Positions 1 through 64,000 of a stretch of 64,000 nucleotides of DNA are shown in pieces (within the stretch, counting starts at the first letter, position 1; each line of letters opens with the position of its first letter). This DNA is from Saccharomycodes ludwigii (Eukaryota > Ascomycota > Saccharomycetes > Saccharomycodales > Saccharomycodaceae). The notes beneath the pieces are model-generated. The model worked only from the letters and a program-made list of their open reading frames with translations, had not been told where the DNA came from and made no database searches. Where the stretch lies: assembly GCF_020623625.1 (NCBI RefSeq), contig NC_060201.1:248001-312000 (forward strand). The letters run 5' to 3'. The position numbers were made by a program, and so were the translations under genes.

Positions 1-286
1 TATTGACTCTAGGCAAGAGGGGGAAAATTGAGATATTGAATATTACTAAATTTATTTAACTTTAAGTTTTATTTTATTTTATCTTATTTTTAGAGGAAGA
101 GGAAAGATGAATGGGAGGGAGGTTAGATGACTAAGATGTGATTTATAGATGGCTAATAAAAAAAAAAAAAAAAGCAAAGATAAAGATAAAATATATTGTT
201 TTTCTACTGGCGGCTAATTCTTTGTTGATATATATATATATATATATTCTATAAACGTTGTCGTATAGTGTGATAAGGGTTGTGAT

Positions 287-294
287 CCGGGTAA
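287..294 (+). promoter_or_regulatory. Reb1-like binding site
   Basis: CCGGGTAA contains the CGGGTAA core recognised by the general regulatory factor Reb1 in Saccharomyces. It is about 520 bp upstream of GTS1 and directly beside a minisatellite. Function is inferred from the motif alone. Confidence 0.35.
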
Positions 295-315
295 ATAGTT
301 TTATTATGAATGTTT

Positions 316-434
316 TTTTTATTCTCGTACTTTTGATTCTCGTACTGTTTATTCTCACACTGTTTATTCTCGCACTGTTTATTCTCGCACTGTTTATTCT
401 CGCACTGTTTATTCTCGCACTGTTTACCTCGCAC
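316..434. repeat. 15-bp minisatellite
   Basis: About eight head-to-tail copies of TGTTTATTCTCGCAC are present. Copies at 361-420 are identical; the outer copies carry GTAC or ACAC variants and the last is shortened. Because the unit is a multiple of three it keeps frames open on both strands, giving spurious repetitive peptides. Confidence 0.9.
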
Positions 435-813
435 TGTTACTTCGTTTTTATACCCCTTTCCATCCCCCTATAATATTACCCTATATTAAAAAATATACAT
501 ATAGGCAATTGTCCATTAGAGGAACAAATAAATGCATAAATAAACAAATGCCTAAATTAAAATGCTTGAACAAAAATAAAGAAAAAAAAAAAAAAAAAAA
601 AAAAGATGCTAACAACCATTTCTTTTACTTTTTCGTTCTTGTAAATTAACTTTGGCCTATCTATGCTTTTCTTTTATTTTTTATTCCTTGTTTTTTCTTT
701 TTTCTTCTTTCTTCTTTTATCGTTCCCCATTTATTCTAATCACAAAAACAAAAAGGAAAAAAACTGTCAAAATATCTTTCCATCTTTACCAAACCAAAGA
801 CACACATTGAAAA

Positions 814-2202
814 ATGGGTTTGTTCAATTCTAGTGGTTCTCACTCTAAGCACAATAACAATAAATACGAACGTGATTTAAAAGATATCGTTAACTTACCA
901 GAAAATTCAAATAGGTGTGGAGAATGTGGTTCTTCATTTCCAACATGGTGTTCGTTAACATATGGTTGTCTATTATGTGGTAGATGTTCCAGTGTTCATC
1001 GTAAAATATTAAACAACTCAATAGTAAAGTCTTTAAGTCTAGAAAGGTGGAGTAGAGATGAGGTTGACGAACTATATAATAGTGGTGGTAATAAAAGAAA
1101 TAAAAATATTTGGAATGATAAAGATGTTCCGTTCCCATACGATGGTGATGTTGATAAAGATGAAGTGGAAAATTATATTAGAGAAAAATATATATATGGT
1201 AAATTTAGAACATCCCCAATGAATGATGATTATAATACACGCTATGATTATGATTATGATGATAATAATAGAGACATCGGTAGTAGAAAGAGTGCCAGAT
1301 TACGGAGCAATAGCTTGGCAACTTTAAAATTAACTCATTCCAGGTATGCCAAAGATTACGAAATTGGCAAGTATGCGAATAAACTAAGAACTTTGAAAGG
1401 ATATGGTTTTAATAGTACCGATTTATGTATCGAAGCAATAGTCTTAGCTAGAGGTAATTTGGATACGGCTTTAGACTTATTAGAAAAAGACTTGCGCGAA
1501 AATGGAGGGAGAAGATCAAGATCAGGTACAATTAATAACAATAATTCAGGGCCACAATTACCATCTAGGCCACAAGGAGCTAATGCCCCTAAACCGGCAG
1601 TATTTGATGGTTTTGATGTTGTAGAGCAACCACAACAGTACGTTGACCCAAATACAGGTATAGTATACGCCAATCCACAACAACAGCAGTTACAAGCTCA
1701 GCAACACGCCCAGCAACAATTACAAGCTCAACAGCAATTACAAGCCCAACAACAATTACAAGCTCAACAGCAATTACAAGCTCAACAACAGGCTCAAGCT
1801 CAACAACAAGCCCAACAGCAAGCCCAACAGCAATTACAAGCTCAACAGCAATTACAAGCTCAACAACAAGCCCAACAACAATTACAAGCTCAACAACAAG
1901 CCCAACAACAATTACAAGCTCAACAACAAGCTCAACAGCAATTACAGGTTCAGCAACAGCTTCAGGCTCAGCAACAACAACAGGCTAATAAAGCCGCCTT
2001 ACTAAATTTATACAATCGTCCTGATATGTATACTAGCCCGGTAGAAATAGCACCTGGAAATCCTCAATACCATCAAATATTACAACAACAACAAACAGCT
2101 CAGCAAAACCAATCACTGGCTCAACAACCGTTTTATTACATGCAACAACAACAACAACAACAACAACAACAACCTGGTTATTATTATAATCAACCAATGT
2201 AA
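814..2202 (+). CDS. GTS1: ArfGAP/UBA Gln-rich protein, Gts1 family
   Basis: The product (462 aa) is a Gts1-type Arf GTPase-activating-domain protein; in yeast Gts1 influences ultradian rhythm, flocculation and membrane traffic. The zinc finger is C35-x2-C38-x16-C55-x2-C58, followed by the V-H-R arginine motif (R63), so the ArfGAP domain spans about 20-140. A UBA-like domain lies at about 186-228. From about 285 the protein is made of Gln-rich QLQAQQ-type repeats, ending in a pure Gln run near the C-terminus; a similar Gln/Ala-rich tail is known in Sc Gts1. Its 3' neighbour ATG1 is on the same strand, matching the Sc order YGL181W-YGL180W. The start was chosen at the first ATG, just before the conserved region, with A at -3. 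Confidence 0.93.
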   Translation: MGLFNSSGSHSKHNNNKYERDLKDIVNLPENSNRCGECGSSFPTWCSLTYGCLLCGRCSSVHRKILNNSIVKSLSLERWSRDEVDELYNSGGNKRNKNIWNDKDVPFPYDGDVDKDEVENYIREKYIYGKFRTSPMNDDYNTRYDYDYDDNNRDIGSRKSARLRSNSLATLKLTHSRYAKDYEIGKYANKLRTLKGYGFNSTDLCIEAIVLARGNLDTALDLLEKDLRENGGRRSRSGTINNNNSGPQLPSRPQGANAPKPAVFDGFDVVEQPQQYVDPNTGIVYANPQQQQLQAQQHAQQQLQAQQQLQAQQQLQAQQQLQAQQQAQAQQQAQQQAQQQLQAQQQLQAQQQAQQQLQAQQQAQQQLQAQQQAQQQLQVQQQLQAQQQQQANKAALLNLYNRPDMYTSPVEIAPGNPQYHQILQQQQTAQQNQSLAQQPFYYMQQQQQQQQQQPGYYYNQPM

Positions 2203-2824
2203 TTGCCTCTTTTTTTTTTTTTTTCCTTTCTTTTTCCCCCCTGTACTTTATTTTTCTGTATTTTGTCACCTATTATTTGACGTTAATTATGATTATGTAT
2301 ATTTTTGCTTTATATTTTTTTGAGTTATATAATCTACAATCTATATATAATACCAGGACAGTATTTTTTTCTTTTCTATATCACAAGATCTTCTTTTATA
2401 CTTATTAATGACGAATGAGTTATAGAAAATAAAGTTTATTTTTCATAGATTAGATAAGCTGTTTGTATTGGTTTAATTTTATTGAGAAAAAAGGAATTAA
2501 TTATCAAAGAGAAATAAACAAAAGGAAACAATACACGTGATTGATGTTTTTATTAGCACGAGGCACAAGCGAAGAGCGACAGTCTGAAACACAAATTTTG
2601 TCTGTAATTTTTTGATTTTGTTCTGTGATAACAAAACGCCACCCCTTTTTTTTTTGTGATGTTTGTTATCTTTTCTGTCTCTGACTGTGGCGGATGTATG
2701 GGTGTATGCTTACTATCTCTTTCTATCTCCATCTATTACTAATAATCAATCATTAGCCTATAAATAACTTAGACCTTTTAATAAAAGAAAAACTAACCTT
2801 CTTACAAGTCATAAAGAAATAAAT

Positions 2825-2857
<33 letters not shown>

Positions 2858-2914
2858 GTATATATATATATATATAACATATATATATGTATATATAAAT
2901 ATACAACTGTAACT
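2203..2914. promoter_or_regulatory. GTS1-ATG1 intergenic region and ATG1 promoter
   Basis: The region holds the GTS1 3' end (T-rich, 2210-2250) and the ATG1 promoter. A CACGTG E-box (2534-2539, reading ATCACGTG-type on the minus strand) fits a Cbf1 site. A 30-base A-run (2826-2855) and a TA repeat lie just upstream of the ATG1 start. A three-codon upstream ORF (ATG TAT ATA TAA) sits at 2887-2898, 16 bases before the start codon. No other gene is seen. Confidence 0.6.
2826..2855. repeat. 30-base poly(A) tract in the ATG1 promoter
   Basis: This is an uninterrupted run of 30 A, followed by a TA microsatellite. Runs of this length are nucleosome-disfavouring in yeast promoters, and they recur through the window (for example 37311-37342 and 38720-38753). 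Confidence 0.9.
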
Positions 2915-5273
2915 ATGTCACCTAGTTCATCCATACCAACAACACCATCTCTCAATAATAGTAATCCTACATCTACATCCGCTTCCCCTAAGAGCAATAT
3001 ACATAGGGTTAACACAAACACTTCAAATTCAATGACACTTGTGCGAGATAAATACACCATAGACAATGAAATAGGAAGAGGTTCGTTTGCCACCGTATAT
3101 AAAGGTTATATAAATCATCCCGATAGTAAAAAAAGAAAAACAGTAGCCATAAAAGCCGTTTCTAAGAGTGCTCTACAAAATAAAAAGTTATTGGATAATT
3201 TGGAAGTGGAAATCGCAATTTTGAAAAAGATTAAAAATCCACATATTGTCAGTTTAATAGATTGCCAAAGGACCAGCACAGATTTTTATCTAATCATGGA
3301 GTTTTGCTCCTTAGGTGATTTATCCTTTTTAATTAAAAGGAAATCAGATTTGATTCAGCAACATCCACTAATGAAAACAATATTAGAAAAATATCCAAGT
3401 GGCAACAAAAATAATACCAGCAGCAAAAATGGAGATGGATTAAACAAAGTTTTAGTTTATAATTACATTAAACAACTAGCCACGGCTTTGAAATTTTTAC
3501 GCTCCAAAAATTTAGTTCATAGAGATATAAAACCACAAAATTTGTTGTTGAGCGCTCCATTTATTGGATACAATACGCCAGAAGAATTTCATAATAAATT
3601 AAAATATGTTGGTATTTATCATCTCCCCATACTAAAGGTTGCCGATTTTGGATTTGCCCGTTTTCTACCTAATACTTCTATGGCTGAAACATTATGTGGT
3701 TCTCCACTATATATGGCCCCTGAAATTCTAAGCTATCAAAAATATAACGCCAAAGCTGATTTATGGAGCGTGGGTGCTGTTCTTTATGAAATGTGTTGCG
3801 GCAAACCGCCATTCAGGGCTAATAATCATATGGAATTATTGAAAAAAATTAAGCAGGCTAATGACGTAATAACATTTCCCAAGATTGAAAGAGAAGAGAA
3901 AGAGGAAGGTCCAACTGGGAATAAGGGTGATGAACCATTGACTTATGCCATGAAAGAATTAATTTGTGGCTTGTTAACCCGCGATCCATTGGAACGAATG
4001 GGGTTTTCTGAGTTCTTCAGTAATTCGATAGTCAATATGGATTTGTCTATTTACGAGGAAGAAGAACAAAGGCAAAAGAGACAGGATAAATCTAAAGTTG
4101 AAGAGCAAAGCCAAAAAATGGTAGAAAGTAATTTATTCATTTCTGACTATTTGAATAATGACAATACAATTGCAAATAAACAGAACAATACGAATCTTTC
4201 GATACCTGCGGACAGTCCTAATCTTAATGATAAAGTTGAAAAGAAAAATAACGATAAGGATAAACAACATAAAAGGGAAACAATTAATGACAACCAATTG
4301 AACGATTCAGATATCGAAAAAGAATATGTTGTTATAGAAAAAAAATCAGTGGAATTTAACGTGTTGGCAGATGAATTAGCCACTTTTAAAAAAAATAATA
4401 AGTTGAATATCCAACATGATAACAGTACTAACACTAGGCTATCTTCATCACCAAATAATAATAACGTTGCTACTAACATCAGAATGCGTAGATCTAGCAG
4501 TTCATCTTCAAGAAGATCATCATTTGATCGTAGAAAATTGTCTATTTCGTCATTAAATCCATCAAATGCACTAAGTAAAGCTTTGGAAATGGCATCGTCA
4601 AGGTTGTGGGGTAATAATACCACTAATAATATCAATAATAATGGCAACAATACCCTTAAACAAACAACAGGTCTGGGGACTTCACCATACTCAGTATCAC
4701 CATCATCTTTATTAGCAAAATCACCTTCCATCTACAACAACACACCCACCAACAATAAAGATCTATCTATTTTAAATAAACATATGTTCAAAGAGCTAAC
4801 TGAAAATATTATATTAGATAAGATAACTGTTAATGACACCATCAATAGTGTGTCCACAAATAAGGAACTAGTAACTACTGAGAGAAAAGGTAATACCGAT
4901 ATTTTGAATACTTTAGAAATTTTGGCAGCCAAGGCATATACGATTTATTCATTCGCAGAAGTTAAAACTTCGCAATTAAAATCAGATTCATTTTCTTCTG
5001 CACCAGATTGTCATTCGGGAACACAATCCAATCAAACCAATAGTAATACTAAAGTAGATCCAATCAAAGGTACGAGTTTGGATCTATTTGATAACTTAGG
5101 GGTTGTTATAAGCGATGCTAATGATCATAATAACAATGTTGGAAATACTGATATCATTGGAACTGTAATGAGAAATAGCGATATTGCCAACGCCAGTACC
5201 AATAGAAATTATGATAGCTGTGCTATTGAGGATAGTAGCGATGAGGAAACAGACAATGTTTATAATTATGAAT

Positions 5274-5304
<31 letters not shown>

Positions 5305-6118
5305 TAATCGCAATGCTATTATAACTAATGCTACCCCAATTACTACCGATTTACATATAAATTCCTTATCCATAAGAGAAAGATATTCTGTATCTATGGA
5401 GGCTTTGATGTTGTATTTGAAGACCCTAAGTATTTTAGCAAAATCCTTAAAAATTACGTCTAACTGGTGGAATAAACACAGCAATGGTGCATTGGAAAAT
5501 CAACATGAACAAGGACATCAGAAGGGACACGATGGACATAATGGGAATCGTAATGTTACATCTGGCGACCATATTATTCGTACCGAGAGCAGTGTTACTG
5601 TCACTTCTAATAATATTGATGTCAACAACAACAATAATAACAACGACACGATATTACATTTGAATTTAATGGTTCAATGGCTAAGGGCTAAATTCAATGA
5701 TTGTTTAGAAAAGGCGGAGACATTGAAAATGGATATACAAAGAATGAACGGTTTGGCCACTAAAAACATCAAATTAGATGATATTCATGTCATTGTAGAA
5801 AAATTGATATACGATAGAGCTTTACAAATTTCCAAAATCGCAGCCACTGCTGAACTACAGGGTAAATTTTGGAGTAATTGCGAGCTATCTTATGCTACTA
5901 GTTTATGGATGTTGGAAACTTTATTAGATGAATATGAGGATTTTGATACTGCTTTGAATACTGATGGCGCCAACAATGGTGATGATGGTGGCACCAGCAA
6001 TAACAACGACTCTAAGATTGGTATAAAATTAGATGATCACGATAGGGGTATGGTTGAAAAATACATTGTAAGTATTTCAAAAAGATTAAAAGCCTTAAAA
6101 AGAAAAATTGACATGTGA
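2915..6118 (+). CDS. ATG1: Autophagy-initiating Ser/Thr kinase Atg1
   Basis: The product (1067 aa; Sc Atg1 is 897) is the kinase of the Atg1-Atg13-Atg17 complex that starts autophagosome formation. The kinase domain is at about 46-375: glycine loop GRGSFATVY at 54-62, VAIK lysine K80, HRD aspartate D204, DFG aspartate D244, and SPLYMAPE after the activation loop. Tyr471-Val-Val-Ile474 sits in the same surroundings as the Atg8-interacting motif (YVVV) of Sc Atg1. The C-terminal ~270 residues form the helical MIT-type region that binds Atg13. Between them is a low-complexity Asn/Ser linker, including an Asn run coded by AAT repeats at about 5275-5307; this explains the extra length. It lies beside GTS1 as in Sc. 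The start follows a micro-ORF. Confidence 0.97.
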
Positions 6119-6225
6119 TGAAATTTCAGCAATATTATTAGCACAATTAATATAAATTGCTTTCCCTATACTTTCTTTTTCTTTGATAATATTATTATTA
6201 TTATCCCAATTAATTATTAATTCAC

Positions 6226-6256
<31 letters not shown>

Positions 6257-7054
6257 GATGGATAAGGTTTAACAAACCATTTTTATAGTTAATAAATGAT
6301 ATTTATGCACCTTTAGGATTTTAAACTAATTTAATAGATATCAATTGCATGCATTTTATTGTTATTATATATTTCTAAATCATTTACAACTATTGTTATT
6401 TCAAATTGTTTAATATTATGTCCCAGTATGATATATATATTTGCTGCAAATTAACTAGTTTTTTGATTTCTCTATATAAGTTTTTTCGGGAGAAAGTGTC
6501 ACACCTTTGTCGTTCCAACTCTAATGCTTCCCTTCCAATCTACCTTCTCAAAACCATAAGAATTTATGGATATACAAATATATGTAAAGGATTTTAGTTC
6601 AGCACTGATTTTTGTAGGTTTAAGTCTTCCCCTTTTCCTCTAATTTTTAATTTTTTGTGAAAAAAATCAATTGCTAGTAAAATAATTTCTGGATCTTCCA
6701 TTGCTTTCATTGTCTTACTTGATTCAAGTCAATTACCAACTAATATACCGTTTTCAATGTGCGATATTAATCATAATAAAATAACATTCAGGGGCTCACA
6801 ATCCAAGTATTGCTTTAGAAAATCAAATTTTAAGGTTACTTTCGTTTATATATTTAACTAGATTTTTTACACATTTGCCTTGATCCATAAACTAACTATT
6901 ATCATTGCTATCTCAAATGTAATTCTACTATTGTATGCATATGTCCATAATTTTGTTTCAATGTTTACTAGTTGATTATATATATATATATATTTATATG
7001 TATATGATCGAATTTTAATTACTATCTTTCAGAGTTTTACTTGAAATTGTGTTT
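6119..7054. other. Convergent 3' intergenic region
   Basis: The 3' ends of ATG1 (+) and the mannosyltransferase-like gene (-) face each other here. A T-run lies at about 6225-6252 and a TA microsatellite at about 6976-6996. Composition is uniformly AT-rich and no conserved ORF, tRNA or structured element was seen. The 936 bp length is generous for a convergent yeast spacer, in keeping with a rearrangement junction, since the next gene is not an Sc neighbour of ATG1. Confidence 0.55.
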
Positions 7055-8980
7055 TTAAATATTGAATGCTTCATCGGCAAGCTGTCTTTCTAAATAATCA
7101 TGAATTAATTCATTTGTTTCTTTTTTACTAGCACCCTCTTGTTTCATTAATTGGGATAACAGTATAGAAATGTTTATACGATCATAATAAAATTGCAAAC
7201 GGTGTTTATATTTTTTAGTAATTGCATCCTGTGCTCCTTCCTCATCTTCCAGGGTATCAGGAGCGTCAACACCAGCATCATCTTCACCTTCCTTAATTTT
7301 ATAATTTAGTAACCTTAGATCGCCAAAACAATTTTTTAAGCAACTTTCGTCCATTTTCAGTGGACAGAATTTTAATTCAGCTACAGTAAATCTGAAATTC
7401 CGAGGCGTCTTAATAAATTCCAATTGCATATCAGCCAGCAGTTCAAAATCCTTTCTTGTATTAAAACCTTCCAGTATCTGTTCATCCATTTTATTAAATA
7501 GCGAGAAAAAAAAGCTGATCATTTCTGAAGCAGACCAAGCCTCATTATAGTACGCCTTCATGAAATTCAAATACTTAAAGACCAATTCATATTCCATACT
7601 GCGGAACAGAGTAAATTTGGAAATAAAAACAGAAGTTTCTGCATTGATATATATACCGTTGTATAAATTTGTCTTTTGTTCCTCCTCTTGATTGAAGTTC
7701 TCTGTGGTAAATAATTTACTTAGAGAGTTATTTGTCCATTCAGTTAAATACGATAGAGTTTCCCTAATGTTTTCCAAAAATGGATCCGTGGTTTTAAACA
7801 CGTTGGTAGACTTAAATAATATTTTATCGTCATCCAAGCCTTCAAATGGATCTGCTTTATCGTATTTACAGGTCAATAAAGTGCCTGCTTTAATGGTCAT
7901 AAAATTATCAAAAATATGGAAAAAATCCAGATTATATAAATCATAAGCCAAAAAATTAGTTTTCTCAATAGATTCGCCAGAAAACTGGAGAAAAATTTTA
8001 TTAATTTGGGAAGCCAATTCGGAGATTTTTTTTGGATTATCCTTATTGATTTTTAAAAAATTTGAATAATATTTGGTCAAGTGGGCATTTCTCAATTGAT
8101 TTTGAAATTTAGAATAATCATTGTACAGATGGTTTACCCAACCTCCTGCAATATAATCCCAATTTCCACCAACAAAAGCATCAGTTTTGAAATCGTCTAT
8201 TTTAATAGAATATACATCAGTTTTATGTTGGGAGAGCAAGGATACAATTTCCTTGTCAAACCAACTATTTTCATCTACATCAACAGAAAATGGACTAATG
8301 ATAACCCAAGGATAATGATATTTGTAATTTAAGTTTTCTTCAAAAGACTTGATAGTTTGAAAGGCATTTACTTTAGCATGTTCTCCATCCAACAACATTA
8401 TCAAACAATTTTTTTTCTGCATTTTATCTTCAGCTACGTATTTTTCTGCATCAACATAGACTTCTTTTTTCAAAGGATAGGTGTAGTTGGGTATTAAAAG
8501 ATTGTCTATCGGATTCATGAAATATGGTGATTCGTTATTAGTGTAGTCGTATAATGCCTTTTTATTGATGTTTATATTGGTATGTTCCCTTAATCTGTTC
8601 AAAGCATCTTGGTTTAAACTCTTTATATCATTTGAATTACCAGGACTAGACAAAGATGAGGATAATGTAGTAGCAAAATTTAACAATTGAGCCATTATTG
8701 GATTTTTTAAAAATCCCTTGTATGCATTTAGAAGTTCTTTGTCATTTTTATCTATAAAATCCAAGGAAAGTTTATTAATAGTAGTATCATCACCAGTGGA
8801 ACTTTTTTGGTTTTGCTGTTGTTGTACTTCCTCTTTTTCCCAAATATTTATATAACTTAAATAGTTATTTTCATTATTATTATTATTAACTGTAGCATTA
8901 TAAAGTTCAATTAATATGAGTACCCCTATTAGGTTACATAAAAGTATAAATAATATTTTTTTGAGCTTGATCATTGACAT
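7055..8980 (-). CDS. Divergent Ktr/Mnt-like (GT15) Golgi mannosyltransferase, putative
   Basis: The product (641 aa) looks like a type II Golgi membrane protein: a short basic N-terminus, one membrane segment at about 8-27, then a Asn/Gln-rich stem. Residues 191-232 resemble the opening of the Kre2/Ktr alpha-1,2-mannosyltransferase domain, which has a hydrophobic strand, a helix with ESIR-like spacing, then a [KN]YHYPWV-type motif. Later segments (LYNLDFFHIFDNF, KYLNFMKAYYNEAWSA) match the positions of the family NLDFFR and Y-FDxLDK-GGFYYERWGDA motifs, but weakly. The acidic catalytic motif (YWRVEP) is not recognisable, and the protein is longer than typical Ktr proteins (about 400-460). It may be a fast-evolving or catalytically changed member, or an unrelated glycosyltransferase. 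It separates ATG1 from NUP49, which are not adjacent in Sc. Confidence 0.5.
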   Translation of the reverse strand: MSMIKLKKILFILLCNLIGVLILIELYNATVNNNNNENNYLSYINIWEKEEVQQQQNQKSSTGDDTTINKLSLDFIDKNDKELLNAYKGFLKNPIMAQLLNFATTLSSSLSSPGNSNDIKSLNQDALNRLREHTNININKKALYDYTNNESPYFMNPIDNLLIPNYTYPLKKEVYVDAEKYVAEDKMQKKNCLIMLLDGEHAKVNAFQTIKSFEENLNYKYHYPWVIISPFSVDVDENSWFDKEIVSLLSQHKTDVYSIKIDDFKTDAFVGGNWDYIAGGWVNHLYNDYSKFQNQLRNAHLTKYYSNFLKINKDNPKKISELASQINKIFLQFSGESIEKTNFLAYDLYNLDFFHIFDNFMTIKAGTLLTCKYDKADPFEGLDDDKILFKSTNVFKTTDPFLENIRETLSYLTEWTNNSLSKLFTTENFNQEEEQKTNLYNGIYINAETSVFISKFTLFRSMEYELVFKYLNFMKAYYNEAWSASEMISFFFSLFNKMDEQILEGFNTRKDFELLADMQLEFIKTPRNFRFTVAELKFCPLKMDESCLKNCFGDLRLLNYKIKEGEDDAGVDAPDTLEDEEGAQDAITKKYKHRLQFYYDRINISILLSQLMKQEGASKKETNELIHDYLERQLADEAFNI

Positions 8981-9386
8981 ATATGTGCAAATCTTTTATA
9001 TATATTATTACTATTGTCCAATGCAATGCAGTTAATAAAAAGTGTCCTTCAGAATCATTGTATAATGCTTTTTAAAAGGTTCGATTATTTGGAATTAAAG
9101 AACAAAAAAAAAAAAAAAAAAAAAACAAAATTGCAAAATTATTTATAAATTAATAATATACAAAATACGCTTGTTCTGTTCATGCGACGAACATCACGTG
9201 ATAAGAGAGTAAATAGTGATTTAGAAGAGTAATTTCCAAAGAAGGTCACCAACAAATATACTTCTATAGCTAGATTTATATGAAGTAAGAGTGGGGAAAC
9301 AGAAATGTTTAGAGCTTGATAACATTAAAATATAACAATAATAAAATAATAATATAGAAATTAAAAGCAGAAAAACGATGCTTCCT
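8981..9386. promoter_or_regulatory. Promoter of the mannosyltransferase-like gene
   Basis: The region lies upstream of the minus-strand gene starting at 8980 and downstream of NUP49. A TATATAAAAG-type TATA element is read on the minus strand just before the start codon (about 8993-9005). An A-run lies near 9105-9124. A palindromic E-box TCACGTGA is at 9194-9201. No gene is seen. Confidence 0.5.
9194..9201. promoter_or_regulatory. Cbf1-type E-box palindrome
   Basis: TCACGTGA is a perfect 8-bp palindrome matching the Cbf1 RTCACRTG consensus on one side. Similar E-boxes occur at 2534, 28721 and 52350. Assignment rests on motif match only. Confidence 0.4.
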
Positions 9387-9595
9387 TTAGAAAGTAGCAT
9401 TATTATGTGATACAATTTCTTTTACCCTTTGATGCAACTCAGCAATTCTTTCAGCAGTTTTCATAAACAATTCAAATTCGGCTATAACAGTATTTATTAT
9501 CGAAACAATAGGGCTACTATCTATGATAGCATTAGTACCATTTTGTATTAGCATGTCAGCGTTACTGCTACTACTACTACTACTACTACTATTAC

Positions 9596-9630
<35 letters not shown>

Positions 9631-10174
9631 GAATTATTAATAAACATATAATTTTCCAGGCCTTGAATAGCTACTTCAATGTCACCTAAAACACTCAAAT
9701 ATTCATTTAGTTTAAACCTATAGGACTTCATTTTCTTTTGAAAATAGGAATCTAACTCAGAATACGATATTTTACTGTTAGGATTATTAGATGTCAATTG
9801 TTGTATGATAATATTACTTATTTCTGAATGATTGATTGATTTATCGGTTTGCTTTCTCAACTGTGTAACTTTTAGTAAATATTTATCTAAAGCTTGATTA
9901 GTATTGAAATATATTTTATTTAAAAAATCAATATCTCTTGGTATGGATTCGATCAGTTCTAAATGCTCACTCATATCTGCTTTCAATTGATAAGATATTT
10001 TCAATTGCTGTTGAATATATTGATCTAGTTGTTCAATTTCTTGTTTGATAGGTAATGGCAATTCATTTATTTTAGTCATTGGAGTAATGGCTAATTGGGA
10101 AATCATTTGCAAATTACTTTGTTGCTGCTTAAAAATGAATTGTTGCTGTTGTCCAGATAAACCACCGCCTAAAG

Positions 10175-10209
<35 letters not shown>

Positions 10210-10703
10210 GCAAAGTTATTTGTGTTTCCAAATAACGAAGGCTTACTATTGAACAAGTTATTACCAGTTGTCGTTACACCTGTATTGGTATTACCAAACA
10301 GTCCAGTAGTATTATTGTTATTGTTGTTCTGGAACAGCCCTCCCCCTGTGGTAGCTTGTTTAGCACCAAATAAACCACCAGGGTTAGTAGCGGTATTATT
10401 ATTGTTATTGTTGTTATTACCAAACAAACCGCCAGTATTGATACTAGCATTGTTGTTATTATTTCCAAATAAACTATTGGTATTGGAGTTAGGATTGTTA
10501 TTGCTTCCAAACAAACCACCCCCAGTGTTAACGGTAGATTTATTACCAAATAACCCACCACCATTCACTGGAGTGTTATTGAAATTATTGCTGTTAGTAT
10601 TATTGGTGCCGAACAAACCAGTAGTCGCAGCGGCATTGGAGCCAAATAGCCCACCAGTTGAATTGGTGGTAGTATTGTTATTATTTGAAATTGTTCCGAA
10701 CAT
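9387..10703 (-). CDS. NUP49: FG-nucleoporin Nup49
   Basis: The product (438 aa; Sc Nup49 is 472) is a central-channel nucleoporin that forms a trimer with Nsp1 and Nup57. Residues 1 to about 165 carry roughly ten LFG-type repeats (GGLFG, TGLFG, SLFG) separated by Asn/Thr linkers. An Asn run coded by AAT repeats follows, then a conserved helical coiled-coil region from about 215. The segment SQLAITPMTKINELP and the following IKQEIEQLDQYIQ closely match Sc Nup49. An Asn/Ser-run insertion interrupts the C-terminal helices at about 365-390, coded by a trinucleotide repeat at 9560-9630. It is divergent from XRN1 across a 493 bp shared promoter, the same pairing as YGL172W/YGL173C. Confidence 0.95.
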
Positions 10704-11196
10704 TATGAATAATAATTGTGAAACTCTTGTTCTTGCCTATATAAAATGGTATATTTTGTCTTTGTTTATTAGACTTGGAATTTGATATTTATTTAAGTGG
10801 ATAAAATAACAGAATTTTTTTTTTTTTCATTTATTTATTTTGTTAATTATCAGTAGGCAAATAATCACTTTTGACGATGGTGAGCAGATACGACAGAACC
10901 GGGTAAACTTGGAGTTGATTATTTGGCGGTGGCGAGCGAAAAATGAAAAAAAAAAAAGAAAATTTTTTTTATTATTTGTAAATTATTTACAATTTTCCCT
11001 CTCCGTTGTTGCTGTTGCTTCTGAGCTCAATTTCATCCTCTTATTTCAATCCCCATTTCCATCTGAACAAGATAATAAAACTTAAAACAGAGGATAGATA
11101 AATAAATAAATAAATAACTCAAACAAAAAACTAAAGAGAAGGAAAATAGAAAAATAGCAAAAGAGAAAATAACCACCAAGTCTTATTTATGCAAGT
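10704..11196. promoter_or_regulatory. Bidirectional NUP49-XRN1 promoter
   Basis: The shared spacer of the divergent pair has a Reb1-type site CCGGGTAA (10899-10906) near its middle, an A/T-run pair around 10817-10828 and 10943-10969, and an A-rich XRN1 leader. An upstream ATG at 11189-11191 opens a 22-codon frame overlapping the XRN1 start. Confidence 0.6.
10899..10906 (+). promoter_or_regulatory. Reb1-like site in divergent promoter
   Basis: CCGGGTAA has the full CGGGTAA core. A central Reb1 site is a typical arrangement in compact divergent yeast promoters, where it positions the nucleosome-free region. Inferred from motif and location. Confidence 0.5.
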
Positions 11197-14100
11197 ATGG
11201 GTATCCCTAAGTTTTTCAGATACATCTCACAGAGGTGGCCAGAGATTCAACAACTAATTGAAGGTGATGAAATTCCCGAATTTGATAATTTATATCTAGA
11301 TATGAACTCCATTTTACACAATTGCACTAGGTCCAATGATTTAAACGCAAAATTAACTGACGAGGCAGTTTATGCAAAAATATTCTCGTATATCGACCAT
11401 TTGTTTCAAATTATCAAACCAAAACAAACATTTTATATGGCCATTGATGGTGTTGCTCCTCGTGCCAAAATGAACCAACAACGTGCCCGTAGATTTAGAG
11501 CCGCTGAGGAAGTTGAAGAGGCTATAGAATTAGCCCGATCAAAGGGCGAGTCGGTTCCCAATCAAGACGATTTGTTTGACAAAAACGCTATCACCCCAGG
11601 AACAGACTTTATGACACAGGTTACAAAGAATCTAAAATATTTCATCCACGATAAAATCTCCAATGATTCTTCATGGTCTCAAGTCAATGTTATATTTTCT
11701 GGCCAAGAAGTCCCAGGAGAGGGTGAACATAAAATTATGGATTATATAAGATCCTTAAGGGCTAGTCATGATTATAACCCAAATACACGCCATTGTATTT
11801 ATGGTCTAGATGCTGATTTGATTATATTGGGTCTCTCTTCTCATGATCATCATTTTGCATTATTGAGAGAAGAAGTTTTGTTTACCAAGAAAGCAAAATC
11901 AAATGCCGAATTACCCTTGGAAAGACAAAACTTTTATCTATTGCATTTGTCTTTGTTAAGAGAGTATCTAGAATTGGAATTTAACGAAATAACAGATGAT
12001 TTAAAATTAGAATATAATTTTGAACGTATTTTGGACGATATGATTTTTGCATTGTTTGTTATTGGGAATGATTTCCTACCAAATTTACCAGATTTACACC
12101 TAAACAAGGGCGCTTTCAGTTACATCTTACAAACTTTTAAAGAAGCTTTAAAACAAATGGATGATTATATGACTCTCAATGGTACTATAAATATGGAAAG
12201 TTTTTCCATATGGTTACGTTACTTGTCCGATTTTGAACTAATGAATTTTGAAAAGGACGATATTGATTTAGAATGGTTTAATAGTCAGATTGAAAAAATT
12301 TCTCTAAATGCCGAAAAGAAAAGGGCTCAGAATGGGAAAGTTGTATTATTAAAACAGCAGAAAAAAATGGTTGGTGTTATTAAAAAATGGGCTTTGCGTG
12401 AGTTCCAGCAAAGGAAAAACTATATGCAGTTAATAAAATCAGAAGACGATATTCCTGCAATTGACCTAACTGAAAATAAAATATTGCCATCATCTAACGA
12501 AAAGGATGAAATTAATGCTGAAGAAAACTTGGCTTTTGTGAAAAAACTTGGATTTGAGTTGGGCTTAATTTTAACACATTCACGATCTACTGGCCATTAC
12601 TCTTTAAAAATAGATGTTGATGGTATTAACCCACATGAAACTGAAGAAGAATATTTGGAGAGATTGAAAAGTTTAAAACAAACTTTTAAAAACTATGAAC
12701 AAGGTGTATTGTTTGAAAATAAAGAGGTTCTAACTGAAGTTAAAGGTAGGTACAACGAAAAATTTGAAGATTGGAAAGATAATTACTACAAGGATAAAAT
12801 CGGTTTTAGCAGCAAGGAAGAACCAGAAAAACTAATAGAAATGTGTGAAAATTACGTTGAAGGGTTACAATGGGTTCTATACTATTACTATCGGGGTTGT
12901 CCGGCCTGGGGTTGGTATTACAAGTATCATTATGCTCCTCGTATCTCTGACGTCAAACTGGGTGTTGATGCCAAAATACATTTTGATTTGGGTAAGCCCT
13001 TATTACCGTTCCAACAATTAATGGCAGTTTTGCCTAAAAGATCCAAAAAATTAATACCAGCAGCTTATAGGCCATTAATGATCGATGAGCATTCTGTTAT
13101 TGCAGATTTTTATCCAGACCATGTGGCAATTGATCAAAATGGTAAAGCTGCCGCTTGGGAAGCTGTTGTTTTAATCAATTTCGTTGACGAGCATAGGTTA
13201 TTGGAAGCCATGAAGCCTTATGATCCTAATTTGACTCCAGAGGAAAAGGCTAGAAATATTTTATCTACCGATTTCATTTACTTGTATAACCCTCAAGTTG
13301 ATGATGTTTATAAAACTCCTTTATCTGGCATGTTTACTGATATCGAACATAACCATTGTGTGGAGCAACCATTTGTTCTAGAAAAAATATCCCATAAAGA
13401 TCTGAGATACGGGTTGCATGAGGATGCCGATACAGGTATTAAATCCTCTGGTGGGTTCCCATCTTTGAAGTTTGTCCCATTTACTTCATCTTTAGAATAC
13501 AATGAAACCCAAGTTTTTGAAAGAGCTTCTAAAGACCAGTCTGTGTGTTTACATATAGAGGACAGTTTCAAAGCGGGTAATTTAGGTATTGATGAAATTT
13601 CCGCTAGCTTCTTAGACAGTGTCGTATATACAAGGTGGCCGTTCGTCAGAGAATCTAAAGTTGTTTCCATTTCCAATGGCAAGGACATTTATAGGAAAGT
13701 TGCTGGTAAGATTCGAGCTGTAGATTTGGATCATAACGAAATCAAAGATTTCAACAATTTGAAAAATAGATTAAAAAGGTACTATTCGCATAATAAAGCT
13801 GTTATTTTAGATGATATTAGAATTATCGTCAACGTTGTTCCGGTGAAGGGATTGCTGAGAGACGAATCAGGTTCTTATATAAAACACTTTGGTGAAAGGG
13901 AAGAATCCTACCCATTACAGTTGGTTATTCCAGATGTTTTACATAAAGATTCAAGGTTTGTGGAAAGAAATCCTTTACCTATTGACCAAGAGTTTCCAAT
14001 CGGATCAAAGGTTTTATTTTTAGGAGATTATGCCTATGGATCTGAGGCTATTGTTGAGGGATTTAATAAAAACACTAGATTGAAGTTAAAAGTTTATAAG

Positions 14101-15888
14101 AGGTCATTTGCTGAAGAACCAACCATTGGCCATGACTGTGCTGAACTTGATAAGAAAAACATTCATTATCTACCCTCTTTTGTTGTAGCCAAGGAGTTGA
14201 ACGTTAGTCCATTATTTTTGTCCAAGATTGCATCTGAATTTCGAGTGATGTATAAAGGTAGACCCAGAGACTTTGGCTTATCATTGAAGTTTGAATCACG
14301 TCAACAAAAAGTTTTAGGGTACGCCAAGCGTTATCCAAGGGGATGGGGTTATTCTAATTTAGCAGTCAATTTGATTTTAACCTACAAAAAAATGTTCCCT
14401 GAAATATTTAATAAATTAACTAAAGTAGATAATAGCATCCCAACTTTGGAAGATTTGTTTTTTGATTTGGGAGATGGCAAGTTAGATGCTTTGGTTAAAA
14501 ATGTGGTACAGTGGTTGAATGATACCAAGAAGGTATTTGTCACAGTTTCTTTGGAGAGTGATGCATTGTCCAAAGTGGCCATTGGTGCTGTTGAAGATTT
14601 TGTGATTCAGCATGTTGCCAACCAAAATGTTAATATTGAAGTTAAATTATTGGCTAAAGTTCCACGTAGTGCTGTTCTTATCCCTAAAGAATCATATGCA
14701 TTGCTACATAGACAAAAATTTAATTTAGGTGATCGTGTAATCTATGTTCAAGCCAGCGGGAAAGTGCCATTATTTTCAAAGGGTACTGTTATTGGATATT
14801 TTAGCCTTGGAAGATCACTGATGATTCAAGTTATTTTTGATCAAGAAATTGTCGCTGGTTCAACTTTGGGAGGAAGATTGAAAACTTCTCGTGGTTTGGG
14901 CTTAGATTCTTCATGTCTAATTAATATTAGCACTCCACAATTTATTTATCACTCTAGAGCTTCGAAGACTCATAAGGAACAAAAGGCTGATCCGGTTATG
15001 AACAAAGAAACATTAAAAAAGAGAATTGCGGTTGCTAAAAAAAAACAAGCCACTGAATTATTATCAATCATCAAGAAAGATAATAGTGAGGTAGAAAAAG
15101 AGCAAGATTCCGCCAAAGTTGTAAATGGACATCGTGATTTAACTGCTAAGCAGTTCAACAGCAACAGCGGACCACAAAAATCTGTTTGGAAAGCCAAAAA
15201 CAATACTAATTCCACTGGCACTCCTGATGATAATACTGTTCCAGTCAAGAAAAGCGCTGCCAATAAAGTTTATGATAGTATATTTAATCAATTTGATAAT
15301 AAGCAAAATGCCCAATTTTTACCATATGGTCAAAACGAGGATGGTATTCCACATGGTTTACCTATATATCAACCAAATTTTGTGTCGCCAATTGTGCCAC
15401 CAGGTTCTCTACCTTTTCAACAAGCTGTTCCACCACCAGTATTGATATTAGCACCAAATGGTGTTCCAATACCTGCTCCAATTGTGGGCCCGGATCCATT
15501 GTCACAGCAAGTGAGTTCTGTACCTGTTACACCATTTAAAAAACAGGCTTCAATCCCATACAATGGCCATGTGGATGAAAAGGGTTCATTAGAGCTAAAA
15601 AAGCTTTTGTTGTCACAAGATACTTCTAATGTTAATCAAGAGGACAAATTTGATAACCATCATGACAATTCCTTTAGAGGCAACTACCGAGGCGGCCATA
15701 GAGGCAGCCATAGAGGTAGCCACAGGGGAGGCAACCATAAAAATAACATTAGGGGTGGTGTTAAGGGAGGTACTTCTAGAGGAAATAGCCACAGAGGTAC
15801 CAATGGATTTAGAGGCTCTAGAGAAAACCATACTAATAAATACGGTGAAAAAAAACAACAAAACGGTCAAAGTGCCATTGAAAATTAG
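11197..15888 (+). CDS. XRN1: Cytoplasmic 5'-3' exoribonuclease Xrn1
   Basis: The product (1563 aa; Sc 1528) degrades decapped mRNA in the cytoplasm. The N-terminus MGIPKFFRYISQRWP is the conserved start of the XRN_N domain. Catalytic acidic residues are visible in LYLDMNSILH (D35), GEGEHKIMDYIR and YGLDADLIIL. The helical XRN middle region follows, then the D1-D4 and SH3-like modules typical of Xrn1 rather than nuclear Rat1. The C-terminal ~250 residues are low complexity: a Pro-rich part, then an RGG/RGS/RGN-rich tail at about 1490-1550, which may bind RNA. The start is set by the invariant MGIPKFF. It has A at -3, while an out-of-frame ATG 8 bases upstream has a weak context. Confidence 0.98.
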   Translation: MGIPKFFRYISQRWPEIQQLIEGDEIPEFDNLYLDMNSILHNCTRSNDLNAKLTDEAVYAKIFSYIDHLFQIIKPKQTFYMAIDGVAPRAKMNQQRARRFRAAEEVEEAIELARSKGESVPNQDDLFDKNAITPGTDFMTQVTKNLKYFIHDKISNDSSWSQVNVIFSGQEVPGEGEHKIMDYIRSLRASHDYNPNTRHCIYGLDADLIILGLSSHDHHFALLREEVLFTKKAKSNAELPLERQNFYLLHLSLLREYLELEFNEITDDLKLEYNFERILDDMIFALFVIGNDFLPNLPDLHLNKGAFSYILQTFKEALKQMDDYMTLNGTINMESFSIWLRYLSDFELMNFEKDDIDLEWFNSQIEKISLNAEKKRAQNGKVVLLKQQKKMVGVIKKWALREFQQRKNYMQLIKSEDDIPAIDLTENKILPSSNEKDEINAEENLAFVKKLGFELGLILTHSRSTGHYSLKIDVDGINPHETEEEYLERLKSLKQTFKNYEQGVLFENKEVLTEVKGRYNEKFEDWKDNYYKDKIGFSSKEEPEKLIEMCENYVEGLQWVLYYYYRGCPAWGWYYKYHYAPRISDVKLGVDAKIHFDLGKPLLPFQQLMAVLPKRSKKLIPAAYRPLMIDEHSVIADFYPDHVAIDQNGKAAAWEAVVLINFVDEHRLLEAMKPYDPNLTPEEKARNILSTDFIYLYNPQVDDVYKTPLSGMFTDIEHNHCVEQPFVLEKISHKDLRYGLHEDADTGIKSSGGFPSLKFVPFTSSLEYNETQVFERASKDQSVCLHIEDSFKAGNLGIDEISASFLDSVVYTRWPFVRESKVVSISNGKDIYRKVAGKIRAVDLDHNEIKDFNNLKNRLKRYYSHNKAVILDDIRIIVNVVPVKGLLRDESGSYIKHFGEREESYPLQLVIPDVLHKDSRFVERNPLPIDQEFPIGSKVLFLGDYAYGSEAIVEGFNKNTRLKLKVYKRSFAEEPTIGHDCAELDKKNIHYLPSFVVAKELNVSPLFLSKIASEFRVMYKGRPRDFGLSLKFESRQQKVLGYAKRYPRGWGYSNLAVNLILTYKKMFPEIFNKLTKVDNSIPTLEDLFFDLGDGKLDALVKNVVQWLNDTKKVFVTVSLESDALSKVAIGAVEDFVIQHVANQNVNIEVKLLAKVPRSAVLIPKESYALLHRQKFNLGDRVIYVQASGKVPLFSKGTVIGYFSLGRSLMIQVIFDQEIVAGSTLGGRLKTSRGLGLDSSCLINISTPQFIYHSRASKTHKEQKADPVMNKETLKKRIAVAKKKQATELLSIIKKDNSEVEKEQDSAKVVNGHRDLTAKQFNSNSGPQKSVWKAKNNTNSTGTPDDNTVPVKKSAANKVYDSIFNQFDNKQNAQFLPYGQNEDGIPHGLPIYQPNFVSPIVPPGSLPFQQAVPPPVLILAPNGVPIPAPIVGPDPLSQQVSSVPVTPFKKQASIPYNGHVDEKGSLELKKLLLSQDTSNVNQEDKFDNHHDNSFRGNYRGGHRGSHRGSHRGGNHKNNIRGGVKGGTSRGNSHRGTNGFRGSRENHTNKYGEKKQQNGQSAIEN

Positions 15889-16065
15889 TGAAAGCAACAA
15901 AGGGTTTTATAGTTTGATTTTTACATGTGTATTTATAAAATATTATTTTTTTCTTGTTATTAAAATTTCTTTTCAATTATACTTTTCTCAACCTATCCTA
16001 TTATTACATTACGTATATGTGCTATTTTATCTTAGGTTAAATAGTCAAAAAAAAAAAAAAATAAG

Positions 16066-16872
16066 CTAAAAGTCTTGCTGCAGAGTGTAATCTTGAATTT
16101 TTTTTTCATAGATTTCATTTTTCTTAGCAAACCATCTGTTTTCAAAACCAGTAGACCGGTCTATACCATCCCATCTCCAGCCTGGAACTACGCCAAATCT
16201 GTTTTCAGGATAATTTTTATTGTATTGCATTCTCCCTAAAACGGACAATCTCTTATCCTTAGGTTTCTTACCACCAACACCTTTAGTAAATAAAGCGGCA
16301 GGATCCTCAACATCCTGAATTTCATATAGATGTTTTTTTTTAGTAGCATTTGCATTTGCGTCAGATACTTTAATTAAATTTTTCTGTATATCACCCATGT
16401 TCAATTCTTTTAAATACCGTTCTTTTTCACTTTTTTCTGAAAGCTCTTGTTGTCGAAGTTCATCCATAAAACTATCATAATTTTTAATTTTATGGCCTTT
16501 AGAATCTCTGAAAAGGGTTTGAGAGTTGGATTTTTGAATTTCTTTTGGATAAGTACCCTGAATTGTGCTCTCTTCTTTTTCTTTTCCAACTTGAAGAGAT
16601 AGATTGTCGTCTGTTACATTCAGCATTGGAGAGGTAGAAGCTTGGATTTCATTGGTGTTTAAATTTATCCAAGTTTTTTTTTTCTTCCTTTTAGGTTCTG
16701 TTTCTGAGCCATTGGATACGGATTGGGTTAATGGTATTATTTGGTTATCTAAATTGTCCATAATACCTATTTTTGAAGAGGATTTTATTACGGGAGTTTT
16801 CTTTTTAGATTCATTTTTTTTTTTTTTAGAACCATATAACTTTGACAAATAATCATTTAAAGAAGATGACAT
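16066..16872 (-). CDS. BUD13: Pre-mRNA splicing factor Bud13/Cwc26 (RES complex)
   Basis: The product (268 aa; Sc 266) belongs to the RES (retention and splicing) complex with Snu17 and Pml1, which helps splice weak introns and retain unspliced RNA in the nucleus. The N-terminus MSSSLNDYLSKLYGSKKKK is the family start. The C-terminal signature NRFGVVPGWRWDGIDRSTGF, followed by E-x-R-W and a final lysine-rich helix, is the hallmark. It converges with XRN1 at only 177 bp, the Sc YGL173C-YGL174W pairing. The region 5' of the start is a TTTTA/TTTTTA-rich repeat (16894-16940). Confidence 0.95.
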   Translation of the reverse strand: MSSSLNDYLSKLYGSKKKKNESKKKTPVIKSSSKIGIMDNLDNQIIPLTQSVSNGSETEPKRKKKKTWINLNTNEIQASTSPMLNVTDDNLSLQVGKEKEESTIQGTYPKEIQKSNSQTLFRDSKGHKIKNYDSFMDELRQQELSEKSEKERYLKELNMGDIQKNLIKVSDANANATKKKHLYEIQDVEDPAALFTKGVGGKKPKDKRLSVLGRMQYNKNYPENRFGVVPGWRWDGIDRSTGFENRWFAKKNEIYEKKIQDYTLQQDF

Positions 16873-16910
16873 TTTCTTGATGTATGCTTCCTAATTTTAT
16901 TTTATTTTTA

Positions 16911-16941
<31 letters not shown>

Positions 16942-17128
16942 AAAATCTATAGGTTAAGGTTCTAATTAATATTTGACATACAAGTTAATTATGGTAATAA
17001 TGATGATGAAGAAATGTATACACATTTATAATAATAAATAATACTAATAATTATGAATAATAAATAATTTTTCTAACGTCTAACAAGAAAATAGACCTTG
17101 GAGACTAAAATTTGAGTTCGAGAACTCG
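16873..17128. promoter_or_regulatory. BUD13 promoter and tRNA-Lys 5' flank
   Basis: The spacer has a pentamer-like TTTTA/TTTTTA tract at about 16893-16941 and otherwise AT-rich DNA. Just before the tRNA, GAGTTC-GA-GAACTC (17114-17127) is a perfect inverted repeat with 6-bp arms. The right arm and the following CG are shared with the second tRNA-Lys copy at 46.6 kb. Confidence 0.55.
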
Positions 17129-17220
17129 TCCTTGTTAACTCAGTTGGTAGAGTGTTCGGCTTTTAAGCTTTGAGATTGTAAGGAACCGAAATGTCAGGGG
17201 TTCGAGCCCCCTATGAGGAG
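17129..17220 (+). tRNA. tRNA-Lys(UUU) with intron
   Basis: The 92-base gene becomes a 73-base mature tRNA. The acceptor 5' strand TCCTTGT pairs with the 3' end ATGAGGA plus discriminator G. The anticodon stem TTCGG/CCGAA encloses loop C-T-TTT-A-A. A 19-base intron (17164-17182 approximately) interrupts the loop one base 3' of the anticodon, the canonical place, and the same isoacceptor has an intron in Sc. The B box is GGTTCGAGCC. The D stem is ACTC/GAGT, where Sc has GCTC/GAGC: a compensatory A10-U25 pair that also alters the A box. T-runs begin within 20 bases downstream. A second copy in opposite orientation lies at 46516-46607 with one intron difference. Confidence 0.96.
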
Positions 17221-17411
17221 TTCTTTCATTTTTTTTTCGTTTTTTTTGAAGCGCATTACAGTCTTGTAAGCTTTAATTCATATAAAGAGATGTATTTTCC
17301 TAATTACACCAAAATGAAAACCTGTGTGAAATCTTTACACATCTCATTGTATTTTTGGATCTAAAGCTTTTGCAACTTTTAGGAGTTTTTACACTAACCT
17401 AGAGAATACAA

Positions 17412-18677
17412 ATGTCTAGAAATGAAATATCCACTAATACTAATAGGTTGAAATCGGGATTAAATTTTCTTTTAGATTGTAATATACAAAAATTATTAGA
17501 TATTCAGTTTGATGTTAATTTCTTATTGGAAAAAAGGATTAATAAAGTACTACAACAAAATTTACAATTAAAAAAGTATCATACTAGTAAGCTTTCTTTT
17601 GTTGATCATGGTAACTATACGGGCGTGTCATCTTTGAAACATAAAGATATAAAAGATACTAAGCAAGAAGCGCTGAAAAGAAGAGAAGAAGAAGAAGAAG
17701 AAGAAGAAGAAGAAGGTCTACTTTATGATTCTGAAGAATTGATATCAACACAGCTAACACCCCCTTTAAAGAAATCAAGAAATAATAAATCTCTGTACAA
17801 TCAAGGTGTTCATGTACATAATACCAGCGATATAGTAATGCCCAAGAAAGATGGTGTCAATAATGATAATAATGTATATAAATCAGAATCACAGGATTCT
17901 GAAATCAAATCTACGCAGGAAACTTTATCTTTTAGTTCCCCATTAAAATTTGGGGAAAGCTTGGAAATTTCTAATGGGTGTCATAGTAAAAATGGGATAA
18001 TAGATAATGATTTAGATGAAATACACAAAAATTTAACGAATAGGTTCCAAGAAGATAATTTTTATTTTGATGCTAATAGTTCAGAATTCTTCAATAAACC
18101 CAAGATACAAAATTATTGTAGGGAACGCACCAATGTACTAAAGAATTCTTCACCTGAGCCCTCTAAACCAATAAACAAACCATCAAGGAAACAAACTATT
18201 TATGATTTAAATTATAATCCAAGAACCAAAAAACCATGGATTTTAGAGGATTTTAAAGAGAACCCCCATTTTAAGAAATTAAATGGATATAATAAAGATC
18301 GCAAAGGCAATTATATTCTAGAAAAATTAGATGATTTAGTTAAAGGCGTTGTAACTAAGGATGATCGAATGCAATATAATTTCCCCAATTTACGTTGTAG
18401 ATCAGATTCACCGCCAGGATATGGTAGAATGGATTTCCCCACCACTCAAGAAGATATTGATGACAGGGAGGAGGCCAATAAAATTTTGTTTAATAAAACA
18501 AAGGGCCGCCTTTTATGGGCACTAAACGAACAGATTCCATGGGAAGAGAGAGAGTTTCATTTTAGAAGCAATAGATTAAATAAAATAGCACAGTATGGGA
18601 ATTTTCACTACCAGGAAAATAATTTACAAATTTTCCAAAGACCTTCCAGAAAAAGGACCGGGAAACGAAAAGGATGA
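17412..18677 (+). CDS. SAE2: DNA end-resection factor Sae2/CtIP
   Basis: The product (421 aa; Sc 345) activates Mre11-Rad50-Xrs2 to clip blocked or hairpin DNA ends in double-strand-break repair and meiosis. The N-terminus is probably the helical tetramerisation region. The CtIP/Sae2 C-terminal module starts with the NYNPRTKKPWILEDFK segment and includes SPPGYGRMDFPTTQE. Ser333-Pro334 there corresponds to the CDK site (S267) of Sc Sae2. A pure Glu run lies at about 93-100. Assignment rests on the C-terminal motif plus synteny: BUD13 and SAE2 are neighbours in Sc (YGL174W-YGL175C), here separated by a tRNA. A 6-bp hairpin and an (AAAT) repeat follow the stop codon. Confidence 0.9.
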   Translation: MSRNEISTNTNRLKSGLNFLLDCNIQKLLDIQFDVNFLLEKRINKVLQQNLQLKKYHTSKLSFVDHGNYTGVSSLKHKDIKDTKQEALKRREEEEEEEEEEGLLYDSEELISTQLTPPLKKSRNNKSLYNQGVHVHNTSDIVMPKKDGVNNDNNVYKSESQDSEIKSTQETLSFSSPLKFGESLEISNGCHSKNGIIDNDLDEIHKNLTNRFQEDNFYFDANSSEFFNKPKIQNYCRERTNVLKNSSPEPSKPINKPSRKQTIYDLNYNPRTKKPWILEDFKENPHFKKLNGYNKDRKGNYILEKLDDLVKGVVTKDDRMQYNFPNLRCRSDSPPGYGRMDFPTTQEDIDDREEANKILFNKTKGRLLWALNEQIPWEEREFHFRSNRLNKIAQYGNFHYQENNLQIFQRPSRKRTGKRKG

Positions 18678-18703
18678 GTGGTCTCCAAATGGGAGACATG
18701 ATA

Positions 18704-18770
<67 letters not shown>
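18704..18770. repeat. (AAAT)n microsatellite, about 16 units
   Basis: An uninterrupted AAAT tetranucleotide repeat starts 27 bases after the SAE2 stop codon. Between them a hairpin GTCTCC-AAATG-GGAGAC (18681-18697) is present. The spacer to the convergent AGC1 gene is only 246 bp, so both lie in overlapping 3' UTRs. Confidence 0.95.
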
Positions 18771-18772
<2 letters not shown>

Positions 18773-18923
18773 GTTTAATTGTTATAATAAATATCACTAC
18801 AATTAAAGCAGATGATAAATATACAAGTCTCATCTCGGTTCTCAGTCCCTTAAAAAAAAAAAATGCATCTAAATAAAGATAAAAGTAAACAAGATGGTCC
18901 AAAACAAACATTCTTGTAACATC

Positions 18924-21599
18924 TTAATTATTTCCCTTCCGTACCAAATCACGCAATTTTTGATAAACATCATAATTAAATTGTGCAAAATTATAATCTA
19001 AATCAATGAAAACTTTTGAAATATTACAACTTTTATAATAATAATCCATATAATTTGTCTTTAAATGCGAAGTATCACTTGGCATTTGACTAGTAGACGA
19101 CTCCGGGGAATGTGGCGACATTGTATCATGTGTCATTTTTTCATCCATTTTAGAACCCATACTGTTATTTTGTTGCAATGGAAACAAATTTTGAAATATT
19201 TCATATGCAGCCAAGGTAAACCCAAATTGAGGGGACGATCTCAAAACACGAGCACCTCCCCCTTTAAAAAAACTTTTGAAACTTTCCTCCCTTAATATAG
19301 TTTTTGCAGCATGAATGATACCAGTATATTTAGTTTCACCACTTTTGGGTACAATTTGTAATCTTGTTTTGATGACATCAAACGGGGTGGTTAAATAAGC
19401 AGACGGAATACCAGCTAAACTACCGGAAGTCAAAAGTTCCCAAGTTTCTAGTTTACTTCTTTTGTTTTTATCTTTTGGGTCAAAATTAAATAAATCTTTT
19501 TTGATATGAGCATATGTCGGAAAATAAATGGCCGAAAAGGGGATATCTCGTAGAGAACAAGCCAACACACCTTTATACAAACCAGTGAGTCCCAATTTCC
19601 TAATAATGCTGGTAGCAGTAATACCTGCACCACCTTTATATTCATTTTTGACTTGCAATCTGATTTTAACTATTTCCAACGGATTTGTAAAGATAACTTG
19701 ACAAGCACCAGCCATTGCACCACTAAGCAATTCTTGGTACACTTTGATGTTACCCGTTTTAGTATCAGTAAAAGTGTTTCTCATATAATCGTTGACTGTC
19801 AATTTGATAGCCTTTTCTGGGGCAACCCCAATTAATTGTGGACCTAAACCAGAATAGATGCCCTTTATTCCCTCCCTGCGCAGAATTTTCACAAAACAGT
19901 CTATACTATTTTTATATAGATCATTAGTACGCTGTGCCTGCATCCTGGTTTTGACCATATCAATCGGATAAACAGCGGTGGCACCAATACAACCCGCGAT
20001 CGAGCCCAATAAGAAATTATGTATGGAGTCAAAAATGGGGAAGAAGTAAAAATTTGTTCTTAGAGATTCTGATTTTAATCTACTCATTTCCATTTCATGC
20101 ACTTTATCATTTAGGTAGTTGGGATTGACCAATTTTAAAAAATCTTCCACGGTTAAATAATTCAATGGATGGATATTTGCAGCTGTACTGTCGGCGGGAG
20201 AAGCCATGAAAAGCTTGTCGCAGAAAAATTTAAATAGAGAAGTAGCTGAACTTTGGATGTTTTTAGATTGATCCAAATCCATCATCAAAGCGTTGTAATT
20301 CTGATTGAAAACTTCTGCCGAGTATTCTTTGGAGTATTCTCTTAACCAATCTTTATTGTACTCTTTATTAATATATTCGTTGATATATTTATCCTTGTGA
20401 CAATAAACGTTGCATTGACTGTAATTGGCATCATAATTCTTCGAATCATGGTCATCAACAGCGCTAGGGTTTCCAGTATTCACTTGATTTTGGACATTAT
20501 TTTTCTTAAATTTGAAATTGTTTTCTTTAGAATTGGCCACAATGGAAAACAATAAATTAATCTGGGATGGTGTAAACTCAGAAATATTATTAATCTTATC
20601 ATAATGGTGATTAATGAAATTCATGAAATTTTTTTTATTTAAAATATGTGTTTTCCAGTCATTTTCATCCAAGGAATTTTCTTCTGCATAACGTAATATA
20701 ATTTGGTTTATTAAATCGAAATTCTCGAAAAGATATATAATATCTTTGAAGACATTATATGAAATATAGTTATTGTCCGACTTTATTAAAAACGAATTTG
20801 ATAAATTCAAAGAACCAAAGACGTCCGCACTAATTCTATGGGAATACAATAGTTTTAATAAGTAAATTAATTGGTTTTTGCTAATAGTTTCCCCCAAATC
20901 AGTATTTCCACTACTAGAATCGCAACATAGGTTTTGAAACCCATTGATGCATTTTTCCGTTTTCAAATCATTTTGCAAAATGGATAATAATGAATTCAAA
21001 GTCAATTTGTTGTTTTTCTTCAAATATAAAGGTAGCCACTTAAAATCATCCCAATTCAATTGTAAATTATTGGCATTTAAAAAGGTGTCATTTACGCCGG
21101 ACTGTATAATTTTTATAGTATTTTTAAAATTGCTCAGATCAAGTTCTAACGAGTCAAAGCTTAAAAATTTGTTACCGTAACTATAAGTTTTTAATTGACT
21201 TGTTGGGTCACATTTTCTTAAAAACTCATACAGAATGATCAAATGGTAGTTATCCAATTCCAATAAATTATTAAAATGGAACCAATCATTTATTGTTAAA
21301 TAACCTTTATTTTGTTCATCTAATGCAAAAAATATACAACCAAATGTATTCTTGGGAATTTGGTTTAAGTTAAAACAGTGGTCAGTGAATTTTTCATAAA
21401 AATCTCTGCTGTTGGTGATTAATTCGATAAAGTCGTGGTACTTTAACACAAGCCTTGAACTATTACTTTCTATTGGCTGTGCAAATTGGCTAAAAATTTC
21501 AATTTGTTGTTTTTTCTTGTGGCTATTGGTATTTAAAAGTTCCATTACAGATATGTTGTTGTTGTCTTTATTATTATCTGTATTTTGTACAGAAAACAT
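18924..21599 (-). CDS. AGC1: Mitochondrial aspartate-glutamate carrier Agc1
   Basis: The product (891 aa; Sc 902) exchanges aspartate and glutamate across the inner mitochondrial membrane and supports the malate-aspartate shuttle. The N-terminal ~520 residues form the long regulatory region of the family, with degenerate EF-hand-like segments. The carrier domain (about 530-810) has three repeats, each with the P-x-[DE]-x-x-[KR] signature: YPIDMVKTR, NPLEIVKIR and TPFDVIKTR, with matching GSIAG, GAMAG and GSLAG starts. A polar tail of about 80 residues follows the last repeat. It begins the AGC1-SDD4-EAF3 block that is contiguous in Sc as YPR021C-YPR023C, in the same relative orientation. Confidence 0.96.
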   Translation of the reverse strand: MFSVQNTDNNKDNNNISVMELLNTNSHKKKQQIEIFSQFAQPIESNSSRLVLKYHDFIELITNSRDFYEKFTDHCFNLNQIPKNTFGCIFFALDEQNKGYLTINDWFHFNNLLELDNYHLIILYEFLRKCDPTSQLKTYSYGNKFLSFDSLELDLSNFKNTIKIIQSGVNDTFLNANNLQLNWDDFKWLPLYLKKNNKLTLNSLLSILQNDLKTEKCINGFQNLCCDSSSGNTDLGETISKNQLIYLLKLLYSHRISADVFGSLNLSNSFLIKSDNNYISYNVFKDIIYLFENFDLINQIILRYAEENSLDENDWKTHILNKKNFMNFINHHYDKINNISEFTPSQINLLFSIVANSKENNFKFKKNNVQNQVNTGNPSAVDDHDSKNYDANYSQCNVYCHKDKYINEYINKEYNKDWLREYSKEYSAEVFNQNYNALMMDLDQSKNIQSSATSLFKFFCDKLFMASPADSTAANIHPLNYLTVEDFLKLVNPNYLNDKVHEMEMSRLKSESLRTNFYFFPIFDSIHNFLLGSIAGCIGATAVYPIDMVKTRMQAQRTNDLYKNSIDCFVKILRREGIKGIYSGLGPQLIGVAPEKAIKLTVNDYMRNTFTDTKTGNIKVYQELLSGAMAGACQVIFTNPLEIVKIRLQVKNEYKGGAGITATSIIRKLGLTGLYKGVLACSLRDIPFSAIYFPTYAHIKKDLFNFDPKDKNKRSKLETWELLTSGSLAGIPSAYLTTPFDVIKTRLQIVPKSGETKYTGIIHAAKTILREESFKSFFKGGGARVLRSSPQFGFTLAAYEIFQNLFPLQQNNSMGSKMDEKMTHDTMSPHSPESSTSQMPSDTSHLKTNYMDYYYKSCNISKVFIDLDYNFAQFNYDVYQKLRDLVRKGNN

Positions 21600-22382
21600 A
21601 AAGTCTTCGGACTAATGTAAGGGGAAAACAGAATTAAACTAATGCGAGACTATCCTAAGACAAATGAAACAGATAAGTATATAGTTTTTATTTTGATATT
21701 TAATAGAAATGTTTTATTTAGATCACTTTTATACTTGGCCAAAAAGAAAAAGAAAAAAAAAAAAATTGGGTAAAAAAATAATGAAAAAAAAGGTGAAAGA
21801 AATGTGATATTACTTTTCTCATATATTATTGGATGATTATAAAATAATAACTACATATTTTTGCTTATTTCAAAAAATATAGTAATAAAAAAAAAAAAAA
21901 AAAAAAAAAAGAAAAGGCAAACAAACAAAAAATTAAACTTATAAAAACAATGCAGGTTGTCGATGCCATTCAAAAAAAAAAATTAAAACAAATGATAAAT
22001 ACATACATCATCAAAGAATTATAAAATAACCTCTGCAAATATTCAAAGTTACGAAAACATTTACCTGCATTGAATGATTTATAAATTAAGTTTACTCCTA
22101 AACAGTCATTGAATTTTTATGACAGTAAATATAAAAAAATTTAAATGTATATAAAGATATATAAAAATATATAACAAATAAGAATAAAAAAAATTGATTG
22201 CGGTGTGTACGTTGTTGCCCAACACGGACCACACGCTTCCGAATAATATAAAAATAAAAATAGCTTCCGGCATCCAGCCTATCACACATGTCCGAAAGTG
22301 TGAGGGATACCTACTCCCATCCGAACAGACATAAAGTACCATTATTATTATTATCATTATTATTTGAACATCATATATCAAC
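21600..22382. promoter_or_regulatory. AGC1 promoter with a GC-richer island
   Basis: The region lies between SDD4 3' end and the AGC1 start, both genes on the minus strand. Most is AT-rich with A-runs (about 21751-21763, 21887-21910). About 22196-22330 stands out: much higher GC, several CGG/CCG triplets and an imperfect hairpin (about 22199-22236) whose arms are GTGTG/CACAC-like. On the minus strand this island ends in a T-run. It could be a regulatory cluster, the SDD4 3' UTR or a small RNA. No ORF there looks conserved. Confidence 0.45.
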
Positions 22383-24824
22383 TCATCTTGTCTCATACAT
22401 ATTCTCACACACCACTTGTTCTTTTCCTAGATTTCTTTCAAAACAATTATAAATCAACTTATGAAACTCTCTGCCCAACTCCCAATAGCTCTCGGTAAAT
22501 AGCTGTGCCATAAATTTCAATAACCCAGATATCTTATTCCCACTTAATGGATTATACAAATGCGGAATTTTTTGCTCAAGAACAATTTGCTTATATTCCA
22601 AAACATCTAATTTCTGCAAAGTCTCCTTGTCAATGTACAACAAAGTTTTCATTCTGGCTAAATGTTCCAAAACATTCTCTTGCGGCTCATAATGCGAATC
22701 GATACCTTTTTCTTGAGACCAAATACCCTTATCCTCAGGCCCATATAAACTGAACGTAAAGGCAAAGATCAAAATAGTACACAAAGCTATGGTATTTGGC
22801 CTAGTAATACAGTAATCTATATTAACATCATAGTGAAGCAACTTATCCTGTGATTCATCCAAAAAAGTTTCAATTAAAAAAAGGTATGCATAATAAACAG
22901 CTACACCTCCGTTATCTTTCTCCTGTGAGAAATGGTGGATTCGCTGTGAAACAATTTCATAATCTTCTCCACTAGCCCTAACATTCATTCTCCAAGGAGC
23001 ACCCGCATATATGTAGTAATCGTATTGATGTATTTTTAAATAGATGTGTGCCATATGGTACACGGGAGTTCTACATCTATTGTTAGGACTATCATTTAAA
23101 TATAATTTATAATCATCATTGTTTAACGACGTGTTGAAACTTTCATTGATAAGAGTACCGTCAGAATTTAAATCGTAGCCCGGATTAACACCACTCATCA
23201 ACTGCAAAATGTCATCAGGAATAATGACATTTGTGTTTCTACATGACCCATAAACTCGAAAGTTCCAAATATCCAAGGCCAAGGCTATGACATCATTTAG
23301 TCTCCGTTTCATGTCAATACTGATACTAGCATCAGTATTACCGAGCTGTTGTTCCACCTGTGGGAACAAATCATTCATTGAATGAGTTTGTTGGATTTGA
23401 AAGAGTATAGAGATTAACCCGCTCAACAACAACTTTCTAGAATAGTTACCGCCGATGCTGTTGTAGAAGTCTTCAAAGATATATCTCTTAGTCGCTGACC
23501 TAAACGCTTGATTTTCCTTATTAACGTAAAAAATTGCGTGTTCAACAATTTTCTGCACTGCCGTTTGAAAATTAATTTCTTTATTGTTAAAATCTTGCAA
23601 CTTCACAATATCCAAGTTGTAGCTATTCCAAAGAACATCATCACATGGAAGGGATAACTTTACCTGATTGAACTGAATGAATAAATTACTGTACCCGTAA
23701 CACGCGGCATGCGTTGTATCAATGTAAAAAGCATAGAAAGCAGTCCTTTTCAATTCTTCAAACTCAATCCAGTTCATTACAGCTAAAGAATAACCCGCAT
23801 TAATGATATCGCTATTATTGCCATTAGCAGCATCGGATGATTTCTTTTGTGTCTTATTTTTGGAAAACGGTGCCGTAGCAAAACCAGACCGATCCCAACC
23901 ATTGTGCGTATTATTTTCCTTAGCTTTGGCCTCACTAGAATATGGGTTACCGGAGCGTGGAAATGGACTGGTGTGAGACGAAGGGACAGAAGAGGATTCA
24001 GAAGATGACGACATATTTGAAGAGTATTCGCTTCTGTTAATACATCTTAATGGGTTCCCACCCAACGAAGGAGTCCTTCTTAACAATTGACAAGTCGTCC
24101 CGTGGTGCAAGTAACTCCTCTCGTGCAAATATCTGTTACTGCTAGCTCTTTCGTAACACTCTAATAATAACAAACTTTGAATAATGTATGTTTTAGCCGG
24201 AGGCTGGAAATCTAAATCGCTAAAAATAATCCATCTCAACGGAACTGCAATCACATCACAAACATTTTGTCTCATGGCCGATCCTAAGTATGAGCCACCA
24301 GTCATAATCATCGATAGTATTAAAATCGGTTGGACCTTATTTATATCAAACGATGGTTTGTGTAATATTGGATATTGAATGTGGAAATTCAACCAGAAAG
24401 ACTTTAAACATTTTTCCAATGTCGAGAATGAAATCCTCTGTAGCTTCTGGACATAGGAGAAAAGTTTGGTGAAGTCTAATAACTTGTATTTTAACTGTGG
24501 ATTAGCATCAAAATTCCTAATAATAATTGATTGCTGGTGTTGTTGTTGTTGTGGACTTATGCCATCAAAATCTGCAGTAGTGGATACATTAGAACTTAGG
24601 GGAGTAGAAGATACAGAGCGCATCTCTACTGCCGCAACAAAAGGTTCAGACTGTCGTTGTCGTTGTTGTTGTTGTTGCTGCTTCTGCTGCTGCTGCGATG
24701 CGTTAGAAGAAGAAGAAGAAGAAGAGGAAGAAGAAGAAGAAGGAGCCGAAGATAAATTTGTTATTGAGGATGTTGATCTCCTAGAATGTTTTAGGTGCCT
24801 ATAATGAAAATGTTGTCCCATCCC

Positions 24825-24860
<36 letters not shown>

Positions 24861-25970
24861 GTTGTTGTTGTTATTATTATCTTTTAAAGATTTACCCTGC
24901 TGTTGCAATTTACGGAAGCTGTGCGATTTATCTGTACTAGTGCTTCTCCTATTTCCACTTAAATTGGTTTTACTTGGTCTCACATCGTCGTTTTTAATAT
25001 GTGTCTTCGTATTTGTATCACGGGGTGTGTTGGTAACATCAGTAGCCGAAGAACATGACATGAGATTATTATGATTACCTAAAAAATCCAGCGAAAAAAT
25101 GTCATTTGTGAACAAGGTATTATTGTTATTATTTTTATGGTTATTATCATTGACATTGTTGGAAGAGGTTGATGTGGATGAAAAAACATTCCCTTCTGAA
25201 GCGCTTAAACCGTTGTTATTAATAATGTCGTTGTCATTGGAGGGACTATCAGGTGCTGTAGAAAAGATACCAACAAAATTATTTGAAGCTGGTGAAATAC
25301 TATTACCATCATCCGTGATATTAATATTGTTATTGGTATCAACAGCTGTGCTGTCAATACGCCCAGCTTTAATAACATTATCTTTTTTATTGACCGCCGC
25401 AGTAGACATGTTACCACTCCTCGTGATAGTATTATTAGTAGTAACTTCATTATTTTTAAAGATCATATTAAAAAAACTATTTTCCAAAGAGGGTTGCTGC
25501 TGAACATCCAAAATTATATGGTCCAGTACTTTTTGCTTTTCAGAATTGGTACTATTCTCTTCCTTCGTTTTATTGTTACTCTTCTTTTTCATAGGTTCAG
25601 CCGAGGATGGCTGTGATGAATGTGGTACTATGCCTGTATGCGATTCTGTCTCCACATTTGTGGGATAAACTGTGTCTTTTGGTTGTTTATAAATTCTCTT
25701 CTTCTCTTTAGACTTATTATTCTCGTGTCTCTTTTCATGCCTTTTCCATAAATCTTTGCGAACAAAAGTTCTTTGACAACCCTCATAAGTACAACTAAAA
25801 ATCTCCTTCGGCCAGTGATTTAACTTGTGCCTTTGTAAATGTTCATGTCTATTAAACTTTTTATTACATTCAGGATGAGGACAATCAAACATAGAAACAC
25901 TTTTATTGTTTTCAATGTCACCAATTTTTGAAGGTTTATTATTTTTATCTGGTGAAAAACTCTGATTCAT
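22383..25970 (-). CDS. SDD4: C2H2 zinc-finger transcription factor, Sdd4 (YPR022C)-like
   Basis: The product (1195 aa; Sc YPR022C is 1133) has two adjacent C2H2 fingers at about residues 29-82, C-x4-C-x12-H-x3-H followed by a linker and C-x4-C-x12-H-x3-H. They are of the type that binds short G/C-rich or STRE-like sites. A long disordered region with pure Asn, Ser and Gln runs spans about 110-500. A fungal-specific transcription factor (PF04082-like) domain lies at about 520-850, including LHERSYLHHGTTCQLLRR-type sequence. The remaining C-terminus is helical. Its position between AGC1 and EAF3 equals YPR022C in Sc, which supports the name; the biological targets are not evident here. Confidence 0.85.
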
Positions 25971-26336
25971 TATGATTATGTGTGTTACAGTACAAATATG
26001 GAACGAAAATGGAGATTTTCTTCTTCTTTTTAAAAGGGAAATAAAATGAAATAAAACAGAGAATAAAACAAAACGAAATTAAAACAAAACAGAAAGTAAA
26101 ATAAAAAAAAAAAAAAAAAAAAATGAAAAATAAAATAAAAAAAAAAAAAAAAGTAAAAACAAAAAAAAAAAAAAAAAAAAAGTCCTTGTTAGCCTAGTTT
26201 AATTTTAATTTTTATTTTTACTTTTATACTAATATTATTATTTGTGATCGATGCCAAGTTTTCACTAGATCTATCAAATAATGTAGTATAGATGCACGTA
26301 GTGATGAGAAAGGAGTGGTATCTATTTGTGGAGGTA

Positions 26337-26392
26337 GAAAAAAGAAAAAAGAAAAAAGAAAAAAGAAAAAAGAAAAAAGAAAAAAGAAAAAA
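26337..26392. repeat. 7-bp tandem repeat GAAAAAA, 8 copies
   Basis: G residues recur exactly every seven bases from 26337 to 26386, giving eight perfect GAAAAAA units followed by a longer A-run. The array lies in the SDD4 promoter. Confidence 0.9.
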
Positions 26393-26916
26393 AAGGAGAA
26401 GAGATAAAGGGAGAAAAAAAAAGAAAAGTTATATGTTGTATTTAGTAGGATTGGAAAGTAAGATTTTGGTATGGCAGAATAATCGGTTGTTTAAATATGT
26501 TTCTAGATGAGTCTCGAAAGTATCTTTTCTTTTCTTTTCTTTTTTAACCTTTTTCCTTTTCATGCGGGACATTTCAAAATACGTATTATAAAAAATTACA
26601 ATAATAAATAAAATGCCTTAATTTAGTAAATTATATCGTGACTTTTTTTTCTTTGAGAGAAATTTCGTGATATTTCCCCCCTTGCTATTTTTATTTTTTT
26701 TTTTATTTTTTATTATCCCGGGATTAACATTTCATAGTTGTTGAATAATAACCGCCAAAATACATATAAACTTGTCCGTGCTACAAGAATAGTCGATACC
26801 ATTGCCGCTGCTACCAACGATGATGCCACATCTCATATACAATCTAACCTACGAATTATTCACAGGTTTTCTAGAGTAGTTATGGTACTACCCTCCCACC
26901 ATCTCATTAATCTGTT

Positions 26917-26988
26917 AATTTATCCACCAATCTATCCACTAATTTATCCACCAATTTATCCACTAATTTATCCACTAATTTATCCGTG
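26917..26988. repeat. 12-bp minisatellite, 6 copies
   Basis: Six 12-bp units of AATTTATCCAC[CT] are present, with one AATCTATCCACT and a diverged last unit ending CGTG. They lie about 420 bp downstream (plus direction before) the EAF3 stop codon. Confidence 0.9.
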
Positions 26989-27407
26989 AACAACAGTAAC
27001 TCAACGTTCCCTATTAACCGCCATTAATTATCAGTCCCAGTATATTATAGTTGTATTACAAAAAATAAATATGCTGATAACCTCAGATGAACTATCTGAA
27101 CAACCAACTTTTTGCATTTATTTACTTGTTTACTTATTTACATGCCATTATTATGCATCCAATTTCTTTATATCCCAACTTAATTAAATGTTGCTATTTA
27201 TTCGGCAAATCCCACATCTTTTTAACAAAAATAAACAAAAAAAAAAAGGAAAAATGAAAAATTTCTTTGAAGAAAATAACTGAAAAAAAGAAAAAACAAG
27301 AAGTTAGAATGTTCATGAACTGAGTTTTTGTTTATCTATTTCTTTTATTTTTATTTTTATTTTTTTTTTTTTCCATTCTTTTGTTTTCCGCTCTAATTAA
27401 TACCATC

Positions 27408-28583
27408 TTACATAACGCCGGACAATAGCTCATATTGAATGGGCGTATTGATATACGGAATTCCACTAAATATTTCCGTTCTATTACAATCCATCCATTG
27501 TGCTAGCTTGTTGCTGAAACCTATGATGTATTTCAGTTCTAGATTGGTACTGCTATTGCTAGTAGAACCATATGTGTCGTATAATAATTGTGGTAATATA
27601 GACAACAATCTCAATAGATGAACACCTCCATAGATGTTATAAAACACTAAATCACATTCTTGTCTCTTATCGCCATCAAAAATTTTATTGTAATTATCAT
27701 TACGCTTATTATCAATATTACTACTAATACCACTACCATTCAAAATATAATCAGATAACTGCAATCTTTCTTGCCTATATAATAAGAAATGTTCCGTACA
27801 ATTTTCAAAATATAATAAGATCCCATTAACAAATTCTTCCAAGTTCTGCAACACACAAAGCTCTGAAATTTCTTTACAAGCCTCATTATAATAACTTCTC
27901 AACAATGCTTGGACTGAATAATAATGTCTATTATTATTTGCTTTTAATAAAGGTATAAACTGTATCAATTTTTTTTGATAAGTGATCTTATCCCAATCCT
28001 CTATCAATATTTTTTGCAAATTACATGATAAATGAATGGAGAAAGTGGTATATCTAGAGTTAAATGGTGATTTATCATTATTCTTGATAATACTATTATT
28101 AACCAACTTTTTATTATTAATTCCAGCATCATGGTTGATACCATCAATATCTTTTCTAGTTGTAACCCTAGTTTTCTCTTCAACACTTTTTTCCTCTTCA
28201 ACATCTTTTTCCAAACTTTTCTGTAAACGTAGATTCTCTTTATTGTATTCTCGGATCCTATCCATTCCAATCCATTCATCCCATGTATTTTTCCAGCCTT
28301 TGTAGTGAACGTAATATAATTCATTAAAGATCCGTAGCAAATCTTTATTGGGCTCCTTTACTTCTGTTGGTCTAGTACTAGTTTTAACCATCATACGCCT
28401 ATTTCTGCTATTGTAATAATCATACAGCAAAGTATCATCAACCATCTTATTACACTTGCATAGTATTTTGGCTTCATATAATAATGGTCCATGAAATGCC
28501 AAACATCTCTTATTAACCTGTAAATTAGACAACAATTTTACTGATGATGCTGGACTCTTAGACTTTGCATGCTTTTCACTCAT
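27408..28583 (-). CDS. EAF3: MRG-domain chromatin reader Eaf3
   Basis: The product (391 aa; Sc 401) is the shared subunit of the NuA4 acetyltransferase and Rpd3S deacetylase, where it reads H3K36 methylation. The N-terminal chromo-barrel is seen in RCLAFHGPLLYEAKIL and VHYKGWKNTWDEWIGMDRIREYN (about 26-120). A charged linker follows, and the MRG domain covers about 190-390, ending near TPIQYELLSGVM as in Sc Eaf3. Identity is supported by its place beside SDD4 and AGC1. A four-codon upstream ORF (28594-28580) has a TGA that overlaps the start ATG. Confidence 0.95.
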   Translation of the reverse strand: MSEKHAKSKSPASSVKLLSNLQVNKRCLAFHGPLLYEAKILCKCNKMVDDTLLYDYYNSRNRRMMVKTSTRPTEVKEPNKDLLRIFNELYYVHYKGWKNTWDEWIGMDRIREYNKENLRLQKSLEKDVEEEKSVEEKTRVTTRKDIDGINHDAGINNKKLVNNSIIKNNDKSPFNSRYTTFSIHLSCNLQKILIEDWDKITYQKKLIQFIPLLKANNNRHYYSVQALLRSYYNEACKEISELCVLQNLEEFVNGILLYFENCTEHFLLYRQERLQLSDYILNGSGISSNIDNKRNDNYNKIFDGDKRQECDLVFYNIYGGVHLLRLLSILPQLLYDTYGSTSNSSTNLELKYIIGFSNKLAQWMDCNRTEIFSGIPYINTPIQYELLSGVM

Positions 28584-28803
28584 TTCTTGGTCATGTCTGT
28601 GGTTCCTATGAGATCTTTTATGAAACAGCTTAAAAAAAAAAAAAAAAAAAAAAAATAAAAAGCGAGTAAGAAAGAAAGGGGGGAAAAAGTAAACTTTGAC
28701 TCAACGTGACACAATTTACTCACGTGACCATAAAAACAACGAGGAATGTTACACGCTACATCACATTGTACGAAATATATTGGTCCGGGTTAAATACGGT
28801 ATT

Positions 28804-28836
<33 letters not shown>

Positions 28837-29362
28837 CAACTTTTTTTTTTTTCCTTTCTTTTTTTAGTGTGTAAAAATTTTACTCAAAAACAAAAACAAA
28901 AAAAAAAAAACAAAAAAAAAAAAACAAAAAAAAAAAAAAAAAAAAAAAAGGACGAACTGGCTCTTTACTCATTAGATGTTTCCTCATTAAGACTTCAAAT
29001 CCCAAAAATACAAGAAAGAAAAACCTAGCAATATCGTTTAGATTAATCTGTGGGAGTCACCTATATTCGGTATTATTGAACTTTATTACTACAAATTACT
29101 ACTTCATATTAAAACCGATAATAAATATATATAGATATCTAGGACAAAGTATACACATTGATAGTATAATAACATACCTTCCTTTACCTCTCATCGCGCT
29201 ATTATTATTATCATTTTTTTTTTTCTTCCTTTGATAATTCTTCAAACAACCTTTACTCAGGACGCTACTCTTTAATCGAGCCGATCTTTAATAACAAAAA
29301 GAAAGTGAGAGAGAGAAAAAAAAAAAAAAAAAAAAAAAAAAAGAAAAAAAACTTCAATAATA
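28584..29362. promoter_or_regulatory. Bidirectional EAF3-YCK3 promoter
   Basis: The divergent spacer carries TCACGTGA (28720-28727), a near-Reb1 CCGGGTTA (28785-28792), a 29-base T-run (28806-28834), long A-rich runs at about 28897-28950, and an A-run (29319-29342) directly before the YCK3 start. A four-codon upstream ORF abuts EAF3. It joins the YPR and YER synteny blocks, so a rearrangement junction lies within it. No gene is seen. Confidence 0.6.
28720..28727. promoter_or_regulatory. Cbf1-type E-box palindrome
   Basis: TCACGTGA lies 137 bp upstream of EAF3 and about 640 bp upstream of YCK3. The motif matches the Cbf1 consensus; assignment is by motif only. Confidence 0.4.
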
Positions 29363-31222
29363 ATGAATGACATATCATTTTCTATAGGTTCCGATTTGTC
29401 AGCCAATAATGGTAACAACAGAACTGATGTTTCCACTAATAACACAACAAAAAATGTTAAGTTACTAACCACATTGTCTCCGCCACAATTAGCACAACAG
29501 CATCAAACACATAAAAGTTCTGTTTCTTCTGTAACTAAAAATACAAATACTAATAACTATAACACCAGTATTAAAAAGAAACCCTCTGTTTCCTTGAATA
29601 CCGATGGTAATACAACTAGTAGTAGTAATGCTTCAACTCACCCTAACTACCACCACCACCAACAGCATCATCAACACATAGTCGGGATACATTATGCATT
29701 GGGAAGTAAAATAGGAGAAGGCTCATTTGGTGTGATATTTGAAGGTGTAGATATATTATCACCAATGAAATCGCCAGTGGCCATTAAATTTGAGCCAAGG
29801 AAGTCAGAGGCACCCCAATTAAGGGATGAATTTAGAAGTTACAAAATATTGCAAAATTGCAAAGGGATTCCCCAGGCATACTATTATGGACAAGAAGGTA
29901 TGCACAATGTTTTAGTCATCGACTTACTAGGACCGTCTTTGGAGGATTTGTTTGAATGGTGTGGAAGGAGATTTAGTATCAAGACTACTTGTATGTTGGC
30001 CAAACAGATGATCAGTAGAATAAGAACTATACATTCCAGAGACTTAATTTATAGAGATATCAAACCAGATAATTTCCTTATTAGTCAATACCAAAGAGCA
30101 AAATCTAAGTTGAAGATATGCTGTTCTAGCAGTCATGGTGATCCTAATTTAGTTTATGTAGTGGATTTTGGTATGGCCAAACAGTACAGAGATCCAGTAA
30201 CTAAAGAACATATTCCATATAGAGAAAGAAAATCGCTAAGTGGGACTGCACGTTACATGTCGATCAATACACATTTGGGCAGGGAACAAAGTAGAAGAGA
30301 TGATCTAGAAAGTTTGGGACATGTTTTTTTTTATTTTTTAAGAGGTTCTTTGCCTTGGCAAGGCTTGAAAGCTCCTAATAACAAATTGAAATATGATAAA
30401 ATTGGCCAGACTAAGATGGCCTCCACACCGGAATTTTTGTGCATGAACGGTAAATTACCTAAACAATTTGGCACATACTTGGACTATTGTAGAAATTTAA
30501 AGTTTGAACAGGAGCCTGATTATGACTATTTGATTTCTTTGATGGACGAGGTACTAGCGGAGAAGAATTTAGATGATGACGGTCAATACGATTGGATGGG
30601 TTTGAATAATGGTCATGGCTGGGACATTAGAATTAACAGGAGATCTAATCTGCATGGGTACGGTGGTGGTGCAAACCATCATGGAAACCTTCCTAACAAC
30701 AACACTACCAAGAAGAACAATAATAATAGTAATAATAATAACAATAATAACAACAATACGAATATTAATATTAATGCAAATGCCAACCCTAACAATGCTT
30801 CTTCACGTAGTAGGCAGTTGCAACAACAAACTAGATATCAACAGCAACAGCTACAGCAACAGCAACGCAAACTGCGTAAACATTATTCACAAATACCATC
30901 GCCCAATAATTACAAGATAACTGGAGCTGGGATCACTAGTTCCAGCGATAAGTTGATGTATGATGGCGATAATGGCGCGTATTATTATGATTCAATGGGA
31001 TCCCTTAACAATACTGGAAGAGCGGGTGTTGGTGGCAGCAAATTAGCCAAAAACTTAAGGAGTTATAGTAGCAACACTGGTAATATCCAAAATCAACATA
31101 CTGAATCAACACATAATAACAACGGCAGTAACATCGGGGTTAGAAATAGCAGGGATCTTAATGATTTGGAAGAAAATGATGATGATAATGTAGGATATTG
31201 TTGTTGTTGTAATATATGTTGA
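29363..31222 (+). CDS. YCK3: Vacuolar casein kinase 1, Yck3
   Basis: The product (619 aa; Sc 524) is a palmitoylated casein kinase I that phosphorylates HOPS subunit Vps41 and controls vacuole fusion. After an Asn/Ser/His-rich leader of about 105 residues, IVGIHYALGSKIGEGSFGVIFEG opens the kinase domain (about 108-400), with VAIKFEPR, YRDIKPDNFLI and VDFGMAKQYRDP. The match to Sc Yck3 is close throughout. The long Asn/Gln-rich tail includes Tyr542-Asp-Ser-Met545, a YxxPhi signal equivalent to the AP-3 sorting motif YDSI of Sc Yck3. The terminus CCCCNIC is the multi-Cys palmitoylation anchor. It starts the YER123W-YER129W block. Confidence 0.97.
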   Translation: MNDISFSIGSDLSANNGNNRTDVSTNNTTKNVKLLTTLSPPQLAQQHQTHKSSVSSVTKNTNTNNYNTSIKKKPSVSLNTDGNTTSSSNASTHPNYHHHQQHHQHIVGIHYALGSKIGEGSFGVIFEGVDILSPMKSPVAIKFEPRKSEAPQLRDEFRSYKILQNCKGIPQAYYYGQEGMHNVLVIDLLGPSLEDLFEWCGRRFSIKTTCMLAKQMISRIRTIHSRDLIYRDIKPDNFLISQYQRAKSKLKICCSSSHGDPNLVYVVDFGMAKQYRDPVTKEHIPYRERKSLSGTARYMSINTHLGREQSRRDDLESLGHVFFYFLRGSLPWQGLKAPNNKLKYDKIGQTKMASTPEFLCMNGKLPKQFGTYLDYCRNLKFEQEPDYDYLISLMDEVLAEKNLDDDGQYDWMGLNNGHGWDIRINRRSNLHGYGGGANHHGNLPNNNTTKKNNNNSNNNNNNNNNTNININANANPNNASSRSRQLQQQTRYQQQQLQQQQRKLRKHYSQIPSPNNYKITGAGITSSSDKLMYDGDNGAYYYDSMGSLNNTGRAGVGGSKLAKNLRSYSSNTGNIQNQHTESTHNNNGSNIGVRNSRDLNDLEENDDDNVGYCCCCNIC

Positions 31223-32000
31223 GATTTTATTTTTTTTTTTTATTATTCTTATTATTATTATCATTTATTAGTTGCTGTACCAACCGAATACTATGTTTAT
31301 ATGTACTACCAGCTAAATAATGAATACTTTGCTATTTATACATGCTTATTTTTATAAATAAATTGGAATGTCGTGAAAATGGTTTTACGAATTGTATTAA
31401 AAATATATTCTACAAATAATGTTAACAACATATGATTAGAGCATAACTAATATTTTTGTACGATAGGATAAAAACTAATAAATAATTGAATAATTAACTA
31501 GAGAGAATCTACACATATTTTTGATGCCTGTAATTTTTTTTTTTTTTTTTTTTTTGTTGAGGTTAATGGGCATATATTCATACGTCGAAGCAATACTTTT
31601 TCATGTATTAATTTTTTTTTTTTTTTTTAAAAAAAAGGAAGAAAAAAAGAAAGAAAAAAATAGAAAGAAAAAAATAAAAAGAAAAAAATAAATAGAAAAT
31701 ACATCTATAAATATAATGTATATAATAGTTATTAAAATGTCACGTAATATTAAAAATATTAACATAAAATACCACAACTAAAAGACAATATATATGCATT
31801 CATCATAAAGGATTTAGCCTGGCAAAAGGCATAGAACCAACGCAAAAAAAAAAAAAAAAAAAAAAGAAAAAAGAAATAACGACAACGGATATTTGGTATT
31901 GGTAGACATAGTTCTATAAAAAAAAAAAAAAATAAAAAGATATCTTTTTCATGTATCGTCATTTAACATTAAGTGGAATGAAAGGAAATAAAAGGAGCCA
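31223..32000. other. Convergent YCK3-DSE1 spacer
   Basis: No gene was recognised. The DNA is T-rich after YCK3 (31229-31260), with a T-run at about 31533-31554, an A/G-rich AAAAAAGAAAG tract at 31627-31700, and further A-runs near 31843-31865 and 31919-31932. It holds the two 3' UTRs. Confidence 0.55.
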
Positions 32001-33500
32001 TCATATATACGTATATTCTAAATCACCAGTCTTAAAATCAGACACTTCATGATCTTCATCATTACTCCAGCTTACGCCGTTAATGTTTTTAAGTATTTCA
32101 AGCTCTTCTGGATCTGTCATTGAATATATTGAACAATTATGTTCATCCCTTAGTTTGCAATTGCGTTGTGAGTCAATAGAAGTACATAAACTTATTGAGT
32201 CACTATTACTTGTATTATTATTTTTACTTTCCCTATTTCTAAATTTAATACTCTTTGCATTAACTGATAATAAAGGTTTCATAATGTTACAGATTTTATG
32301 AATACCTAATTCTTTATTATTATCCAACGTTAATAATGAATTGTTAACTAATCCAATCATATTGTTCCCATTATGTACCGGTTTGTTGTTGATCTCAGTG
32401 TTGCTTCTATAATGATCTAGAATCACATTCCCGCACTGCCTACTATATATATCTGAATTGTTTCCGCTTGTTGTGCATTTCAAAACGGCGTTAGTATCGT
32501 GGGTACCAGCGCCATTTGTTAGTAACTCCCATGCAACCACGGTACCATGAATCATGTCACTAGTATATAAAAAATTGTCCCTTGGGGAATATTTCAAATC
32601 CTGTATCATGTCTTTATCAGCATGATGCAGTTCCATTAATTTCCCGTTAATTTTTCTGATATCCCAAATATTAACCACATTCGGAGCTTTATCCACCGTA
32701 GCAACGCTGTACTCATTTAACCAACAACAAGGTCTAACATAGTTGTAAGAGCTGGAAAAATGCGAGGCAGTGTTTGGAGTAATATTATCGTTATTGCTTG
32801 AGGATTTTGTTAAACTTGAGCTTGGTGTGAAATATTCATCTTCACGTAAATCTAACAATCCAATAACTTTTTCCCATGTCAAACATAACAACGTTGAATG
32901 TACGGGATTAATAGCAAATGATTCCAAACCTTCAAATGAATTAAAATATAAAGGAGTGCTACTTTTACTGTTAAGGTCCGAAATTGCAATGGCCTCGTTG
33001 ATAGAGCTGCAAACTCCTTGACCATTATTCCAATTTTGGATCTTTTTAATTATATATTTGTTTTGGTGACTGGTTTTTGTTGAAAAAAAATATTTCGAAT
33101 AATTATAATGCTTAATTATTTTGGTGTAATTTTTATTGTCAGTTTTTATAATATTTAAACGGCCATTCTGATGTCCAACGGCACAAGTTATGAAAGTGTT
33201 GTCTTGATTACAGGTTACTAATTCACTTGTACTAATTGGTTCACCAGGTACAGTTATTTTTTGTAGTGTCCTTAAAATGGTAGTTTTTTCTTGCTCTTGC
33301 TCCGACTCACTTGTTTTATCTGTTGTTTGAAATATTTTTAAATTTTCTACATTGGATGAAGTTGAAACCAAAATAGTCCCTGTGTCATTATCGGTACTTA
33401 ATGATGTAACTTCTGCATGCTCATCACTTCCAGAGTCTATTATTTGATTATTCCAATATTCACTTTGGATTTTTTTTTTGAAAAACGTGCTTTCAGTCAT
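32001..33500 (-). CDS. DSE1: WD40-like daughter-specific protein Dse1
   Basis: The product (499 aa; Sc Dse1 is 573) is a beta-propeller protein; in Sc, Dse1 is expressed in daughter cells under Ace2 and acts in cell-wall separation after division. WD-type strands can be seen, for example VVNIWDIRKI near the middle, HHADKDMIQDLKYSPRDNFLYTSD and TVVAWELLTN. The N-terminus has Asn- and Ser-rich loops. The name rests mostly on position: DSE1 lies between YCK3 and RSP5 in Sc with this same orientation (YER124C). Sequence conservation of this family is modest. Confidence 0.78.
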   Translation of the reverse strand: MTESTFFKKKIQSEYWNNQIIDSGSDEHAEVTSLSTDNDTGTILVSTSSNVENLKIFQTTDKTSESEQEQEKTTILRTLQKITVPGEPISTSELVTCNQDNTFITCAVGHQNGRLNIIKTDNKNYTKIIKHYNYSKYFFSTKTSHQNKYIIKKIQNWNNGQGVCSSINEAIAISDLNSKSSTPLYFNSFEGLESFAINPVHSTLLCLTWEKVIGLLDLREDEYFTPSSSLTKSSSNNDNITPNTASHFSSSYNYVRPCCWLNEYSVATVDKAPNVVNIWDIRKINGKLMELHHADKDMIQDLKYSPRDNFLYTSDMIHGTVVAWELLTNGAGTHDTNAVLKCTTSGNNSDIYSRQCGNVILDHYRSNTEINNKPVHNGNNMIGLVNNSLLTLDNNKELGIHKICNIMKPLLSVNAKSIKFRNRESKNNNTSNSDSISLCTSIDSQRNCKLRDEHNCSIYSMTDPEELEILKNINGVSWSNDEDHEVSDFKTGDLEYTYI

Positions 33501-34470
33501 GTCCCTATAGTGTCACTGTAAATTCTGGAAGAATTGTGCTATTTTTCTCTTTTTGAAAAAAAAAAAAAAAAAAAAAAATTTTTTTTAGGTAGGCAACTAA
33601 GGATATTTGTAATTCTCTGTTTGCTAGAAATTAAATATTTATTTTGTGGTTTCACTATCTTTGTTTAAACTGGTAACTTTTTTCTTTCATTTTTTTATTA
33701 ATATATATATTTAAGAAAGATTTAGAGTTAATAATGTGTTACCAATAAAGTAGAAATAGATGAAAATTGAATGCATTGATAGAAAAAAAAAAAAAAAATG
33801 GTGAAAGAAACTTCAAGACAGACAAGAAGCTTATCAAATTCAATAAAAAGTTATAGTAATAAAAAAAAAAAAAAAAATATATATTTTATCCTTGAAATTT
33901 TCATTTGACATTTATACACACATATATATATAGTATTTCTTTTAACTTTTTTTTATAATGAAAGAAAAGAAAGATAAGTTAGACTAGACACATTTAGTCC
34001 CCTTTATTTTATTTTATTTTATTTTATTTTTTAATTTTTATTAATTTTTAAAATTTTTTTTGTTTATATTTATATAAAATGTTTATGGTTTTTCTTGTTT
34101 ATTTTGTTGTTATTGTTGGGTATATTATTAAATAAAGCCTTTCCCTCTAAAAATTTGAATATAAATGACCTTAGTAATTTATAATTGATGTATATATATA
34201 CATACTTGTTTCTATTTGTACTTAAGAAAATAAAAGTTGCTGGTTTGAATAAAATGCCAGCATTTTGCTTTTTTATTTTTATTTTTATTCTTTTTCCCTT
34301 TTTGTCATTGTTGGACAAACTCCGACGTGTCACTCAATATTACATAAGAAAAAAAAAAAAACAACCAGCAATATCCGCTTGTCATGTTACACGACCCCTC
34401 AGCAAAAAAGAAAAAGAAAAGGAAACAACTTATACTTATTTTTAATACATATGTAAATAAATAACATATA

Positions 34471-34502
<32 letters not shown>

Positions 34503-34578
34503 ATTCATTATCACTAACCCCATAGAGGCTATATAAATATATACAGCAGAGGTCAAAAAGTAAAAAGTAAAAAACCCA
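33501..34578. other. Spacer between DSE1 promoter and beta-glucosidase 3' end
   Basis: The spacer is made of the DSE1 promoter (right of 33500) and the 3' flank of the beta-glucosidase gene. A-runs lie at 33557-33579, 33783-33798 and 33860-33876, TTTTA repeats at about 34007-34035, a TA microsatellite at 34467-34480 and AAT repeats at 34481-34501. It is the left edge of an 8.25 kb segment absent between the Sc orthologues. The short frames at 34065-34456 lack any recognisable feature. Confidence 0.5.
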
Positions 34579-37149
34579 TCACAAACCGGTCCAATATGTT
34601 GTTTCCTTAACTGTAAATTTACCAAACAATGGAAGCTCGTCACTACTACGACCTACAAATACTCTATAGTCACCACTTTCACTACACCATCTACCCTTAA
34701 ATTCATCAAAATAAGAAGTAATATGCCTAATAGATAACTCAAATCCAACTTTAACACTAGAACCCTTTTCAATAAACACCTTCTTGAAACCTTTCAATTC
34801 TTTAACTGGTTTTGTAACATTACCACAGGTGGCAGCCCCAACATAGAGCTGAACAACTTCCTTACCAGCATAATCACCAGTGTTGCTAACTGTACATGCT
34901 ACATTCAACTTACCTTCATCGAACAAAGGTGAGACTTCCAAATGTTCAAACTCAAAAGTTGTATAAGATAAACCATAGCCAAATGGGAATAAAACAGTTC
35001 TTTGCAACTTGTCATAATATCTATAACCAACAAAAATATCTTCTCCGTATAAAACTCTGCCCATTTCAGTGTGGAAGTTCAAATAGGCTGGATTATCCTC
35101 ATTTTTTTTGGGCCAACTTAACGACAACTTACCACTTGGAACTACATCACCGAACAAAACATCAGCAATGGAGTTACCCAACTCATTGCCACCATACCAA
35201 GCTTGGATGAAGGCATTACAGTCGGCAATCCAGGGCATTTCTACTGGAGTTCCACTTTGATTGATAACAACAGTATTTGGGTTAGCTTTTAAAACAGCAG
35301 AAACCAAATCATCAGTTTTACGTGGCAAAGACATATCAGTACGATCATAACCCTCACTTTCCCACTCACTGTTCAAGCCAATGCATAGAACAACTTTGTC
35401 ATGAGACTTAGCCAACTCAACTGCTTTAGCAATTTCTTCTTGGGCATCAATAACTTTAGTAAAACCAACTTGTAAGCCACCGCCACCAAAGTCAGTAGCA
35501 ATCTTAGATGTAAAACCGGATCCATATTCAACTGTAATTTTGTATTTCTTACCAGCTTCTAGGTAAACAATAGCCGTCTCCTCAATGGTTCCGCTACTAA
35601 AACAAAAAGTACCTTTTGTTTGAGTAGTCTTATTATCTATAACCAATTTGTCATCAATATATAACAAAGCTGTACCAAAAACCTGGACACCAAATTGATA
35701 ATCACCAGTTTCTTTGGGGGTTAAATAACCTTCAAAATCAATATAAAATTCTTTAGTTTTAGGGTTAATTTTTTGATTGTCATAATCAAATAAAGTGACA
35801 AACGATTTATTAACAATTTTAGTATCAATTGGCACTTCCTTGGCAACTTTTCTATCTTGAGCACTTTTTAGATAGAAGGAGGCCTTGGAACCGTTCTTGG
35901 AGGGATCCAAATCGTTAGTTAGGACTTCTAATAACCCACTCAAAGCCTTATGCGCATGACAACCAATAGTATAGGCCACTTTCTTACTCCCACCCAACTT
36001 TGATTGGATACCTTGTAATGGAGTAACAACATAGTAGGGATTTAATGAAGCAGAACCACCACCAGAATAAGTATTAAAGGCAGTGGCGTTAGGACCTATA
36101 ACAGCAATAGAATCTTTTTCGGCGGACAATGGCAAAATATTATTGTTGTTTTTCAATAAAACAATAGTTTCAGCACCAAGCTCTCTTAGTAAAGAACTCG
36201 TTTCCTTAGTGTTATTTAAAGCATCTTCAGTTGTTGAATAGCCATGGACATCCAAATTATTTTGTTTGACAAACTTCATTAAACTCAAAACATGACGGCA
36301 ACGTTCGTTGATATGGTCTTCTTCACTCAAGTCCCCCTCTTTACTTTGCAAAAGGTGTTTGACAATGGGCCATTGTCTAAATTTAGAGGGTCCTGGGAAC
36401 TCGATATCTAGTCCATTTTTTAAGCTTTCAACTGTGGAATATGTACCAAACCAATCACTCATAACCAAACCATTCCAAGCCCATTCTTTTCTTAAGATGT
36501 TAGAAATTAAACTTTCATTTTCAGAACAATGTGTACCATTAACTTTATTATAAGCAGTCATAATACAAGCTGGATTGGCCAATTTAATGGCTAATCTAAA
36601 GGGTTCCAAATAAATTTCTCTTAAAGCTCTTTGAGAGACAATTGAGTTGGAACTAAATCTTTCATGCTCCAAGTCATTACAAACAAAATGTTTTACAGTG
36701 GCACCAATATCACCGTCAGCTTGGATTCCCTTGACAATGGAAGCAGTAGCGATACCACTTAAATATGGATCTTCACTAAAACTTTCAAAACCACGCCCGC
36801 CCAAAGGACCCCTTTGGATATTTGTTGTGGGGCCTAAAATGATATGCGCATTCTTATGTCTGGCTTCAACAGCCATTAATTTACCGGCTTTTTCTAGTAG
36901 ATCTGAATTAAAGGATGAAGCTAAACCAGTACCGTTTGGGAAACAAGCACTTGGTACAGAATCAAAAAATCGAGTACCCCTAATCCCATTGGGACCGTCA
37001 CTTACACGTATCTGCCAATCAATGCCCAAGCGTGGTATTTTACTTGTATGCCAAAAATCAACAGCGGATAACAGCTCTACTTTTTCTTGGAGAGTCAATT
37101 GTTTTAAGATTTCTTCAACATCAAAGGTATTTTTTTTAGGGAAAGACAT
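34579..37149 (-). CDS. Intracellular GH3 beta-glucosidase with PA14 domain
   Basis: The product (856 aa) is a glycoside hydrolase family 3 enzyme of the Kluyveromyces BglI type (KmBglI is 845), expected to release glucose from cellobiose and other beta-glucosides. The GH3 N-terminal domain covers about 13-300 and holds the nucleophile in GLVMSDWFGTYS (D232). A PA14 insert at about 405-560 is followed by the rest of the GH3 C-domain. Glu597 in EWESEGYDR fits the acid/base residue, at the same spacing from the nucleophile as in KmBglI (D225/E590). A fibronectin-III-like domain ends the protein. There is no signal peptide or membrane segment, so it should be cytosolic and depend on uptake of substrate. 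It is divergent from the sugar permease at 38947. It lacks the Asn/Gln runs common in neighbours. Confidence 0.93.
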   Translation of the reverse strand: MSFPKKNTFDVEEILKQLTLQEKVELLSAVDFWHTSKIPRLGIDWQIRVSDGPNGIRGTRFFDSVPSACFPNGTGLASSFNSDLLEKAGKLMAVEARHKNAHIILGPTTNIQRGPLGGRGFESFSEDPYLSGIATASIVKGIQADGDIGATVKHFVCNDLEHERFSSNSIVSQRALREIYLEPFRLAIKLANPACIMTAYNKVNGTHCSENESLISNILRKEWAWNGLVMSDWFGTYSTVESLKNGLDIEFPGPSKFRQWPIVKHLLQSKEGDLSEEDHINERCRHVLSLMKFVKQNNLDVHGYSTTEDALNNTKETSSLLRELGAETIVLLKNNNNILPLSAEKDSIAVIGPNATAFNTYSGGGSASLNPYYVVTPLQGIQSKLGGSKKVAYTIGCHAHKALSGLLEVLTNDLDPSKNGSKASFYLKSAQDRKVAKEVPIDTKIVNKSFVTLFDYDNQKINPKTKEFYIDFEGYLTPKETGDYQFGVQVFGTALLYIDDKLVIDNKTTQTKGTFCFSSGTIEETAIVYLEAGKKYKITVEYGSGFTSKIATDFGGGGLQVGFTKVIDAQEEIAKAVELAKSHDKVVLCIGLNSEWESEGYDRTDMSLPRKTDDLVSAVLKANPNTVVINQSGTPVEMPWIADCNAFIQAWYGGNELGNSIADVLFGDVVPSGKLSLSWPKKNEDNPAYLNFHTEMGRVLYGEDIFVGYRYYDKLQRTVLFPFGYGLSYTTFEFEHLEVSPLFDEGKLNVACTVSNTGDYAGKEVVQLYVGAATCGNVTKPVKELKGFKKVFIEKGSSVKVGFELSIRHITSYFDEFKGRWCSESGDYRVFVGRSSDELPLFGKFTVKETTYWTGL

Positions 37150-37310
37150 GATTTATTAGGAAAATATTTTTTTTTTTTTTTTTTTTCCCTTCTTTTTTTC
37201 TTTCTTTTTTTTTTTTTTTTTTTTGGTTATTTTAGTTATTTTTAGGGCACAAACAGAAAACAATTGGTTTTCATTACTATGTAATATATAAAAAGTTTTA
37301 TAACATGACG

Positions 37311-37344
<34 letters not shown>

Positions 37345-38019
37345 TATGCTTATATACAACAGTATGGTTTTGTTTTTGTTTTAATTATTTCTTTATGGAA
37401 TATGTTAACTTTGTTTGTTATTTCAGATTATATGTGAATGTAATTAAGCCAACAATTTATCCCAGATCCACCCATATTTTTTTCCTTTTTTTCCTCCAAG
37501 CAGTAAAAATGAACACTTTGTAATAATATACATATTTATTATTTATTATGATGGAGTTTTTACTATAAACTCATTAATTTATTCAGTCGGGTGCTTCTAT
37601 AGCCTTACTCCTCACTTTTTCCTTCAGAGCAATGAAAATATATATAAAAGTATCTTAGAGTCTCATGTAGATCAAGTATTTGTTCCGAAAGCGAAGCTGT
37701 TCAATTGCCGCTTATAAACTCAAAGAAAACAAACAAAGATATCACAACAATGCAATTAATTTTCCATGTTATGTTTTATTATTGATAAATATTGTAACAA
37801 ATAAATAATTTTATAAAGTCGGAGAAAAGGAGATCTTGGAGGGGAAAACAAAAAAAGAAAAAAAAAAAAAAGGAATTTATTTTATTTTATTTTATTTTTA
37901 TTTAATATTTTTTTCATCTATATAGATTATGTGGTAGATTTAGTATTGATTTTATCCTTTTTTCCCTTTTTTTCTGCCAAGCAGAAAATAAATCAAGTGT
38001 CTACCGCCTTTTCTGTGTT

Positions 38020-38073
38020 TACTCCAAATAATAAATAATAATAATAATAATTTATTATGGAATATTTGGAGTA
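38020..38073. repeat. Inverted repeat with 11-bp perfect arms
   Basis: TACTCCAAATA (38020-38030) and TATTTGGAGTA (38063-38073) are perfect reverse complements separated by 32 bases of AAT-rich DNA whose inner ends (ATAAAT/ATTTAT) extend the symmetry imperfectly. It sits centrally in the divergent promoter, so it could be a dimeric activator site or a hairpin. Confidence 0.7.
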
Positions 38074-38386
38074 TTTTATGGATTGTTATTATTATAGTTA
38101 TCCACCATCAGCATTAAAAAAAGAAAAGAAAAATAACAACAAGGATTAATAATTTTTACAGAAAACAAGCGTGCAAATACAAAAAGGATTAAATAAGGTG
38201 TCAATAAGCAAATATCCATATTTTATGACAATGCGTCATGGAAACATGGAATATTTTTGTTTTTTTCCCTCTGTCACTTAGCTTTTCACTCCTTTTGTGC
38301 TTGTCATATTTTCACACGAGTGCTAAAAACAAAACAAAAATATATACACAAAGCACATCAGCTAGGCCAAAAGAGGCCTTACATTA

Positions 38387-38397
38387 CCCCACAAAAA
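38387..38397 (-). promoter_or_regulatory. Mig1-type glucose-repression site
   Basis: On the minus strand the sequence reads TTTTTGTGGGG, which fits the Mig1 consensus W5-S-Y-GGGG exactly. It lies 550 bp upstream of the permease and about 1.2 kb upstream of the beta-glucosidase. Glucose repression of the pair is inferred from this motif and from the expected role. Confidence 0.5.
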
Positions 38398-38538
38398 AAA
38401 AATTGTTATTATTATTATTGTTATTATTATTGTTATTTTTTCCACATCAAAGATTATAACAAACTGAATAACATTATCTAAGGCTTAATAATTTTGGCAC
38501 TACATATTTCCCGTAATCCATCCCCTCACGAAATAAAG

Positions 38539-38571
<33 letters not shown>

Positions 38572-38719
38572 ATTATTTTTAAATATTGCAGTAATCAAGC
38601 ATTTCAAATTATAGTTTAAACACTTGAATAAACAACGCCAAGGTGCTTCTTATGGAAAAAAAAATTCAAAGTAAACGAATAAATTTATGAACAAGATTAA
38701 AAATAATAAATAAATACAG

Positions 38720-38756
<37 letters not shown>

Positions 38757-38946
38757 TATAAAGTCAAAATAATATTTTTTTGAAAACCTCTTTTCTTTCT
38801 TCCCTATCTTATATTTATTTTCAATTGTAAATCCACTTATAATTTCATATAACTTTATTACAGCCAGTGCTATTTTATAAAAAAATAAAAAATTAATAAA
38901 AAAAAAAAAAGAAAACAAGATATTAATATTAATAACAATATCAATA

Positions 38947-40689
38947 ATGGTTGGTCTATTTAAATCCAAGTCTATTCAAAAAGAACAGCCAGTCATCACA
39001 ACTTCAACAGATGGTGCTTCATCGTCCTCTACTCCATCTCATGAAAACGTAAATGAAATGACAGTAATGCAACAAGGAGAGGATACAGAAAAAAATGTGT
39101 CAGGTTTAACTGTTGAAGATGTTATTCCTGATTTTGACGGTAAGAAATGGTATCAATTAGCTCATATTCGTTCTCTATGTTTTACAATTTTTGTGATATC
39201 ATTAACTTCATGTAATAATGGGTATGATGGTAGTTTATTAAACTCTTTGTATACTGAAGATCAGTTTAACAATGCTATTGGAAATGTGTCTGGCGCTGTT
39301 TTGGGTAGTATGAGCAACGGGTTTGCTTTTGGTTGTTTAATTACTTTTCTTATTACGCCGTATTTAGTTGACACTTATGGCCGTAGAGCTACCTTATATA
39401 TCGGAGATATTATTATGATTATTGGTACCATTTTACAAGCTTGTTCGGGTGCGTGGATTCATGGATTGCCTTCTAATTATAAGAAAAAAGATGTCTTTGG
39501 AATGTTGTTAGCCTCAAGAATTATTTTGGGTATAGGCTCCGGTGTTGCAAGTGTTGCTGCTCCCTCCTTAATCAGTGAGATTTCCTTTCCAACTCATAGA
39601 CAAACAGTGACCACCTATTATAATAGCAGTTGGTATTTGGGTGCTATTGTTTCTGCTTGGGTATCATTTGGCTGCAAGAATTTGCAACATCATTGGGATT
39701 GGAGAGTACCTGGTATTATCCAAGGGTTTTTCCCGTTACTTCAATTGTGTTTATTACCATTTTTTGTTCCTGAATCACCAAGATTTTTGGTTGCCAAGAA
39801 TAAATCAATGCTGGCTAGAGAAATCTTGAATAAGTATCATGCTGGTGGTTACGAAGGTGCTGATGAACTAATTGATTATGAAATGACTGAAATTCAATTG
39901 GCTATCCAACAAGAAAAACTTGCATCTTCTTCCAGCTACGCTGAATTTTACAAAACCAAAGCCAATTTGAGAAGATTGTGGATTATTGTTTGGTTGGCTA
40001 TTTTTATGCAATTGAGCGGTAATGGGTTAGTCTCTTACTACTTGGGAAAAGTTTTAACTTCCATTGGTATCAAATCTACCAATGAACAATTGATTGTTAA
40101 CGGTGGCTTAATGATTTACAACTGGGGTGTTTGTGTCATCCAATCGTTTCTAATTGTCAATAGATTAAAGAGAAGATTAACATTTAACATTTCTGTAGGT
40201 GGCATGTTGTTTTGCTTTACCATCTGGACAATTTTATCTGCTATTAATCAAAAACGTGACTTTCAAGATAAGAGTTTGGGACAAGGTGTTTTGGCTATGA
40301 TATTTTTTTACTATTTTTTTTACAATTTTGGTTTAAATGGTATGCCATTTACTTATGTAACTGAAATTTTACCATTTACTTTAAGAGGCAAGGGTATGAA
40401 TATTTTCACTTTAGTACAATACGGAGTGATGTTATATAATGGATTTGTCAATCCAATTGCCATGGATGCTATAGAATGGAAATATTACATTGTATATTGC
40501 TGTATTTTAGCTGTTGAATTTCTAGTGTGCTTCACAACTTTTGTTGAAACTAGTGGTCGTACATTGGAAGAAGTGGCCGAAGTTTTCGGTGATGGTATTC
40601 AAGATTTGAACAATATTAGTGGACTTGCCGTTATGGAGGAGGATAAAATAAAGCCAAATGATGAAACTGAATTCCAGGAATATGTTTAA
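38947..40689 (+). CDS. LAC12-like MFS sugar permease (lactose/cellobiose type)
   Basis: The product (580 aa; K. lactis Lac12 is 587) is a sugar:proton symporter of the major facilitator superfamily with about 12 membrane segments between residues 75 and 530. Sugar-porter signatures include VDTYGRRATLYIG after TM2, PESPRFLVAK after TM6, and ETSGRTLEEVAEVF after TM12. FMQLSGNGLVSYYLGKVLTS in TM7 and the KYHAGG...DYEMTEIQLAI loop are typical of the fungal lactose/cellodextrin permease group rather than hexose transporters. The cytosolic N-terminus is Ser/Thr-rich. Pairing with an intracellular beta-glucosidase points to a beta-linked disaccharide such as cellobiose; lactose is the alternative. 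Substrate is not decided by sequence. Confidence 0.9.
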   Translation: MVGLFKSKSIQKEQPVITTSTDGASSSSTPSHENVNEMTVMQQGEDTEKNVSGLTVEDVIPDFDGKKWYQLAHIRSLCFTIFVISLTSCNNGYDGSLLNSLYTEDQFNNAIGNVSGAVLGSMSNGFAFGCLITFLITPYLVDTYGRRATLYIGDIIMIIGTILQACSGAWIHGLPSNYKKKDVFGMLLASRIILGIGSGVASVAAPSLISEISFPTHRQTVTTYYNSSWYLGAIVSAWVSFGCKNLQHHWDWRVPGIIQGFFPLLQLCLLPFFVPESPRFLVAKNKSMLAREILNKYHAGGYEGADELIDYEMTEIQLAIQQEKLASSSSYAEFYKTKANLRRLWIIVWLAIFMQLSGNGLVSYYLGKVLTSIGIKSTNEQLIVNGGLMIYNWGVCVIQSFLIVNRLKRRLTFNISVGGMLFCFTIWTILSAINQKRDFQDKSLGQGVLAMIFFYYFFYNFGLNGMPFTYVTEILPFTLRGKGMNIFTLVQYGVMLYNGFVNPIAMDAIEWKYYIVYCCILAVEFLVCFTTFVETSGRTLEEVAEVFGDGIQDLNNISGLAVMEEDKIKPNDETEFQEYV

Positions 40690-41753
40690 ATTAAATTTTT
40701 TTTTTATATTTTTTCTTTTTTCTAATGGGTAATAAAAATATACATATTTTTATAAAAATTTGGTAATTTGGCGATGAATTTTATATATAGTTTTTATTTA
40801 ACTTTTTTTTTCTTATTGTTTTTCTTTTTTGTTTTTCCTTTTGTTTTTCCTTTTGTTTTTCCTTTTCAGCGACAATATTGTTGTTACGGATATCCGGTAT
40901 TCTGAGTTATTAAATAAGATAACCGAGCCCCTTTTAAAAAGAGATTTATCAAAAAATGAAAAAGTTTTGAACCAGTTCACTTTGTACGATAGAACTTATC
41001 GATATTGTGATACTAATACCCGGACATATACTATTTTTATTTTATTATTATATTGTTGTTACACACCCAAATTTGCTCTTACCCCCTTTTTTTTTTTTTA
41101 TTTTTTTTATTTTATTTAGTTTAGAATTGGGCTACGATTCTTTCTGGGCTGTAAGGAAAAGTGGGCTGTTTTTGTTCTTTGTTTTGTACGTGTAAATACA
41201 GAAAAAGAAAACGGTTGTCCAGAACGAAATGGTATAATAAACAGCTTACACCCGTACCACACACACACACACACACAGCTAACTAATTTTAAATACCTGA
41301 GAAAAAAAGGAAAAAGGAAAAAAGGAAAAAGAGGAGAAGGAGGCGATAATTATCACTACTTAAAAAATAATTAAAATAAATAACAAAACAAAATAGAAAT
41401 AAAAAAAATTTTTTTTTTTTTTAGGTTAATTGTAAGCAAGATTATATTCAAAAATACTTAAAGCAGAATAACAATATTACCAAAAACGAAAACAAAAAAA
41501 GAACAAAAAAAAAACACAAACTTATATTCATTTAATATTACTATCCAAGATAAGAATCTAATTTTTTTCCTTTTCCCCTTCTCCCTCTTTTTTTGTTTTC
41601 ATTCATTTTATTATCATTATAACCTTTTTTCTTTTCTAATAACTTTTCTTTAGTTGTCTTATAATTAAAATAAAAAAAAGAGAAAAAAAAGATAGGTTAA
41701 TCCGAAAACAACAATACCAACAGCGACATCACAAAACAGTACAAACAAAAATA
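40690..41753. promoter_or_regulatory. RSP5 promoter region and right edge of inserted segment
   Basis: The region holds the permease 3' end and the RSP5 promoter. A 12-bp GTTTTTCCTTTT triplet lies at 40831-40866, the CGG-N4-CCG palindrome at 40887-40896, a near-Reb1 ATACCCGG at about 41016-41023, (CA)10 at 41258-41277, and an A8T15 step at about 41401-41423. A similar poly(A)-poly(T)-TTAGGT step occurs at 33557-33592 on the other side of the inserted segment. No gene is seen. Confidence 0.5.
40887..40896. promoter_or_regulatory. CGG-N4-CCG palindrome
   Basis: CGGATATCCG is a perfect 10-bp palindrome with the inverted CGG triplets bound by Zn2Cys6 factors. It lies about 200 bp after the permease stop and about 860 bp before RSP5. 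Which gene it serves, if any, is unknown. Confidence 0.35.
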
Positions 41754-44210
41754 ATGACCACCATATCAGCCAAATTAGTATGTGCTGAGTCATTATATAA
41801 AAGGGATGTTTTCAGATTTCCAGATCCATTTGCAGTCTTGACTATTGATGGTTCACAAACTAAGTCCACCAGTGCCGCTAAGAAAACTTTAAATCCATAC
41901 TGGAATGAGTCTTTTAAATTCGTTAATGTTAATGAAAACTCTATTTTAACCATTCAAGTATTTGACCAAAAGAAATTTAAAAAGAAAGATCAAGGCTTTT
42001 TGGGCGTAGTTAATGTTCGTATAGGGGATGTACTGGGTCATTTAGACGAAGACTTGAACAATAATGAACATCAAGAAACTATTACTAGGGACTTGAAAAA
42101 GTCTAATGATGGTGCAGTTGTATCCGGTAGATTAATTATTTCTCTATCCAAACTCAACGGTAACGCGAGCAATAGTAGTAGCAGTGCGACACGCCATTCT
42201 TCTGCTACCAACAACACTACTCCTGGTAGAAATAATACCGTACGTTCTAATGGTTCAAACACTAATACTTCTAATAGAGGTCATAATAGCACGAGTACAA
42301 ATAGCCATACCCGTTCTACGTCAAGTAGTGCCTCGGCAACAACCAGTAATAACATCTCATCTGCAGCAGCTACTGGTGCATCTACTTCAAATGGATCCCG
42401 GTCTGCTGACTCTCAAAGACAATATTCATCTTTTGAGGACCAGTATGGCCGTTTACCACCAGGATGGGAGAGAAGAACAGATAATTTTGGCCGTACCTAC
42501 TATGTTGATCACAATACAAGAACAACAACTTGGAAAAGACCTGCTATGGAGCAGGTGAGCGCTGGTACTTCTTCCAGCACTAATGGCAACAGTAGTACAG
42601 AGTCTGACGCTAGAAGACAGCAATATAGAGGTAGAAGCTTGCCAGGCAATTCGGAGCACGGATCTGGCAATGCTACTCCCACTACCCCCACTACTACAGG
42701 TAATGCCTCATCTGCTGGCAATACGAATGCTGCTGCTATGGCAGCTACTGGTGGTACTACTAGTGGCTTGGGTGAATTACCTCCCGGTTGGGAACAAAGA
42801 TATACTCCAGAGGGGAGAGCATATTTTGTAGATCATAACACTAGGACTACTACTTGGGTTGATCCTAGAAGACAGCAATATATTCGTACTTATGGGCCTA
42901 CTAATAATTCTATTCAGCAACAGCCTGTTTCTCAATTAGGCCCATTACCATCAGGCTGGGAAATGAGATTAACGAATACTGCAAGAGTTTATTTCGTCGA
43001 CCACAATACTAAAACTACGACATGGGATGATCCAAGATTACCATCATCTTTGGATCAAAATGTTCCTCAATATAAGCGTGATTTTAGACGTAAAGTTATT
43101 TATTTTAGATCGCAACCTGCATTAAGGATATTGCCCGGACAATGTCACATTAAAGTTCGTAGAAAAAATATTTTTGAAGATGCCTACCAAGAGATTATGA
43201 GACAAACGCCTGAAGATTTGAAAAAGAGATTGATGATCAAATTCGATGGTGAAGAGGGTCTAGATTATGGTGGTGTTTCCAGGGAATTTTTCTTTTTATT
43301 ATCGCATGAAATGTTTAACCCAATCTACTGTTTGTTCGAGTATTCCTCCCATGATAATTACACCATTCAAATTAATCCTAACAGTGGTATTAACCCTGAG
43401 CATTTGAATTATTTCAAATTTATTGGTAGAGTCGTTGGTTTAGGTGTTTTCCACAGGAGATTTCTGGATGCATTTTTTGTTGCTGCATTCTACAAGATGA
43501 TGCTAAGGAAGAAAGTTGTACTACAAGATATGGAAGGTGTGGATAACGAAGTTTACAACAGTTTAAAGTGGATTTTAGAAAATCCTATTGAAGGCATTTT
43601 AGATTTGACTTTTAGTGTTGATGATGACAGGTTTGGGGAAATTGTCACTATTGATTTGAAAGCAGACGGAAGAGATGTCGAAGTAACAGATGAAAACAAA
43701 AAGGAATATGTTGAACTATTTACACAGTGGAAGATTTGTGATAGAATTAAAGAACAATTGAAGGCCTTTATGGATGGGTTTAATGAGATCATACCTGAAG
43801 ATTTAGTTACTGTTTTTGATGAGCGTGAATTGGAATTATTGATTGGTGGTATAGCAGAAATCGATGTTGATGATTGGAAGAAGCATACTGATTATCGTGG
43901 ATACCAAGAGTCAGATCAAACCATTCAATGGTTCTGGAAGATTGTTTCTGAGTGGGATAATGAACAAAAAGCACGTCTATTGCAATTCACTACGGGTACA
44001 TCGAGGATACCAGTTAATGGTTTTAAGGATTTACAAGGTTCTGATGGACCAAGAAGATTTACTATTGAAAAAGCTGGTGAGATTGACCAACTACCAAAAT
44101 CGCATACTTGCTTTAACAGAGTAGATCTACCATCGTATGATAATTATGAGTCTATGAAACAAAAGTTGACTATTGCTGTGGAAGAAACTATTGGTTTTGG
44201 TCAAGAATGA
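41754..44210 (+). CDS. RSP5: NEDD4-family HECT E3 ubiquitin ligase Rsp5
   Basis: The product (818 aa; Sc 809) ubiquitinates plasma-membrane permeases, RNA polymerase II and many other targets. A C2 domain (about 5-130) binds phosphoinositides. A Ser/Thr/Asn-rich linker follows. Three WW domains start at about 233, 341 and 397, each L-P-x-G-W-E ... Y-[YF]-V-D-H-N-T-[RK]-T-T-T-W, and recognise PPxY adaptors. The HECT domain fills about 480-818, with the catalytic cysteine C786 in [11 protein letters not shown], 32 residues from the end exactly as in Sc Rsp5 (C777 of 809). In Sc it is next to DSE1; here the sugar module lies between them. Confidence 0.98.
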
Positions 44211-44741
44211 GGTAGAGTAGCGATTAAGAAATGATTATTAAGTTCTGGATAGAGAAGAACAACTGATGGAAAAAAAAAAAAAAAAATGAAAAAAATTAGA
44301 AACTGATAATAAAATGCAATAAAATAAGATCAAAAAAAAAAATGAAAAAATGAAAAGAAAGAACTAAAAGATGTTGCAATACAATAAAATGTATTATATA
44401 TAGTCAGCTTTTTTTTTTTTTTTGATCTTATTTTATTGTTGCCACTACCACTACCATTGTTTCCTTTTTTCTTTTTTTATTTTAATTTTTTTTTTCTCAT
44501 TTAATATTTTATATTTTTTAGTTTTTATTTTTATGTTTTTTTTTTTCTTTTTTTTTTTATTATAAATTTAGTATTACATATATATATATTAAATAGTCTA
44601 ATGATTATGGGGCCAGAATAATATATTTAAGTAAAAAAAAAAAGGTTTATCAGGCTAAAAACTGAGTAATGTACAAAAGCCCCCACGAAATCTTAATAAA
44701 TATTTAAGGTATATCATTTTATATTTTCATAAAGACAACCA
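44211..44741. other. Convergent RSP5-YGL176C-like spacer
   Basis: Two 3' ends face each other. The region has A-runs (44269-44286, 44331-44341), T-runs (44409-44423, 44537-44558) and a TA stretch around 44578-44590. Nothing else was recognised. Confidence 0.55.
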
Positions 44742-46340
44742 TTATACATCAAGGAGTTTGGTATGCTTATCTATCAAACCAGGACTTAAATATACCTTTG
44801 TTAGTTCTTTAGTTTTAACATTTGTTGACAATATCACCAGTATAACGTTTATAATATAAATCTCACAAACTAAATTATTTACCAATACATTTGATATAAG
44901 TTCACTAGTTTCTTCAATGCAATGCGACTTAATAAATTCGTCAAGTGTTGCTATAGGGTAAAGTTTATGAGGAAGGTCCGAATTGGCAAGTAATAATTCG
45001 TCCAACAAATATATCTGGAAATTTTTAAAAGGTGTATTTTTTTTCCCATAGATTAGAAATTTTTGATATTTCCGGAAGATTAAAGTAGTCGCTGTGGGTA
45101 TAATTGCACTCTCTTGGAAAATATTAATAAAGTCTATTTTTTCTATCAATTGAGGAAATTTTCTTTTTTTATCAAAACTAGATGTGTTTTTAAACCTGGC
45201 GTTAATATCTCCGGTAGCCATATGTGTATAATTGGGATCGATGTCACACAGCTGATATAGCCCGAAACTCTGAGCTGAAAAAATAAAAGCATATTTATTT
45301 TTATTACAACAATAGTCGGTAGAATCTGGCGAATATAAATAAATATCTATAATATTTTCAAGTCTGTTATTACTAGACACCAACGTAATTTGGTTTAACA
45401 CCTTCTTTGGTTGTAGCGGATGACCAATGTCCTTTGATAATTCCACTAGTTTCACGTTGCCATTTCGAAACCCACACAACATATATTTATTCCAAAAATG
45501 TTGTCCTGGGTCCCCTTTCGCAACATAATTCCTTTTGGCAAATGCTAATATATCGCTCTTATTTGACAATATTGCATGCCCTTCCAATACACCTTCGTTG
45601 TTAACGCCAGAAAGACGTCCGCCGCTTGAAATCAAATAAAAAGGTTTACCGAAATCGTCCGTATAACGTGCAAATTGATGGATAGTTCTGTTTGAATTCA
45701 ATAACTCTTTTTTTAGGCCTGCATCGTTGGAAACAATTATTTTGCGTAATGAATAATCAATAATAATTAATTTCTTGGTATCAGAATTAACTATTAAAAG
45801 ATCATTGTTGATAGAATCTTGGAAAATTTGAATATTTTCGTTACCTGAGGAATAGTTAAAATTTTCAAACATTTCTGAAGAAAAACAATACGTGTTTTGG
45901 TTTTTTAATAAAAATGAACCATGCTCACAAACAGCCAATATGGAATCAGCATCAACTCTAAATATGTTTTGCACATTTTTTATAATTCTAGTGTCGTATT
46001 TGATTGAGAAAACGTGAAGTTTACAATTTAAAAGATTCGCAATAATTGTCTTTTGTTGACCATATTTTGAATATTTTGAATATATTTGAAGATCATTTTC
46101 TAGTTGCAAACATTGTATTTTTTTAATTGTAGCTATTCTTTGGCGTGCCTTTAATTCTTTTTTCAAAATTTCATTAGCTTTGATGTTATTAGAGGTGTAT
46201 TTGTTACCACGGACTGTATTCTTGGTTATGCTGCTTATTGGTAAAACATCAGGGTTATTACTACTTGTTATTTTAAAGTACTTTTTTTTTTCAGGATCAT
46301 AAAAAAAACCTGGTATTTCTATAGGTAACTTGTTACTCAT
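44742..46340 (-). CDS. Uncharacterised WD40-like protein, YGL176C family
   Basis: The product (532 aa; Sc YGL176C is 554) has no known function that I can name. The N-terminus IEIPGFFYDPEKKKYFKI resembles the opening motif of DCAF4/WDR21-type propeller proteins (PGFYYDPE-x-x-RYF), and the middle has repeated hydrophobic-strand patterns such as YMLCGFRNGNVKLVEL consistent with a divergent beta-propeller. No transmembrane segment or signal peptide is seen. The name is by position: in Sc YGL176C lies between SAE2 and MPT5, and here the gene is beside a tRNA-Lys and MPT5. A DCAF-like substrate receptor role would be speculation. Confidence 0.7.
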   Translation of the reverse strand: MSNKLPIEIPGFFYDPEKKKYFKITSSNNPDVLPISSITKNTVRGNKYTSNNIKANEILKKELKARQRIATIKKIQCLQLENDLQIYSKYSKYGQQKTIIANLLNCKLHVFSIKYDTRIIKNVQNIFRVDADSILAVCEHGSFLLKNQNTYCFSSEMFENFNYSSGNENIQIFQDSINNDLLIVNSDTKKLIIIDYSLRKIIVSNDAGLKKELLNSNRTIHQFARYTDDFGKPFYLISSGGRLSGVNNEGVLEGHAILSNKSDILAFAKRNYVAKGDPGQHFWNKYMLCGFRNGNVKLVELSKDIGHPLQPKKVLNQITLVSSNNRLENIIDIYLYSPDSTDYCCNKNKYAFIFSAQSFGLYQLCDIDPNYTHMATGDINARFKNTSSFDKKRKFPQLIEKIDFINIFQESAIIPTATTLIFRKYQKFLIYGKKNTPFKNFQIYLLDELLLANSDLPHKLYPIATLDEFIKSHCIEETSELISNVLVNNLVCEIYIINVILVILSTNVKTKELTKVYLSPGLIDKHTKLLDV

Positions 46341-46515
46341 TTTTTCTTTTTTTTTTTTTTATGCTACTTTGATCCAAAAAAAAAAAGAAAAAAACCTAAA
46401 GAATACTACAAAGTATGATAAAAGTACCAATCATAATAATAATTTGTATATGAGAAAAGGACATAAGAAATAGAATAAATTAAAATAAAAATAAAAAAAT
46501 AATTAGCAAAAAGAA

Positions 46516-46607
46516 CTCCTCATAGGGGGCTCGAACCCCTGACATTTCGGTTCCTTGCAATCTCAAAGCTTAAAAGCCGAACACTCTACCAACTGAGTTA
46601 ACAAGGA
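46516..46607 (-). tRNA. tRNA-Lys(UUU) with intron, second copy
   Basis: This is the reverse-strand copy of the gene at 17129-17220: same 92-base length, same anticodon TTT, 19-base intron, B box and A10-U25 D-stem pair. The only difference seen within the gene is one intron base (GATTGC here, GATTGT there). Flanking identity is limited to GAGAACTCG before the gene and TTCTTT after it. A T5 run follows the 3' end on the minus strand. Confidence 0.96.
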
Positions 46608-47014
46608 CGAGTTCTCAGCGCCCTTAAATCTAAGTTTGTACTGCATTAAGTCTCATATACTTTTTTTTTTTTTGTGTGTATCAGAAAAATCGATTTCTTC
46701 GCACAAAGGTTGGAAATGACGTGTTTGTTTACACTTTTTTTTTTTTTTTTTTTTTTTATTCCATCGCAAAATTTATTTCCTTTTTAAGGCATACATGAAG
46801 GCCAAGATAACAAAAATAAGAATAAAATAATTAAAATGTTTGCTTTATAAGTAAAACTAACTGCCAAATAATATAAGTAATATGGCTAATTTTAGTATAT
46901 ATATGTGATGAAAATAAATTATAATAAAAGGTATATAACAGAGATGCAAATAAAAATGATATTAAATGTATAACGAATGACTTGAATGAAATGACACCCT
47001 GGTGAATATATGTG

Positions 47015-47046
<32 letters not shown>

Positions 47047-48085
47047 CACTACAATGCATTATTGATAAATGAATGAATAAAATGGTGGGTATAGTACATG
47101 GCAATATAAGTGTTTGGGTGTTCTAGCTGTAAAATAATGAATGACTTATAGGTGGGAATAATACAGGAATAAATATCATAATAGCTAACAGCATCTCGAA
47201 AAATAAAATAGTACAATAACCAACAAAACAATCAAAGTGATAATAATAACCGCAAGTAAAAATGGAGAAAAGCAAATAATCATAAAATATTTTAAAAAGG
47301 TAAAAGTAAACAACAGCAACAGAAACATTAATTCATCCATTAATGAATAAATAAAAAAAATGGATCGGTGAATTGGGAAATGGGTGAAAAGTATGTGAGA
47401 ATACTAGACGTCAACACAATAATAAAAACAAAAATTCTTAAAGAAATATATCACAAATTAAACAGATATGCCAGCAAATTCAGATAATAATAATAATAAG
47501 CCATTAAATATAACTTTACTTTAAAGTGATTTTTTTTTCTTTGTACTGATTCTTGATATTTTCAATAACCTTGCTATTTTTTTGCTATTATTGTGACCAT
47601 TAATATAAATGATATAGGTAAAAAAAATTAAAAAAAAAAAAAAAAAAAAAAATTAACAGCTGGGAAAAGTGACAATTAATTGATTTTAAAATAGAATTAA
47701 ACTTAAAAGGAAACATGAACACAAGCATAAAATAGAAATACACATGTAGAATGTTAGTACTAATGATGGACATAGCACTTTAACTCTTCATATTTACACT
47801 TAGGATTATTTTAACTCCGTATTAGTAAACAAACAAATTTTCTTTTCTTTTATTTTTTTCTTTTCTTTTTTTTCTTTATTATTTCAGTTCCATTTTAATA
47901 ATTTTTTAGTGGAAAAATATCTATGAAACCTCCCCCTCCTTTCAAAGTAAAGAAAAAAAAAAAAACTAAAATAAAGTAATACATCTATAATGATAAAATT
48001 GACATAATACATTGTAATTTAAAAATAATAATAAATAATAGCCTTGCAAAAAAAAAAAAAAAAAAGACAATTAATGATTAACAAG
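46608..48085. other. Gene-poor region between tRNA-Lys and MPT5
   Basis: About 1.5 kb of AT-rich DNA covers the tRNA upstream flank and the MPT5 3' UTR. T-run 46735-46757, A-run 47023-47046, A-run 47631-47652, T/C-rich tract 47838-47882 and A-run 48049-48065 were noted. Small open frames at 46831-47231 on the minus strand are low-complexity. A long 3' UTR would be plausible for MPT5, but no ncRNA was recognised. Confidence 0.5.
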
Positions 48086-50866
48086 TCATTGATGATTGGT
48101 AAAAGTATTGGAAAAAGTGTTATGATTATTCTCAGTAATATTAACACCAGTATTAGCATTAGTATAACCTTGTGGAAATGATTGCCACATATTAATATTA
48201 TTGTTTGTATTTGGTAAAAAACCAGGCATACCAGTGGTAGGTTGCACCTGTGAAGGTGGCAAAGGTAGTGGTCTTTGAGGGGCCATATATCCATACATGT
48301 TTGGAATAAATTGGGATTGCAATTGTGGCGCAGTTGCATTATTAACATTGCTGTTAATAGGGTTATTATTGGTAATGGAAGTATTAGTAATCATATTAGA
48401 AAATCCCATAGGTGGATTGTTTGGGTTATTTGAACTCATTGATCCAGAATGGAATTGTGGTCCTGATTGTTGTTGGAAACCAATATTCTGCATGTTGTTA
48501 TTGTAGCAATTACTAGTACTGGTATTGGAATAAAACTCGTATAATGGCGGTGATGGAGAAACAGAGCTGGTGTTTGAGACAGAAGCAGCAATATTATTAG
48601 AAATGGTACCGGGGGGAGAAAAGTTATCTCTAGAAACACCCAAGTTGCTATTCGTACTATTAGTTCTCATATGGTTAGTAGTAGGATGGCTCATGCTATT
48701 GTTATTACCGTTAAATACAGAAGCTGAATTGAAGGCATTGGCGGGTAATGAAAAATGACGTGTGTGGTTAAATTTTGGGGTAGCAGCACCATTAAAAGCA
48801 TTACTATTAGCATTATTATTGAGAACATTGCTATTGTTAGCCTCTAGAGAAATGCCTGTCAATTCGGAATAGGATTTAACCTTCAATTTAATTTTTTTTG
48901 CGTAGGAAGTCGTTTTGATTGTTGGTAGCAAATTCTTTGTCATGAAAACCAGTTTGTTTATCCTCGATGCAAAATCATAAGAAAATTGTAGCATGCTATT
49001 GTTCATGTCAGTAGTGCTGATGGCGTTGCTATTATTTTTCAAGTCCAAAATTTTAGAGTAATTTTTGACATCTAATAATGTCTGTAATGCATAATTCCCG
49101 AAATTGTCTCTAATCAAAATATTCAAGTTGGCCGTGAAAATTTCAACAACGTTTAACAAAATCTTTGTAGCGACACCAACAACATCGGCATCCGTATTAG
49201 TTGCGGAAATATTGCTCAACCATGATGTAACAACACCAAACAACTTTTTGATATACTTTTCGACAACATTGGAGGAAAATTTCAAACATGATAGCTGAAC
49301 TAATTCATTGGATAATTTGGTAAATATTTCGCCCATTAAATAAAAGTCCAATTCTTTAATGTCAAACAAAAATTGGATAATATAGTTACCAAATTGATCG
49401 TTGATCAAATTAGGACAATATTCAACTATTTTCAGAGATATTTTAAAGATCTGTTGTAGAGTACATACACTCAGCAACTTTTGCAAGACGCAACATCCAT
49501 GCTTGTGTGTGGATATCTTGATAATATTGTCATTATAAACTATAGCACTAATAATGAAATCAAATTTGCTGGGTGGAAATTTGAAAATGCATTTTTGAAT
49601 CACATGATTACCATTTAAATCGTTAATTAGTTTAACAATTTGCTCGATGGAGGTGTGAGTTGGCCCAAAACCCAAGACAATCATATCTATTTGTTGTTCA
49701 GTGGTTATACAATCAATAATTTTCTGCAAAGAACGAGTACCATATTGATTTATAGAAATTTGATAAACTTCAGGGTATATATCCTGAATCAAGGTGGCCT
49801 TTTGTTCTAAAGTTAAATACTCGCAAAGCTTCTGAATTAAATAGTTGCCGAATGGGTCCAAGATTAATTCAAGGGAAAATGGTCTAATTGTTTGGTACAT
49901 CAAATCACGAACTTTATCTGATATCATGGGAGTTTCTAATTTTTTTTGTAAAAATCTGCACCCATATTGGTCGCTCGCTAATTTAACATAGTCCAATTCC
50001 TCCAGGGGCAATTGGTTTAGATCATTAAATAAGGTAGATGAGGTGGAAACACTATTGGTTGATGTGATTGAATTAGTGCTGATATTTCTTTGATGGTTAC
50101 TGTTATTATTAGTCAAAACAGAAGACAAAGTACTCTTATTATTCTTGTTATTTAAGGATGCAGATGAAGAAGAATTGGCGGAAGAGTTAGAAGAGGATGC
50201 AATACTTGGTGTATAATTATTATTATTGTTGTTAGTAGTAAAGTTTAAAGTATTACTGTTATTACTACCATTTTTTAACATTGTAGAAGTATTAACTGGG
50301 TCTAAAAGAGGCAAATCAAATTCATTAATTAGGGGTAATGATCTCAATCTAGACCTATTGCTAGTAGCAGCACCTAACAAGGGGGTATTGCCAGTAGTGG
50401 TGCTGGGATTGAACCCATTGACTGTACTGATAGGTGTAGGTGAGGATAGCATATTTGTAGTATTTGCGCCAGCATTTGTTGAATCAGAATTGTTGTTGGT
50501 GATAGTAGCGACATTGCCATAGTTAGCTAGATCTAATGAACTTGTTCTTTGATGCACAGAATTTGAATTGTTGAATAAGCCAAGGTTTGACATATAGTTG
50601 TTATTAGTACTACTGGTCTTGATTTGGTTGTAGTTGTTAGTAGTGTTACCAGAAGTATTATTAGAACTAGCTGAACTTGTGGTAATAGGAGGAGTAACTG
50701 GCTCAATTAGCGATTGAATTGAATTGACTGATTGCTGTTGGGGTTTGTGAGTAAATGCTGTGCCATTGCCTTTACTACTGGTGCTATTATAGGTAGTGTT
50801 GGTAATATTAGTAATATTATTTAGTAAATAATGATAATCATTATTTTGACCATCGCCAGTTGTCAT
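48086..50866 (-). CDS. MPT5: Pumilio-family RNA-binding protein Mpt5/Puf5
   Basis: The product (926 aa; Sc 859) represses and destabilises target mRNAs through 3' UTR UGUA elements and affects ageing, cell wall and mating-type switching. Eight PUF repeats lie at about 292-640. Their RNA-contact pairs can be read: repeat 2 NYLIQ, 4 NHVIQ, 5 CCVLQ, 6 NYIIQ, 7 SNVVE, 8 NYALQ. Under the PUF code repeats 8-7-6-5 (N/Q, S/E, N/Q, C/Q) read U-G-U-A, the core element. Long Asn/Ser/Thr-rich regions flank the domain on both sides. Neighbours NSA2, LCP5, VFA1 and SAK1/TOS3 fit a merged pre-duplication order of YGL178W with YER126-129. Confidence 0.95.
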   Translation of the reverse strand: MTTGDGQNNDYHYLLNNITNITNTTYNSTSSKGNGTAFTHKPQQQSVNSIQSLIEPVTPPITTSSASSNNTSGNTTNNYNQIKTSSTNNNYMSNLGLFNNSNSVHQRTSSLDLANYGNVATITNNNSDSTNAGANTTNMLSSPTPISTVNGFNPSTTTGNTPLLGAATSNRSRLRSLPLINEFDLPLLDPVNTSTMLKNGSNNSNTLNFTTNNNNNNYTPSIASSSNSSANSSSSASLNNKNNKSTLSSVLTNNNSNHQRNISTNSITSTNSVSTSSTLFNDLNQLPLEELDYVKLASDQYGCRFLQKKLETPMISDKVRDLMYQTIRPFSLELILDPFGNYLIQKLCEYLTLEQKATLIQDIYPEVYQISINQYGTRSLQKIIDCITTEQQIDMIVLGFGPTHTSIEQIVKLINDLNGNHVIQKCIFKFPPSKFDFIISAIVYNDNIIKISTHKHGCCVLQKLLSVCTLQQIFKISLKIVEYCPNLINDQFGNYIIQFLFDIKELDFYLMGEIFTKLSNELVQLSCLKFSSNVVEKYIKKLFGVVTSWLSNISATNTDADVVGVATKILLNVVEIFTANLNILIRDNFGNYALQTLLDVKNYSKILDLKNNSNAISTTDMNNSMLQFSYDFASRINKLVFMTKNLLPTIKTTSYAKKIKLKVKSYSELTGISLEANNSNVLNNNANSNAFNGAATPKFNHTRHFSLPANAFNSASVFNGNNNSMSHPTTNHMRTNSTNSNLGVSRDNFSPPGTISNNIAASVSNTSSVSPSPPLYEFYSNTSTSNCYNNNMQNIGFQQQSGPQFHSGSMSSNNPNNPPMGFSNMITNTSITNNNPINSNVNNATAPQLQSQFIPNMYGYMAPQRPLPLPPSQVQPTTGMPGFLPNTNNNINMWQSFPQGYTNANTGVNITENNHNTFSNTFTNHQ

Positions 50867-52420
50867 TGGTAATGAATGTTGAGATCTTGAGGGGTTTTTT
50901 TTTTTGTTTTTGTTTTTTGTTTTTTGTTTTTTTTTATTTTTATTTTTATTTTTATTTTCTTATTTTTTGATAATTTTGTTTCTCTAGAACAAAAGAATTA
51001 ACAAAAGATGAACTTTAAATTTGAAAATTAGACTTTAATATGTAATTTCAACTTTGTCTGTTACCTCTTTTTTCTTTTGGCCTTGTCGATTAGATTTTTA
51101 TTATTTTTATTTGTAATATATATTTATATATTATGGATTTTATTTATTTTTAAATTTAAAAGTTTAAAAATTAAATTTAAAATTAATTTAGTATTTTTAT
51201 TTTGAACGAATGAAAAGTTGTAATTCTTTTAAAGAATTGGACTGAAACTTAAGTATATATATATATATATATAAGTGTTAGCGTGTATATGTAAATATAA
51301 GGCAGTAGAAAATATACAGGAAAAGAAAAGAAAAGAAAAGAAAAAAGAAAGAAAGAAATAAAAGGAATCAACAGTGGTAAAACAACGTTCTTGATCTATA
51401 TTTGTTTTAGTACGTGGCAGAAAAGATCCAAGGTAAGAATGTCAGGTAGGCAGAGCGGTATAGAAACGGATTAGCAAGGCAAAAAGGTATTGACGGGCAG
51501 AAGGACCAGACAAATAGACCGAGTAATCATTTATATATATATAAAACGTACAATAACAAATAAAATAAAAAAAATACAAGGGCATTTTATTTCAATCTTT
51601 TTAATTAAAGTTAATAGATTGAAAATTACAACAAAGTATAAAATGAACTAATAATATAATCATTTATTCTCTTACTCTTCACTTGCCCCTCAAACTTCCC
51701 CTTAGAATATGCTTATATATTGAGAGTTCGAATCATATTCCACCAAAATAATCTCACTCAAACTTTTCCCCTTGATAAAAAGCATGATTTTTGTTCGAGA
51801 ATTTTATCTTTATCCGAGAGTTTTTATTTTTGGCTTAAAATTTTGTTGGTTTCTGTGGTTTACAAATATTTATCAGTTTGCTAAGAAAAGAAAGCAATGA
51901 AAAAATAAAATAAAATAAAAAAAAGGGAAATAAAAAATAAAATATAAAATAAAAAAAAAGGAGTTGTCCTTTATTATAAAATGAATGTTATTAATAGCTG
52001 TATATAAAAACATGTGGTTGTTACTGTCCATTTTTCTATGGCAAAAGAAGCCCATGAATAATAATTAATAAGATACGACCAAAACAAATAATAATTGTTT
52101 TGTATTTTATTATTGCGCCTCATCTTAATAAATAATATCAACATTTCCTTTTATTCAACTTTGCTATATATAGCTCAAAGCTACAAATACAAGAAGTTCT
52201 TGTTAATAGAACACTAAATTACATTTCCACACTCATCCGATCTTATTTCCATCGGTCTTTTTTTTTTTTTTTCTTTTTTTTTTTTTTTCTTTTTTTTTCA
52301 AGATTTCACACAAGCCGCAAAAAATGCCCGGAAAACAATAATTTTTCATCACGTGCAAGTAAATATATAAACATAAACAAACGCAAAAAATTAATATACT
52401 ATTATACAATATAACTCGTC
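50867..52420. promoter_or_regulatory. Long MPT5 promoter and NSA2 3' flank
   Basis: This 1.55 kb lies upstream of MPT5 (-) and downstream of NSA2 (-). Near MPT5 are T-rich and TTTTTA repeats (50891-50960). TA microsatellites are at 51257-51274 and 51532-51543, GAAAA/GAAAAA repeats at 51321-51360, T/C runs at 52258-52300 and an E-box CACGTG at 52350-52355 (ATCACGTG, Cbf1-type). No conserved ORF or tRNA was found. Confidence 0.5.
52350..52355 (+). promoter_or_regulatory. Cbf1-type E-box
   Basis: ATCACGTG (52348-52355) is a full match to the Cbf1 consensus RTCACRTG. It is 66 bases beyond the NSA2 stop codon and 1.5 kb upstream of MPT5, so its target is unclear. Confidence 0.35.
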
Positions 52421-53203
52421 TCATAACAACAAAACAGCATTAACACAACCATCCCTGTCTGGTTCATTAGTAATTTGTGCATATTTACCCCAAACAACCT
52501 TACCACCACTGGTAACCATACCTAATTCACTAACATTAACTTCAATAATAGTACCCTTTGTCAAAACGCCTAATTGTGTAAATAAAGGGGACTGTGGGTT
52601 TTTCTTAACTGACAATATAGGCAAGAAAACTGTTACACCCAATTCAGGATGCGTAACATTAGCCTTTTTTTGTCTCAAGGCCGTTGGTCTAATAATTCTT
52701 TCCATCTTAACAGGTCTTCTAGTAAATCCTTCTCCAACAAAAGTGTGTTTAGTAATCATTCTCTTCCAAGACTTGGATTTCCTCTTACCAGTTTTCACCA
52801 CTTTAAACATCTCTTCTTCACTAATACCTCTGACTTTAGGCAATGGAACTTGAAATTTATCAGCTTTTTCTAATCTCTTTTGTTTAATACTATTACTTAT
52901 AGCTTTAGCTGTGTTGTTGTTTTCTCTATCCAATAAATAATGTGGTAAAGCATCATCAGTAAGAGGGGAAGCTGATGTATCCTTAATTTTACTTTGTTCA
53001 TGTGCTTTAATTTTCTTTTTCATAGAAACTTTTTCATTATACCTTTGCTTGGCAAATTGTTTACCTTTCCAGCCAGTTAACTCTCTTGCTTTCTTACTGA
53101 CTTTGTGAACCTCTCTAGCTTCTTTCTTACGCTTACGTTCTTCATAATCTAACCTACGACCATTTTGTTTAATGTGCTGTTCAATATATTCGTTTTGAGG
53201 CAT
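52421..53203 (-). CDS. NSA2: 60S ribosome biogenesis factor Nsa2
   Basis: The product (260 aa; Sc 261) is a nucleolar protein needed for 27S pre-rRNA processing in the pre-60S particle. The N-terminal half is a basic, extended helical region beginning [27 protein letters not shown]-type family sequence. The C-terminal ~90 residues form the eS8-like beta-barrel, with the conserved [20 protein letters not shown] stretch and the terminal GCVNAVLLL. It is divergent from LCP5, another ribosome biogenesis gene, as in Sc (YER126C/YER127W). Confidence 0.98.
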
Positions 53204-53760
53204 TTTACTTGTCTGTAAAAGGATATATACGGATATTCTGATTTGTATGTGTAATTATACTTTCAAGTGATAAACTATTCGGAATTAGCTTAACAATGTA
53301 TATAACTTTAATTTGGTAATTAATAAGATAACCAATCAAATAGGTGTAATTTATAATAGAAATGAGTTAGTTGTAATAGTGGCAGTATTGTAATCAGTAT
53401 TTTACCACACGAAGCGCGAGAAAGAGAGAGAAAAAAGAAAAGAAAAGAAAAGAAAAAAAATAAATAAATAAATAAATAAAAAGAAACGTGCAAAAAATTA
53501 AAAAATTACACACAATTTTTATAAATTCATTCACTATCCGAAAAGCTTGTAGTCCACATCAGCGAAAATGAACATGGATATCAATATTTATGATGCTATA
53601 TCGTTTCTTTTTTGTATTTTCTATTTTTTTTTTTTTTTTTTTTTGATTTCTTTTTTCGTTTTACTTTTTATCAATTGAATATAAAATTTACTTCTGTCAA
53701 GAAACCAAAAAGATATAAAAAAAAAAGAAAAAAAACAAAAAATAAATTGCCAAATAAACA
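53204..53760. promoter_or_regulatory. Bidirectional NSA2-LCP5 promoter
   Basis: The divergent spacer separates two ribosome-biogenesis genes. AAAAAATTAAAAAATT at about 53493-53508 resembles an RRPE-like element; no clear PAC (GCGATGAG) was seen. GAAAA repeats and a TAAA repeat lie at 53430-53480, and a T-run at 53623-53644 precedes LCP5. Confidence 0.5.
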
Positions 53761-54888
53761 ATGACTAATTCAATACAAGAATTAAATGACGTTTTAACAA
53801 CAATTAATGCATCACTAAAAGCTACCTCCACAGCTTTTGAAGTTCTATCTGCTGATAGTTCTAACAATTCGTTTTATAATAACAATATTGGTCCATTATT
53901 AAAAATGTTAAATTTTGATACCACACCAACTAATAAAATGGAACTAGAAAAAGTTTCATTATTAACTTTGAAAAATGAAACAATGCTATCTTATATAAAT
54001 AATCTATTGCTATATTTGTATGAAAAATTGAGCATTAAATCTACTCATAATGATGCCGATAGAAAAGAGGAAGACAAGTTTCGTTTTAATATTGTTGAAC
54101 AAAGAGTTGTGTTGGAAAGAGGTATTAAACCCCTAGAGAAGAAAATAGGCTACCAACTAGATAAATTGGTTAGAGCTTATTATAGACTAACTAAAGAATA
54201 TGAACAGGCAAAACAACGTTCTATCAAGATGGAAGAATTAGGCGCACATGCGTCATCGCAAGAATCAGATGAAAGCGCTAGCGATAGTGATGATGAAGAG
54301 ATGAATTACAAACCTAATATTGTTGATCTAGGCAAAGCCAAAAATACACATAATGTTGCCAGCTCTAACAAAAAATCAAATTCAGATAATGCTACAGAGG
54401 AAGATGAACAGAAAATATATAAACCACCGAAAATTAGTGCCGTTTTACCACCATCATCTACCAATTTTGAAGACAGATTTAATCCAAATCAACATAAAGA
54501 TAGAAGCGGTAAAAATAGAATGCAAGCTATGGAAGAATATATCAACCAAACTAATGATAAACCGTTATGGGAAGCTTCCATTGGTACTAATATTCTTGAT
54601 CATGGGCGTGGTGGCATTAAAAGTGCAAATGCTGGTGCTAAAGATAAGAAAATACAAGCCTATGAAGAAGACAATTTTACCAGATTAAATTTAAATAGTA
54701 AAGTTAACAAGAGGCAAAAGAAATTAAAACAAATTAGAGACAAAGTTAATATTATAGGTGGTGAAGATTTCAGTATATTTAATAATAATAACGTTAATAA
54801 AAAGAGAAATTTACATGATGTTACTAGCAGAAGGAAAATGATTAAAAAAGGCAATTCTGCCTGGGATAGAGCTAAAAGAAGACTTTGA
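53761..54888 (+). CDS. LCP5: SSU processome component Lcp5
   Basis: The product (375 aa; Sc 357) belongs to the U3 small-subunit processome and contains a Sas10/Utp3/C1D domain (about 10-150), seen as helical sequence ending in PLEKKIGYQLDKLVRAYYRL, the family signature. A Ser/Asp/Glu-rich acidic stretch follows (ESDESASDSDDEE). The C-terminus has the conserved RFNPNQHKDRSGK, then a basic end with WDRAKRRL. It pairs with NSA2 across a shared promoter and precedes VFA1, as in Sc. Confidence 0.96.
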   Translation: MTNSIQELNDVLTTINASLKATSTAFEVLSADSSNNSFYNNNIGPLLKMLNFDTTPTNKMELEKVSLLTLKNETMLSYINNLLLYLYEKLSIKSTHNDADRKEEDKFRFNIVEQRVVLERGIKPLEKKIGYQLDKLVRAYYRLTKEYEQAKQRSIKMEELGAHASSQESDESASDSDDEEMNYKPNIVDLGKAKNTHNVASSNKKSNSDNATEEDEQKIYKPPKISAVLPPSSTNFEDRFNPNQHKDRSGKNRMQAMEEYINQTNDKPLWEASIGTNILDHGRGGIKSANAGAKDKKIQAYEEDNFTRLNLNSKVNKRQKKLKQIRDKVNIIGGEDFSIFNNNNVNKKRNLHDVTSRRKMIKKGNSAWDRAKRRL

Positions 54889-55172
54889 ATGTATACTTTT
54901 TGTAGAATCGTTTTATTTTTAACTTTTTTTATTTTCAATTCAAACTTTTGGTTTTAGCTTTGTTTTTTTTTTTTTTTAATTTTTTTTTTCCTTCTACGTC
55001 TCAAATCAAACATTAAATTTTTTTTTTTTAAAAAAAAAAAAAAAATTAAAAAAATAAAAAAGTTATATATATAAATAACTTGCCCCTAAGTATAAAATAT
55101 ATCTGTTTAGCTGTACAATACAACTACAAATTGTTTTCATATATACATCTATTCTATAAAGCGTCAGAAATT

Positions 55173-55868
55173 ATGAATAAATCGTCAGATATCTATGTTA
55201 AAAGGAAAGTGGCTAAACCTGAGCCATGCTTAATATGTTATAAACCAACATCTACCGTAATGTTTAATGAAAATTTTTATCAGCAGCAATATAAGGATTG
55301 GTTTTACTGTTGTGACTTACATTTTATAGATAATCCCAGTTTTATGAAGCCGGCATATTCTCAAGAATACTATCACACTTTGGAATTAATAAAAGAACTA
55401 GAACCTCAAATAATGCGTATTAATAAAAACAATAAAAGTGGGACATGGGATAACTGGATAAACAAATATTTGTATAATGACAATAACAATAAAACCAGCA
55501 GCAAAACTAAAGATAAGGATCAAGGGAAAGAGAAAGATGAAAACAGGGAAAAAGACAGTGAAAAGAAGTCAGAGGACAGTGAAAAGATGACAGAAGAACA
55601 AGAATTAATTAACAAGTATAAAAACTTAAAACTAAAATCTGATTCTTTGAAACTCAACAATAAACAGTATCAATTGAATAAAATCATGTACAATCAAAGA
55701 CTGACAAGTTTGATGAAAACGTTAACCAGAGAACAACAGCAATCTCAAAATAAAAACGATTGCATTATGACTAGTAAATCTGATAATTCTATCGATGATT
55801 CATCATATACTGATCCAAACAGCATAGCCATGAGTTTTCCCAAGGTTCCCAGTCATAATCCACTTTAA
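55173..55868 (+). CDS. VFA1: Vps4-associated protein Vfa1
   Basis: The product (231 aa; Sc 203) is expected to bind the ESCRT ATPase Vps4 at endosomes and stimulate it. The N-terminal domain has Cys19-x2-Cys22 in PCLICYKPT and a later YCCDLH, which together look like a zinc-binding knuckle. A lysine/glutamate-rich charged helix follows (about 115-150), and the C-terminal part carries the region expected to contact Vps4. The start is taken at ATG 55173, because the open frame to the left has no ATG and would require TTG at 55080. Gene order LCP5-VFA1-SAK1 equals YER127W-YER129W. Confidence 0.92.
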   Translation: MNKSSDIYVKRKVAKPEPCLICYKPTSTVMFNENFYQQQYKDWFYCCDLHFIDNPSFMKPAYSQEYYHTLELIKELEPQIMRINKNNKSGTWDNWINKYLYNDNNNKTSSKTKDKDQGKEKDENREKDSEKKSEDSEKMTEEQELINKYKNLKLKSDSLKLNNKQYQLNKIMYNQRLTSLMKTLTREQQQSQNKNDCIMTSKSDNSIDDSSYTDPNSIAMSFPKVPSHNPL

Positions 55869-56499
55869 TTACAGTTTGTTTCTGTGTAAAATTTACGAGT
55901 TTTTTTCTTTTTGAGTGACACAAAAAAAACTTTTTCTTTTTTTTTTTTCTTTTTTCTTTTTTTTCTTTTTTCTTTTTATGTCCGGGTTCATTGGTGCTGA
56001 ATACCGAAACCTCGGACAATATCGGCTTTGGAAAACGTGATATGAAAATAAAAAGTTTTTTTTTTTTTTTTGTTTTCATGAAAAAAAAAAAATTATGTAT
56101 TTGAACGCTATTTTTTTTTTTTTTGTTTTATTTTAGAAAACAACACATTTTTCTTTATCTTTAGGAACAATCTCTTTATTGTCATAAACAATTAAATATA
56201 AAATAAATACATAAAATAATAATTAAATTAACTGTTACTCAAATATATATATACATAAACACACATATGTATATATACTCTAAATACAATCAAATTGAAT
56301 ATATAATAACTCACATATATATATCTATATTTGCATTACAATAAAAATCAAAATTTCATTCCCCCCCCCTTTATACTACCACGATTACAACAACTACACT
56401 GGAAAAAATAATCATTTAATGAAAGTTTCTCAATTTTATAAAAACAGATAGAAAGATATACACCTATATTTAAATTCATTCTGATTTAGGTAATATACA
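55869..56499. promoter_or_regulatory. SAK1-type kinase promoter
   Basis: The spacer has T/C tracts (55930-55977, 56057-56071), a GC-richer 60-base patch (about 55979-56040) containing GTCCGGG, ACCGAAA, TCGGACA and ATCGGC, and TA repeats (56243-56252, 56316-56324). A ten-codon upstream ORF lies at 56419-56451 about 50 bases before the kinase start. Confidence 0.5.
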
Positions 56500-56503
56500 A
56501 TGA

Positions 56504-56538
<35 letters not shown>

Positions 56539-58992
56539 AACAGCAGCAGTAATAATAATCACAAAAAAAAAAAAAGCAATGAGCTTAAAGTACTGGATAT
56601 ACCACCCGATATTCAGCAGAAATTAAGCCAATTAAGTTTAAACAATGATACACCAATACCAAAGCAACAAACTAATGTAGTCAAGTCACAGTCAAAGAAG
56701 AAGGGCAACGACTCTTTTTTCCCCACAAAAAATAAAAACGATAAAGATAATAATACTAAAGACTATTTAAAAACTACAACATCAAAATCGTTTGTGTCGT
56801 CATCTTCAATGGATTCATTGCATTTATTATTAGAAAAACAAAGACAACAACAATTAAACAATCCTTTGCATCAGCAACATCTTTTTTATCCGGTCAAAGA
56901 AACCAATAAAGTTCTACTAGAATATGATACGGTTAGGAAAATAACAGTTTTAAACCACTACGAAATAATTAAAGAATTGGGGAGTGGTCAACATGGTAAA
57001 GTTAAACTAGGCAAAGATTTAATCACCAAAGAATTAGTAGCTGTTAAAATTTTGGATAGAGTGAGCCCCAGATCTAAAAATAAACTATTTTTGTCGTCAA
57101 AGAATAAAAACAATTTTAAAAAGAAAGATGTTAATAGTGATCTCGACAGTAATACCAAGAGAGAGATTATTATCATGAAAAAATTACACCATAAACATAT
57201 AGTAAAATTATTTGAAGTTCTAGACGATTCTGAAGCGAGGAAGATCTACTTGATATTGGAATATTGTAGTAAAGGTGAAATAAGATGGTGTCCCGGTGAC
57301 CAATTAGAAATAAATGCTAAAGGACCCCCATTATTATCTTGTGACCGTGCAAGACAAATTTTTAGAGACTTGGTTTTGGGATTAGAGTATTTACACTCGA
57401 TGGGCGTTATACACAGAGATATTAAACCAGCCAACTTACTATTAAGTTCGGATAACGTGGTGAAGATATCTGATTTTGGTGTTTCCTTGGCCACAACTTC
57501 CTCTAACCAAGAAGAATTATGTAAAACCGCGGGTACCCCATGTTTTTATTCACCAGAAATTTGTTTAGGAATAGAAGGGGCTGTGGACAAATTTGAAGGG
57601 GATCCCAAGACTGTTATATCTTTCCCCCTAGATATTTGGGCGTTAGGAGTTACTTTATATTGTTTATTATTTGGACGGTTACCATTTGTGTGCCAGCATG
57701 AATTAGGACTCTTTGACAAGATAATAAATGAACAACTAAGTTTCCCATCAGCTTCAACAATGAAAGAGTGTGATGAATTGGAATACTTCCAAGCACAGGA
57801 CTTACTAATTAAACTATTGACGAAAAATCCATATAAAAGGGTTTGTTTTAAAGAGATTAAACAGCATCCTTTCACTTTAAAAGGTTTATCAGTTCAAGAA
57901 CGTGAAAATTTCCAAAATGATAATAATGCATGTGACCCAATCATTATTAGTGATAACCATAGCTTAAAAAAATTTAATGACTTTTCTTTACCTGTATCAG
58001 AACTAGAAATAAACGAGCAGAACCTTACAATTGCTAATGGCAGTCATAATACTAATCATGATAACGTAGGTAGCAAAGTTGCATTGCCTGTAAATTCATC
58101 CTTTGCCTCACTTGATAGTTTTTATATTGATAATTATGCCACAAGAACAAATCCAAGTTTTATTAACTTGGGATATTCAACTACGAGAAGACCTCCTATA
58201 AGTAAGAATAGTAGTATGAGTAATCCGTACGGTGCAAATGATATTAAAAAGAGAAGGAGTGAGAATAAGAAGAAAAAGAAAAAGGACAGAGACATTATTA
58301 ACATTTGCAACAGCAATAAAGGTAGCAGTAGTAGTAGCAGTAATTATAATAAAGCCAGTATTTTAGATGCGAGCGACTCACAATCTTTTCAGTTCAAATG
58401 TTTTCAAAATCGAAATACAAATAGTAATGAGGGCTCCAATAATACCCCAAGAACTACAATATTAAATAATGTACCTAGCATCTCCAATATGGCCGCTACA
58501 AACAACAATAACAGCACAAGAAAACCATTTCATGCGCTGGCTCAGCAAAGATGGAACATACCTTCCAGAACCAGTAATGCCATCACTCCTCCTGATAAAA
58601 GCAACAGTAATAGGGTCATCGCAAATGATACGGCATCCAATACCTCTATTCCTATTACTGCCCCTAGAGACCACAATTACAGTACTAATCATAATAATAG
58701 CGCATTTTCATGGAATGATAGGTATGGATCATCATCAGCATCAACGTCGAGTACAAGGACTACAACTACGTTAACTACCACTACTACAAGCGCTGGAACG
58801 CACTCTTCGTCATCGTCTTTGTCATCGTCATCATCATTGTCATCGTCATATGTTTCAGAATCAAATGTAAACACATCTTCCCTGGTTTCATCATCCGTTT
58901 TAAATTCTTCATCGTTTAATTCACGAGATATTGGAAACAATAACAACAGTAATACTTATACTACTTTGCATAACAATTTTGAATATATTGGC

Positions 58993-59045
<53 letters not shown>

Positions 59046-59970
59046 TATCAATTCACCCGATTCTCCCCAAAACCGTTCCTTTTCATATGATTCGGAAGAT
59101 GCAGAATCTTTGCCCTTTGAGTTTGGATTGGATTCCACACACAATAGCAAGTTATCAATTAGTAGACTTATAACACCACATGAACAACACTCGTGTGTTT
59201 CATTTCAAACACTTCAAGGTAACGGTAACAACAGTGTTCCTAATTTTCAAATACCACAAGTTATATTTGAGAATGATCTTCAGGATATTCGTAGTATGAG
59301 TAGTGATGCAAATAATATAGGAAAAGATGATGATGATGATGATTATAGAGAGCAGGATTTGGTCATTCAAGTTGGTCGTCAAAGAAAGAAAAGTCTTGTA
59401 AATCAGGAAGATATTGTGCCTCCGAAAAATATTTCCACTGATAAAACATCAGTAGTAAAAATAGACAACAAAACTGTTAGAAAGCTGGGAAGTCCTGAAG
59501 CATCTACCTTGAAAAATAATGATGATGGATCAACTTTATCATCAAGTACTTTATATTTACAGCCGCAGCTTTCCAAACAACAGCAATGCAGTAATAACAT
59601 CTCTGCGGCATTTGTTGCCAGTGACAAGCCTGACGAGGTAGATATACCACCTGATATATTAATGAAGTTGCCTGAAGCGTGCAAATTGTCTAATAATATT
59701 GTTGCCAACACAAGCGAAAATATCACAAGTAGTAGCAGCGATACCACCACTAGTACTGGAAATGGTAAAATCAATGTTATTGATAAAAGGGGACAGCCCA
59801 CTTCTGTAACTAATGAGATAGAGGTTTTCTCAATAGGTAATCGATACTATCATCAAGCGGTGCCGAATAAAATTGATAATGACAATGTCACTAAAGAAAG
59901 TGGGCTTGGAAATAAGAATTTGAGTACTATAGATCTATTAAGTTCGATGTTAAATGAACAAAGTAAATAA
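56500..59970 (+). CDS. SAK1: Snf1-activating kinase, Sak1/Tos3 family
   Basis: The product (1156 aa; Sc Sak1 1142, Tos3 560) is a CaMKK-like kinase that phosphorylates the Snf1/AMPK activation loop when glucose is low. The kinase domain lies at about 152-465: LGSGQHGKVKLG glycine loop, VAVKIL, HRD aspartate D307, DFG aspartate D325, and KTAGTPCFYSPE activation-loop end. A large disordered tail has Asn runs (AAT repeats at 58993-59043) and Ser/Thr tracts. A short motif DIPPDIxxKL occurs twice, at residues 33-42 and 1048-1057. It lies after VFA1, the position of SAK1 (YER129W); with MPT5 also present it should be the single pre-duplication orthologue of SAK1 and TOS3. Confidence 0.93.
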
Positions 59971-60504
59971 GAACAAGAATAGATATTTATTATTGTTACA
60001 AGGTGTTTTTGTACCGAGTTAACTTTTCTGTTTTAGATTTCACCATACTTGTAAGTTTAATAAAGAATAGACTGTTATTAGATTAACAGATTGTATAGAA
60101 ACTTGAAGAGTTCAAAAAAGAAAAAAAAAAAAAAAAAGAAAAACAGGAAAAGTATTTTTTGGACAAGTTTGGACCTTGCACAAGCAACATTGTAATTAAA
60201 TTTTATTTTTATTTCTATTTTTATTATCATTTTTATCTTATCGCTTTTTTTTATATATTTTTTATATTTATTTATTTAGTTGATAAAATGGTACATGCCG
60301 CCCCCTTACTTTTTGCATGGCCCCTTAGACTTATATTATTATTGTTATTTATCTTAGATGTTTAAGCATTCTAATTCTTTTACTTTAACTTTAACTTTCC
60401 ATCAGTTTCGTATTGTCGTTACAACTAATATAAAGTAAGAAAAGTTAAAGTCAAAAAAAGAAAAACAAAAAAAAAAAAAGAAAGAAAAAAGTAACCCCTT
60501 CATA
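59971..60504. promoter_or_regulatory. Promoter of the ATG39-like gene
   Basis: The tandem same-strand spacer has A-run 60121-60137, T/A-rich 60195-60275 and an A-rich leader (60454-60490) directly before the next start codon. It joins the YER-type block to a YLL/YLR-type block, so a synteny junction falls here. No gene was recognised. Confidence 0.5.
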
Positions 60505-61623
60505 ATGCAAGTCGGTAACGAAAAGACTAATAGTACAAACAAGATCTTTTCTGAAAGAGAAGAAAAAGAAGATATTACTGGGGAAACTGGTGAAATCCTT
60601 AATCCCACTAACTCTCCTACTAGCTCTTCTAACACTCCTAAAAATAACGAATCATGGCAAATTATTAGTTTGTTTTTAGGTAACTCTGGTAATAAAAATA
60701 ACGAATCCAATACTGGCGACATTACTGCCAGCTCAGATAATAATAATAGTAATAGCGATGACTTTTCCATTAGACAACGTACTATCCATACACCTGCTGC
60801 AAACGGTAGTTGTGATGATGATATTCTATCTTTAAGTTCTGATGCTAGCGAAGTTCTTGATGAAGATGACGACAGCAACATAAAAAAGAACAAATGTTTC
60901 ACTTTAGCTGAGATTATCAACTGTCTAGGCAAGAACTCTATTATGAAGTGCACCAAAGTTATTACTAAATATATGTATAACATAAAACAAATACTTTTAA
61001 CATGGATTGAAAACTCTACAAATAACAGATATATTAGAATTACTTATAGCGGTCCTACCCATAGCACTGTTAATGCCGGTTCAGATAATAATGCAGAGAA
61101 TAATGAGAGTTTAATTAGTTTAACAGTCTCTGTGCCATTTTTAAAAAAAGTTGCTTATGCACTTTCCGCTTTGTTTATTTGTAGTGCTATTGTTTATTGT
61201 AAATGGGATTATATCAGTGATAAATTAATTTTTTATGGTTATCCTACAATTAATTCTGGTGCCATTGCTGGTAGTGGCAAAAACCCATTGGTGAGCACTG
61301 ATATTGATAGTTGTGTTACCACCGATGGTGAAAAGTTGCCACCTTTATTGATACCTGTTTCTATTCCCTTGCCTAACCCTCGACAATTAGATCCAAGGGT
61401 ACTTTACCAAAGATTTACTAGAATGTTTGATCCAGTGAATTTAGATAACTGCTATTCTACCATCAAGAATGGTATTAGTAATGGTGCTCACAAAACCTTT
61501 GATTTCTGTAAAACGAATACTAATAATTTAGGAGATAGTTTACATGATCTCAATGACCAAGTTTCCAAAAATGTTCATTCGGCAAAACATTACATTGATT
61601 CTTTAATTAACTCCTTTGATTGA
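60505..61623 (+). CDS. ATG39: Single-pass membrane autophagy receptor, probable ATG39 type
   Basis: The product (372 aa; Sc Atg39 398) has no classical catalytic domain. It has an acidic, Ser/Asn-rich cytosolic half, one membrane segment at about 214-234, and a C-terminal ~135 residues ending in amphipathic helices. Trp51-Gln-Ile-Ile54 in NNESWQIIS fits an Atg8-interacting motif W-x-x-I, with the same SWQ-x-I layout as Atg32. Residues 104-123 (DDDILSLSSDASEV, then acidic) resemble the CK-phosphorylated Atg11-binding segment of receptors such as Atg32. Position supports ATG39: it adjoins KNS1, and in Sc ATG39 and KNS1 lie in duplicate intervals bounded by CDC25/SDC25 and SPH1/SPA2. ATG39 would act in degradation of perinuclear ER and nuclear envelope. 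An ATG32-related receptor is the alternative. Confidence 0.6.
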   Translation: MQVGNEKTNSTNKIFSEREEKEDITGETGEILNPTNSPTSSSNTPKNNESWQIISLFLGNSGNKNNESNTGDITASSDNNNSNSDDFSIRQRTIHTPAANGSCDDDILSLSSDASEVLDEDDDSNIKKNKCFTLAEIINCLGKNSIMKCTKVITKYMYNIKQILLTWIENSTNNRYIRITYSGPTHSTVNAGSDNNAENNESLISLTVSVPFLKKVAYALSALFICSAIVYCKWDYISDKLIFYGYPTINSGAIAGSGKNPLVSTDIDSCVTTDGEKLPPLLIPVSIPLPNPRQLDPRVLYQRFTRMFDPVNLDNCYSTIKNGISNGAHKTFDFCKTNTNNLGDSLHDLNDQVSKNVHSAKHYIDSLINSFD

Positions 61624-62429
61624 TGTTTTCTAGAGGGGTACTGGCTTTATTAACTTCAACAGGAAAAACAAAAAAAGAAAAAGAAAAGAAAAAAGTAAGA
61701 AAGACAAGAAGAAACATACATAAATATAAATGAAAGCAGTTTCAATTTTTTGTTTTTTTTCTTTTTTTTTTTTTTAAAGGTTATATCAATTATTATTTAC
61801 TCTTCATTTTTTATTTTGTTATGTTTTAAAGGAATGGATAAAAATATATTAGTTAGGATTGGGAAATATGCTTAAAGTTCTTGTAGGTTTTTAGATCAAA
61901 ATTTGTTTTTATTCTTTCAAGAACTTATGCATAAATAGGGTTAAATTTTTTTTTAAAAGTTATCAAAATTATTATTAATATAGCTATATATCTATGTTAT
62001 TGTATTTGACATATGGGGTTTTTTTTTTTTTTTTTTCTTTTTTTTTCTTTTTTTTTTTTTACCCATTAATTGGTGTAAATGACAATCTTAAAAAGTAAAG
62101 CAAAATAATATTTTACAAATTACCTTAAATCATACAAAAAGGAAAGAAAAATATAAATATAAATCAAAGTTCAGATCCCCTCTCCTATTATTGCTATTAT
62201 TGCAAAAAAAAAAAAAATATGCTTTATTATACACTTAAATTCAAACCTCTCACAGGCAAGGAAAAAAGAAAAAAAAGCCCATTACAATATAATAAAATAG
62301 ATAATAATAAAAAAAAAAAACCATATAGTAAAACCAATATCCTACAACATATACACACCTTATACAAACTTCTTAACCATAAAAAATAAATAAAAAAATA
62401 AAAAAAAAAAAAAAAAAATTAAAATAAAA
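61624..62429. other. Convergent spacer before KNS1
   Basis: Two 3' ends face each other. The DNA has a T/C-rich run (61749-61774), two adjacent T-runs (62021-62060), A-runs at 62204-62217, 62311-62321 and 62399-62418. No ORF or structured RNA was recognised. Confidence 0.55.
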
Positions 62430-63998
62430 TTACAGAGTGTGGCTGCTCACGACGCCAGCACTTTGATAATTCAAGATACCCTCATCTATAATACCCATAT
62501 CAAACCACTTATGTTCTAAAGCTTGCTTTGCGGTTAATCTCTTTTCCGGATCAAATTCGAACATATTAATCAATAAGTCTACGAAATAGTACCAAAATTC
62601 AAATACGTCTCTATCAGGCTTATTATTATCGTAGTAATATGCGTTCTGATTATTATTGAAAGCAGTGTTACTTGGAATAGCCCCATAATTTAATTCACTG
62701 CAAGAAGCGTTATCTGTATCCATGTTTTTTAAAATAAGCTTCCAATTTGTTTCTATGTCCATTTCCATATTACACAAAATAATCCATGGATAATCCCTTC
62801 CAATTTTCTTGCTCAACCAAATATCTAAACGGTCGCAATTATCCATCACTCTTTTAATAGAGTCCCTTGGGGTTAACAAAACCTTTCTGCTGTTCCTTTT
62901 GGGCCATTGGAAACAATACTCAGCTTCATGCTCATCAGTACCGACCTTTCTATTGAAATTATTCAGTTTAAAAAAGTAAGGCAATAATTCTTTTTTAATG
63001 ATTCTGGACGGTATGGCATATCTCAACTCATTTTCATGTTCTAAATTAAATATCATTTTGGAAATCAACTTAGAAGGTATCTTTGTGCCATGTATTCTTT
63101 GCATCATAGCCAAATGCTCAACATTTTCGTGTATGGGATAAAGCGATTCACCAGTCACCAATTCCACTAAAACACAGGCTATACTCCAAATATCACATGG
63201 GAAGGACCAGCCTAACCCCAAAATAATCTCAGGTGCTCTATAATGTCTGGTGCTAACTACATCTGGATGAAACTCGTTATTGAATACGGCACTACCAAAA
63301 TCAATGATTTTGATTTCAGGATTATATAAAATCTTTCTTTTACCCAAACTAGCCTCGAACCTACGCTTACTTAATTTTTTAACCACTGGATTAGGTAACT
63401 GTACCTCCCAATAATGTTTATCATCGACTAGTAAAGTATTTTCCGGTTTAATGTCAGTATGCACTATATTCAAATCATGTAAAAAACAAGTACTCCTAAT
63501 AATTTGTCTAGCCATTGCTTGAACATGGGAACCACAAAATCTACCAACCCCATTACTGCTCATGAAATCATACACAGATTTACCAGCTAGATCTGAAACT
63601 ATAATAATGTGATTTTTGTAATCAAAAAAATCACGTAGCAATAGACATTGATACTCCCCAAACCGGTCGTTCTTGTATATCGTAATTAGTATGCGTAGTT
63701 CTGTTTTGGCTGCTTCTCTATATCTATCTATAGCCTTAATGATTTTTAAGGCACAGTATTTGGTAGTACTATTATTGTTACTACCATTATTATTAGCCTC
63801 CATTTGTTGTTGTTGTTGATGCTGTAGATCAACACACTTAATTACTTTACCAAAAGTGCCTTTTCCTAAAATATCCTTAGTTAAATATCTACCTCCACAA
63901 ATAATAGAATTAGGATAAAAAATATAATGGCCATCCTTTTCGTCAGTATCAAATCTTATTTTGGCATTATTATTGGTGCGAAATAAAGTGTGCGACAT
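62430..63998 (-). CDS. KNS1: LAMMER dual-specificity kinase Kns1, probably 5'-truncated by window
   Basis: At least 522 aa are present (Sc Kns1 is 737). Kns1 is a CLK/LAMMER kinase that acts in TORC1-dependent repression of tRNA and ribosome genes. The kinase domain covers about 38-515: LGKGTFGKVIKCVD, ALKIIKAIDRY, the family-specific HTDIKPEN in place of HRD, IIDFGSAVF, and the defining EHLAMMQRIHG motif. The last residues EHKWFDMGII close the domain. The apparent start at 63996-63998 touches the window edge; Sc Kns1 has a long N-terminal region, so this Met may be internal and the gene likely continues beyond 64000. Confidence 0.93.
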   Translation of the reverse strand: MSHTLFRTNNNAKIRFDTDEKDGHYIFYPNSIICGGRYLTKDILGKGTFGKVIKCVDLQHQQQQQMEANNNGSNNNSTTKYCALKIIKAIDRYREAAKTELRILITIYKNDRFGEYQCLLLRDFFDYKNHIIIVSDLAGKSVYDFMSSNGVGRFCGSHVQAMARQIIRSTCFLHDLNIVHTDIKPENTLLVDDKHYWEVQLPNPVVKKLSKRRFEASLGKRKILYNPEIKIIDFGSAVFNNEFHPDVVSTRHYRAPEIILGLGWSFPCDIWSIACVLVELVTGESLYPIHENVEHLAMMQRIHGTKIPSKLISKMIFNLEHENELRYAIPSRIIKKELLPYFFKLNNFNRKVGTDEHEAEYCFQWPKRNSRKVLLTPRDSIKRVMDNCDRLDIWLSKKIGRDYPWIILCNMEMDIETNWKLILKNMDTDNASCSELNYGAIPSNTAFNNNQNAYYYDNNKPDRDVFEFWYYFVDLLINMFEFDPEKRLTAKQALEHKWFDMGIIDEGILNYQSAGVVSSHTL

Positions 63999-64000
63999 CT

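What the first reader, a model, noticed from the sequence alone, without database searches (positions are those of the whole stretch)
33501..41753. Divergent beta-glucosidase/LAC12-like permease module inserted between DSE1 and RSP5
DSE1 and RSP5 are immediate neighbours in Sc (YER124C-YER125W). Here 8.25 kb separates them and holds exactly two genes: a cytosolic GH3/PA14 beta-glucosidase and a disaccharide permease facing away from it across one promoter. The enzyme has no secretion signal, so the permease supplies the missing step. This is a compact uptake-plus-hydrolysis cluster comparable in logic to LAC12-LAC4 and Kluyveromyces cellobiose genes, but at a different place. It may explain beta-glucoside assimilation in this yeast.
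Basis: partly seen in the sequence, partly recalled or inferred. Interest (0 to 1): 0.75.

Follow-up and report, generated by a model that had tools for sequence, protein, structure and literature searches.

The report
Yeast cellobiose uptake-and-splitting gene pair
In the wine-spoilage yeast Saccharomycodes ludwigii two back-to-back genes, a sugar carrier and an enzyme that splits the imported sugar inside the cell, look like a cellobiose-using pair of a type already known from Kluyveromyces; the less expected part is that the same pair may have crossed into the distantly related yeast Brettanomyces.

Summary
Between the DSE1-position gene and RSP5 lie 8,253 bp with two intact genes: a GH3/PA14 beta-glucosidase (34579-37149, minus) and a sugar-porter permease (38947-40689, plus), divergent across 1,797 bp. 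The genome is Saccharomycodes ludwigii. The enzyme is 59-61% identical to a protein matching the whole of PDB 3abz (beta-glucosidase I), catalytic residues kept. So it is a Cel1-Cel2-type cellobiose pair, not LAC12-like. No GH2 lactase match was found; S. ludwigii is reported not to use lactose, and strain UTAD17 was beta-glucosidase positive on cellobiose medium. The site is probably not a private insertion: Hanseniaspora menglaensis locus tags run beta-glucosidase 3117, permease 3118, RSP5 3121. The unexpected part: Brettanomyces, of another class, has both genes (consecutive tags, twice, in B. nanus), and its proteins nest inside the Saccharomycodaceae/Kluyveromyces clade; placing them outside is rejected for both genes (AU p 8e-5, 0.005), though the two genes disagree on where they attach. 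This suggests transfer. Substrate and induction are untested. A new member of a known kind, with a transfer hypothesis worth following.

The parts
32001..33500 (-). Left flank gene at the DSE1 position (499 aa)
   Evidence: ORF; no Pfam match; DSE1 identity by position only
34579..37149 (-). GH3/PA14 beta-glucosidase, Cel2/BglI type (856 aa), no secretion signal seen; nucleophile D232, acid/base E599 by alignment
   Evidence: 61.1% identity over 837 aligned residues, 59.5% by BLASTP, to P0141, which matches PDB 3abz over its whole length
37150..38946 (.). Shared divergent intergenic region (1,797 bp, 23% GC) with poly-A/poly-T tracts; one Mig1-like site at 38387-38397 (minus), not above chance
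38947..40689 (+). Sugar porter family permease, Cel1-type (580 aa), predicted cellobiose/beta-glucoside importer
41754..44210 (+). Right flank gene RSP5 (818 aa), anchor for synteny

Best explanation
The two genes are the Saccharomycodes ludwigii version of the yeast CEL1-CEL2 system. The permease imports cellobiose (and perhaps other short beta-glucosides) across the plasma membrane; how it is energised is not determined. The GH3/PA14 enzyme, made without a visible secretion signal, cleaves the sugar to glucose in the cytosol. The pair has probably stood beside RSP5 since before Saccharomycodes and Hanseniaspora separated. Shown here: gene structure, family membership, catalytic residues, no match to GH1 and no second GH3 of this type in this genome, and position. 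Inferred: substrate, cytosolic location, co-regulation from the shared intergenic region, and age of the locus.
For: Enzyme: match to PDB 3abz, 'Beta-glucosidase I', over residues 8-856 at 1104 bits (that 3abz is the K. marxianus enzyme, and its residue numbers D225/E590, are recalled); both catalytic residues kept. Permease: 54-55% identity to K. dobzhanskii P0027 and K. lactis KLLA0_D00374g P0036, which I take to be Cel1 because each has the same longest-contig length as a beta-glucosidase hit of its species (P0133, P0151). The S. ludwigii, Hanseniaspora, Brettanomyces and Kluyveromyces permeases form one clade, 100/99. K. dobzhanskii CEL1+CEL2 gave S. cerevisiae growth on cellobiose, and Cel1 did not carry lactose (PMC6926475, parts 1-3 of 5 read). 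Own genome: GH3 in 2 places, the other in a GlcNAc-type cluster; GH1 0 matches; GH2 C-domain 0 matches; the best-scoring other sugar porter is 27% identical. Phenotype: S. ludwigii UTAD17 scored positive for beta-glucosidase, tested on cellobiose medium (PMC6920815, passages); inability to use lactose and galactose stated in PMC7903802 (passages, section 7). Close locus tags elsewhere: H. menglaensis 3117/3118, B. nanus 2376/2377 and 4628/4629, H. vineae 4402 with 4404/4405.
Against: No transport, enzyme or expression data for these two genes. Identification of P0027/P0036 as Cel1 is by inference. Synteny rests on locus-tag numbers of one Hanseniaspora species, with two unidentified genes (3119, 3120) between permease and RSP5; in H. 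valbyensis the listed permease P0015 and beta-glucosidases P0157 and P0173 lie on contigs of other lengths than that of RSP5 (P0330). No shared regulatory motif survived a control. The enzyme and permease trees differ in detail (enzyme nearest Brettanomyces, permease nearest Hanseniaspora).
Confidence: 0.85

Rival explanations
1. LAC12-like lactose or bifunctional permease: the pair, or its permease, mainly serves lactose or both lactose and cellobiose, as Kluyveromyces Lac12 does.
For: Some homologues carry the depositor name 'Lactose permease' (P0005, P0008, P0091); Lac12 can carry cellobiose (PMC6926475).
Against: 29% identity to recalled Lac12 against 54% to the Kluyveromyces Cel1 candidate; no GH2 C-domain match in the genome; species reported not to use lactose or galactose; Cel1 does not carry lactose.
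Confidence: 0.05
2. The pair is a recent insertion private to S. ludwigii (relocation or horizontal gain), unrelated to the Hanseniaspora copies.
For: The enzyme is closer to three Brettanomyces nanus proteins (64-67%) than to any of the seven named Hanseniaspora ones compared (53-61%), and window+Hanseniaspora monophyly is rejected, p 0.0076.
Against: H. menglaensis has the order enzyme-permease-RSP5 by tags 3117, 3118, 3121, about 0.9% by chance under simple assumptions; the permease groups with Hanseniaspora, 92/85; GC3 of the pair (0.279, 0.281) lies within that of five neighbours (0.266-0.326).
Confidence: 0.2
3. Ordinary differential loss of old paralogues, with no horizontal transfer, explains why Brettanomyces proteins sit inside the Saccharomycodaceae/Kluyveromyces clade.
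For: Both genes are multi-copy in Brettanomyces and Hanseniaspora (7 beta-glucosidases in B. nanus by PMC7052964, passages); the two trees disagree on where Brettanomyces attaches.
Against: Needs loss of the same two paralogues in many lineages; Brettanomyces outside Saccharomycodaceae+Kluyveromyces is rejected for both full-length genes, and Brettanomyces+Ambrosiozyma+Pachysolen is rejected for the permease (p 0.0004).
Confidence: 0.3

Closest known systems
Kluyveromyces CEL1-CEL2 cellobiose cluster (Varela et al. 2019, PMC6926475)
   Same: Same two families, adjacent genes, GH3 enzyme plus disaccharide permease; 54% and 60% identity to the K. dobzhanskii proteins P0027 and P0133
   Different: Subtelomeric in K. 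lactis, here internal beside RSP5; the paper infers that CEL1 and CEL2 were unlinked in the Kluyveromyces ancestor and joined later, while here linkage looks old in Saccharomycodaceae
Beta-glucosidase I, PDB 3abz (K. marxianus, recalled; taken as Cel2)
   Same: Aligns over residues 8-856, both catalytic residues kept
   Different: 59-61% identity; in K. marxianus CEL2 sits in LAC4-LAC12-CEL2 and cellobiose uptake depends on Lac12
Scheffersomyces (Pichia) stipitis HXT2.x and BGL genes
   Same: Cellobiose transporters with intracellular beta-glucosidases (PMC9720078, passages); Scheffersomyces relatives in our tree (P0083, P0098) fall in the same wider family
   Different: Multi-copy; those relatives are more distant (48 and 52%); S. 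stipitis HXT2 proteins themselves were not compared
LAC12-LAC4
   Same: Permease plus intracellular hydrolase logic, divergent in K. marxianus
   Different: Different permease branch (29% to recalled Lac12) and a different hydrolase (lactase; GH2 membership recalled)
Brettanomyces nanus FOA43_002376/002377 and 004628/004629
   Same: Consecutive locus tags for the same two families; the 002376 enzyme is the closest named relative (67%)
   Different: Different class (Pichiomycetes), several copies; adjacency read from tags, orientation not seen

Membership tests
CEL1-CEL2 cellobiose cluster | GH3 beta-glucosidase related to Cel2 | tested here: met
   100/100 clade of 18 rows holding the window and the Kluyveromyces proteins, to the exclusion of the other fungi sampled; 59-61% to 3abz-type P0141
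CEL1-CEL2 cellobiose cluster | Cel1-type permease adjacent to it | tested here: met
   100/99 clade with the K. dobzhanskii and K. lactis candidates for Cel1; genes 1,797 bp apart
CEL1-CEL2 cellobiose cluster | Carries cellobiose and gives growth on it when co-expressed | not testable with these tools
   Strain-level phenotype only: UTAD17 beta-glucosidase positive, tested on cellobiose medium
CEL1-CEL2 cellobiose cluster | Intracellular enzyme | tested here: inconclusive
   No strongly hydrophobic N-terminal stretch (highest 9-residue mean 1.42, at residue 24); location not measured
GH3 beta-glucosidase | Catalytic nucleophile Asp and acid/base Glu | tested here: met
   D232 and E599 align with D225 and E590 of P0141 (residue numbers recalled)
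LAC12 lactose permease | Groups with Lac12 rather than Cel1 | tested here: not met
LAC12-LAC4 cluster | Companion GH2 lactase | tested here: not met
   0 GH2 C-domain matches in the 12.5 Mb genome
Hexose transporters | Groups with hexose carriers | tested here: not met
   24.6-26.5% by BLASTP to 7 other transporters of this genome; 12 other six-frame matches, some in pieces of one gene or weak, at 24-30%, best-scoring 27%

The most novel reading that the evidence does not exclude
The whole permease-plus-beta-glucosidase pair moved horizontally between classes of yeasts, from a Saccharomycodes-like donor into Brettanomyces, where it was duplicated as a unit (B. nanus 2376/2377 and 4628/4629) and now supplies part of the beta-glucosidase expansion noted for B. 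nanus.
Probability: 0.5. Interest if true: 0.55.

Novelty: new member of a known kind. Interest (0 to 1): 0.38.

Why it matters
It gives Saccharomycodes ludwigii, described as a wine-spoilage yeast (PMC7903802, abstract start), a concrete two-gene explanation for use of cellobiose, and suggests that a permease-enzyme pair can keep its place in the interior of a chromosome. If the Brettanomyces result holds, a sugar-use module moved between yeast classes that both occur in fermented drinks.

Tried and rejected
1. A second beta-glucosidase/permease pair on contig C7 (GH3 at 37.1-38.1 kb, transporter at 40.6-42.1 kb) was considered. Reading the region shows a glucosamine-6-phosphate isomerase, an amidohydrolase that fits GlcNAc-6-phosphate deacetylase, and a hexokinase-like gene around it, i.e. 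a GlcNAc-type cluster. Rejected as a second cellobiose pair.

2. Adr1-like TTGGAG sites (the Adr1 label is recalled): 4 in the shared intergenic region against 2 in 15,991 bp of the other 19 intergenic stretches of 300 bp or more in the window; 1 of 1000 shuffles reached 4. The motif was picked after looking, and a control over 1,360 hexamers showed that 185 of 200 shuffles contain some hexamer as enriched. Rejected. The single Mig1-like site (label recalled) is reached by 78 of 1000 shuffles. No CGG-N(5-17)-CCG site in the region.

3. LAC12 membership: rejected (see membership test).

4. Tree tests. The one search tests named 'win+Hans' and 'win+Hans+Kluy' were spoiled by a name filter that let in two non-Hanseniaspora rows (14 instead of 12); they were repeated correctly and only those are used. 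The Brettanomyces monophyly test was not affected. In one search the tree with own transporters has very long branches (up to 7.4), so it supports only 'Lac12 and the other transporters lie outside'. The enzyme tree cut into three parts (22 rows) keeps window+Brettanomyces in 3 of 3 (76/78, 98/96, 87/88), but window+Hanseniaspora is then rejected in 0 of 3 (p 0.133, 0.059, 0.132) and Brettanomyces-outside in 2 of 3 (p 0.029, 0.100, 0.021).

5. A structure prediction of the permease from its single sequence came out at mean pLDDT 39, too poor to use; no fold search was made.

6. Papers: the ten searches listed no paper that, from title and abstract start, describes this pair in S. ludwigii or its transfer to Brettanomyces. 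The library lacks most subscription journals. I opened seven papers: PMC6926475 (parts 1-3 of 5), PMC7903802 (passages and section 7), and passages of PMC6920815, PMC8567612, PMC9628858, PMC7052964 and PMC9720078. PMC8567612 and PMC9628858 added nothing used here.
Full report
What is there. The window is C2:248001-312000 of a 12.5 Mb, 8-contig genome. Its RSP5 differs from a named Saccharomycodes ludwigii record at 1 of 818 residues, and contig C7 carries a GlcNAc-type cluster, consistent with genes reported as SCLUD7.g6, g8 and g11 in the published S. ludwigii genome (PMC7903802, passages). So the organism is S. ludwigii. Between the gene at the DSE1 position (32001-33500, minus; no Pfam match) and RSP5 (41754-44210, plus) lie 8,253 bp with two intact genes, 34579-37149 (minus, 856 aa) and 38947-40689 (plus, 580 aa), divergent across 1,797 bp. 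Two further ORFs of 100 aa or more lie antisense to the enzyme gene. No tRNA and no Rfam match was reported in the gap, and tblastn of 240 related proteins against the window with seven ORFs masked gave nothing at E 0.01.

The enzyme. Pfam gives GH3 N- and C-domains, with PA14 inside the span of the C-domain, and Fn3-like. Its best solved relative is PDB 3abz, 'Beta-glucosidase I' (K. marxianus, recalled), over residues 8-856 at 1104 bits. P0141, which matches 3abz over all 845 residues, is 61.1% identical over 837 aligned residues, 59.5% by BLASTP. The catalytic Asp and Glu (numbers recalled) align with D232 and E599. The N-terminus has no signal-like stretch. The genome search found 2 GH3 places, the other inside the GlcNAc-type cluster; GH1 gave 0 matches and the GH2 C-domain 0.

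The permease. It matches Sugar_tr over the full profile and the sugar porter subfamily above its cut-off. It is 54-55% identical to K. dobzhanskii P0027 and K. lactis KLLA0_D00374g. I take these to be Cel1 because each has the same longest-contig length as a Cel2-type hit of its species (P0133, P0151); this is inference, not annotation. Identity to seven other transporters of this genome is 24.6-26.5% by BLASTP; the 12 other six-frame matches show 24-30%. Lac12 falls outside the Cel1 group, in a tree with long branches. A single-sequence structure prediction was too poor to use.

What is known of this kind. Varela et al. 2019 (PMC6926475; parts 1-3 of 5 read) showed that K. dobzhanskii CEL1 and CEL2 together let S. 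cerevisiae grow on cellobiose, and that Cel1 does not carry lactose. S. ludwigii is stated not to use lactose or galactose (PMC7903802, passages, section 7), and strain UTAD17 was positive for beta-glucosidase, tested on cellobiose medium (PMC6920815, passages). PMC7903802 mentions a putative beta-glucosidase, but its main text holds no occurrence of 'cellobiose'. The pair therefore fits a cellobiose system better than a lactose one.

Is the place special? In Hanseniaspora menglaensis the listed rows read beta-glucosidase QEN19_003117, permease QEN19_003118 and RSP5 QEN19_003121, each on a contig of 1,147,820 bp. Of the 5 H. menglaensis rows of these two families that were listed (3 permeases, 2 enzymes), 2 are near RSP5. 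A simple simulation gives 0.9% for one of 4 loci to fall within 4 genes of RSP5 (4,000 genes assumed). Two genes, 3119 and 3120, are unidentified. In H. guilliermondii one permease (P0012) and RSP5 (P0329) have the same longest contig, 1,551,527 bp, at unknown distance. In H. valbyensis the listed permease P0015 and enzymes P0157 and P0173 are on contigs of other lengths than RSP5's (P0330). H. opuntiae rows give no matching contig length (P0053, P0092 against P0337, P0339). No RSP5 row named H. vineae or H. osmophila was among the 120 listed. The most economical reading is that the pair stood beside RSP5 in the ancestor of the family and moved or was lost in some lineages; the evidence is moderate.

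The unexpected part. Among the listed enzymes the closest named ones are three Brettanomyces nanus proteins (64-67%), ahead of the seven named Hanseniaspora (53-61%) and four Kluyveromyces (59-61%; P0141 counted by its match to 3abz) proteins compared; a fourth B. nanus protein and two of B. naardenensis are at 59-62%. Brettanomyces belongs to another class (Pichiomycetes; Saccharomycodes and Hanseniaspora are Saccharomycetes). In a careful tree of 33 enzymes the window protein and 6 Brettanomyces proteins form a clade (99/97). Holding Brettanomyces outside window+Hanseniaspora+Kluyveromyces/S. mikatae is rejected (p 8e-5), and window+Hanseniaspora is rejected (p 0.0076). With the alignment cut in three, window+Brettanomyces stays in 3 of 3 parts, but window+Hanseniaspora is rejected in 0 of 3 and Brettanomyces-outside in 2 of 3. 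For the permease (36 rows) Brettanomyces outside window+Hanseniaspora+Kluyveromyces is rejected (p 0.005), and Brettanomyces with Ambrosiozyma and Pachysolen is rejected (p 0.0004). Here, however, the window groups with Hanseniaspora (92/85, not starred), and window+all Brettanomyces is rejected (p 0.007; window+B. nanus 2377 alone p 0.039); Brettanomyces monophyly is not rejected (p 0.105). In B. nanus the tags of enzyme and permease are consecutive twice (2376/2377; 4628/4629). RSP5 as a control shows the expected S. ludwigii+Hanseniaspora clade (100/99, 20 rows), and no listed RSP5 row is named Brettanomyces.

Rows dropped. The careful trees use 32 of 119 listed enzymes and 35 of 119 listed permeases besides the window, chosen mainly as rows with organism names; unnamed rows and some named ones were left out, among them the long-branched Eremothecium sinecaudum P0061. 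The quick trees with unnamed rows (57 permeases and 55 enzymes) also put Brettanomyces inside the clade with Kluyveromyces and Saccharomycodaceae. The homologue lists themselves are capped at the best 120 (520 permeases and 7,891 enzymes passed the threshold). The window+Brettanomyces and window+Hanseniaspora groupings were looked at after the quick trees were seen; 'Brettanomyces outside' is the species-tree expectation.

Reading. Brettanomyces sequences nested inside a Saccharomycetes clade for both genes, with copies whose tags are consecutive, suggest transfer of the pair into Brettanomyces from a Saccharomycodaceae-like donor. The two genes do not agree on the exact attachment point, so a single event from the Saccharomycodes branch is not shown. 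Direction is inferred from nesting. Differential loss remains possible.

Regulation. The shared intergenic region suggests joint control, but no motif survived a control; co-regulation is an inference from layout.

Verdict. The possible transfer to Brettanomyces is the part worth following.

Noticed in passing
own genome C7:34.4-46.9 kb (L028 445-8263, L029 1358-2905): GlcNAc-type cluster: glucosamine-6-phosphate isomerase, amidohydrolase (deacetylase-like), sugar porter, hexokinase-like gene, and a 994-aa GH3 protein nearest the beta-N-acetylhexosaminidase model (152 bits, below its cut-off of 207) with no Pfam match after residue 363. PMC7903802 reports the catabolic genes; the passages I read do not mention this GH3 protein.
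   Followed up: partly
P0142, Saccharomyces mikatae SMKI_12G0080: A Cel2-type beta-glucosidase in a Saccharomyces species, grouping with the Kluyveromyces proteins (99/99); I know of none in S. cerevisiae (recalled).
   Followed up: no
own genome C6:651112-663232: Three similar hexose-transporter-like genes in a row within about 12 kb.
   Followed up: no
window 17129-17220 and 46516-46607: ARAGORN, run with the bacterial code, reports two tRNA-like genes with a 4-base anticodon reading (ttaa), perhaps intron-containing tRNAs misread.
   Followed up: no
P0242, Blyttiomyces sp. JEL0837 HDU76_013326: A chytrid-labelled RSP5-like protein of 1,420 aa scoring above S. cerevisiae Rsp5 in bits though only 52% identical; perhaps repeated domains.
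   Followed up: no
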